This document shows positions 1-34,200 of a DNA stretch of 34,200 nucleotides, piece after piece. The notes below the pieces were generated by a model. That model was not told where the DNA came from. It ran no database searches and worked only from the letters and a program-made list of their open reading frames with translations. The translations under genes and the position numbers were made by a program. The stretch is from a virus. The stretch lies in IMG/VR virus record IMGVR_UViG_3300044732_000530, positions 1 to 34,200 of that record; one strand, given 5' to 3'. How positions within the stretch are numbered: position 1 is the stretch's first letter; each line of letters begins with the position of its first letter.

Positions 1-608
1 TAACAGTATATGGTGGAGTTTATGTTTCGACATCTAACGGAACATTGTCGTCCACACCAACTGCTGGATTGGATTGTTACATCTGGGGAATTCAAGCAGA
101 GACTGGCTCCTTCCCCACCTCCTACATCCCGACGACGACAGGCAGCCTTACGCGTAGCGCGGATGTGTGTAGTATTACGGGAGGTAATTTTAATAACTTC
201 TATAATCAGAGTGAGGGGACATTTTTATCAAGCACCCAATTATTCTCGATTGGCAATGATTACTCCGCCAGTTACTGGAATGTATTCAACCCGCCCAATT
301 ATATGCGGGTAAGCGTGTATAATCAGACATCGACGCAGGAATTCAGCTATCTACAAAACAATGATGGCACTCTCAATTCAACCGTTACCTCAGAACCGTC
401 GAGAATATCAAGAACTGCTGGAGCGTATAAACTGAATAACGCAAGAATAGTGAAAAATGGAACGCTTGGAGTTTTGGACACTACATTCACTCCGTATTCT
501 AATCTTATTTCGCTAAGTATTATGTCTCAGGCATCAGGCACGATTAACTCTCTGCGCTACTACCGCAAACGCCTCCCAGACGCAAAACTCCAAGCCCTTA
601 CAGTATGA
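1..608 (+). CDS. Tail fibre / receptor-binding protein, C-terminal part (5' end outside window)
   Basis: The frame is open to the left edge, so the start lies outside the window; a TTG at 45 is in frame but the coding sense continues upstream of it. The visible ~202 residues contain the phrase WGIQAETGSFPTSYIPTT, which recurs in lectin-like (concanavalin/LamG-fold) C-terminal domains of phage tail fibres, followed by a serine/asparagine/threonine-rich beta-type sequence. It ends with TGA overlapping the next gene's ATG (ATGA at 605-608). Position just before the lysis genes fits a late adsorption protein. Binding specificity cannot be read from the sequence. Confidence 0.7.
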   Translation, partial: TVYGGVYVSTSNGTLSSTPTAGLDCYIWGIQAETGSFPTSYIPTTTGSLTRSADVCSITGGNFNNFYNQSEGTFLSSTQLFSIGNDYSASYWNVFNPPNYMRVSVYNQTSTQEFSYLQNNDGTLNSTVTSEPSRISRTAGAYKLNNARIVKNGTLGVLDTTFTPYSNLISLSIMSQASGTINSLRYYRKRLPDAKLQALTV

Positions 609-925
609 CCGACTACCTCTTAAAATTCCCATCACGCGCCACCGCAGTCCAGTTCGGACTAGCCAACGGATTTGCTGTAATCGACGACGAAGGCAACGAG
701 CAAATCGCCCTCGCGTCCCATGAATACGCACTCCACATCATCGGTGAGCATCAAGGCTCGGACTGGTGGGTTCTCTTCCGTGATCTCGTTGGCATCCCGA
801 TTCCAGAGGGTGGAGAGCAGTTTATCTATTGGGCCTCCGACTGGACAGTCGAGGATGAAGCTGGAAACGACATCTCAATTCCCCGCCCAGAATCTGAAGA
901 TGTTCCTAATGTCTTTTGGGCATAA
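605..925 (+). CDS. Hypothetical protein after the tail fibre
   Basis: A 106-residue acidic protein starting at an ATG inside the ATGA overlap with the fibre gene, which suggests translational coupling. It has an aromatic centre (SDWWVLF, FIYWASDW) and an acidic C-terminus, with no signal peptide or membrane segment. I do not recognise the family. Coupling to a fibre gene is where fibre-assembly chaperones often sit, so that is one possible role, but nothing in the sequence proves it. Confidence 0.65.
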   Translation: MTDYLLKFPSRATAVQFGLANGFAVIDDEGNEQIALASHEYALHIIGEHQGSDWWVLFRDLVGIPIPEGGEQFIYWASDWTVEDEAGNDISIPRPESEDVPNVFWA

Positions 926-944
926 TCTCAACACATACACACAT

Positions 945-1097
945 ATGAAAACTACCGCACTTGGCATTCTCACTATCGTCGCAACGCTCGCCAATGTGGG
1001 CGTTCAAGTCCTCAAAGGTGGAGCACCAGACTTCATGGGCGCGTTCGCCGCTGTCACCGCCGGCATCGGACTCATCAAAGCGAAAGACAACAAATGA
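945..1097 (+). CDS. Small two-helix membrane protein, holin-like
   Basis: A 50-residue protein starting at ATG 945; the open frame extends further upstream but that part overlaps the preceding gene. Two hydrophobic stretches, about residues 5-23 and 28-43, are separated by a short KGGAPDF turn, and the tail is lysine-rich (KAKDNK). This is the size and shape of small phage holins or antiholins. It overlaps the next membrane protein by ATGA and lies two genes upstream of the endolysin. It would act in the cytoplasmic membrane; assignment is from topology and context. The leader (acacatacacacat) lacks a Shine-Dalgarno sequence. Confidence 0.6.
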   Translation: MKTTALGILTIVATLANVGVQVLKGGAPDFMGAFAAVTAGIGLIKAKDNK

Positions 1098-1270
1098 GCG
1101 CAGATGCCTCTAGAGACGCGCTACACGGCATTGTGGGCAGCGTAGTACCAGTTCTAGGCCTAGTGACCTCCCTGCAAGAGCAAATCGAGTGGGGAATGCG
1201 TGTAACCTCGCTGGGAATAGGCATCATTGTTGGCTTGATTTCTGCCTATCAATTGCTTAAAAAGCGTTGA
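1094..1270 (+). CDS. Small membrane protein, second holin-like gene
   Basis: A 58-residue frame starting at the ATG inside ATGA (1094-1097). It has an N-terminal amphipathic/hydrophobic part (GIVGSVVPVLGLVTSL, about residues 12-27), a polar centre with EQIEW, a clear transmembrane segment (VTSLGIGIIVGLISAYQLL, about 37-55) and a KKR end. Together with the 50-residue neighbour it forms a candidate holin/antiholin pair directly ahead of the endolysin. The two proteins are not obviously duplicates of each other. Which one is lethal cannot be told from sequence. Confidence 0.6.
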   Translation: MSADASRDALHGIVGSVVPVLGLVTSLQEQIEWGMRVTSLGIGIIVGLISAYQLLKKR

Positions 1271-1271
1271 G

Positions 1272-1294
1272 TAGGTCAAGGTGGTCTTGACCTA
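1272..1294 (+). other. Perfect 9-bp inverted repeat between holin-like gene and endolysin
   Basis: TAGGTCAAG (1272-1280) and CTTGACCTA (1286-1294) are perfect inverted copies around the 5-nt loop GTGGT. No T-run follows, so it is not an ordinary terminator. It starts two bases after the holin-like stop codon and ends 17 bases before the endolysin ATG. It could be an RNA hairpin affecting endolysin translation, an RNase processing site, or an operator. Confidence 0.5.
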
Positions 1295-1311
1295 TGGTGT
1301 AAAGTTCAACC

Positions 1312-1875
1312 ATGCAATACCACCAGATCATCGAGCTGCAGAAGCGGATCGGCACTACGCCCGATGGGTTTTTCGGGGAGAAGTCCACAGAGAGGTGCAA
1401 GGCCTACCTCCGCAGTCTCATGCCCAAAGACCACCCGTGGCCTACGCAGGATCAAGCGGCACTCACCAAGTTCTACGGACGACCGGGCGATGAGTCCCAA
1501 TTGGTCAACCTAGCCGTCAACGACCTAGACATCCGCTATGATGGCAAGAATGTTAAGAGCATCCGCTGCCACCACAAGGTAGCTCCCAGCCTGCGCAGGG
1601 TGCTGGAGAACATTGCCAAGACCCCCCATGCGTGGGTGCTTAAAGAGTACGCTGGAGTGTTCAATAATCGCCCAATGAGAGGTGGTTCCCTGCCATCCTT
1701 GCATGCCCGTGGGGCTGCTATCGACCTCGCTCCCAGCACGAATGGCAACCGCGAGCATTGGCCTTCACGCTCCAATATGCCTATTGAAATAATGGAGATT
1801 TTTGCCAAAGAGGGCTGGAATGGACTTGGTTGGTCAATTGGGAGGGATGCGATGCATTTCCAAAGTACGCGATGA
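1312..1875 (+). CDS. Endolysin: peptidoglycan-binding domain plus M15 peptidase
   Basis: A 187-residue lysis enzyme. Residues ~5-33 match a short peptidoglycan-binding_1 repeat (IIELQKRIG...DGFFGEKS). The C-terminal half carries the zinc-ligand pattern of the VanY / D-Ala-D-Ala carboxypeptidase (M15) family: SLHARGAAIDL gives H131 and D138, and the terminal DAMHF gives H182. The family hydrolyses peptide bonds in the peptidoglycan stem or cross-link. There is no signal peptide, so release would depend on the holin-like proteins upstream. The stop overlaps the next ATG (ATGA, 1872-1875). The order holin, endolysin is a standard lysis cassette. Confidence 0.85.
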   Translation: MQYHQIIELQKRIGTTPDGFFGEKSTERCKAYLRSLMPKDHPWPTQDQAALTKFYGRPGDESQLVNLAVNDLDIRYDGKNVKSIRCHHKVAPSLRRVLENIAKTPHAWVLKEYAGVFNNRPMRGGSLPSLHARGAAIDLAPSTNGNREHWPSRSNMPIEIMEIFAKEGWNGLGWSIGRDAMHFQSTR

Positions 1876-2174
1876 AAATCCCCCCATCAGTCAGCATTGG
1901 TGGGCAGGAGGTCGAAATCGTCATCGAAAAAGATTTAGCAGAATATGGTCTTTTTTGTCTTGACGATATGCGAATAACTCTGCGTAGTGCCGACACAGAC
2001 ATTATGGAGTCCACATTGCGCCACGAGATGATGCATGCTGCATTCAGCATTGCGGGTATCTCTCACTCAAAAACATTCGATGACATGGAGGAATGTGTAG
2101 TCCGTTGTCTTGAGAACATCTTTTTCCCTGCGTGGGAAAGGGTGATCGCCAAACCAAAACGAAAAACAAAATGA
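1872..2174 (+). CDS. Minimal zincin (HExxH) metalloprotease-like protein
   Basis: A 100-residue protein starting at ATG 1872; a TTG-started longer frame would run into the endolysin. It contains RHEMMHAAF, with HEMMH at residues 51-55 as the zinc-binding HExxH helix. DMEECVV around 71-77 has a glutamate that could be the third ligand. Small phage proteins of this type resemble the cores of SprT-like or ImmA/IrrE-like gluzincins. It is joined to both neighbours by ATGA overlaps. The substrate is unknown; lysis, virion processing or removal of a host regulator are all possible. Confidence 0.6.
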   Translation: MKIPPSVSIGGQEVEIVIEKDLAEYGLFCLDDMRITLRSADTDIMESTLRHEMMHAAFSIAGISHSKTFDDMEECVVRCLENIFFPAWERVIAKPKRKTK

Positions 2175-2902
2175 GCTACAAAAAGTTCCTCGTTGCAGCC
2201 GATAACCATGGTTGCCTAGTTTCGGAAGAAGCTAAAAAGAAGATACTCGACTTCGCTAAAAGTTGGAAGCCCAACTACAAGCTCCACCTCGGCGACCTTT
2301 GGGATTTCTCGCCACTCCGTAGAGGCTGTAGCCCAGAGGAGAAGGCAGACGGGATCTCTGAGGATTACCAGATGGGCCTTGAATTCCTCGATGAGTTTAA
2401 ACCAGACTACTTGACACTTGGAAACCACGATGACCGCATCTGGATGAACTCCACCAAGTGTGCTGACGGCATGCTTCGTGAGCATTGCGCCAAGCTAGCA
2501 CAAGCCTCCGAGGACGAGTTCCGTAAGCGTAAGATCAAGTGGGTTCCGTACCATGTGAGCAAGTATCTTATGCTTCCCGAAGGTGGCCCAAAATTGATAC
2601 ACGGATTTCGTGCTACAATGTACCCGGCTCGCTCGCACCATGAAAATTGGGGGGCTTGCATTCATGGTCATGTCCATAAGCCAGATGTCTATGTAGCCCG
2701 TCACATTGAAGGCCAATCCTCGTTCTCCGTTGGATGCCTTGCCGACATCGACCAGCTATCCTACGCCGACAGGACTCCCGCAAAACTAGCATGGCGCAAT
2801 GGATTCCTCTACGGCATGATCAATGAGAAAACTGGATCATGGCAGGCGTGGAATGTCATCAAGGAGGGTGACGACTGGATCTCCCCAATGGGCATCCTGT
2901 AG
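2171..2902 (+). CDS. Calcineurin-like metallophosphoesterase
   Basis: A 243-residue protein with the full metallophosphoesterase signature: D11-x-H13 (AADNHG), GD at 41-42 (LGDLWDF), GNHDD at 84-88, H144 (LIHG) and GHVH at 166-169. These residues bind two metals and hydrolyse phosphoester bonds. Phage members may act on nucleotides, nucleic acid or phosphoproteins; the substrate is not evident. The ATG at 2171 overlaps the previous stop (ATGA) and is preferred over the upstream in-frame ATG, which lies inside the zincin gene. The leader is A-rich without a Shine-Dalgarno sequence. Confidence 0.85.
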   Translation: MSYKKFLVAADNHGCLVSEEAKKKILDFAKSWKPNYKLHLGDLWDFSPLRRGCSPEEKADGISEDYQMGLEFLDEFKPDYLTLGNHDDRIWMNSTKCADGMLREHCAKLAQASEDEFRKRKIKWVPYHVSKYLMLPEGGPKLIHGFRATMYPARSHHENWGACIHGHVHKPDVYVARHIEGQSSFSVGCLADIDQLSYADRTPAKLAWRNGFLYGMINEKTGSWQAWNVIKEGDDWISPMGIL

Positions 2903-2942
2903 CCGCTCGCCAACATCAAACCAATGTATCCGAACACCAACA

Positions 2943-3176
2943 ATGAAAATGAACAAAGCACTAACCGCACTGGATCGCGCAATCGCCGCCATTGGAATCA
3001 ACTCCGATGGCAAGAGGAGTGACGAGTTCACAATGAGAGAGTTTGCCCAGCGAACAAACATGTCCTTAAGCGGGGCTAAAGACCGACTTGCAAGCGAAGT
3101 CCGCAAGGGAATATACAAATCAAGGTCTGGAATCCTCAATGGACAGAGGATGAACTTTTATTCTTTGTGCGAGTAA
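2943..3176 (+). CDS. Small helix-turn-helix-like DNA-binding protein
   Basis: A 77-residue basic protein taken from ATG 2943; the longer frame would overlap the phosphoesterase. The stretch FTMREFAQRTNMSLSGAKDRL (about residues 29-49) looks like a helix-turn-helix, followed by a basic wing-like part and NGQRMNFYSL, as in small winged-helix proteins. It is the last rightward gene before the convergent early block and could regulate late or lysis genes. Function is inferred from pattern only. Confidence 0.5.
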   Translation: MKMNKALTALDRAIAAIGINSDGKRSDEFTMREFAQRTNMSLSGAKDRLASEVRKGIYKSRSGILNGQRMNFYSLCE

Positions 3177-3248
3177 GTACACATTTTAGCAACTTATTGG
3201 CTGAAATGCCATACATTACATCGAATTGTGTGCAAGCATACGCGATTG

Positions 3249-3270
3249 TGGACGGAATATGTCCATTTTT
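3249..3270 (+). terminator. Weak candidate terminator at the end of the rightward lysis block
   Basis: TGGAC (3249-3253) and GTCCA (3261-3265) form a 5-bp stem around a 7-nt loop, followed by TTTTT (3266-3270). The stem is short. Its position between convergent gene blocks is where a terminator is expected. Confidence 0.35.
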
Positions 3271-3271
3271 G

Positions 3272-3319
3272 CATAAAAGAAACCTCCCTTGGTGCGCATC
3301 GTGGAGAGGCGTGGGAGGT
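3272..3319 (-). terminator. Candidate terminator of the leftward early block
   Basis: On the minus strand ACCTCCC (3319-3313) and GGGAGGT (3288-3282) can pair as a perfect 7-bp stem around a 24-nt loop. The stem is followed by TTCTTTTATG. It lies just downstream of the last early gene, the AAA+ ATPase ending at 3328. The long loop lowers confidence. Confidence 0.45.
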
Positions 3320-3327
3320 GTTGTTGG

Positions 3328-3915
3328 CTAGATGCTACCCTGCTTGCGGTAGCTTGTCCAGTTGAAGTGCAGTCCAACCCCGTTCTCACGGATTCTATCC
3401 AGCACTGCCGATGATAGCTTGGAGGCAAACTCCTCCCGCGAGTGGTTGGAGATCAAGATCGTTGGCCGTTCATTCTGATAACGAGCGTCGATAATACTGG
3501 TGATCTTCCTGTCCTCGAAGGGAGTCTCGCCCCGCTCCTGGAACTCATCCAGCACCAGCAGTCCAGCGTCAGAGTACTTCTTGACTAAGGATAGCTCCGA
3601 TTGCTCCGAGTCTGGACGGAAGGTGTCCTTGATCTCCATGAAAAGGTTGACTGCTGTAGTGTAAATAGCGGGTCTTTCCTTCTTGCCGGCGTTCCAGCCC
3701 ATGCCTCCAACGGAGAAATGTGTGTCCTTTGGTACGCATTTCTTGGCAAGCTCGTAGGCCATGCGTGTCTTGCCCGTGCCATTCGTCCCGTACATCACCA
3801 CAATGCCCCCAGAATCGACCGTAGCGAGGGCCAGGCGGTAATGACCCCACCAGTCGTCTCCGACCGCTTCTGGGGCATCCTCGTAGCGTTTAGGGAAACC
3901 TTTGAGAGTGTTCAT
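3328..3915 (-). CDS. DnaC-like AAA+ ATPase (putative helicase loader)
   Basis: A 195-residue ATPase. It has Walker A GTNGTGKT (residues 43-50), Walker B LLVLDEF (119-125), sensor-1 TILISN (152-157) and a C-terminal SAVLDRIRENG segment (169-179) with the expected arginine finger of the DnaC/IstB group. Members load the replicative helicase or deliver partners to DNA. No helicase is in the window, so the likely partner is the host helicase. The start overlaps the upstream stop (ATGA, 3912-3915), and an AGGAGG lies inside the upstream coding sequence about 11 nt before the ATG. It is the last gene of the early block. Confidence 0.8.
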   Translation of the reverse strand: MNTLKGFPKRYEDAPEAVGDDWWGHYRLALATVDSGGIVVMYGTNGTGKTRMAYELAKKCVPKDTHFSVGGMGWNAGKKERPAIYTTAVNLFMEIKDTFRPDSEQSELSLVKKYSDAGLLVLDEFQERGETPFEDRKITSIIDARYQNERPTILISNHSREEFASKLSSAVLDRIRENGVGLHFNWTSYRKQGSI

Positions 3916-4250
3916 GCCTTACGCCCCCTCCTACGGAATGAGGCATCCAGAACATCCGTGAGCTGGTAGAACTGCCGCTTGGCCTTGAACTCGTCCCAGT
4001 TGACCTCTGGGGTAGGCTCGATGCCCTCCGACTCCTGCGTCCTAATCAGCCTCTCAACCGCACTTGAGAGCGAGCAATCCAACCTCTTTGCAAGGTTGTC
4101 CACCCGCTTGAATGTCTCAACCGAGAGCGAGACTCGGATGTTAATCTTCTTGTCTTGGAGCTGGTTCCTCCTCCGCCCCGACCCGAAGCTGAATTTCCGC
4201 TTCTGGTTTAGCTTCCTGTTCGATGGTTGTTTTTCTAAAGATTCGTTCAT
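3912..4250 (-). CDS. Ribbon-helix-helix-like DNA-binding protein
   Basis: A 112-residue basic protein. Residues ~35-70 (INIRVSLSVETFKRVDNLAKRL, then SLSSAVERLI) match the strand-helix-helix pattern of MetJ/Arc/CopG repressors. The N-terminus is very basic (RKFSFGSGRRR). The first ~110 bases of this frame are shared with another gene read in a different frame (4141-4314). The true start could therefore be further in, although no in-frame ATG, GTG or TTG is visible before the RHH core. The 3' end, encoding RRRGRKA, also contains the AGGAGG that may serve the ATPase gene. Confidence 0.6.
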   Translation of the reverse strand: MNESLEKQPSNRKLNQKRKFSFGSGRRRNQLQDKKINIRVSLSVETFKRVDNLAKRLDCSLSSAVERLIRTQESEGIEPTPEVNWDEFKAKRQFYQLTDVLDASFRRRGRKA

Positions 4251-4314
4251 AGTTTTCGTTGTATCGTTTCGTGTCTACTCGTCTGGGTGCGTCGCCCTTT
4301 CCTGCTTCACTCAT
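4141..4314 (-). CDS. Small KGDxPR-type phage protein overlapping the RHH gene
   Basis: A 57-residue frame from ATG 4314 to TAA at 4141. The N-terminus (GKGDAPRRVDTKRYNENYERIF) recalls a widespread group of tiny phage proteins with KGDxPRxVD...Y..N(Y/F)..IF; the match is from memory. It is preceded by a good Shine-Dalgarno (AAAGGAGA, 9 nt before ATG). It starts within the last codons of the upstream gene. Its second half overlaps the RHH gene's 5' end out of frame. The function of this group is unknown. Confidence 0.6.
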   Translation of the reverse strand: MSEAGKGDAPRRVDTKRYNENYERIFRKTTIEQEAKPEAEIQLRVGAEEEPAPRQED

Positions 4315-4501
4315 GCTTTTTTCTCCTTTCTTCGTTTAGCTCCCAAAGTTTCGTGGCCATCTCGGAGTAATATCTTTCAAGCAGTAAAGCTACCGCATCT
4401 TCAGTGGTGGATTCCGTGGTCTGGAAAAACTCACATGGTATCATTGTGCTAATTCGGCCAAGCATTTGACCGTAGTCTTGATTTCTTTCTTCTATACTCA
4501 T
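4307..4501 (-). CDS. Small hypothetical protein
   Basis: A 64-residue, largely helical protein ending in a charged ELNEERRKKHE tail. No family is recognised. The ATG at 4501 overlaps the upstream stop (ATGA) and has an excellent Shine-Dalgarno, AAAGGAGG at 4515-4508, six bases upstream and inside the upstream coding sequence. It overlaps the next gene's start at 4314 by eight bases. Confidence 0.65.
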   Translation of the reverse strand: MSIEERNQDYGQMLGRISTMIPCEFFQTTESTTEDAVALLLERYYSEMATKLWELNEERRKKHE

Positions 4502-4974
4502 GAATCCCCTCCTTTCACGGCGGCGGTAAAGACGGCAATAGCAGCATCTACGCGCTCCGCATCCTCATACTTTTGCCAAAGATATTCACCACCCCACTGA
4601 GAACGACGATCTTCGTATTCTTCAGCCAGTATTTTTCCAGCCTCCGCCAGCCTGTCGCGTTGTTCGCGGGCCTCGTCGCGTTCACGCAATGATTCGATCC
4701 GTTCAACTCTTGCTTTAACCCACGCTTCTTGGGTTATTTTCAAATCCTCCCGTGCCTCGTCGCGTTGCTCGACTAGCTCGTCAATCTTCGCTTGGGCCAT
4801 GGCTGGCGATATCGTCCAAGCGTGCGACTCAAGCTCTTCTTTGAGCTTTTCGATCTCGGACCTCGCATCGTCGCGTTGCTCTGTCACGGATTCAAGCGTG
4901 GTTTGCGTAACTTTGAGTAGGTTTTCCAAGTGTTCAATTCTATTGGCTTCTGTAATTTGGTCAAAAATAATCAT
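4498..4974 (-). CDS. Coiled-coil protein of the EQRD/VKGG family (longest member)
   Basis: A 158-residue protein that is almost entirely coiled coil, with repeated E-Q-R-D units (TEQRDDARSEIEKL, VEQRDEAREDL, REQRDRLAEA). It ends in AAVKGGDS. The EQRD units are encoded by near-identical DNA (TCGCGTTGCTC or TCGCGTTGTTC on the plus strand), which recurs in several genes of this block. The final codons GTGAAAGGAGGG also form the ribosome-binding site of the next gene. Function is unknown; small early coiled-coil proteins often act as protein-protein adaptors or host-takeover factors. Confidence 0.65.
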   Translation of the reverse strand: MIIFDQITEANRIEHLENLLKVTQTTLESVTEQRDDARSEIEKLKEELESHAWTISPAMAQAKIDELVEQRDEAREDLKITQEAWVKARVERIESLRERDEAREQRDRLAEAGKILAEEYEDRRSQWGGEYLWQKYEDAERVDAAIAVFTAAVKGGDS

Positions 4975-5038
4975 GATAGGTCTAGGATTTTAAGTTCGTA
5001 GAGGTTGGTCTTCCATGCCTGTGATGTGTAGTGAAGGC

Positions 5039-5236
5039 TCATTCCTGCTCTAAATTGTCTTGAATGAATGCGATGAAATGTTCTACTACCCAGCTGCGTG
5101 ACTTCCCTCGGAAGTGCTGCCTCTGGATGTGTGCAAGTCTCTCCCACACTTCTGGTGACATGGTGATGCTGCGCGTGATGCGGCGCTTGCCTTCTGGGAG
5201 TGGCTTAAGACCACGCTTATTTTGGTTCTGATTCAT
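5039..5236 (-). CDS. Second ribbon-helix-helix-like protein
   Basis: A 65-residue protein with a basic N-terminus and the pattern RRITRSITMSPEVWERLAHI, then SRSWVVEHFIAFI (about residues 18-56). This fits the strand plus two helices of CopG/Arc-type DNA-binding proteins. It is not a close copy of the one at 3912-4250. It may be a repressor of early or late promoters. The start overlaps the upstream gene's 3' end by 20 bases and has no Shine-Dalgarno sequence. Confidence 0.6.
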   Translation of the reverse strand: MNQNQNKRGLKPLPEGKRRITRSITMSPEVWERLAHIQRQHFRGKSRSWVVEHFIAFIQDNLEQE

Positions 5237-5510
5237 TGATTTGTTCTGTGATGTTCCATGTGAGGTTTGATTTGAGGTTTTCGATCTCCTCCGCCAGCAT
5301 GTCGCGTTGCTCCGTCACGGCGGCGAGTTCAGCCTCAAGCCGATCCAAATCGAATGCACTGATCGTTACATCATGTGTCCTGCTCATGGCTGACCTCCTT
5401 CCATGATTGATTCCATGACCATCTGCTGCTTTACCCGCCTGTCCGTACTTAACCGTCTTTGTTCTACCCGTCTTTGGGTTCTTTACTACTTTGGAAAATC
5501 TCTTCTTCAT
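5217..5510 (-). CDS. Basic N-terminus fused to an EQRD coiled coil, or two starts in one frame
   Basis: The 97-residue frame begins KKRFSKVVKNPKTGRTKTVKYGQAG, a basic motif that resembles other small phage proteins. It then continues into a coiled coil (LDRLEAELAAVTEQRDMLAEEI). An internal in-frame ATG at 5387 has a near-perfect ribosome-binding site (GGAAGGAGG, 6 nt upstream) and would give a 56-residue coiled-coil protein alone. The ATG at 5510 has none. Either only the short form is a gene with a decayed basic gene fused in front, or both forms are made. It overlaps the downstream RHH gene by 20 bases. Confidence 0.55.
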   Translation of the reverse strand: MKKRFSKVVKNPKTGRTKTVKYGQAGKAADGHGINHGRRSAMSRTHDVTISAFDLDRLEAELAAVTEQRDMLAEEIENLKSNLTWNITEQINESEPK

Positions 5511-5542
5511 ATGTATGAATTGTATCAGATTCTACGGGAAAT

Positions 5543-5830
5543 TCAATAGTCACCCTTTAGCTCCTTGATGCCGCGATCTAGGTTATCTTGTCGCCATTGG
5601 ATGCGCTTGATTGCCGTCTCGATCTGGGCTTCTAGGTCTAGGGCTTGTTCTCGCCAGCGTTGTGCCTCGGTTCGCCAAAGGTCGCGCTCGGCTTCAGCTT
5701 TCTCTACGGCCATCAGCACATCGTCGATGGCTTCTCCGATTTCCCGTGAGTCTGGTTGATCCATGTCCTCATTGCCCCTGCGCCACAGGTTATAATCACG
5801 CAGCACTTGGATTGCTTGTTCTGTTTTCAT
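5543..5830 (-). CDS. Coiled-coil hypothetical protein
   Basis: A 95-residue charged protein. The N-terminal third (MKTEQAIQVLRDYNLWRRG) is mixed. The rest is coiled coil with AEAERDLWRTEAQRWREQA and ends DRGIKELKGDY. The ATG at 5830 overlaps the upstream stop (ATGA) and follows GGAGGAG inside the upstream gene. It is similar in style to the EQRD family but lacks the VKGG ending. Function unknown. Confidence 0.6.
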   Translation of the reverse strand: MKTEQAIQVLRDYNLWRRGNEDMDQPDSREIGEAIDDVLMAVEKAEAERDLWRTEAQRWREQALDLEAQIETAIKRIQWRQDNLDRGIKELKGDY

Positions 5831-6063
5831 GGCTTCTCCTCCAGCTTCTCGATTTCTTGGATGATCTTATCAATGGCGTTCTCAACGAATGGCCATTCCT
5901 CAACATTGAACTTAATGGATTGCTCATCCCCCACTTGAGGAAATTGCTTTATCTCAATAAATGGCCCAGCCGCTTCATCCACAATGCTGATTTCAGTAGC
6001 TTGATAGCTGAAGATTGGTTCGCCTTTTGGTAGTACAGTTATTCTTGATGTTATCGCATTCAT
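5827..6063 (-). CDS. Small acidic hypothetical protein
   Basis: 78 residues from ATG 6063; an in-frame TTG 48 bases upstream is less likely. A beta-type N-terminal half (SRITVLPKGEPIFSY) is followed by an acidic helical end (NAIDKIIQEIEKLEEKP). The sequence encoding EKLEEKP contains the GGAGGAG that serves the next gene. No family is recognised. Confidence 0.55.
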   Translation of the reverse strand: MNAITSRITVLPKGEPIFSYQATEISIVDEAAGPFIEIKQFPQVGDEQSIKFNVEEWPFVENAIDKIIQEIEKLEEKP

Positions 6064-6141
6064 AGTTGTTAAAGGTTCCACCTTGCCGGTCGCTGGGTGG
6101 TGCAGCGACAATGAACTAGGCTACCGGCATACCCGATTGTA

Positions 6142-6336
6142 TTAAGCGGCAAGACGATAGCGAGCAAAAATCTTGCCATTCTGCTTTACGCTGTCCGTAA
6201 GGATTGGGAACCCCGCATTGCGAAGCTCGTTGATCCGTGCCGATAGCCTCATACATCCCCATTTATTAAGTGCTTGCAGGGCGGTGATGGTCTTCCCCTT
6301 GAGGAGCCATAATTCTAGTTTGTGTGATACGCTCAT
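6142..6336 (-). CDS. HTH_39-like helix-turn-helix protein
   Basis: A 64-residue protein in which GKTITALQALNKWGCMRLSARINELRNAGFPI matches the phage-associated helix-turn-helix family I know as Pfam HTH_39, in which an ITALQAL helix is followed by RLSARI.ELR..G. The C-terminus (NGKIFARYRL) would form the wing. It probably binds DNA; the target is unknown. It stands alone with short gaps on both sides. Confidence 0.7.
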   Translation of the reverse strand: MSVSHKLELWLLKGKTITALQALNKWGCMRLSARINELRNAGFPILTDSVKQNGKIFARYRLAA

Positions 6337-6340
6337 AGTA

Positions 6341-6523
6341 TTAGTCTAGTCTTGGAATTTCAAACTCGAACTTGTCATCAAGTTCCGTCATAATTGCTGA
6401 GTGAATCTCGCTTTCCAGCAAGTCCTCGGATGGTTCGTCGGTGTGTTTATGGGCGCGTCGAATCCCATAACGAATCCCGTTTTCGATGCATTCTTTGATG
6501 ATGTTATACATTCTCGGTTTCAT
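6341..6523 (-). CDS. Small hypothetical protein
   Basis: A 60-residue protein with an amphipathic helical N-terminus (NIIKECIENGIRYGIRRAHKH) and an acidic C-terminal helix (ESEIHSAIMTELDDKFEFEI). The start has a pure A/C leader (ACAACAACAAAAA) and no Shine-Dalgarno sequence. I cannot assign a family or function. Confidence 0.55.
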   Translation of the reverse strand: MKPRMYNIIKECIENGIRYGIRRAHKHTDEPSEDLLESEIHSAIMTELDDKFEFEIPRLD

Positions 6524-6544
6524 TTTTTGTTGTTGTTTGTTGTT

Positions 6545-6847
6545 TCAGAACGGTTTGGAATGCTCTCTCAAGGATTCCTCTGCCGTTAAGACTTGTCTGA
6601 CCGCGCTCACGAAGGATCTAGCATCCTCCTGCGATGTTAACTTGGAAAGTTCCTTCTCAAGGCAGTAGATGCACTCTCTGCCACCTCTCGCACTATTCCC
6701 GCATCCATTACAGCATACGGAGAATGTCGATGGCCACCTTGGATTCTGATACCAGATGTCTGCGATGAGGTTCTCAATCTCTTGGTACTTTTTCATGTTT
6801 TCTAGATACTTGTTCCGGTGAACCACTGTCATTCCGTCAATTATCAT
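6545..6847 (-). CDS. Small zinc-finger-like protein
   Basis: A 100-residue protein. Residues ~45-62 read CCNGCGNSARGGRECIYC, two CxxC pairs that would bind one zinc ion. The remainder is helical. The ATG at 6847 is favoured over the ATG at 6832 because a perfect AAAGGAGG (6860-6853) lies five bases upstream, inside the previous gene's VKGGG codons. The overlap with that gene is 11 bases. It may bind nucleic acid or protein; the function is unknown. Confidence 0.65.
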   Translation of the reverse strand: MIIDGMTVVHRNKYLENMKKYQEIENLIADIWYQNPRWPSTFSVCCNGCGNSARGGRECIYCLEKELSKLTSQEDARSFVSAVRQVLTAEESLREHSKPF

Positions 6848-7205
6848 CGCCCCCTCCTTTCACGGCGGCCAATTGTTCTTCGGTATAAGCGGGAATTCTG
6901 CGACACGAGCTATCCCGCAGCATCATTTCTATGGCGTCCTGCGCCCTATCGCGTTGCTCGATTGCTATATCATGCGCCGCCTTCCAGTTAATCACCTCGC
7001 GTTTGAGTTCACGGCAGACCGATGAAACGAGGCGAATCTCGTTTGTTATTCTTTCTGCCTCATCGTGGTGGGTTCGATATTTTGATTTCAACTCATCACG
7101 CTCCTCATTCGCGGCGGCAAGCTCGCGCTCAAGCTTACGAGCAAACGATGCAAAAACGAGCAATTCACCCACTATTTCCTTATCTGTCCTTGGTGTATCA
7201 CTCAC
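6837..7205 (-). CDS. EQRD/VKGG coiled-coil protein
   Basis: A 122-residue coiled-coil protein starting at GTG 7205 (MSDTPRTDKEIV). It has FARKLERELAAANEERDELKSKY, then IEQRDRAQDAIEMML, and ends EEQLAAVKGGGDDN. The GTG is supported by AAAGGAGG five bases upstream in the preceding gene. It shares both the EQRD-coding repeat and the AAVKGG tail with the genes at 4498-4974 and 7198-7431, so these look like products of duplication and segment shuffling. No enzymatic motif is present. Confidence 0.65.
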   Translation of the reverse strand: MSDTPRTDKEIVGELLVFASFARKLERELAAANEERDELKSKYRTHHDEAERITNEIRLVSSVCRELKREVINWKAAHDIAIEQRDRAQDAIEMMLRDSSCRRIPAYTEEQLAAVKGGGDDN

Positions 7206-7431
7206 GGCTCCCTCCTTTCACAGCGGCGAGGGCTTGCTCTGCGATCCATATAGCATTTCTGCGACCCCATGGAGATCCATCTGCAATCTCCCTCAAAGCC
7301 TCCGCCAGCCTGTCGCGTTGTTCTCGTAGTTCGTAGGCCTCTCTAGGTGTCCAGTCGGCACTGCATCCACATTCTGCCTCGCTGTGAGCGTGGCACAGGC
7401 ATCCTTCTCCGGGTATGTATTTCTCTTTCAT
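7198..7431 (-). CDS. Short EQRD/VKGG protein with cysteine/histidine-rich N-terminus
   Basis: A 77-residue protein. The N-terminus (GCLCHAHSEAECGCSADWTP) has five cysteines and two histidines that could bind zinc. It is followed by YELREQRDRLAEALREIADG and the ending AEQALAAVKGGSRE. It repeats the family layout at minimal length with a different N-terminal module. It overlaps its neighbours by ATGA-type junctions (7428-7431) and by 8 bases (7198-7205). Confidence 0.65.
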   Translation of the reverse strand: MKEKYIPGEGCLCHAHSEAECGCSADWTPREAYELREQRDRLAEALREIADGSPWGRRNAIWIAEQALAAVKGGSRE

Positions 7432-7610
7432 GGTTTTGTTGTCTTCCGATTTATAAAGTTTTCAACATCTATCTCGCGCTTGAAGTGGAGTTGATACCCA
7501 AAACCATTGTCGAATCTGAACCAAAAAGGCCACCAGTTCCAACGGAACTCGGGATAATAAACTTCACTACGAGTCCAAATGTTTGGTTTTTTGACTACTC
7601 GATATTTCAT
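7428..7610 (-). CDS. Small aromatic-rich hypothetical protein
   Basis: A 60-residue basic protein with an unusual concentration of aromatic residues (EFRWNWWPFWFRFDNGFGY). It is joined by ATGA overlaps to the RuvC-like gene upstream (7607-7610) and the coiled-coil gene downstream. The pattern could be a small beta-sheet domain. No family is recognised. Confidence 0.55.
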   Translation of the reverse strand: MKYRVVKKPNIWTRSEVYYPEFRWNWWPFWFRFDNGFGYQLHFKREIDVENFINRKTTKP

Positions 7611-8059
7611 GGTTGTCTGCTTCCGTAAAGTGCTATGAGTAATGCGTCCGCCGTAGCGTGAATAACCTTCTTATCTGGGAATAGCTCCTGCGCCTTCTGC
7701 TTGGAAATATTCTTGTTGCCCTTCGTCATGCAACCCATGGACTTCTGCCAGACTTGTGGGCGCACACGCTCGAAGGGTATTCCCGCCGCTGTGAGTGCCA
7801 TCTCAAGGTTGCCGTAGCCTCGGCCAAAGCTGAACGCTGATACCACTCCCATCTGCGGACTGCTGGACACTTGCTCGATGTACGCCTTGTACTTGCGCCC
7901 GTCAATCGCTGACCTTGGGAAGTTGGTAATGTCGCGAATAAGCTCCCACAAGTCCTGCAAGGTGTCTGGCATCTTCTCAACGCAAGACTTTCCTCGCTCG
8001 TCAATCCAAGCGATCGCGCCGGATGCGCCGACATCTATTCCTATGGTGATTCTACTCAT
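7607..8059 (-). CDS. RuvC-like Holliday junction resolvase
   Basis: A 150-residue RNase H-fold nuclease. GIDVGASGA at the N-terminus provides the first catalytic aspartate (D9), YIEQV the glutamate (E62), and HATADALLIALYG the C-terminal histidine/aspartate (H134, D138). This is the RuvC layout at the usual length. Such phage enzymes cut four-way junctions formed by replication or recombination before packaging. It belongs functionally with the SSB-like, exonuclease and RecT genes just upstream in the same operon. It overlaps the next upstream gene by eight bases. Confidence 0.85.
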   Translation of the reverse strand: MSRITIGIDVGASGAIAWIDERGKSCVEKMPDTLQDLWELIRDITNFPRSAIDGRKYKAYIEQVSSSPQMGVVSAFSFGRGYGNLEMALTAAGIPFERVRPQVWQKSMGCMTKGNKNISKQKAQELFPDKKVIHATADALLIALYGSRQP

Positions 8060-8258
8060 TCCACAACTTCAGCTTTAGCTTCTTCGCAAGCCCTATCACA
8101 GCATCCACCTCTGTCTCGTCGGAGTTGTTGAAGCGGGTTTCGGTCTTGTACGCCACCCATTTTCCATCATCGCGGCGCATTGTCTTGATTCCCTTCTTCT
8201 CCTGCCACTTGAGGCGAGGCGAAAGCTCTTCTGGTAGGTCGTTAAATAGCAACTCCAT
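8052..8258 (-). CDS. Small hypothetical protein between RuvC and recombination genes
   Basis: A 68-residue basic protein. MELLFNDLPEELSPRLKWQEKKGIKTMR leads into KWVAYKTETRFNNSDETEVDAVIGLAKKL. Its start lies within the last codons of the small gene 8242-8400 and its stop overlaps the RuvC-like start. Co-conservation with RuvC could be tested; no family is recognised. Confidence 0.55.
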   Translation of the reverse strand: MELLFNDLPEELSPRLKWQEKKGIKTMRRDDGKWVAYKTETRFNNSDETEVDAVIGLAKKLKLKLWNE

Positions 8259-8400
8259 ACTTGTTGGCTAGGCGTTTGAGGGCTTCCATTAGTCCGCTCC
8301 TGCGATGCTTGGGCGATGCTAAGGCAGACATGAGGGACACGGTTAAATGCGGGTCGCTGCCAATGGCGCGAACTGGTTTGTAGATTTGTTTTAGTTTCAT
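8242..8400 (-). CDS. Tiny basic protein
   Basis: A 52-residue frame from ATG 8400 to TAA at 8242. It is basic and helical (SLMSALASPKHRRSGLMEALKRLANKYG). It fills an otherwise unexplained gap in a block with almost no non-coding space and overlaps the next gene's start by 17 bases, as its neighbours do. There is no Shine-Dalgarno sequence. Coding status is inferred from tiling. Confidence 0.5.
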   Translation of the reverse strand: MKLKQIYKPVRAIGSDPHLTVSLMSALASPKHRRSGLMEALKRLANKYGVAI

Positions 8401-8404
8401 AGTG

Positions 8405-8680
8405 TTATTCTTTGATCGTGTTTAGTTCTTTTTTGTGCCTCCAGACTTCAAGCCCTCTGCCAGTATCCACAAGGGAGAAGTTGCATCCCCTCATGTCTCG
8501 CAGAACGGTGCGAAGCCATCTCATTTCGTGTTCGTAGTCTTCTCTGTACGGGCGAGTGAGCGGGACATGACCCAGCTTCTGCGCCTCCATTGGTGTCAAC
8601 ATTTCAATCATAAGTGTATCGGAAAGTGGTTTGCCCTGCGATGAACCCTCGGGCCAAGGGGATATGAGAACACTTGTCAT
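8405..8680 (-). CDS. Hypothetical protein
   Basis: A 91-residue protein. The N-terminal third is proline/serine-rich, and the rest is basic and helical (REDYEHEMRWLRTVLRDMRG) with a beta-type end (NFSLVDTGRGLEVWRHKK). It lies between the SSB-like gene and RuvC-associated genes. No catalytic motif is seen. The ATG at 8680 is used, although internal methionines also exist (LMIEML). Confidence 0.5.
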   Translation of the reverse strand: MTSVLISPWPEGSSQGKPLSDTLMIEMLTPMEAQKLGHVPLTRPYREDYEHEMRWLRTVLRDMRGCNFSLVDTGRGLEVWRHKKELNTIKE

Positions 8681-8710
8681 CGCTCAACTTATCACCCATC
8701 AAAAAGGAAC

Positions 8711-9019
8711 TCAGAAGGGTATACTATCGCCATCATCATCATCCCACTTATCGGGATGGAGAGTTGCCTTAATTACGCTTGGCTTTTGTGCCTCCCAGTC
8801 AACGATCTTGCAGTTGCCTAGGATCGGGCCTTTCTCCCCTGCGGCTTTTCGTTCTTTGCTGATCTTCTGGACTACGAATCCATCGTATCCGTACTTGTCC
8901 TTTTCTTCACGAATCAGAACCGTGACGGAGAGGTATTTCTTTCCGTTCTTTGGCGACTCGTAAAGAGCGGTCTTGTCGATCTTCGTGGTATCTAGGCTGA
9001 TGTCTATTGTTTGCTTCAT
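8711..9019 (-). CDS. Single-stranded DNA-binding-like protein with acidic tail
   Basis: A 102-residue protein with a beta-rich body (KYLSVTVLIREEKDKYG) and a tail DDDDGDSIPF. This reproduces the SSB C-terminal peptide (acidic run plus PF) that docks partner proteins. Size and tail suggest a compact OB-fold ssDNA binder. It is directly downstream of the exonuclease and RecT genes, so it most likely coats single-stranded DNA during annealing. The body is not a clear match to bacterial SSB, so the fold is inferred. Confidence 0.7.
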   Translation of the reverse strand: MKQTIDISLDTTKIDKTALYESPKNGKKYLSVTVLIREEKDKYGYDGFVVQKISKERKAAGEKGPILGNCKIVDWEAQKPSVIKATLHPDKWDDDDGDSIPF

Positions 9020-9028
9020 GGCGTATTG

Positions 9029-9838
9029 TTATTTGATTGCCCACTTGGGGAATGAGAGTTCTTGGATTCCTTCAACTGCCTTGGGAAACATCTTCTCCGA
9101 GACGCATTTCTGGTATTTAGCGATTGCGTTCATGTACCCGATGCGCCCCTGCTCGATGAAATCACCGGACAGGTTGACGATTGCGGTTTCATAAGGCGCA
9201 GATGTTTCGACAAAGGCAAGCACAAAATTCGTGCGCTCAAGCCCTGTTGCGGCGTTGAACAGGTCGAGGTAGAGGGCGGCTTGCCAATGGTAGCCTCGGC
9301 GCACCACAAGGGACGCTAGGTCGTCAGCCTTACCGATGCTCGAAGTGGTCTTGATGTCCACCAAGTCATCCCCTGCCTGTGGCACAAGGTCGATCATCCC
9401 GCGCACCTTGGTTTCCCCGATCTGCGAGTAGACGGCAACCTCGGTCTTGTAACCCGTGACAAACAACGGCTGGAGGTCAAGGTCATTGAGGATCGATTCC
9501 GCGCATTCGTTGGCGGCGTTGAGTTGGGCTTGCGTGATGCAGACCTTACCCTGTGCCGTCATCGAATCCCGCCATTCCTGCGCCGCTTTGGTACGGAATG
9601 AGTCGTATTCGCTCACGGCATAGGTTTCGGCGTACTCGGTGGGCGTAAGAGCAAGGCAATGCACAAGGCTACCAAACTCCATCGCCGGCGTCGTCTCCTT
9701 CGGGCCGCTGTGGAACCACTTCCAAGGGCTTTGGTCAAACTCCCAAAGCATGCTTTTTGAGACATACCCGCCCAAGTTGGAGGGGCTTGCGCCCCCCTCG
9801 TAATACTTGCGCCCGAGGTTGTAGACTAGATTGCTCAT
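9029..9838 (-). CDS. PD-(D/E)XK recombination exonuclease (RecE/YqaJ-type)
   Basis: A 269-residue nuclease. Core motifs are visible: MEFGSLVH (53-60), a TGYKTEV strand with E133, RGMIDLV with D150, LVDIKTT (159-165, the D-x-K catalytic strand) and YHWQAALY (183-190, the Q-x3-Y motif typical of phage exonucleases). It would resect double-stranded DNA ends to expose single strands for the annealase. It starts at ATGA (9835-9838) overlapping RecT, with AAGGAGGT upstream inside recT. The pair forms a Red-like system. Confidence 0.85.
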   Translation of the reverse strand: MSNLVYNLGRKYYEGGASPSNLGGYVSKSMLWEFDQSPWKWFHSGPKETTPAMEFGSLVHCLALTPTEYAETYAVSEYDSFRTKAAQEWRDSMTAQGKVCITQAQLNAANECAESILNDLDLQPLFVTGYKTEVAVYSQIGETKVRGMIDLVPQAGDDLVDIKTTSSIGKADDLASLVVRRGYHWQAALYLDLFNAATGLERTNFVLAFVETSAPYETAIVNLSGDFIEQGRIGYMNAIAKYQKCVSEKMFPKAVEGIQELSFPKWAIK

Positions 9839-10605
9839 GGTTCTACCTCCTTGGCCATTTTATCGAACGCTTCTGCGATCTTGTCAGCGTGGGGTTTCGT
9901 GTTCCCCTTGGGCTTGTCCTCAACAACCTGTGCCTCGACAACCTCAACGGGTTCCGGCTCGGGTTCTGGTTCAGCCACGAATGGGTTTACCTTCGGTGTG
10001 ACATTGCGCGGAGGTTCAGCAAAGTCTCGCACCTCGTCCTGCGTGTACATGCCCAGCGACATATCAGAAGCATAAGCACGGCTCCAGAATGAAGCGGCAC
10101 GATAGCGGAGCATTTGACCAGGCATGGTCAGCCACTTGCTTCCGTTCTTTGTGCTCCATCCTTCCTTCTTTGCCATCTCCAAGGTGATTCGCTCACCCTT
10201 GAGTTCTTCACCTGTTGCCATATCACGCGCGACAGCGTAGCAGGATGTTGGAGCCTCGTCGGAGTCGAACACGAAGCGCAGGGGCGAGAACTTCCCGCTT
10301 GCGTTCACCATGCCGATCAGCGCGGTAGCAGACCATGAGGGCCGCCCGTGGATAATGGCTAGATTTTGGCAGACCATTAGAGGGTCAAGCCTTGTCCGCT
10401 TTGCCACATTGAGAGCAATCGCGCAGTTCGCCACATTACCCGCAAAGTCCTTGGGGACTAGGGTTGACTTTGAGAGCATCATCGCTTGCCGTTGCACAAG
10501 CTCGAATGCCTGCGTTTCAGCTTGCACCTGCGCCAGAATGCCCGTGTTTTGTGCTTCCTGCGGCACAATCGCTTCAGTTTGTGGTTGTGTCTGTTGCGTT
10601 TCCAT
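9835..10605 (-). CDS. recT: RecT-family single-strand annealing protein
   Basis: A 256-residue protein with the RecT core: NCAIALNVAKRTRLDPLMVCQNL, IHGRPSWSATALIGMVN, KEGWSTKNGSKWLTMPGQMLRYRAASFW. It is followed by a low-complexity acidic linker (EPEPEPEPVEVVE). The family anneals complementary strands. The tail end probably interacts with partners. It is immediately upstream of the exonuclease, with overlapping ATGA, so the two are translated together. Its start overlaps the preceding HTH gene by 32 bases. Confidence 0.88.
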   Translation of the reverse strand: METQQTQPQTEAIVPQEAQNTGILAQVQAETQAFELVQRQAMMLSKSTLVPKDFAGNVANCAIALNVAKRTRLDPLMVCQNLAIIHGRPSWSATALIGMVNASGKFSPLRFVFDSDEAPTSCYAVARDMATGEELKGERITLEMAKKEGWSTKNGSKWLTMPGQMLRYRAASFWSRAYASDMSLGMYTQDEVRDFAEPPRNVTPKVNPFVAEPEPEPEPVEVVEAQVVEDKPKGNTKPHADKIAEAFDKMAKEVEP

Positions 10606-10789
10606 CGTCGATTCTGTTTAGTTCGTTTAGTTGCTTTGCGATGTGCTTCCCCACCGCAACGGGGTCGAATAAGGGCATTCCTTCCCTCATTACATGTGGT
10701 ATGTAGCCATCGGCGGCCCAAAGAGCAACCACGGCTGGAGGCAGTTTCAAATCATCTGCCATCTCATGCAAGCTAAATAATTTAATCAC
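10574..10789 (-). CDS. MerR/excisionase-type HTH protein
   Basis: A 71-residue protein whose first 45 residues (LFSLHEMADDLKLPPAVVALWAADGYIP...LFDPVAVGKHI) follow the winged-helix layout of excisionase/MerR-like helix-turn-helix proteins. It starts with GTG at 10789 in a GTGA overlap with the upstream gene. No integrase is present, so a directionality-factor role is unlikely; regulator or replication accessory are alternatives. Confidence 0.65.
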   Translation of the reverse strand: MIKLFSLHEMADDLKLPPAVVALWAADGYIPHVMREGMPLFDPVAVGKHIAKQLNELNRIDDGNATDTTTN

Positions 10790-11142
10790 GCTATTTTTTC
10801 TTTTGGGGTTTCTTCTTCCATAGGGGCGTCATTGACTAGGCGTTGGAGGCACTCGCGCACCTTGTCTGCGAATCGGTCGTCGTGCTCGATGAGGAAGCGA
10901 ACCCGCTCCCGTGCGTGGATAATCGCCCCGTGATGCCGGTCGAGCCTATAGCCCGTCTCTTGGAGTGAGTGGTTTTCGCTCCAAATAGTCGCCACAAGTT
11001 GCCTTGGCTCCACCCATCGCGCAAATCGTGAGCGGCAAAGGATCTGCTCGGGCGTGACGAAAAAGACCTCGGCCACAATGCGAACCAAAAACGCAAACTT
11101 GTCCGCCTCCATGTCGTCGTAGAGCTTCCAATTTACTTTCAT
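10786..11142 (-). CDS. DnaA domain IV-like DNA-binding protein
   Basis: 118 residues from ATG 11142; the longer frame upstream overlaps another gene. Residues ~23-90 follow DnaA domain IV: VAEVFFVTPEQILCRSR, VEPRQLVATIWSE, SLQETGYRLDRHHGAIIHARERV. This includes the equivalent of the DnaA box-recognition segment (G-x-DHxTVxHA, here LDRHHGAIIHA, 67-77). There is no AAA+ domain. It would bind DnaA-box-like sites in the phage or host origin. A GGAGGGGG ribosome-binding site precedes the ATG. It pairs logically with the separate AAA+ gene at 3328-3915. Confidence 0.75.
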   Translation of the reverse strand: MKVNWKLYDDMEADKFAFLVRIVAEVFFVTPEQILCRSRFARWVEPRQLVATIWSENHSLQETGYRLDRHHGAIIHARERVRFLIEHDDRFADKVRECLQRLVNDAPMEEETPKEKIA

Positions 11143-11327
11143 GCGGTTCCCCCTCCGTCCATGTCGTCTTTTATAACATACGCCCCCCAGACTGCCACGG
11201 ATAGCAAGGACGACCCGTAGAATGCCCACATTTTCCACTTTGTCGGGGCTTCAAATAGCGAATCCACGAACAGGAAAAGGAATAGATGCCCGAAGATAGC
11301 CAAGGCCAGGATTGTTTGCTTTTTCAT
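11139..11327 (-). CDS. Small membrane protein (two segments)
   Basis: A 62-residue protein. It has a hydrophobic N-terminal segment (TILALAIFGHLFLFLFVDSLF, about 4-24) and a second one (WAFYGSSLLSVAVWGAYVI, about 34-52), with the short tail KDDMDGGGTA. Its last codons carry the GGAGGGGG that serves the DnaA-like gene (ATGA overlap 11139-11142). It could be an early inner-membrane protein such as an exclusion factor; no family is recognised. Confidence 0.55.
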   Translation of the reverse strand: MKKQTILALAIFGHLFLFLFVDSLFEAPTKWKMWAFYGSSLLSVAVWGAYVIKDDMDGGGTA

Positions 11328-11330
11328 GGT

Positions 11331-11543
11331 TTAGAGCAAAATGGTTTTAGGTTTTCCGTCAATCCCATCGCCTTGCAGGTAGAATTTCCCGCTTTCAATT
11401 TCGACACCAAGGCGAAGAAATTTTCCGTTGCATTGGACTGGGTACTCATAAAAAAGAACATTTTCGGGAAAGTCCATTTTCTCAAGCCTTTGATTCAAAC
11501 GATCAAATGCAAAGGACAGCTCGTCGATAAATTGTTTTTTCAT
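11331..11543 (-). CDS. Small hypothetical protein
   Basis: 70 residues from ATG 11543 (MKKQFIDELSFAFDRL). It has a helical N-terminus and beta-type C-terminal half (GKFLRLGVEIESGKFYLQGDG). The ATG overlaps the upstream stop (ATGA, 11540-11543), which argues against the longer frame. Function unknown. Confidence 0.55.
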   Translation of the reverse strand: MKKQFIDELSFAFDRLNQRLEKMDFPENVLFYEYPVQCNGKFLRLGVEIESGKFYLQGDGIDGKPKTILL

Positions 11544-11764
11544 GCCGCCGCCTTTCCGTTCGATCTTTCGATTCTGCGGCAATGGCGAAGCATCCTTGCA
11601 ACCTGTCTCCGCGCGATATCCACCCCGTAGCATCCAACCATTAGGGTTGCATAACTCCCCCCTCTGTCGCGGTTCGTGATGATGTGGACTCTCTCATTGA
11701 ATGCATGACTTGCCATTACATAGTCATGCCTTGTGCCTTCTCGTTTTGTTTTTTCAAGTGTCAT
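11540..11764 (-). CDS. Small basic hypothetical protein
   Basis: A 74-residue basic protein (HIITNRDRGGSYATLMVGCYGVDIARRQVARMLRHCRRIERSNG). It might contact nucleic acid, but no defined motif is seen. The leader is A-rich (CGAAACAAAA) without a Shine-Dalgarno sequence. Confidence 0.5.
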   Translation of the reverse strand: MTLEKTKREGTRHDYVMASHAFNERVHIITNRDRGGSYATLMVGCYGVDIARRQVARMLRHCRRIERSNGKAAA

Positions 11765-11790
11765 TTTTGTTTCGTTTTCGTTTCGTTCGC

Positions 11791-12105
11791 TTATTCAAGC
11801 GACCAGTCAACTTCATCGGTCGGCGGGTCGATGTGTTTTCGCTCCCATAGGGACTCCAAGCGGTGCAGGTCAACGCCAAGGCAGGCTAGGACATCCGCGT
11901 ATGTTTCCGCGTCGATGTCGCACAAGGCGACCCTATCGTTCGCGTGATATTCCATGTAAAGCGAGAATTGGTCGGCCTCGTCCATTTCTGCGATATCATC
12001 AGCCGCTTTTTGGATGCATTCAAGCACCCAGGGCGCGTTATCCGTGGACACCCCCGCCCCCGTAATGAGGGCAAGGGCTTTGCTTTCCCATTGTGGCCGG
12101 CTCAT
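11791..12105 (-). CDS. Hypothetical acidic protein
   Basis: A 104-residue acidic, mostly helical protein (VLECIQKAADDIAEMDEADQFSLYMEYHANDR), with a C-terminal LGVDLHRLESLWERKHIDPP. It is joined by ATGA to the gene below (12102-12105). The preceding coding sequence supplies GGAAGGG as a possible ribosome-binding site. No family is recognised. Confidence 0.55.
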   Translation of the reverse strand: MSRPQWESKALALITGAGVSTDNAPWVLECIQKAADDIAEMDEADQFSLYMEYHANDRVALCDIDAETYADVLACLGVDLHRLESLWERKHIDPPTDEVDWSLE

Positions 12106-12305
12106 GGCTTACCCTTCCCGTTATGTTGGATTTCCAGCACCCATCCGTTTAAGTTCCTGCACTTGCCAAGGGCTGAATGAGACTCGCGGCAAAGTTCCTT
12201 TCCCGTGATGCCTGCCCATTCGTACGCGTTGGCATCAGCTTTGCGGAACATGGATTGTGCCTTGTCCCAGTACATCGGGCCAAGCTTAAGGCGAAACGCG
12301 CTCAT
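12102..12305 (-). CDS. Small hypothetical protein
   Basis: A 67-residue basic protein (MYWDKAQSMFRKADANAYEWAGITGKELCRESHSALGKCRNLNGWVLEI). The start overlaps the upstream stop (ATGA, 12302-12305) and follows AAAGGGG inside the upstream gene. No recognisable domain. Confidence 0.55.
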   Translation of the reverse strand: MSAFRLKLGPMYWDKAQSMFRKADANAYEWAGITGKELCRESHSALGKCRNLNGWVLEIQHNGKGKP

Positions 12306-12502
12306 GCGTCACCCCTTTCCATTCCCACGGCCTTTTCCATGATGCGGGCATGAAGACGGGCAAACTCGCCTTGCTTAAATGCGCCGACATTCCAAAGCCT
12401 ATCCATTGACCTTTCAAGGTTGGCGATGTCCTCAGGCGTTTCCGCCTTGTCGATCCTTGCCCGCATCGCGCGGGCGTTTTCGGGTGTCCATGCTGTTTTC
12501 AT
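12302..12502 (-). CDS. Small helical hypothetical protein
   Basis: A 66-residue charged helical protein (PENARAMRARIDKAETPEDIANLERSM). It ends MERGDA, where the codons again supply a purine-rich AAAGGGG for the next gene. The ATG at 12502 overlaps the upstream stop and follows AAGGAAGG by six bases. Function unknown. Confidence 0.55.
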   Translation of the reverse strand: MKTAWTPENARAMRARIDKAETPEDIANLERSMDRLWNVGAFKQGEFARLHARIMEKAVGMERGDA

Positions 12503-12816
12503 GCGTCACCTTCCTTCACCTTGGCGAGTGCATTTTCGGCAATCTCACGGCATATGCGGCAAAGATCGGCTAGGTTTTCCCGCTGCATGTCCACGCTTGC
12601 GGGTGACAGCCCAATGGCTAGGGACTCCAACGCGGCGAGCAAGTCGGGAGCGGCGGCAATCAAACGGGCGTTTGCCTCGGACTCGGCTTGATTGTCTGGC
12701 CATTCTGGAAGCCTTGCGATTTCCACAAGCTCGCTGTCGATTGCCCAAGCGTGATCGGGGCTTGCGCCTAGTGTGACGGGATGCCAGGGGCCTTGTGTGT
12801 GTGTATGTGTGTTCAT
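12499..12816 (-). CDS. NARLIAAAPDLLAAL-family protein with VKEG tail
   Basis: A 105-residue protein. It begins MNTHTHTQGPWHPV, contains NARLIAAAPDLLAALESLA (about 50-68), a motif seen in many small hypothetical proteins of phages and prophages, and ends IAENALAKVKEGDA. Despite its unrelated body, the tail resembles the VKGG proteins of the same operon, and its last codons again carry the ribosome-binding site of the following gene. The molecular function of the family is unknown to me. Confidence 0.65.
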   Translation of the reverse strand: MNTHTHTQGPWHPVTLGASPDHAWAIDSELVEIARLPEWPDNQAESEANARLIAAAPDLLAALESLAIGLSPASVDMQRENLADLCRICREIAENALAKVKEGDA

Positions 12817-12828
12817 CGTTTCGGCGGG

Positions 12829-13032
12829 TTAGTTTTCAATGTTCATTTGATCGGGTGTGAGTTTGCACAAGTACCCAGACCAGTAGGCGCGGATAAGTGG
12901 CTCGGTGGATTTTCGGACGATCGCCGAAATTGCTTTTAAGGTATTTTCGGGGTGTGGATGCTCCCCGCTCTCAAGACCTTTTTGAAACTCCCCCGCAAGG
13001 GTGAGCGCGGGTTTTTGTGTGTCTGTGTTCAT
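12829..13032 (-). CDS. Small hypothetical protein
   Basis: A 67-residue protein beginning MNTDTQKP and containing LAGEFQKGLESGEHPHPENTLKAISAIVRKS. Its leader and first codons (ACCCGCCGAAAC.ATGAACAC) are nearly identical to those of the gene at 12499-12816, a sign of duplication or a shared regulatory leader. No family is recognised. Confidence 0.5.
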   Translation of the reverse strand: MNTDTQKPALTLAGEFQKGLESGEHPHPENTLKAISAIVRKSTEPLIRAYWSGYLCKLTPDQMNIEN

Positions 13033-13050
13033 TGTTTCGGCGGGTTAGGG

Positions 13051-13335
13051 TTAGGCGTTGCGGGTGGATTCAATGCCGGCGATGTATGCGACAAGCAGGC
13101 CGAACGCTTCACGCTTAGGCCGATGCCCGTGAAAAATCGGAGTTGTCACCCCGCCGCTGTCATTCGCCATGCGATGGACGCAAACCCCGCCATAGGATTG
13201 CGACAAGTGGAAATTGCCCACGTTGCCGTGAAGTTTCCCGTCATCGCCGCGAGTGTATGGTGTCAACGGATTGCCCGTGAGTTGGTTTAGGCGTTCGGTT
13301 TGGGCTTGCAATTGTTTGATTGTGATTTGTTGCAT
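13051..13335 (-). CDS. Conserved phage/plasmid-type hypothetical protein
   Basis: A 94-residue protein. LNQLTGNPLTPYTR, NVGNFHLSQSYGGVCVHRM and KREAFGLLVAYIAGI (about 16-90) follow a pattern I recall from small proteins of phages and mobile elements: LNxLTGxPxxP, GNxHLxxxYGGVxLHR and a final helix. The biochemical role is unknown. Upstream lies a 119-base gap with no convincing gene. Confidence 0.55.
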   Translation of the reverse strand: MQQITIKQLQAQTERLNQLTGNPLTPYTRGDDGKLHGNVGNFHLSQSYGGVCVHRMANDSGGVTTPIFHGHRPKREAFGLLVAYIAGIESTRNA

Positions 13336-13454
13336 CGTGGTAGTTTCTTTTTATAGTTTAAGGTTGGTTTGCCATGCTCCGCTGGCCGCGTCGGGGTTAA
13401 GATATTGACACTTGCAGGCAATGCAAGCGGATTTTTGAAATGTTTTTCAGCGGG

Positions 13455-13625
13455 TCAGAATCCCTTGGAAAACACGACCTTGCGCGTTTCGTCTTGAATC
13501 CTAACCCGCCCGTGCGAGCCATGTTTTTTGACCCATTGGACTGCCTCGGCCTTGCGGTCAAACTCCATGCTCTCAAACGACCCATTGGAGAGGCTCCGAG
13601 TCGCGTGGTATTTTTTGCTTTTCAT
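13455..13625 (-). CDS. Small basic hypothetical protein
   Basis: 56 residues from ATG 13625; the longer frame upstream overlaps the next gene. KKYHATRSLSNGSFESMEFDRKAEAVQWVKKH, then GRVRIQDETRKVVFSK. It is compact, with alternating strand and helix. The ATG lies inside the repeated leader ACCCGCTGAAAACATG, five bases after the upstream stop. Function unknown. Confidence 0.5.
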   Translation of the reverse strand: MKSKKYHATRSLSNGSFESMEFDRKAEAVQWVKKHGSHGRVRIQDETRKVVFSKGF

Positions 13626-13629
13626 GTTT

Positions 13630-13767
13630 TCAGCGGGTGAAAGGTTCACTGGCGCGGACTCGCATCTCAATATCAGACGGGCCGCCGAAGGTTCCGCTTG
13701 TGATGGCGATGGCCAGGCCAAGCAAGGCAACAAGGGCAAGGGTGAGAAAAATGTCGGATATTTTCAA
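13630..13767 (-). CDS. Tiny single-pass membrane protein with TTG start
   Basis: A 45-residue protein with transmembrane segment IFLTLALVALLGLAIAITSG (about 5-24) and a short outside/cytoplasmic tail. I place the start at TTG 13767. It overlaps the upstream stop as TTGA, and AAAGGGGGG lies a few bases before it; no ATG fits. The longer frame to 13863 would sit wholly inside the neighbouring gene. Function unknown. Confidence 0.5.
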   Translation of the reverse strand: MKISDIFLTLALVALLGLAIAITSGTFGGPSDIEMRVRASEPFTR

Positions 13768-14030
13768 ATGACCCCCCTTTCGATCATGCAATCCGCTTGC
13801 AAGCCGTCCAACTTGGCGAGTTGCTTTGCCGTGATTGCCCCGCCGTGATACGCCTTGTCGCATAGGCTTTCCATGCGTTCAAATTGCTTGCGCGTTTCAC
13901 ACCTACGGATTGCCCCGACAAGCTCGGAAAAGTCATGCCATGGCTTGCAAGGTATCTCAATAACGGCTTGCGCCTCTCCGCGTTCGATTGCGCCGGTGAC
14001 GTTATGTTTAAGAGTGGCAAGTGGTATCAT
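13764..14030 (-). CDS. Hypothetical protein
   Basis: An 88-residue mixed alpha/beta protein (IERGEAQAVIEIPCKPWHDFSELVGAIRRCETRKQFERMESLCDKAYHG). It is joined to its upstream neighbour by ATGA (14027-14030) and to the downstream TTG-started gene by TTGA. No family is recognised. Confidence 0.5.
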   Translation of the reverse strand: MIPLATLKHNVTGAIERGEAQAVIEIPCKPWHDFSELVGAIRRCETRKQFERMESLCDKAYHGGAITAKQLAKLDGLQADCMIERGVI

Positions 14031-14185
14031 GCCGCCCCCCTTCCCATAGCTTGGAGTTTACGCTTTGCGCGTGTCGCTTGCGCTTTCCATCCGGCGCGGA
14101 CTCCGTGCCATGCCGTCGGGTTTTCTTTTAGCATCTTTTCGGCGTGTGCAATTTCTGCTTTTAGTGTCGCTTTGTTCGTCGTCAT
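14027..14185 (-). CDS. First gene of the leftward early block: small basic protein
   Basis: 52 residues from ATG 14185 (MTTNKATLKAEIAHAEKML). A TTG at 14242 would add 19 residues. It is lysine/arginine-rich and helical, and ends KRKLQAMGRGAA. The strong leftward promoter at 14628-14655 would give it a leader of about 435 bases. Function unknown. Confidence 0.45.
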   Translation of the reverse strand: MTTNKATLKAEIAHAEKMLKENPTAWHGVRAGWKAQATRAKRKLQAMGRGAA

Positions 14186-14627
14186 TTGTCGTGGTGTTAT
14201 TGTTAGGCGTTGCGCTCGCAACTGGTGAGACAATCGCCACAAATTGCCAATAAGTCAAAAAAGAAATTTCCACCCAAGCATGATTTTTTTATTGACCATC
14301 AGCCAAACCCTTTAAAACAAGGCGCTTCACGCAATCGCAAGCCATGAAAAAACTTTCATCTCATGGCCAACTTCCAGCCCGTGGAAAAACCAAACCGCCA
14401 AGGCGCCAAGCTTTAAAGCCGCTAGTCATTCCCGTTGAGCGTTAGGATGAAGCAAAGTGGAGAGACGAGAGCAAAGCAAAGGAAGGAAGATCACAAGCTA
14501 TCTAAAATCCATTCAACTCGTTAAAAGAAACAATCACCGCGCGTGAGCTTATAACAAAGCTTCATGCCTTGACGCGTCGCAGACCCTCCTATGGTCGGGT
14601 GCGCTTTGGCTTACAGAACACGCAGTG

Positions 14628-14655
14628 ATTATATCCATGATCGAAAATCCGTCAA
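14628..14655 (-). promoter_or_regulatory. Strong sigma70-like leftward early promoter
   Basis: On the minus strand TTGACG (14655-14650) is followed after 16 bases by a perfect TATAAT (14633-14628). It points into the early block and is the best consensus promoter I see in the window. The expected transcription start is about 14621-14623, leaving an unusually long leader before the first gene at 14185. Confidence 0.65.
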
Positions 14656-14813
14656 GCTTTTTTATTGTTCACACATGTTGGCAATCATGCCATGGATACC
14701 ACATGAGCCACGCGCCAGGCTAAATCCTTAGCAATCCACTACAGATTGCGTGCTCTAACATTAGCGCGTCACTCATGATTCCGGCAAGCCAATCCACAAG
14801 CCAAACGCATGAC

Positions 14814-14842
14814 TTAAGCGAGTGATTCAAACGACCGCTTAA
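14814..14842. repeat. 7-bp inverted repeat
   Basis: TTAAGCG (14814-14820) and CGCTTAA (14836-14842) are perfect inverted copies with a 15-base spacer. They could be two half-sites for a dimeric regulator or a DNA hairpin in an origin. Confidence 0.4.
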
Positions 14843-14858
14843 CATTGCCGGCATTGCA

Positions 14859-14884
14859 CGCATGAACACTGTTCGCATGAACAC
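14859..14884. repeat. Two 11-bp direct repeats
   Basis: CGCATGAACAC occurs at 14859-14869 and again at 14874-14884, a 15-base period. It is adjacent to the TGCCGGCA palindrome at 14846-14853. It may be a paired protein-binding site. Confidence 0.5.
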
Positions 14885-14936
14885 CAGGACAAATCATTAG
14901 TGCCACGCTAAGGTATGGGGGGAGGGGATCGCACTT

Positions 14937-14949
14937 TTACAACTTGTAA
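14937..14949. promoter_or_regulatory. 13-bp palindrome, candidate operator
   Basis: TTACAA-C-TTGTAA is a perfect 6+1+6 palindrome about 90 bases before the HNH gene and about 280 bases upstream of the leftward promoter's -35. Such symmetric AT-rich sites are typical of repressor operators. Early-block RHH or HTH proteins are candidate binders. Confidence 0.45.
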
Positions 14950-14984
14950 CAATAAGCATCGGAAAGGTTGCCAAACTAAAACTG

Positions 14985-15008
14985 AGCAATTGGCCTTTGC
15001 TGTTTTTT
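14985..15008 (+). terminator. Weak candidate terminator before the HNH gene
   Basis: AGCAA (14985-14989) pairs with TTGCT (14997-15001), followed by G and six T. The stem is only five pairs and AT-rich, but the T-run is good. It would stop rightward transcription leaving the control region. Confidence 0.3.
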
Positions 15009-15036
15009 ATTTTCACCTTTACGCGAATGAGGTTTT

Positions 15037-15843
15037 ATGCAACAATCTATCATGAGTAAGGAGGTTGCACCGAGAATAGGACATGTAAGAGAAGATGGTC
15101 GCGTTTATAATGGAAAGAATCCATGCTTCAAAAGTGGTGAACACTGGGCGACAATGGAATCATTTTTTAAGAGGAGAGGTGCATCATGGTATGAGAAAAG
15201 GGCCATAATGGATAAAAATGTGAAAGAACGGGCTTTAAAAAAAGAAGCTGCTGCGAAACGAGCCATAGAGGCTAAAGCTATCCGCGATGAAAAGGAAAGA
15301 TTGAAGCTACTTAGTCCAAAGAGAAAGAAGCTAACTATTGAAGAAAAAACCCAGAGAAACCGAGAAGCACAACGCAGATATTATCTAAAAAAGAACCAAA
15401 CTAAGATTGAGGCTCGCAAAAAGGTTAAACTAGCAAAAGTTATTGAGAACGAAGCTAAACGCGCTGAAAAAGCCAAGCTATCTTCTGAAAAAGCGTTAGC
15501 TAAATCCTTGCGCCCCAAGCGTATTGTGCTAACCGACGAGCAAAGGGCGGAGGCTAGAAGGCAAGAAAAGCGAAATTACAAACACGCCCGCAGAGCTAGA
15601 ATCAATAACTGCGATGTGAGGGCTACACCTAAAATGGTGGAAGAGGCTAGGAAACAAGCTGGTGATCGCTGCTATTATTGCGGGAAGAAAGCCGAGTTAA
15701 CATTGGATCACTTCGAACCATTAGCCAAAGGTGGTGCGCATTGTGTGTCAAATTTCGTGTTTTGCTGCCATTCATGCAATTCCCGAAAGCGTGATTTAGA
15801 CCCGTTTGACTTTATGGCATCAAATCTAGCCGTTAGTTTCTAG
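15037..15843 (+). CDS. HNH endonuclease with long basic coiled-coil N-terminus
   Basis: A 268-residue protein. The C-terminus holds the HNH/zinc module: CYYCG (C212, C215), LTLDHFEPLAKGG (H225), SNF (N239) and CCHSCNSRKR (C244, C247). About 150 residues of lysine/alanine-rich coiled coil (e.g. KEAAAKRAIEAKAIRDEKERLK) precede it, probably gripping DNA. It may be a free-standing homing endonuclease or a packaging-associated HNH enzyme. It stands alone at the start of the rightward region, far from the terminase genes, and is more A-rich than its neighbours, which fits a mobile gene. A GAGG lies 4 bases before the ATG. Confidence 0.8.
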   Translation: MQQSIMSKEVAPRIGHVREDGRVYNGKNPCFKSGEHWATMESFFKRRGASWYEKRAIMDKNVKERALKKEAAAKRAIEAKAIRDEKERLKLLSPKRKKLTIEEKTQRNREAQRRYYLKKNQTKIEARKKVKLAKVIENEAKRAEKAKLSSEKALAKSLRPKRIVLTDEQRAEARRQEKRNYKHARRARINNCDVRATPKMVEEARKQAGDRCYYCGKKAELTLDHFEPLAKGGAHCVSNFVFCCHSCNSRKRDLDPFDFMASNLAVSF

Positions 15844-15940
15844 ACCTTACAATTGGGCAGTTCCCGTTCGGGGTTATTTATGGATAGGTCTAGTGTATTG
15901 TGCTTAAATGCTACCGATAGGGAATTTTGGTGCAAAATGC

Positions 15941-16006
15941 GGTGTGTTTTATGGGATTGGTTTGTGGTTGACAGGTGTGGGTGTATTGTGGTAATTGGTT
16001 GGTTGA
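15941..16006. other. C-depleted, G/T-rich 66-base tract
   Basis: Only one C (15972) occurs in 66 bases of the plus strand, which is made of GTG, GGT and TTGG runs. A transcript of the minus strand here would be C-rich and nearly G-free, the composition of a Rho-loading site. It lies between the HNH gene and the late genes, where stray antisense transcription would need stopping. Confidence 0.5.
15968..15997 (+). promoter_or_regulatory. Candidate late promoter
   Basis: A perfect TTGACA (15968-15973) is followed after 18 bases by TAATTG (15992-15997), a moderate -10 match. It sits about 50 bases before the first late gene in the only sizeable gap of this region (15844-16044). The -10 is weak and a phage-specific activator may be needed. 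Confidence 0.35.
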
Positions 16007-16044
16007 GCGCGAGATGAACTTGTGCTTAGAAACTTATTTATATT

Positions 16045-16299
16045 ATGCCAAGAGGCGATTCATACGATCTTCAAGGTCAAGGCGGCGGACAAGTGTACTC
16101 TGGTACGGATGTGGCTGTTGGCCCATTCCGTTGGGTTCAGACTGTTGGTGACACTAATTTCTCTGTGTTTACTGCGCCAAACATCACGAATGCTAACACG
16201 AAGTTGATTGGTGTCTCTATCCCTGCGGGTATTGGCATTGGTGGCAACATCACTGGCTTTACGCTTGCTTCTGGGGTGGTTATTGCGTACCGCGCATAA
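16045..16299 (+). CDS. Small virion-associated protein candidate
   Basis: An 84-residue glycine-rich beta-type protein (DSYDLQGQGGGQVYSG, VGPFRWVQ, IPAGIGIGGNITGF) ending VVIAYRA. Small proteins of this look occur next to tail and head genes in podovirus-like genomes. It is the first gene of the late run. The leader is AT-rich (ACTTATTTATATT) without a Shine-Dalgarno sequence. The stop and the next start share one base (TAATG). Confidence 0.55.
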   Translation: MPRGDSYDLQGQGGGQVYSGTDVAVGPFRWVQTVGDTNFSVFTAPNITNANTKLIGVSIPAGIGIGGNITGFTLASGVVIAYRA

Positions 16300-18770
16300 T
16301 GTCCCAGTTCAGGTCTACTGGTGGGTTAGATGACTCGATTGCCGAGGATGGTGATCGTGGGTTTGTCGGCGTGAACCAGCGGTTGCAACTAAACCAGTTG
16401 AAGGCTGGGGAGGTAAGGGAGTCTCTGAACGGGCGCATGGAAGGTTACTGGAAGCCCCGCAAGGTGGTGGTTTCTAGGACTGGTGCGTTGACCGTTGGGG
16501 GTGATCCGTTGCAGTTGCCGTTCTACCTGATTGATGTTGCCAAGACCATCTCGTCAGCGACATACGCCCCCAATGTGGTAACGATTACCATGTCCGCCAA
16601 TCATGGGTTTGAGATTGGTTCTAGTGGGTATGCCGTAGTGGCTGGACTGACCTTTACTGGCACTAACAACAACGGGGCCAAGGTTCTGACTTATGTTTCA
16701 GCGAACCAATTAAGCTTCCCCGTAACTGGGGTGACTGCGGTTTCCGGGACTGGCACATTGTCCCAGATGCCGATTAACGATGCAGCTAACGCCAATGTCC
16801 GAGCCTCCTGTCTGTTCAGCGACCCCAACACCAATAATAAAGAATATGTGATTGTGGCGTTGGACACGGTTGCTAAGAAGATTGACTTGGCTGCTGTTGA
16901 GTCTAATTCCGCCTATGTTCCAGAGAATATCGCATATCCAGCTGGAACTGCCTTGGGCGCGGACACCGACATGATTCAAGTGTTCGACAAGGTGATGCTA
17001 TTCCGAGAGGGGCAGCAGGCGTTGGAGTGGTATCCTAATGGTAGGCCCATTCTTTCTGCGTCACAGAGTGGAACCACCGTTACAATGCGCGTCCGTGAAC
17101 ACGGGCTTGTGGCAGGAACATCTGTAGTTGTCGCTGGTCTAACTGGTGGCACTCCAGCCAACGGAACATTTACGGTTCTTTCTGGCGCAGGGCTAACTCA
17201 AGACCAGTTCCAATACACCTTTGCTACAAGTCAGACCCAGACCTTTGTGGTAACTTCCGCCACTATGACTGACGGATTTACATTCTCTCCGGGCGGGGCT
17301 TACACTCAACCACAAGTATTTAATTCTAGCGGTAACCAAGTTTCGGTTTCTAATGGAGAGGTTTCCTTAAACCTTGGCGTATCCAACAATACCGTATTTG
17401 CTGGTGATGTTATTAGGGTTTACGAAAGCACGGTTCCAGAATTCTCAGCAATTGTTGGACAGGAATTCCAAGTGTCGTCGGCAACGCTGACAAACATCAA
17501 ATTCTTTGCGCCTGTGGCAAATATCACTGCAAGCGGTTCCACTGGTCAGATTGAGTTTGGTGGTAGGTTCAGCGAGGGCGGTGGGTTCATGCATCAACCG
17601 GGTGCGCCTTGGGGTATTCACTTCCAACGCCGCCTGTGGGTTCCGTATTATTACGACCAGTCTGGGGCTTACAACGCAGTCACCTACACCGACCGCAAGA
17701 TCACAGACGAGATTGCCGTATCCGACATTCTTGACACCACTACATTCGACCAGATCGAAAACCAGTTCCGTATTTCTGGTGGTACTGCTGACTATGTGGT
17801 TGGGATGCATGGGTTCTACGACGATGCGTTGATTGTCCTCAACAGAAACAGCATCCACCAGATTAAGGGGACTCAGGGGACTCTTCTAGACACTAGGGTT
17901 ACAGAACTAACCTCCGAGGTTGGCTGCTTAGCTCGCAAGTCCGTAGTGATGAGGGCTAACACCATGATGTTCCTGTCGGACGATGGGGTGTATGGTATAG
18001 AGTTCCTTAACGATTACAACCTTCGCGGGGCCGAGGAGCCAATTTCCAAGAATATCCAGCCATATATCGACAGGCTCAACAAGGATTTGTCCAACAAGTC
18101 GGTTGGAATCCTGTTTGATAACAGGTACTACCTTGCGGTTCCGCTGGATTCCGCTCCGGGCATTAACGATGCTCGCGGAAATAACTCAATCTTGGTGTAC
18201 AACTTCCTAAATGGAGGATGGGAATCGCTAGACACCTTTGGTGACACTAGATTCTTGATTGAAGACCTTATTATTGGTTCAGCGGGGGTAAGGAACAACC
18301 TGTATGCTGTGACCGCTAACGGTGGATTGCACCAATTAGAAGCGTTTGATGACTCTAATGACACTATTAGCGTATCCAACACTAATGATGTTAAGACATC
18401 AGCACCCATTCTGTCTAAACTAATCACCCGTGGCTACGACCTTGAGACATTGGAGCGGAAAAGGTACACCGACTCGCAGATCAATATGCAGGGGTTGCCC
18501 AGCCAGAATTCTGAATACCTAATTGAGTTTGCCGCTGAAGACCCAGACAACTCATCGACTATTGGCACTACCACTCAATTCCTTGATGGACAAATCTTAC
18601 AATCAACCAACCCATTGGAGGCTGAAACAGCAAGCATTAGGTGCAGGCTTGGTGGTATTAGGGGCTATACAGGAACCATGATCTTGACAAGAACACAGGG
18701 TTCAGCCAAGATAAACTCAATCAAAGTTGCTGGATCAGTAACAAATAGACAAATCATCTCACAGAAATAA
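16299..18770 (+). CDS. Tail nozzle / stabilisation protein (T7 gp12-like candidate)
   Basis: An 823-residue beta-rich structural protein. It includes RRLWVPYYYDQSGAYNAVTYTDRKITDEIAVSDILD, NRNSIHQIKGTQGT and FLSDDGVYGIEFLND, motifs of the propeller-like phage tail nozzle proteins that close the DNA channel. Two Ig/beta-barrel-like inserts with the same layout are seen at about 83-145 and 251-310 (each with HG...G..V.VAGLT...NG). It likely forms the distal tail tube of a short-tailed virion. The following fibre gene starts three bases after its stop. Confidence 0.65.
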   Translation: MSQFRSTGGLDDSIAEDGDRGFVGVNQRLQLNQLKAGEVRESLNGRMEGYWKPRKVVVSRTGALTVGGDPLQLPFYLIDVAKTISSATYAPNVVTITMSANHGFEIGSSGYAVVAGLTFTGTNNNGAKVLTYVSANQLSFPVTGVTAVSGTGTLSQMPINDAANANVRASCLFSDPNTNNKEYVIVALDTVAKKIDLAAVESNSAYVPENIAYPAGTALGADTDMIQVFDKVMLFREGQQALEWYPNGRPILSASQSGTTVTMRVREHGLVAGTSVVVAGLTGGTPANGTFTVLSGAGLTQDQFQYTFATSQTQTFVVTSATMTDGFTFSPGGAYTQPQVFNSSGNQVSVSNGEVSLNLGVSNNTVFAGDVIRVYESTVPEFSAIVGQEFQVSSATLTNIKFFAPVANITASGSTGQIEFGGRFSEGGGFMHQPGAPWGIHFQRRLWVPYYYDQSGAYNAVTYTDRKITDEIAVSDILDTTTFDQIENQFRISGGTADYVVGMHGFYDDALIVLNRNSIHQIKGTQGTLLDTRVTELTSEVGCLARKSVVMRANTMMFLSDDGVYGIEFLNDYNLRGAEEPISKNIQPYIDRLNKDLSNKSVGILFDNRYYLAVPLDSAPGINDARGNNSILVYNFLNGGWESLDTFGDTRFLIEDLIIGSAGVRNNLYAVTANGGLHQLEAFDDSNDTISVSNTNDVKTSAPILSKLITRGYDLETLERKRYTDSQINMQGLPSQNSEYLIEFAAEDPDNSSTIGTTTQFLDGQILQSTNPLEAETASIRCRLGGIRGYTGTMILTRTQGSAKINSIKVAGSVTNRQIISQK

Positions 18771-18773
18771 GTT

Positions 18774-19610
18774 ATGGGCGCGGTTAATACAACATACACC
18801 TTTACTGCTACTGACACAATCACTAGCGCAAAGATGAATAATATCATCGACGAAACCGTGATGACTTCTGACGCTGTTCTTGGCGGATCTGGTGGAAGCG
18901 GTGGACTGGATATTGCGTCTGGCAAGTTGAGCATTTCCGCTAATGCAATTAACTCCAGTAGGCTCGCCGCAAGTTCGGTTACAACTAATGCCATTGCTGA
19001 TGGAGCAGTAACCCCAGTAAAGCTTTCTCCATTTGGCCCGGCATGGAGTAACGGACTTAGCAACTTTAACATTCAGCAAAACGTTCTTGAGCTTGCTACT
19101 GGTATTACATCAAATTCTGGATGCTTTATTGACTTCCATTCAGTACACCCATTAACTGATTATGAGACTAGGATTGTGAGGGATACTGGAGTAGATGGGT
19201 GGTTTGCAATTCAAAACCAAGGAGCGGGAAGAATCTCATTTTCATCCGCTGGAGGGTTCCAGTTTGCGGATGCCCATATGCCCAATCCTGTTGGTAATGC
19301 TCCACTTTTTGGTGTTAGGGCATGGGTTAACTTTAATGGAAGAACCACAAACGGAACCTGCACAATTAGATCAAGTGGGAATGTAAGCAGCGTTGTTAGA
19401 ACTAACACTGGAAAGTATACAGTTAATTTTACCACTCCGATGCAAGGACTTAATTACATGGCAATATGCAATTCTGGGTCAGCGGGGACACCAAGGTTTG
19501 CTTGTGCCGATAGAACAAGCATTACTACTAGTTCGATTAAAATTGAAATTGACAACCTAAGTGGAGGCCCGGCTGACTTGAGTGAAAACAATGTCATGAT
19601 TATGGAATGA
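18774..19610 (+). CDS. Tail fibre / receptor-binding protein
   Basis: A 278-residue protein. The N-terminal part has repeat-like NAINSSRLAASSVTTNAIADGAVTPVKLS, typical of trimeric fibre shafts. The C-terminus (GVRAWVNFNGRT, IRSSGNVSSVVRTNTGKYTVNFTTPM) matches a phage fibre tip domain that recurs widely. It would recognise the host surface. A second adhesin is at 1-608, so the virion may carry two types of fibre. Confidence 0.72.
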   Translation: MGAVNTTYTFTATDTITSAKMNNIIDETVMTSDAVLGGSGGSGGLDIASGKLSISANAINSSRLAASSVTTNAIADGAVTPVKLSPFGPAWSNGLSNFNIQQNVLELATGITSNSGCFIDFHSVHPLTDYETRIVRDTGVDGWFAIQNQGAGRISFSSAGGFQFADAHMPNPVGNAPLFGVRAWVNFNGRTTNGTCTIRSSGNVSSVVRTNTGKYTVNFTTPMQGLNYMAICNSGSAGTPRFACADRTSITTSSIKIEIDNLSGGPADLSENNVMIME

Positions 19611-19649
19611 ACCAGCACCTAGCTAAAGCAATAGCAATAAAATAAAATT

Positions 19650-20762
19650 ATGGGATTTACGGATACATTTAAAAAATTGGTTGACCCATTCGGGTTTGTT
19701 ACTGGAGGGGACAAATCTGCTCCACAACTTCCACAAATAACTGATTATTTGAAGCCCGGTAAAAAAGGCCAACCAAGCATGGCCAATAGAACCGTGTCAC
19801 AAATGGAGGGTTATTATGGTGCAGCAGTCCCGTCTAGCATGAGAATGCTCGACCTGTATGGGCCGGGATTCATGGATCAAGGTTTTCGTTTTGGTGGCCA
19901 AGGGGTTACTGGCTTTATGGGCTTACAACAACAAGCTGGTGCTGGGGCTGAACAGCAAATGGCAGACCTTCGCGCACAAGAGTTTGGAACGATGGCAAGC
20001 CAAGCCCCAATGTTCCGAGGATTTGCTGAAACCTTGTCTCCAGAGCAAGCGGCAATGGTGCAAGCATCTACCGATGCTGCAAATAGAGCAACCGCATCCG
20101 CTCAAGGTGTGACCCCACAGGAACAACGGATGTACCAGCAGGCTGCTAGAGAAGCTGCGCAAGCATCTGGTCGTCTTGGTGGAAACGCCGCTATTGCCTC
20201 AGAGGTCATGGGGCGCGAAAATGTGCTAGCTCAAAAACGAGCGGAAGCAGACGCAGCTAGACAACGCGCATTTGCACAGGCTGGGCAATTTTACACCGCG
20301 CCGGGGCTTGAGTCGTTGCGTTCAGCACCGATTTCATATGGAATGGGAACAACCATAGCAGGCATGGGGCTTAACCTTGGCCAAACTATGACTCCGCAAT
20401 TTGACTATAATCTTCCATTGGGTCTGGCTAGGGAAAAAGCTGGTGCGATTGACGCTCGGAACATGGCTCAATACAATGCAAACGCTCAATTTGCAGCGCA
20501 ACAACAACAAGGCAAATCCGATGCTATGGGAAGCATCATGCAAATGATCCCCGTGATCATGTCGGCTTCAGATAGAAGGCTAAAGACAGACATTAACAAA
20601 GTTGGTAAAACTAATTCTGGACTACCGATCTACACCTACAAATATAAGGGTGCTCCTAAAACCCAAATGGGAGTTATGGCTCAAGATGTTGAGAAAAAGA
20701 ATCCAAAAGCCGTTAAAGAATTTGGTGGCTTTAAGGCAGTAAATTACGCACTAATTAAATAA
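19650..20762 (+). CDS. Internal virion / structural protein with short S74-like C-terminus
   Basis: A 370-residue protein, mostly alanine/glutamine-rich helices, as in internal or ejection proteins. The end carries SASDRRLKTDINKVGKTNSGLPIYTYKY (305-332) and MGVMAQDVEKK (340-350), the hallmark of the peptidase S74 intramolecular chaperone. There, the serine before D-x-R-L-K is the self-cleavage residue. Only ~64 residues follow that point, shorter than usual for S74. It may guide folding or trimerisation. Confidence 0.6.
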   Translation: MGFTDTFKKLVDPFGFVTGGDKSAPQLPQITDYLKPGKKGQPSMANRTVSQMEGYYGAAVPSSMRMLDLYGPGFMDQGFRFGGQGVTGFMGLQQQAGAGAEQQMADLRAQEFGTMASQAPMFRGFAETLSPEQAAMVQASTDAANRATASAQGVTPQEQRMYQQAAREAAQASGRLGGNAAIASEVMGRENVLAQKRAEADAARQRAFAQAGQFYTAPGLESLRSAPISYGMGTTIAGMGLNLGQTMTPQFDYNLPLGLAREKAGAIDARNMAQYNANAQFAAQQQQGKSDAMGSIMQMIPVIMSASDRRLKTDINKVGKTNSGLPIYTYKYKGAPKTQMGVMAQDVEKKNPKAVKEFGGFKAVNYALIK

Positions 20763-20766
20763 CATC

Positions 20767-21231
20767 ATGGCACTCGTAGCAGGACAAGTACCTTTATCTG
20801 GTTATCAAATCCCAGATTACTCTGGAGCGGCACAGGCAGGACAGGCTTATGGAGCGGCATCCACTGGGCCATACAATATGATTTCCAGTATAGCTCAAAC
20901 TGCTGGCGACTACTTCAAGCAGCAGGGGGAGAAGAAGAAGCAGGTTAAAGCCGCCTCAACGCAAATTGAGGCCGCTCTTAAACTCATGCCAGAACTTACC
21001 CCGATCCTTGGAGATGTTGGTAATAGACTCAAGGACGAGGATGTCTCGTTGACAGATAGATTCGCAGACGCATCAGTTGTCTCCGATCTCATCAAGAACA
21101 GCATGAGCGGACTAATGAGCCAGCAGATGATGAACCTTCGCCAGCAGAAGTTCGCCGCATCGCAAGCCCAGGCATCTGGAGGAGGTGCTTCTGGTGGTGG
21201 TGAAGCTCCGACTGGATATATCGTTCGATAA
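20767..21231 (+). CDS. Putative internal virion protein (small)
   Basis: A 154-residue helical protein with glycine/serine-rich ends (ASGGGASGGGEAPTGYIVR). It sits between two larger candidate ejection proteins with gaps of 4 and 24 bases. Low complexity and high glutamine/lysine content fit a core protein. No domain is recognised. The leader (AATTAAATAACATC) lacks a Shine-Dalgarno sequence. Confidence 0.5.
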   Translation: MALVAGQVPLSGYQIPDYSGAAQAGQAYGAASTGPYNMISSIAQTAGDYFKQQGEKKKQVKAASTQIEAALKLMPELTPILGDVGNRLKDEDVSLTDRFADASVVSDLIKNSMSGLMSQQMMNLRQQKFAASQAQASGGGASGGGEAPTGYIVR

Positions 21232-21255
21232 ATACACAATTTTAATAGATTTGTA

Positions 21256-22140
21256 ATGGACTTTAATACATACTTAAAACAAGAACTTGGGTTTCAACCT
21301 GGACAGGTGATCCCCCCAAACAAGGTTGCGGGGTTTAAGGAAAAATATAACAGGCATTTAAAGTCCCAGCAAGAGGAGTCTCGGAAGACTGCGGAAAGGC
21401 AACAACAAGAGCAAGCAAATGCCGCTCGTATTGAAGGCGCGTCAGCATTGTTTGGGGCAAAGGTTGAAGAAGCTCAACAACAAGGCAGACCACTAAACCC
21501 AAAATTGGTCGAATCTGCATTCAAACTTATTGGAGCTGGGCAAATCGAGCAAGCCGATAAAGTTTCAGCGGCTTTGTTTGCAGAGGAATCAGTAAATGAA
21601 GAACAAAGGCTAAAAGTCGAAGAGGCAAAGTCAAAACAGCAAACGGAAAGTAAGCAATCAATGGAAGTAGCCGAAAAAGCCGCAGAGGGGATTAGACTTA
21701 CAAATGACTTGTCAAACTCGCCAGGATTTTCTGGAGTTTTTGGTGTTGGTTTAGGAACTAGGTTTTTGCCAGGTACTGATGCAAGGGACGCAGACGCAAC
21801 CAGAAAAAGATTAGTTGCCTTAGCTTCAACGGATGCAATTAAAGCATTCCAAGGTTATGGTGCAATGTCCAACATTGAATTCAAAACTGCTCAAGAGGCG
21901 GCAACTTCATTGGCTGATACTGGAATTTCAGAAGAAAAAGCAGCAAGCGAAATAAATAAACTTAGGTCATACTTTGGGAAAGCCATAAGAAACGCCGAGG
22001 AATTTGGAAAAATTCCTAAAGGTGCGTCTGAGTCGTTAATTTCGCAAGCTATGCAGAATTTGAAAGTCGACAAAGATAAAGATAAAGAACAACCTAAAAC
22101 AGCGGCGCAAAGGCTTAAGGAAAAAACTCAAGGTCGATAA
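21256..22140 (+). CDS. Putative internal/ejection protein
   Basis: A 294-residue, strongly helical, charged protein (NRHLKSQQEESRKTAERQQQEQANAARIEGASALFG). A central glycine-rich block (NSPGFSGVFGVGLGTRFLPG) and a lysine-rich tail follow. Such long helical proteins between tail and terminase genes usually form the internal core ejected with the DNA in podoviruses. The assignment is from position and composition. Confidence 0.5.
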   Translation: MDFNTYLKQELGFQPGQVIPPNKVAGFKEKYNRHLKSQQEESRKTAERQQQEQANAARIEGASALFGAKVEEAQQQGRPLNPKLVESAFKLIGAGQIEQADKVSAALFAEESVNEEQRLKVEEAKSKQQTESKQSMEVAEKAAEGIRLTNDLSNSPGFSGVFGVGLGTRFLPGTDARDADATRKRLVALASTDAIKAFQGYGAMSNIEFKTAQEAATSLADTGISEEKAASEINKLRSYFGKAIRNAEEFGKIPKGASESLISQAMQNLKVDKDKDKEQPKTAAQRLKEKTQGR

Positions 22141-22144
22141 TTAA

Positions 22145-25100
22145 ATGGCAAATCCAGAAGAAGAGAAGGCAGATCCAGAAATCAGCAAGCTCGAAAGGGA
22201 TGCTATTTTTGAGTACCTTGACCAAGAGAAGGCAAACCTAGAAGCTCAGAAGAAATCTTACGAGTCGGTTAGTGATGTTGTAACTCAGCCAGACCCTAAC
22301 GACATTAGTTTTACTAGTCCTGCGTTTGCAGAGCTGCAAACTCCACAAGAATACCAGATTCCAGAATTTACCACCGAAGAGGGCATGAAGGCCCGTGGAC
22401 TTCTGGATCAAGATGGAAATGCAACACAGCTTGGCGAAGATTACCTTTTGCTGGAGGATCGTGGACTTGTGGAGAATGGTGTATTGACTACCAAAGGCGA
22501 GGCCTTTATCACAAGTCGTGATGAAATTGTAGATTCATCCACATGGTATGATAACGGAATGAGGGATGAAGACCTTGATGAAAAGAAAGCTGAAATGCTT
22601 GCAATCAGGGATGCTAACAAACTTGACGAAGAACCATCAAAACCGTTTTTAGAGACATTTAAAGAACTTGGCGAGGGGGCTGTAGATTTTGTTAAATACT
22701 CGTATGATATTGCCAACAACTTGCCGCCATTAGCTTTGATTAGTGCTGCCGTTGGTCAAGGTGAGTCAATAGATGAAAAAATAGCAGAAACTGCTGAATT
22801 TGCTGATAAATTTATAGAAAACTCGACTATCGGCTCCGCTAAACTTGGAAGGTTTTTGGGTCGTGGTGGTGTCGCTATTTCCGAAGCTACTGGACTAATG
22901 TCTCCAGAAGAAGCTGACAAATACAACAAGAAACGAAATCTTGGATTGGCTTATGTTAAAGACGCTCAAGAGAAACTTGATTCCGTTGAAGTTGCTAGTT
23001 TTGTTAAAGCTGGAGAAGTTGTTACTGATGCACTGGATGCAAATCGCAATCAATATATTGAAGAATTTGGAGCAGAAGAAGGAGAAAAGAAATTTCAAGA
23101 GAATTTAAGCGGAGCAGGTTTAGTTGCTGGAACTATTGCAGACCCTCAAGGTATTGCTGTTGGTTTGGCAACGGGCGGACTTGGTTTTGCGACTCAAGTA
23201 ATAAGAGGTGCTAATGCGGCAAGAAAAGCCAAGAAGGGCATTGAGATAATCAATCATGGAAGGGAATTGAACGCAGCAAGGGCAACAGTGCTTTCCAATG
23301 CAACAAAACTTGCAGATGAGGCTGCGACCACATCGAGCCAACTTGATGATGCACTTCGTATTGGTGCTACGGAAAAAGCAACAGAACTTACTAAAAGGCT
23401 GGATGACCTAACGACCCAATCGCAAGCAGTTCAAACCCGCCTTGGAATTATTGATGACGGTATCCAGAATGTAAGTAAGACTGCAAATCAACTTGAGATT
23501 GGTTTAGATACAGCTAAAACTGCGGGTGATGCTGTTCGCGCAGTTGCATCTGGTGCGACAAAAGGAGTCTCGTATGGTGCGGAAAAACTTGGAAATGGTG
23601 TTGCTAGAGTTAATGGCTTCTTACGAAAAGTAGAGAGAAGTATATTTAGATACAGAATCCCATCTCTAATTGCTACAACGCTATCTATTCCTTTCCCACA
23701 GGCGGCAGCAGGATATGTCGGAGCAAGACTTGGATTGATCGCTTCAGTCCCTGCTCTTCGCAAGATGTCAAAATTTGGTAATGCGGTTAGCGAGGAATTG
23801 CTTGAAAGAAGTAGCTCAACACCGTTCTTTCGCCGTTTAGCCGCAAATGAAAGCGTTGGTGGTATTGGTCGCGCTGTGGCTACACTTGGTGATTACTCCA
23901 CTCCGCTTGTTCGAGGTTTCGCCAGCATGGCTAAAGGGACTGCTCAAGCCGCTCCTGCTACATTCTCATACAACGCGATTAACTCTCAAGGAATTGACGA
24001 GAACACGCTTAAATACGCTGCCCGTGATGCATTGGTGTTTGGTGGTCTTGGGCGAGTCATTGGTGGTAAGAAGGACATGGAGCAGGTCAACATTGACCAG
24101 ATGACCAACTATCGGAATAAGCTAGATGCTGACCAAATAGCCGTATTCGATGGACTAAAAGACCGTGACTTTAGGTATGCGCTTTCCAACATTGATGCGG
24201 CATACCCTGGGTCGTTCAAGTGGGAAATCAACACCACTGGCAACAACAAGTTTGACCCTGTTGGACAAAAAGCCGTTGTTAATATTAACGACAAGGTTGG
24301 CTTCTTAAAGGAAGTAGCCATGCACGAAGCTGGACATATGATTCAGCATGTGTGGCAAAAGGATAGCGCAATCGTAGCTCGGATGCTTGGTGACGATACT
24401 CAGCCAGGACTTGTCCGTAATCCAGACGGAACGCTAGACCCAGAGTTTAAAGCGTGGGCAGACGAATACAACAACTTGCGCAGGCAGAATGATATGACCC
24501 CAGCTGACTTGGGGGAACTTGCTATTGAGTATTATACCGATCAAGGTGTACAGACGCTACTGGAAGACACTCTTAAAGGAAACCTTTACAAAGAATCACG
24601 CAAAACTCCACTTCGCCGCGCCGTTGAAGGTAGTTTTAGAACATTGTTTAATGCTACGCCTATTGTCAAAAACCTGCACTTTAAGATGGGTGGCGCGACT
24701 GATGCTGGTGGGCGCATGGTGATGGGTACTGGATTGCTTACTGACGGGTTTAGGGAGCTGCCGGAAGTAAAGGCAATGGTGCGCCAAATGTACCGAGAAA
24801 CCGCTGGCAAGCCAAAAGCAGCGAGAGTCCAGAAGGTTGTCGATGTTAAATCCGATAACCCTAAGCACTATCAAGCGACAAGCGTTTTAGATCAAGTTAA
24901 TAAGCAAATCGTAGAGCGTGGCGAGAAGCTGCCAAACGGTGTCCTTATTCCAGACAAGAACGGCAACGGAGAAGGGATTCTTACTGATGACCACCTAAAG
25001 GCACTAGAGGAAGCTGGAGTTATTGATGATGGAGAGTTTGGTAAGGCTTTACTACTCCAATCTGAAATTGAAGCTTCAGTAAATCATGGTACACTTCTTG

Positions 25101-27268
25101 TTAACAAACCAATCAAGCAAGGTCGTTCAGAGCAATTTGGAGGACTTACTGAGAACTATGTGGTTCCTACAAAATGGGTATTGAAGAAAGGCCGCTTGTA
25201 TCTTGAGGCAATGGACTTGCGCCAACTTGAGAAGAATGTTGACCGCGCAGTTAAAAACAAGATAGCTAAGGAACTAAACCTTACTCGCAAAAAAATCTAC
25301 GAAGATATTGAGAAGTCCGTTGAAATCCAAAACAAGGGTGAATCGACTGATGCTTACTATCAAAGCGTAGATCCTAAAAACTGGCAGAGACGGAAGAACT
25401 TTATTAACTCTGTTCAAGGCCAACAAACAACTCGTCAACTTGGAATCAACCCAATGATGCAGAAGGTGTCGCCAGACCTTGTAACTGGAATTTACCGCAC
25501 ATTTGCGTTTGACCGACTTCAAAGCGCAATCAAGACTTCAGGCGATGTTGTTATCCCATACGGCCCTACATCGTACTACAGCCTTCGTGACAACTTGATG
25601 CCTCAGTCGCCAAGGTTCAATCGGGATGGTGAGTTAATTTATGAAAACAAAGAGCAAAAAACAGGTAGGATACCTTCTAAGCAAGGTGTCGCCATTGACC
25701 AGCAAGCAGCAGTCCAAACTCAAGAAGGAACTGCACAGCGGCAAGGTCAAGGTCAAGAAGGGCAAGTAAGGTTGATGCCGCAAGGCAAGTTGGATTCCGA
25801 CTACATGAAGGCAGTCGAGTCTGGTAATGTCGAGGTGCAGCAGCGTTTGGTAGATGAGGCGGCAAAGAATGCTGGGTATAAAACCGAAGGCTGGCACGGC
25901 ACTGTTGATGAATTCAACACGTTTGACATGCGCCGTGGCCGAGTAATGTTTTACACGAACCAAAAACTTGCGGAAGCTACCGCATCAGGGAGAGCGCTGG
26001 TGGATGGGGACAAATCCAAAGCTAAAACAATTCGAGCCTTCTTAAAGCTCGAAAATCCGTTTCGGGGAAGTCGATTTACTAAAAAATCTGATATTGGAAG
26101 CTCTGATTCTGTGATTACGGACAACGATGTAATCGTGGTTTTTGATCCATCGCAAATCAAATCCGCAGCGCCCGTCACCTACGACAATTTTGGCAATGTA
26201 ATCCCGTTGAGTAAGCGGTTTGATATGGGCAGCGGGGATATTCGTTACATGCCACAAGGCAAACCCAAGGCAACAAGACTTGCATCTGAGTTGGCTAAAA
26301 GGTCAAAAGTGCCATTGTCAAAAGTACAAGGTTCTGGCGCGGGTGGGTCAATCACGCCCAATGACATCCGGGCTTACATTAGCGAGCAGGAAGGTAAGTT
26401 TAAACCATTGGCGTTCCAGAAAGAGCCACCTATGGCAGTCGATCCAACAATCTCAGACCTAGTCGGAAGCGAGGTTGAATTCCAAGGTCGCGTTGGGACT
26501 ATTGTGGATGATGGTGGGAGGCCAGTCCTGCAAGATGCTGATGGTGTTGTTTACGAGCTTCCGTTTGGTTACTTTACTGATCAGAGTTCAAGGCAACTTG
26601 GAGTAAGTCCTACCGGCAAACGAGTTATTGACAAGAACAACTTAATCAAAGAGTTTGAAGAAACCTCAAGGCAAGAACTTCGTGACATCTTTGGCTACAT
26701 TGACGATACAACCGACAAGATCGTTGAGCTTGCAGAACTTGGTAATTCCGTTAAAAGATCCAAAAACCGCAAGTCGGAAATTGTTCGTGAGACTCCAGAA
26801 TTTCAACAGTATGTTCGTGGCGTAACCGATCAACAGATACTACAAGCATGGGACAGAACAGAAAAAGCCTTGAATCGGGCAAAACAATCGAAAAACATAA
26901 ATAATGAAGACATCAAAGCCATTATCGACAAGCTCGAAGGAGACATCAGAAACATCGAGAAGCTCGCGGAAGCCATTGATGTTCTCAAACAGCAACGCAT
27001 TTCTCGTCCGTCTACTGGCCAAGAAGCAACGACAGCAGTATCAGGCACAAGCCAAGCCGATTTGATGTCCCAAATGGAGGCCGAGGCTAGGGCAGCTGGA
27101 GCGAAACGCAGAGTGTCAAGCATTGGTGCGCCAAGTCGCAGATTGGCAACACCGAGCATTTCCGAGTCTTATCGCAGGACTGGTAAAGAATATCGCAACC
27201 CAGCTCTTGCCAGAAGCATTTCTCTTGCTATAAGTGGGCAGTCGCAAGAACGCGACCGAAACAAATGA
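22145..27268 (+). CDS. Giant multidomain virion polyvalent protein
   Basis: 1707 residues. The acidic N-terminus is followed by glycine-rich hydrophobic stretches at ~326-355 and ~506-535, which could enter membranes. MHEAGHMIQHVW places a zincin HEAGH at 727-731. A duplicated linker (IRYMPQGK / VRLMPQGK) frames SDYMKAVESGNVEVQQRLVDEAAKNAGY and an ADP-ribosyltransferase-like domain (WHGT 1250-1253, VVFDPSQIKS 1331-1340). Residues 1376-1412 resemble an E3-binding domain. A beta segment and coiled coil complete it. Such polyvalent proteins are thought to be injected with phage DNA to disarm the host. It overlaps the small terminase (ATGA). Confidence 0.7.
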   Translation: MANPEEEKADPEISKLERDAIFEYLDQEKANLEAQKKSYESVSDVVTQPDPNDISFTSPAFAELQTPQEYQIPEFTTEEGMKARGLLDQDGNATQLGEDYLLLEDRGLVENGVLTTKGEAFITSRDEIVDSSTWYDNGMRDEDLDEKKAEMLAIRDANKLDEEPSKPFLETFKELGEGAVDFVKYSYDIANNLPPLALISAAVGQGESIDEKIAETAEFADKFIENSTIGSAKLGRFLGRGGVAISEATGLMSPEEADKYNKKRNLGLAYVKDAQEKLDSVEVASFVKAGEVVTDALDANRNQYIEEFGAEEGEKKFQENLSGAGLVAGTIADPQGIAVGLATGGLGFATQVIRGANAARKAKKGIEIINHGRELNAARATVLSNATKLADEAATTSSQLDDALRIGATEKATELTKRLDDLTTQSQAVQTRLGIIDDGIQNVSKTANQLEIGLDTAKTAGDAVRAVASGATKGVSYGAEKLGNGVARVNGFLRKVERSIFRYRIPSLIATTLSIPFPQAAAGYVGARLGLIASVPALRKMSKFGNAVSEELLERSSSTPFFRRLAANESVGGIGRAVATLGDYSTPLVRGFASMAKGTAQAAPATFSYNAINSQGIDENTLKYAARDALVFGGLGRVIGGKKDMEQVNIDQMTNYRNKLDADQIAVFDGLKDRDFRYALSNIDAAYPGSFKWEINTTGNNKFDPVGQKAVVNINDKVGFLKEVAMHEAGHMIQHVWQKDSAIVARMLGDDTQPGLVRNPDGTLDPEFKAWADEYNNLRRQNDMTPADLGELAIEYYTDQGVQTLLEDTLKGNLYKESRKTPLRRAVEGSFRTLFNATPIVKNLHFKMGGATDAGGRMVMGTGLLTDGFRELPEVKAMVRQMYRETAGKPKAARVQKVVDVKSDNPKHYQATSVLDQVNKQIVERGEKLPNGVLIPDKNGNGEGILTDDHLKALEEAGVIDDGEFGKALLLQSEIEASVNHGTLLVNKPIKQGRSEQFGGLTENYVVPTKWVLKKGRLYLEAMDLRQLEKNVDRAVKNKIAKELNLTRKKIYEDIEKSVEIQNKGESTDAYYQSVDPKNWQRRKNFINSVQGQQTTRQLGINPMMQKVSPDLVTGIYRTFAFDRLQSAIKTSGDVVIPYGPTSYYSLRDNLMPQSPRFNRDGELIYENKEQKTGRIPSKQGVAIDQQAAVQTQEGTAQRQGQGQEGQVRLMPQGKLDSDYMKAVESGNVEVQQRLVDEAAKNAGYKTEGWHGTVDEFNTFDMRRGRVMFYTNQKLAEATASGRALVDGDKSKAKTIRAFLKLENPFRGSRFTKKSDIGSSDSVITDNDVIVVFDPSQIKSAAPVTYDNFGNVIPLSKRFDMGSGDIRYMPQGKPKATRLASELAKRSKVPLSKVQGSGAGGSITPNDIRAYISEQEGKFKPLAFQKEPPMAVDPTISDLVGSEVEFQGRVGTIVDDGGRPVLQDADGVVYELPFGYFTDQSSRQLGVSPTGKRVIDKNNLIKEFEETSRQELRDIFGYIDDTTDKIVELAELGNSVKRSKNRKSEIVRETPEFQQYVRGVTDQQILQAWDRTEKALNRAKQSKNINNEDIKAIIDKLEGDIRNIEKLAEAIDVLKQQRISRPSTGQEATTAVSGTSQADLMSQMEAEARAAGAKRRVSSIGAPSRRLATPSISESYRRTGKEYRNPALARSISLAISGQSQERDRNK

Positions 27269-27816
27269 GCGACGAAGACCTATCAGCGATTGATAGTAAA
27301 GAGGCGATGAAAGAGTTCTTCCTTGAGGTCAAGGAAAGGGCTAAGCAATTTCCTCGGAATACTATCGAGAACTACAACCCGAATGTGGCGGCACAGATCC
27401 TCTGGATGCTGGCGCAGGGTGGGCGTATCAATGCTATTGCCAAGAAGTGCAAGGTAACGCATGAGACTGTTCGTGCGCTGGAGTGGAGGCATAACGACAC
27501 GCTGGAGTCAAAGCGTAAGGAGTTCTCTAAGCGATACGCCATTGCTGCGGCTGAGTACACCGACCTGTTGTTTGAGAAGGCAGAGCAGTTGAGCCGTGAT
27601 CCAGACCAGCTTAAGGCTATCTCCCCAGACCGATTGGCGTTGACTATTGGCATTATGACCGATAAGGCTGGACAGCTCTCTGGCATGGCTAGTACCATTG
27701 TAGAGCATCGCAAGGGGCCGTCTATTGATGATGCCGCTAAGATGATTGCGGAAGCCAAGTCTAGGATTGCCAATAAAGTCAAAACACAAGCGGTAGAAGC
27801 CGAAATCGTAGAATGA
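27265..27816 (+). CDS. Terminase small subunit candidate
   Basis: A 183-residue helical protein. Residues ~53-77 (RINAIAKKCKVTHETVRALEWRHND) form a helix-turn-helix suited to pac-site binding, followed by a helical oligomerisation region. It lies two genes before the large terminase. It would select phage DNA and regulate packaging. Both ends overlap neighbours by ATGA. Confidence 0.68.
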   Translation: MSDEDLSAIDSKEAMKEFFLEVKERAKQFPRNTIENYNPNVAAQILWMLAQGGRINAIAKKCKVTHETVRALEWRHNDTLESKRKEFSKRYAIAAAEYTDLLFEKAEQLSRDPDQLKAISPDRLALTIGIMTDKAGQLSGMASTIVEHRKGPSIDDAAKMIAEAKSRIANKVKTQAVEAEIVE

Positions 27817-28166
27817 TACCAGAACCAAAATCAAGATACGCTGACCACCTCAAAGATGGTGGAAATCTAGTTCGCCACTACATGGTCGAGCATGACGGCG
27901 TTCAGCACAAGTGCCATACGCTTTGCTACGCTTCGTATCTAGCCGAGAAGTTCAACGCTAAGATTTGGAATGTGGTGCTGGAGAAGTTCGTCAAACCCTT
28001 CATTGGCGTATGTAAGCATTGCAAGAAGCGTCGAGAGCTTCATTTCGTTGACGGGAATAGAGGGTCGTTACCTCCAGAGGACGATACCTTTGGGTGTAAG
28101 GAATGCGGCAGCGTTTACAGGATTGTTGACATCCTCATGGAGACAGACGCATACAAAACCAAGTAA
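27813..28166 (+). CDS. Zinc-ribbon protein between terminase genes
   Basis: A 117-residue protein. C-terminal half VCKHCKKRRELHF...FGCKECGSVYRI gives two CxxC pairs, a zinc ribbon. The N-terminal half has HMVEHDG-like aromatic/His-rich text with two extra cysteines. Its position between the two terminase subunits suggests a packaging cofactor or a regulator. The stop shares a base with the terL start. Confidence 0.6.
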   Translation: MIPEPKSRYADHLKDGGNLVRHYMVEHDGVQHKCHTLCYASYLAEKFNAKIWNVVLEKFVKPFIGVCKHCKKRRELHFVDGNRGSLPPEDDTFGCKECGSVYRIVDILMETDAYKTK

Positions 28167-29764
28167 TGCAGTGGCGCAAACATCCAATCCTTCAGCCTCC
28201 CAGCGATGACGAGGTAGCATTGATGGAGCCAGATGATCTCGTTGAGCTTCATCGAATCTATCATGAGGCCATCGAGAACGCTGAGAAAGACCCATTCCGC
28301 TATGGGTTTAGGCTTCCGCATTGGGAGAAAGCTGAAGAGCAACTAGCGCAAGTCTCTGAAGTTCTAGCACTCGGGGGGAATCGCAGCGGCAAAACTGCGT
28401 GGGGTTCTTACTGTGTTGTCAAAGCTGCCATCGAAAACCCAAAGTCGGAGATCTTTTGTTTTGCCCAGACCTCAGAGGTAAGCATCCGCCAGCAACAAAG
28501 CGCGGTGTGGAACTGGTTGCCGCATGAGATGAGGACAAAGCAAACCTCGGCTAATGCCTACATTTCGTACACGAAAAAGAACGGTTTCACGGATAACTCG
28601 TTGATTTTGCCTAATGCTTCACAGATCATCTTTAAGACCTACTCTCAGTATCAGAATAACCCAACTATCCTAGAAGGCGCGGAGCTTGGTAGCCGTGACC
28701 CCCAGTGGCACAATATTGGCGTATGGCTCGACGAGTACCTTCTTGGTAACGAGCTTATTGACACCCTGCGCTTCCGTCTTGCTACCCGCAACTCCAAGAT
28801 GCTGGTAACATTCACCCCGATTGATGGGTGGACGGAAGTGATTAAGGAATACTTAGATGGGGCTGCAAGCGTCCAGAGCGTCGAGGCTGAGCTGCTCAAC
28901 GGCGAACTTGTCCCCTATGTCCAGCGTAGTAAAAAACGCAATGCCAGCGTCCACTACTTCCATAGCAAGGATAACCCTTTCGGTGGCTACGAGCGAATCA
29001 AGGAGACCCTAGTTGGAAGGCCTCGGGAGGAGATCCTAATTCGCGCGTACGGGGTTCCAGTTAAGTCCCACGCCACCAAGTTTCCCAAGTTCAATAAAGA
29101 AGTCAATGTTGTCCAGCCATCAGAGATCCCAACTACGAATGTTACTCGCTATCAGATTATTGACCCGGCGGGTGCAAAGAATTGGTTTATGGCTTGGATT
29201 GCTGTGGATGCGTCTGGCACATTTTGGGTATATCGTGAGTGGCCGGGTGTCGATGTAGGCGACTGGGCTGAGTGGAAGGGTGGGAAGTGGATGCCAGGAC
29301 AAGGGGCTAAAGGACAGGGCTTTGGTATCCGTGACTACATGGACTTAATTGCCGAGCTTGAGGGTGACGAGAAGATCTTTGAGAGACTGATTGACCCTCG
29401 GCTTGGAGCTGCCAAGTACCAGTCAGCGGATGGAGCATCCTCTATTATCGAGGATTTGAACGATGCCGGCATGGTTTGTATTCCAGCTCCAGGGTTAGAC
29501 ATCGACGATGGACTACAGGCACTTATTGGCAAGATGTCATGGGACACCACTAGACCTGCAGATTCGGTCAATCGACCGCATTTCTATGTCTCATCAGAGT
29601 GTGAGAACATCATCCAAGCGTTGGCTGAATATACAGGAGAAGGCGGTCTAAAAGAGGCATGGAAGGACCCAATTGATACGTGCCGCTACGCCGCTATTGC
29701 TGGAATAGATCATGTTGACGAAACCCGAAATCTTGCTACAAGACAGGGAGCTGGAGGCTACTAA
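28166..29764 (+). CDS. terL: Terminase large subunit
   Basis: A 532-residue packaging motor. The ATPase domain has Walker A GGNRSGKT (70-77) and Walker B IGVWLDE with D189-E190, followed by a MLVTFTP coupling-type motif (211-217). The nuclease domain has YQIIDPAG (D333) and ERLIDPRLG (D410) as metal-binding acidic positions. It translocates DNA into the prohead through the portal and cuts concatemers. The gene order small terminase, zinc-ribbon, large terminase, portal supports this. The ATG at 28166 overlaps the previous stop by one base. Confidence 0.9.
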   Translation: MQWRKHPILQPPSDDEVALMEPDDLVELHRIYHEAIENAEKDPFRYGFRLPHWEKAEEQLAQVSEVLALGGNRSGKTAWGSYCVVKAAIENPKSEIFCFAQTSEVSIRQQQSAVWNWLPHEMRTKQTSANAYISYTKKNGFTDNSLILPNASQIIFKTYSQYQNNPTILEGAELGSRDPQWHNIGVWLDEYLLGNELIDTLRFRLATRNSKMLVTFTPIDGWTEVIKEYLDGAASVQSVEAELLNGELVPYVQRSKKRNASVHYFHSKDNPFGGYERIKETLVGRPREEILIRAYGVPVKSHATKFPKFNKEVNVVQPSEIPTTNVTRYQIIDPAGAKNWFMAWIAVDASGTFWVYREWPGVDVGDWAEWKGGKWMPGQGAKGQGFGIRDYMDLIAELEGDEKIFERLIDPRLGAAKYQSADGASSIIEDLNDAGMVCIPAPGLDIDDGLQALIGKMSWDTTRPADSVNRPHFYVSSECENIIQALAEYTGEGGLKEAWKDPIDTCRYAAIAGIDHVDETRNLATRQGAGGY

Positions 29765-29770
29765 CAAGCT

Positions 29771-29959
29771 ATGAAGACTCAAAACAAACCGATAGTTGCC
29801 GAGGAACTTATCATCGATTGCTTAAAGGAAGCGTATCTCAAGAGGGCAAAAATGGAAGAATACGGGAAAACCCCTAGACTTACAGAGGAGATTGAAACCC
29901 TTGAACATGCGATTCGATACATGAAATCTAAACTAAACCATGAAAACAGCACCAACTAA
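29771..29959 (+). CDS. Small helical protein
   Basis: A 62-residue charged helical protein (AEELIIDCLKEAYLKRAKMEEYG, ETLEHAIRYMKSKL). It fills the space between terL and the next small gene and overlaps the latter by 20 bases. A GGAGG lies too far upstream (14 nt) to be a normal ribosome-binding site. Function unknown. Confidence 0.5.
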   Translation: MKTQNKPIVAEELIIDCLKEAYLKRAKMEEYGKTPRLTEEIETLEHAIRYMKSKLNHENSTN

Positions 29960-30230
29960 GAAAGCAGCAAAGCGCGGTCGCCCACCTAAAGCTAAGCCAG
30001 AAACCCTTGATTCCCCCGTGGAACCTCAAGATGATACCACCTATGAGGGTGATTATCTAGTTATCCGCAAATGCCCAAACCCTAGTTGGGTAATGGTTCG
30101 CATGGATGGTGAGGCAGTCCCAGTTAAGGCTCCACCTAGGGTATCGCACAAACTAGTTGGCAAACCTATAAAAGTTGTTATGATACGCCCAGAAGTAGGC
30201 GAGCAGTTCTACGAATACATGCCATCATGA
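29940..30230 (+). CDS. Small protein with AT-hook-like N-terminus
   Basis: A 96-residue protein. TKKAAKRGRPPKAKPE contains the AT-hook core RGRPPK, which binds the minor groove of AT-rich DNA. The remainder is a beta-type domain (EGDYLVIRKCPNPSWVMVRMDGEAVPVKAP). It is placed between terminase and portal. It could bind packaged DNA or regulate late genes. The stop overlaps the portal ATG (ATGA). Confidence 0.55.
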   Translation: MKTAPTKKAAKRGRPPKAKPETLDSPVEPQDDTTYEGDYLVIRKCPNPSWVMVRMDGEAVPVKAPPRVSHKLVGKPIKVVMIRPEVGEQFYEYMPS

Positions 30231-32296
30231 GCGCACCAACAGAAGAGCAAGAAGAGTCGATGATCTACGCCGAGGACGGTCCTAATGTCATGGCGTTGGC
30301 TGATGCCTACGACAAATGCCTTATTGACTTGGAGGAGTACTTCGAGGCTTGCTTGCGCTCGTATGATGACCGCCGAAACCTCTGGGAAGGGAAATCTGAC
30401 GACCTCCGCAAACAGGGCGCAAATGCCTTTCCTTGGCAGGGGGCGAGTGATATTGAGGTCAATGTCGTCGGGGAGCGTATCGACGCATTTGTGGCCATCC
30501 TAGACCAAGCATTGCAGCGTTCCCACATTAAGGCGTTCCCGACATCAATGGCATCTATGCCACGGGCCTCAATGGTGTCTGGGTTCCTTAAATGGATGCG
30601 CTCGTCTTATATCCCAAACTTCCGTCAACAGATGGAATTGGGTGCTAATTATCTGCTAGAGAAGGGGTTGATGGTGTCATATGTCGGATGGAAGCGTGAA
30701 AAAAGGACATATTTGCAACAGGTATCCATCGAGGAAATCGCACAAGTCTCCCCCGATCTAGCGGAACTTATTGTTAGTGGTGCTGATGACGAGATGGTAT
30801 TAGGTATGCTTCAGACAGCATTCCCCGACCTATCGTCAAAGCGTGCAAAAAAAGCCATTATGGATCTTCGTAAGAAGGGTCTGGCTGAAGTCTCTGTCCC
30901 TCGTACATCGGTAGATTGCCCAGTAGTTTACTCATGCGCCCCCGATGGCGAGGTTCTTTTCCCATCGTATGTGACTGATCCTCAACGCGCTCCGTATGTA
31001 TTCTGGCGCACATTCCTAACATCTCAGGAGCTTGAGAAAAAAGTAACCTCCGAAGGCTGGGATGCCGATTGGGTTGAGAACGCTATTGAACGACTTCGTG
31101 GCAAAGATTCCATGTACTTGGATGGCGAGAAGCTCAAGACAATCGACCGCTTGCCTATCACGGACGACAACGACCTTGTTATGGTGGTGTATGGCTACCA
31201 GCGTTTGATCGACGAGGAGGATGGCAGCGAGGGCATCTACTGTACGGTCTTCCACCCAACCACAGAAGGCTTCGCCAAACACGAACTCCTTAACGGCTAT
31301 GACGACTACCCCTTTGTGGTTACGCGCCTATCGAATGACCAGAAGCGCATGTACGAAACCCAGACCTTCTCGGACATCCTCCGTGGAGCGCAAATGCAAA
31401 TCAAGACCGAGCGTGATTCTCGTATTGATCGTGCTTCTCTGGCTACTCTCCCTCCATTGTTGCACCCGGCTGGTCGTCCTCCCTCTGATTGGGGGCCAGG
31501 CGTAAGGGTTCCGTATCGTCGTTTGGGTGAGATCCAATGGGGGCCACCGCCTCCAGCCGACAATGGTTCTGTTGAGGTTGAAGTATCCATGACCGCGCAG
31601 GCAGATCGTGCCGTTGGTCTGGATATGTCCAACCCAATCTCCGCCTCCCGCCAGCAATTCGTGGTATCTAAGTTCTTGGATCATGTCCGCGATGTGCTGA
31701 ACATGGCGTGGAAGTTGTATCAGCGCATGGGGCCGGACGAGGTGTTCTTCCAAGTTACTGGCAATCCAAACCCACAGGTGATGACCAAGGGTTCGGCTGA
31801 TGAGAACTTCAGCATTGTGGTTAACTTTGACTCACAGAGCAACGACCCAGAGACTGCCGAGACTCAGCTCAAGAATATGGTGTCATTGGTGCAGCTCGAC
31901 CGTAATGGCATTATGGATGTCAACAAGTTGCTTGAGTTTACGGCATCCAGCATCAACCCAATCTTTGCTGACTATGTTCTACAACCCGCTGAGGAAGCTC
32001 AACAGAAGGTCGCTAAGAATGTCACAGATGACCTTGCTAAGATATTCGCTGGAATCGAAGTTCCTGCCCAGCCTAATGGCGCACAGATGGCAATGCAGAT
32101 GATCCAAGCGTATGTCCAGCAACCAGACATCATGCAACGCGCGCAGCAGGACGAGGCGTTTGCAGCACGACTTGAGAAATACAGCCAGCAATATTCCATG
32201 ATGCTCATGCAAGCTCAGAACGCTGAGATCGGTCGCATCGGTACAGCCCCAGCTCAAATGGGCGGAATGACAACTCAAGGAATGGGACAAGGATAA
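30227..32296 (+). CDS. Portal protein (podovirus type)
   Basis: A 689-residue protein. Typical portal features are AFPWQGASDIEVNVVGERIDAFVAIL (about 64-89), WMRSSYIPNFRQQMELGANYLLEKGLMVSYVGWKRE, and a helical C-terminal tail with many glutamine/methionine residues. Twelve copies form the ring at the capsid vertex through which DNA passes. The order terL, portal, scaffold is the standard head module. Assignment rests on motif, size and position. Confidence 0.8.
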   Translation: MSAPTEEQEESMIYAEDGPNVMALADAYDKCLIDLEEYFEACLRSYDDRRNLWEGKSDDLRKQGANAFPWQGASDIEVNVVGERIDAFVAILDQALQRSHIKAFPTSMASMPRASMVSGFLKWMRSSYIPNFRQQMELGANYLLEKGLMVSYVGWKREKRTYLQQVSIEEIAQVSPDLAELIVSGADDEMVLGMLQTAFPDLSSKRAKKAIMDLRKKGLAEVSVPRTSVDCPVVYSCAPDGEVLFPSYVTDPQRAPYVFWRTFLTSQELEKKVTSEGWDADWVENAIERLRGKDSMYLDGEKLKTIDRLPITDDNDLVMVVYGYQRLIDEEDGSEGIYCTVFHPTTEGFAKHELLNGYDDYPFVVTRLSNDQKRMYETQTFSDILRGAQMQIKTERDSRIDRASLATLPPLLHPAGRPPSDWGPGVRVPYRRLGEIQWGPPPPADNGSVEVEVSMTAQADRAVGLDMSNPISASRQQFVVSKFLDHVRDVLNMAWKLYQRMGPDEVFFQVTGNPNPQVMTKGSADENFSIVVNFDSQSNDPETAETQLKNMVSLVQLDRNGIMDVNKLLEFTASSINPIFADYVLQPAEEAQQKVAKNVTDDLAKIFAGIEVPAQPNGAQMAMQMIQAYVQQPDIMQRAQQDEAFAARLEKYSQQYSMMLMQAQNAEIGRIGTAPAQMGGMTTQGMGQG

Positions 32297-32299
32297 CTT

Positions 32300-32431
32300 A
32301 TGAAAAAAGGTAAATCATGTGGCTGCGACCACGAAAAGATGGAGCGTAAAGGCAAGGGTAAAGGTAAAGGCTATGTCGAGATTGAGATCAAGATGAACCG
32401 TGTGCCTAAGAAGACCGCCAAACGCAAGTAA
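32300..32431 (+). CDS. Tiny lysine-rich protein
   Basis: A 43-residue frame. It starts MKKGKSCGCDHEKMER, then a KGKGKGKGY repeat and a VEIEIKMNR strand, and ends KKTAKRK. It fits exactly between portal and the next gene. A weak AAGGA lies seven bases before the ATG. A capsid or DNA-condensing role is possible; no family is known to me. Confidence 0.5.
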   Translation: MKKGKSCGCDHEKMERKGKGKGKGYVEIEIKMNRVPKKTAKRK

Positions 32432-32434
32432 GCC

Positions 32435-32587
32435 ATGAAATCCAAGATGATCAAACGAGCGGATGGTTCCATGTCCAAACATGGGCTTTACGACAACATC
32501 CGTGCCGCTGCTGGTTCTGGTAAGAAGCCCACCAAGGAAATGCTCAAGCAAGAACGCAAGATCAAACGCGCAGAGAAGCGCAAGTAA
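32435..32587 (+). CDS. Tiny basic phage protein (GLYxNI type)
   Basis: A 50-residue frame containing SKHGLYDNIRAAAGSGKKPTKEM, similar to a group of tiny proteins (GLYANI...AAGSG) that I recall near the head genes of many short-tailed phages. It is strongly basic. It starts three bases after the previous stop. Function unknown. Confidence 0.6.
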   Translation: MKSKMIKRADGSMSKHGLYDNIRAAAGSGKKPTKEMLKQERKIKRAEKRK

Positions 32588-32590
32588 GCT

Positions 32591-32794
32591 ATGACACCGA
32601 TACCGAAACCAAGCATCCAAGTAGCCGTAGAAGCCCTCCGTGACCGTGAGGAGTATGCCGCTATCCTCCAGTTTATCCACGATGAGCGTGAGAAGTTCTT
32701 TGGTGACTTTCGCCAAGCAGAATCATCGAATGATGTGATGAAGCTCGCAGGAAGCATCTCTACGCTGGATGAATTACTCTCAGTGTTATCCTAA
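32591..32794 (+). CDS. Small helical protein
   Basis: A 67-residue acidic helical protein (VEALRDREEYAAILQFIHDEREKFFGDFRQAESSNDVMKLAG). It starts three bases after the preceding stop. It sits in the cluster of tiny late genes between portal and scaffold. No family is recognised. Confidence 0.55.
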   Translation: MTPIPKPSIQVAVEALRDREEYAAILQFIHDEREKFFGDFRQAESSNDVMKLAGSISTLDELLSVLS

Positions 32795-32819
32795 CAATCA
32801 ATATAGAAAATAATAAATC

Positions 32820-33008
32820 ATGATGAATCGCCAAGGCCTTAACAAGGCAATCTCCAACAAGATACAGTCAATGGGTGGCATGAATGCCATGAGAACCCAA
32901 GCCGCAAAAGCAATGCCTACAAGCATGTTTTACCGACCAGCTATATCACAGAATAAGGCTCGCGGAACAATGTCGTCTGCTACTTACAAGCCAATGGGTG
33001 GCATGTGA
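32820..33008 (+). CDS. Small methionine/asparagine-rich protein
   Basis: A 62-residue basic protein with repeated GGM units (SMGGMNAM, KPMGGM) and several methionines. It is the last gene before two tandem terminators, so it ends the transcription unit. The leader is A/T-rich (ATAGAAAATAATAAATC) without a Shine-Dalgarno sequence. Function unknown; coding status is slightly uncertain. Confidence 0.45.
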   Translation: MMNRQGLNKAISNKIQSMGGMNAMRTQAAKAMPTSMFYRPAISQNKARGTMSSATYKPMGGM

Positions 33009-33049
33009 CTGCTTGACAAACCCGCTAGAATGGTCTAAGCATTTCTCGA

Positions 33050-33078
33050 ACCTGCTTCGGTAGGTGTTTTGTTTCGTT
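33050..33078 (+). terminator. Terminator with C(UUCG)G tetraloop
   Basis: ACCTGC (33050-33055) pairs with GTAGGT (33060-33065), with one G-U pair, around a TTCG loop closed by C-G, the exceptionally stable tetraloop. It is followed by GTTTTGTTTCGTTT. It lies 42 bases after the last gene of the portal unit. Confidence 0.7.
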
Positions 33079-33101
33079 TCATCGTTCATAGTTTGGGAGA
33101 A

Positions 33102-33134
33102 GGTCACAGGTTAAAATCTGTGGCCTTTTCTTTT
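33102..33134 (+). terminator. Second, strong rho-independent terminator
   Basis: GGTCACAG (33102-33109) pairs with CTGTGGCC (33118-33125), with one U-G pair valid on this strand. The loop is eight nt, and TTTTCTTTT follows (33126-33134). Placed 40 bases after the first terminator, it makes a double stop for the portal transcript before the scaffold region. Confidence 0.8.
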
Positions 33135-33145
33135 GTCCCATGCTA

Positions 33146-33169
33146 CATGGTACTTAAGCATGGTACTTA
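33146..33169. repeat. Tandem CATGGTACTTA repeats
   Basis: CATGGTACTTA occurs at 33146-33156 and 33159-33169 (13-base period), immediately downstream of the terminators. It contains GGTACT/AGTACC-type half symmetry. It is possibly a protein-binding site. Confidence 0.5.
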
Positions 33170-33187
33170 GCGTTACTAAAGGTTAAG

Positions 33188-33220
33188 TTGACTTACACTT
33201 GACTTATACTTGTGACCTTT
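33188..33220. repeat. 11-bp iteron-like tandem repeats
   Basis: TTGACTTACAC (33188-33198) and TTGACTTATAC (33199-33209) are back to back with one difference, and TTGTGACCTTT (33210-33220) looks like a degenerate third copy. One helical turn of spacing is typical of iterons or activator sites. The second unit also contains a TATACT that could be a -10. Confidence 0.55.
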
Positions 33221-33520
33221 AATTAAGACAGTCACCTCGCTTACGCTCGATCAAACTTCCCTCCGAGAGGAAAAAGACACACCAACCTCTTAGGGCTGTG
33301 TTAATAAACCCTATGATTCGTGGTCTACCATGTGGAACCCCTATTTCTAGAGACCCAATTCGGTTGTGCGCTCTTCCCCCCGCTTCGGATTAAAGCCTAT
33401 AACGGACGCTGGATGATAGGTTGGAATCAGAGCCAGCCGCGAGCCTAATGGTAGTGAAGTATTCTCATACCCCTTTGCCCGTCCTAATGGCTGTCTCGTT
33501 CCACTAGGAACTAGCACCTT
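33221..33520. other. 300-base gene-free stretch of unknown role
   Basis: No convincing gene on either strand. Short inverted pairs are present, for example AGAGG/CCTCT (33273-33299 area) and CCTAT/ATAGG (33396-33420 area), and CCTAATGG occurs twice (33445-33452 and 33484-33491). The base composition is not AT-rich as a plain spacer would be. It could be a long 5' leader, a structured RNA or a packaging site. Confidence 0.4.
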
Positions 33521-33630
33521 GAAAAACAAAGGGCCAGCACGAGTCGAAGTAGGAAAACTCGTGCCAGCCCTAGACCCATTGCTCTACGCGCCGGGGTGGT
33601 GAATGATGACGTGAATCCTACTTCGTCGTC
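33521..33630 (-). ncRNA. Candidate small RNA, about 110 nt, two hairpins
   Basis: Read on the minus strand, a 5' hairpin (33630-33624 with 33611-33605, six of seven pairs, 12-nt loop) starts at the predicted transcription start. It is followed by ~34 nt of linker and a 13-bp terminator hairpin (33570-33558 with 33543-33531, two of the pairs being G-U only on this strand), then TTTGTTTTT. Eight bases of loop 1 (AAGTAGGA) are the exact complement of eight in loop 2 (TCCTACTT). The promoter is just upstream (33637-33664). It lies antisense to the leader of the scaffold gene. No known RNA family is recognised. Confidence 0.55.
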
Positions 33631-33636
33631 AACGCC

Positions 33637-33664
33637 AAAATACCACATTCTTACCCCTAGTCAA
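33637..33664 (-). promoter_or_regulatory. Leftward promoter for the small RNA
   Basis: On the minus strand TTGACT (33664-33659) is followed after 16 bases by TATTTT (33642-33637), five of six and four of six consensus matches. The expected start is near 33630, exactly where the first hairpin begins. Confidence 0.5.
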
Positions 33665-33708
33665 TAGGAAATCTTCATGAATTTGTGACGAGATTTAAGG
33701 TCACATTT

Positions 33709-33799
33709 TGCGTCAAATCTTGTGACAAAAAGTACCCAGTATTTGCCACGGTTTTGTCAGAAAAACTACACATTATTTCTGACGTAATGCGTCAAATCT
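33709..33799. repeat. Two 12-bp direct repeats flanking an AT-rich segment
   Basis: TGCGTCAAATCT is found at 33709-33720 and 33788-33799. Read on the minus strand each begins with TTGACGCA after AGAT, a -35-like element. Between them are several GTGAC/GTCA-type half-sites (TTGTGAC, TTTTGTCAG, TCTGACG). It may be a cluster of regulator-binding sites upstream of the scaffold gene. Confidence 0.5.
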
Positions 33800-33814
33800 A
33801 ATACCTTACCAAAC

Positions 33815-33847
33815 TGCTTGACTTAGTAAGGATTAAATGCTTGACTT
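33815..33847 (+). repeat. Two TGCTTGACTT repeats before the scaffold gene
   Basis: TGCTTGACTT occurs at 33815-33824 and 33838-33847 (23-base spacing), 40-70 bases before the ATG. A related CTGCTTGACA is at 33010-33018. These could be -35 elements of phage late promoters, though no good TATAAT follows at the right distance. Confidence 0.4.
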
Positions 33848-33885
33848 CGCTCATCGCCACCGCAGGGCGTTAACCAGCGTACAAA

Positions 33886-34200
33886 ATGACTAATACCAAT
33901 CAAGCTAACGCCGAGGCTGAAGAATCGGTGGACAATATCTCATTCGAGGAGCTTATCGCTCGGAGAATTGGGGAAGCAACTGCACCAGAGGAAACCGAAG
34001 AGGAACCCCAGGATGCCGAGGAAACCGAAGAAACCGAACCTGCCAGTCAAGATGACGAGGAAGAGGTGGAGGAAACCGAGGAAGAATCCGAGGAGGAATC
34101 AGAGGAAGCCGAGGAGCAGTCAGACATAGACCTGTTGAATCTCTCGCCGGAGCAGATCCAAGAGCTTGCCAAAAAAGGTAAGAGTCGCCTCCTTCAACGG
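33886..34200 (+). CDS. Scaffold protein candidate, N-terminal part (3' end outside window)
   Basis: The frame runs from ATG 33886 through the right edge (105 codons visible). After NISFEELIARRIGEA there is an extremely acidic repeat region (EETEEEPQDAEETEETE...) and then IDLLNLSPEQIQELAKKGKSRLLQR. Acidic N-termini followed by a basic helical part, just after the portal, are characteristic of podovirus capsid-assembly scaffolds. The major capsid gene would be expected next, outside the window. The repeated GAGGAAACCGA units are a low-complexity feature. Confidence 0.65.
   Translation, partial: MTNTNQANAEAEESVDNISFEELIARRIGEATAPEETEEEPQDAEETEETEPASQDDEEEVEETEEESEEESEEAEEQSDIDLLNLSPEQIQELAKKGKSRLLQR

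Follow-up and report, generated by a model that had tools for sequence, protein, structure and literature searches.

Shared VKGG tails of small phage proteins are probably translated gene joints that carry the next ribosome-binding site

The VKGG tails shared by small coiled-coil proteins in a viral genome are, in our assessment, probably a translated 3' joint belonging to a gene module that can be exchanged; the joint would carry the ribosome-binding site (RBS) of the next gene. At the level of sequence, comparison with relatives demonstrates a Shine-Dalgarno sequence (SD) in these gene ends, its fixed spacing, codons that favor it, a peptide that depends on its frame, and replacement of the flanks around a constant tail joint. 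The same comparison demonstrates a second joint inside the genes, encoding EQRDRLAEAL, at which N- and C-terminal halves have been recombined.

The window, meaning the whole stretch of DNA that we analyzed, comprises 34.2 kb of viral record IMGVR_UViG_3300044732_000530. On the minus strand, the genes of its left arm include those for a RecT-like protein and its exonuclease VIII-like partner, for a resolvase and for a DnaC-like loader, and the arm also contains a run of short overlapping genes. The following features are referred to below.

4307..4501, minus strand: gene that follows the first joint; it ends in ERRKKHE, with AAAGGAG in the RR frame ahead of the start at 4314
4498..4974, minus strand: coiled-coil gene ending AAVKGGDS-stop, overlapping the next gene through ATGA at 4501
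4508..4518, minus strand: SD-bearing joint GTGAAAGGAGG, 6 nt before ATG4501
4508..4666, minus strand: C-terminal module of gene 4498-4974, from core seam to tail seam
4636..4665, minus strand: core seam copy (EQRDRLAEA coding DNA)
5283..5312, minus strand: diverged core seam copy (EQRDMLAEE), where alignment ends cluster
6545..6847, minus strand: gene MIIDGMTVV..., downstream of the 6847 joint; in relatives it follows several distinct tails
6837..7205, minus strand: MSDTPRTD... coiled-coil gene ending AAVKGGGDDN-stop
6853..6863, minus strand: SD-bearing joint GTGAAAGGAGG, 5 nt before ATG6847; alignments of 15 relatives stop in 6842-6878
7198..7431, minus strand: small gene with an EQRDRLAEAL core, ending AAVKGGSRE-stop
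7211..7221, minus strand: SD-bearing joint GTGAAAGGAGG, 5 nt before GTG7205
7294..7323, minus strand: core seam copy (EQRDRLAEAL coding DNA)
9029..9838, minus strand: exonuclease VIII-like partner of RecT
9835..10605, minus strand: RecT-like annealing protein, a candidate exchange agent; its tail KEVEP holds AAGGAGG for the start at 9838
12499..12816, minus strand: phrog_1273 protein ending KVKEGDA-stop

A single-sequence AlphaFold model of the 4498-4974 product predicted two long helices, with the last 3 residues outside the helix; its pTM was low (0.39), and it gave little information on function. Scanning the three VKGG proteins against Pfam and PHROG returned weak coiled-coil matches only, tblastn of the 4498-4974 protein against 50,697 phage records gave no match, and a methyltransferase family search of the viral record found none.

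The initial annotation had described three coiled-coil proteins ending in AAVKGG, and all of its coordinates were correct. The tails extend 2 to 4 residues beyond GG, however, the true ends being VKGGDS, VKGGGDDN and VKGGSRE. These additional residues (DS, GDDN, SRE) are largely the first bases of the next gene read in another frame, and in relatives they differ with the downstream gene (SDE, SDDN, SHDH, SDELQG). An SD had been placed 5 to 6 bases before the downstream starts, and this we could confirm: GTGAAAGGAGG lies 6, 5 and 5 nt before ATG4501, ATG6847 and GTG7205 on the minus strand. The stop/start overlaps are co-directional (ATGA at 4501, longer at 6847 and 7205), an arrangement that is widespread in relatives. 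Across the window, SDs occupy all three frames of the upstream gene, encoding KGG (4501, 6847, 7205), KEVEP (9838), RRRGRKA (3915) and ERRKK (4314). The phrog_1273 protein had been offered as a fourth, like case; an SD does precede an ATG there, but the protein ends KVKEGDA (GTGAAGGAAGGTGACGC-ATG) and its SD is weaker.

We gathered relatives, all of them metagenomic contigs (L numbers below), in four ways: by EQRDRLAEAL and by ALAAVKGG, each with all synonymous codons allowed, by the MSDTPRTD head, and by RecT. What these relatives conserve at the gene ends is a DNA seam that encodes EALAAVKGG and measures about 30 nt; relative to the V codon, its identity edges fall at -22..+2 and +9..+25. 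Gene pairs at the VKGG-SD-start joint were discordant in 88 cases (55 + 33) and concordant in 2, although the pairs are related by descent, so that P values overstate their independence. Many sister genes with the EQRDRLAEAL core end instead in ALQSLTPNEL/P, which contains no SD and shows the same kind of overlap with the next start; at this QSL joint 18 pairs were discordant and 3 concordant. The tail seam is a border between genes. The block at 4508-4666 is 98.7% identical to a block in L009, where the N-half that precedes it is unrelated and another gene lies downstream. Of 214 alignment ends of relatives in the window, 59 fall in the motif-defined seams, which make up 9.9% of the region.

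The core seam, by comparison, lies inside a gene, in a predicted coiled coil, and is therefore not a between-gene border. Its roughly 30 nt form an island of DNA conservation that is kept at wobble positions (Arg 5 is AGG in 53/54, against a background of 0.11), while the flanking codons drop to chance identity, about 0.25-0.30, within some 10 codons. Gene pairs sharing the core had the same downstream half only in 52 cases, the same upstream half only in 29, and both in 6 (81 versus 6). A RecT control with the same geometry gave 64 concordant and 0 discordant pairs; inside the C-half there were 48 concordant and 14 discordant, and the inside of the N-half was mixed (23 and 25). When halves were clustered, 16 C-halves had more than one N-half partner and 8 N-halves more than one C-half partner. 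Identity ended mostly at -7..+3 (left) and +26..+36 (right) of the motif, with five failed right-edge fits. Exact identity across unrelated core joints had a median of 17 nt and reached 23 nt or more in 25%, often below the 23-27 bp minimum of Red-beta (PMC3945230); present core copies are therefore marginal for efficient annealing. We also considered the MSDTPRTD head as a DNA seam like the core and rejected it, since its peptide is conserved and its wobble positions much less so. When a genome collection was scanned for EQRDRLAEAL, most matches were unrelated and due to chance. The one real relative, L191, a Verrucomicrobiaceae MAG whose tail NRKEEG-stop carries AAAGGAGGAGGG in the KE frame, is a single case that hints at Verrucomicrobiota hosts.

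Could the core and tail blocks instead be functional DNA or RNA sites, such as binding sites or recombination hotspots, without homology-driven exchange? An island conserved at wobble positions between chance-level flanks would be expected of such a site as well, and the core includes GCTGGCGG, which differs by one base from the E. coli Chi sequence. Nevertheless, identity edges match the block ends in chimeric pairs, which is a direct prediction of exchange, and two unrelated tail blocks (SD and QSL) act alike. We regard this explanation as unlikely and favor exchange at the joints.

If the tail carries the RBS of the next gene, the position of the downstream start and the choice of codons should reflect it. 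GGAGG was present in 61 of 65 KGG tails of the family, a count that leaves out ALAAVKGG ends with GGC in unrelated proteins (L097, L119, L123, L137). In 57 of those 61 tails a start followed GGAGG by exactly 5 nt (37) or 6 nt (20), with the SD inside the upstream coding sequence, and the genes that followed had at least 36 kinds of protein start. Among the remaining four, L128 lies 71 nt from its contig end, and in the others the start opens a very short ORF or none. The check on homologues proposed in the initial annotation thus bears out that VKGG tails almost always precede a start. In relatives that were not motif-selected, 24 of 1078 genes whose end overlaps a downstream start had KGG among their final 7 residues, versus 3 of 1048 without a nearby start; with KGG-picked loci excluded, KGG ends and KE ends were each about 8 times commoner at overlapping ends than at ends without a nearby start. 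This enrichment argues that the association of VKGG with an SD is not due to chance. An SD match of at least 6 nt precedes about 12.7% of starts with a 4-bp overlap versus about 1% of other ATGA sites. A strong SD is nonetheless missing at 41/94 MSDTPRTD overlaps and at all QSL tails, and so is not required at those joints.

For codon choice, we resampled synonymous codons for each tail and compared energies of pairing with the anti-SD; as the tails share ancestry, the P values are optimistic. Actual KGG/KE tails paired at -11.5 versus -8.9 kcal/mol for synonymous alternatives (n=22) and RecT tails at -12.3 versus -6.9 kcal/mol (n=24), and the codons of phrog_1273 tails also outpaired their alternatives. 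The direction agrees in three unrelated families, and the test was neutral for QSL tails and for 196 control ends. Judged by pairing energy, tail codons are chosen for the anti-SD beyond the needs of the peptide. Synonymous codons, whose free use at the tails the initial annotation had named as evidence against it, are not freely used. The codons for KE, similarly, were AAG GAG in 110/154 overlap ends versus 2/20 non-overlap ends, with about 0.27 expected from usage in gene bodies.

An SD in another frame yields another peptide, either KE[A/V] or RR, as in KEVEP (RecT), WKEA, KAKEAKP and RRRGRKA. Upstream of MSDTPRTD starts (n=53), 37 SDs were in the KE frame, 13 in the GGA frame and 3 in the RR frame. 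RR ends showed no overall enrichment at overlaps, which leaves KGG and KE as the main evidence for use of all three frames. The motif would also be expected to disappear when no gene adjoins, and RecT orthologues behave in this way. When ATGA or GTGA adjoins, the usual ending is KE[V/A] with the codons AAGGAGG (exceptions without an SD are L324 and L336). In L329, L342, L346, L347 and L350, which have their next start at a distance of 24-51 nt, KE or its SD codons are gone; where that distance is 24-46 nt, the ends are KNASA or KKISS, or carry AAA GAG (L329), all without an SD.

Given these results, it might seem that the peptide is solely a by-product of the SD, arising independently in each gene, as the initial annotation had suggested. 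Spacing, codon choice and frame switching all fit, the RecT and phrog_1273 tails show independent selection for an SD, and for the K-G-G codons we accept this account. It does not extend to the whole shared tail. In the VKGG coiled-coil genes the conserved block reaches upstream of the SD, through A-L-A-A-V (CTC 7/7, GTG 7/7), with clear shared descent of the DNA. The QSL tail is equally conserved, again at wobble positions (CTA 14/14 versus a background of 0.10), and has no SD; the two tails occur together in only 1/88 contigs. Most members of the phrog_1273 family, moreover, end in AIAKAxG with varied codons, many without a strong SD, which makes a protein-level motif likely in that tail; codon choice leans to the SD all the same, and peptide and SD both seem to matter there. 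We therefore consider the by-product account on its own quite improbable. What the SD alone misses is, on comparison of the relatives, the shared descent of a DNA seam that would serve as a recurrent exchange joint.

It is very doubtful that VKGG instead functions as a C-terminal motif of the protein, such as a tag for recognition or degradation, with the SD-like DNA incidental. The peptide is found again in many proteins, and phrog_1273 retains its own ending even where a strong SD is lacking. Against this stand the near-constant GGAGG of the family tails, in a setting where GGA makes up only about 24-25% of glycine codons, the change of the peptide to WKEA, VEGG, MEGG or RR while the SD remains, the unrelated tail of the sister genes, and the start that almost always adjoins. 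In the VKGG family, conservation of the peptide is tied to the codons, the frame of the SD and the gene downstream.

That the chimeric genes are assembly artefacts is scarcely credible: the relatives are all metagenomic and the repeats short, but identical N+C combinations recur in independent samples (L020/L026/L041 in three, L004/L066, L014/L017, L028/L056), RecT from related contigs shows no chimeras, and the window's own genes and syntenic relatives give the same edges.

We therefore return to the joint that carries an RBS and propose how it may work. A gene end of about 30 nt (EALAAVKGG) places a consensus SD 5-6 nt upstream of whatever start codon follows, the stop codon often being supplied by the first bases of the following gene (ATGA). 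By analogy with known systems (PMC6728339), ribosomes ending one gene would start the next via the SD, i.e., by translational coupling. Genes may be exchanged when homologous joints anneal, a reaction probably carried out by the RecT/exonuclease pair that the phage itself encodes; the presence of RecT and published work on short homology (PMC3945230) point to this agent. The joint may persist partly because a newly joined gene comes with a working RBS. The tail would then be a portable end-piece, both an RBS for the following gene and one of two short homologous exchange joints. More tentatively, this might amount to combinatorial assembly, in which RecT-type shuffling of genes and halves at two standard coding seams, one with an RBS so that junctions are expressed, produces group-specific, nearly exclusive dialects (VKGG-SD or QSLT).

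In T-even phages, adhesins or tail fibers are swapped at short conserved motifs. There, as here, variable halves are exchanged at conserved coding motifs, although our case concerns small coiled-coil proteins of a replication/recombination arm and not tail fibers. Phage Rad52-like recombinases, RecT among them, are known for relaxed recombination (De Paepe 2014, PMC3945230). The RecT and exonuclease genes of our phage fit that system, and its recombination on short homologies, with a minimum of 23-27 bp for Red-beta, matches the seams in scale; the link here is one we infer. SDs inside the upstream gene of translationally coupled overlapping pairs are well known (Huber 2019, PMC6728339; Palleja 2009, PMC2784483; Eyre-Walker 1996, as cited in that work). 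In the present case the constraint fixes amino acids and not codons only, and gives a recurring peptide in a gene family, its identity set by the SD frame.

The conserved boundary sequence model of phage mosaicism is old, and boundary sequences are said to be absent from many or most mosaic borders (PMC3233612, PMC3029335). Our seams resemble the model in that modules meet at short stretches of conserved DNA flanked by unrelated sequence, and in that the same module is joined to different partners; they differ in that one seam is intragenic, in a predicted coiled coil, and the second bears the RBS for the gene that follows. Within the literature searched, which covered only a minority of subscription journals, no paper combined an intragenic coiled-coil joint with a joint that bears an RBS. 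Embedded SDs are already known, and it is the paired seams that are a new form of boundary-sequence mosaicism in phages.

These results indicate that a conserved C-terminal peptide can be a disguised RBS, which simple tests of SD frame, synonymous codons and downstream start can reveal. The seams also bear on the long debate over whether phage mosaics arise via conserved boundary DNA or via random joining and selection; here the boundary DNA is visible, in two forms.

DNA coding for EQRD occurs six times in the minus-strand left arm of the window, which includes a run of short overlapping genes:

7294-7323, core EQRD-coding copy
4636-4665, core EQRD-coding copy
5283-5312, core EQRD-coding copy
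about 4770, 4881 and 6959, further EQRD copies

Judging from their sequence, the core copies appear to act as an intragenic exchange seam that joins unrelated gene halves. Within this seam (for example, at 7294-7323) we found GCTGGCGG, which differs by one base from the E. coli Chi octamer, GCTGGTGG.

Many different phage genes start with the head peptide MSDTPRTD (L195-L310), in which the peptide is conserved and the wobble positions much less so. In the sister tail ALQSLTPNEL/P, which overlaps the next gene's start, wobble positions are conserved without a Shine-Dalgarno (SD) sequence (L014, L018, L039, L049, L067 and others); this tail almost never shares a contig with SD-carrying VKGG joints, the sole case being L040.

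Relatives of the phrog_1273 protein at 12499-12816 (L377-L456) carry a family-wide AIAKA[K/T/E]G C-terminal tail. Its codons vary, and in most cases the start of the next gene downstream overlaps it; this tail is likely a true protein motif, alongside its SD use.

The only cellular relative of the cassette genes that we found was L191, a Verrucomicrobiaceae metagenome-assembled genome; this hints that Verrucomicrobiota may be the hosts.
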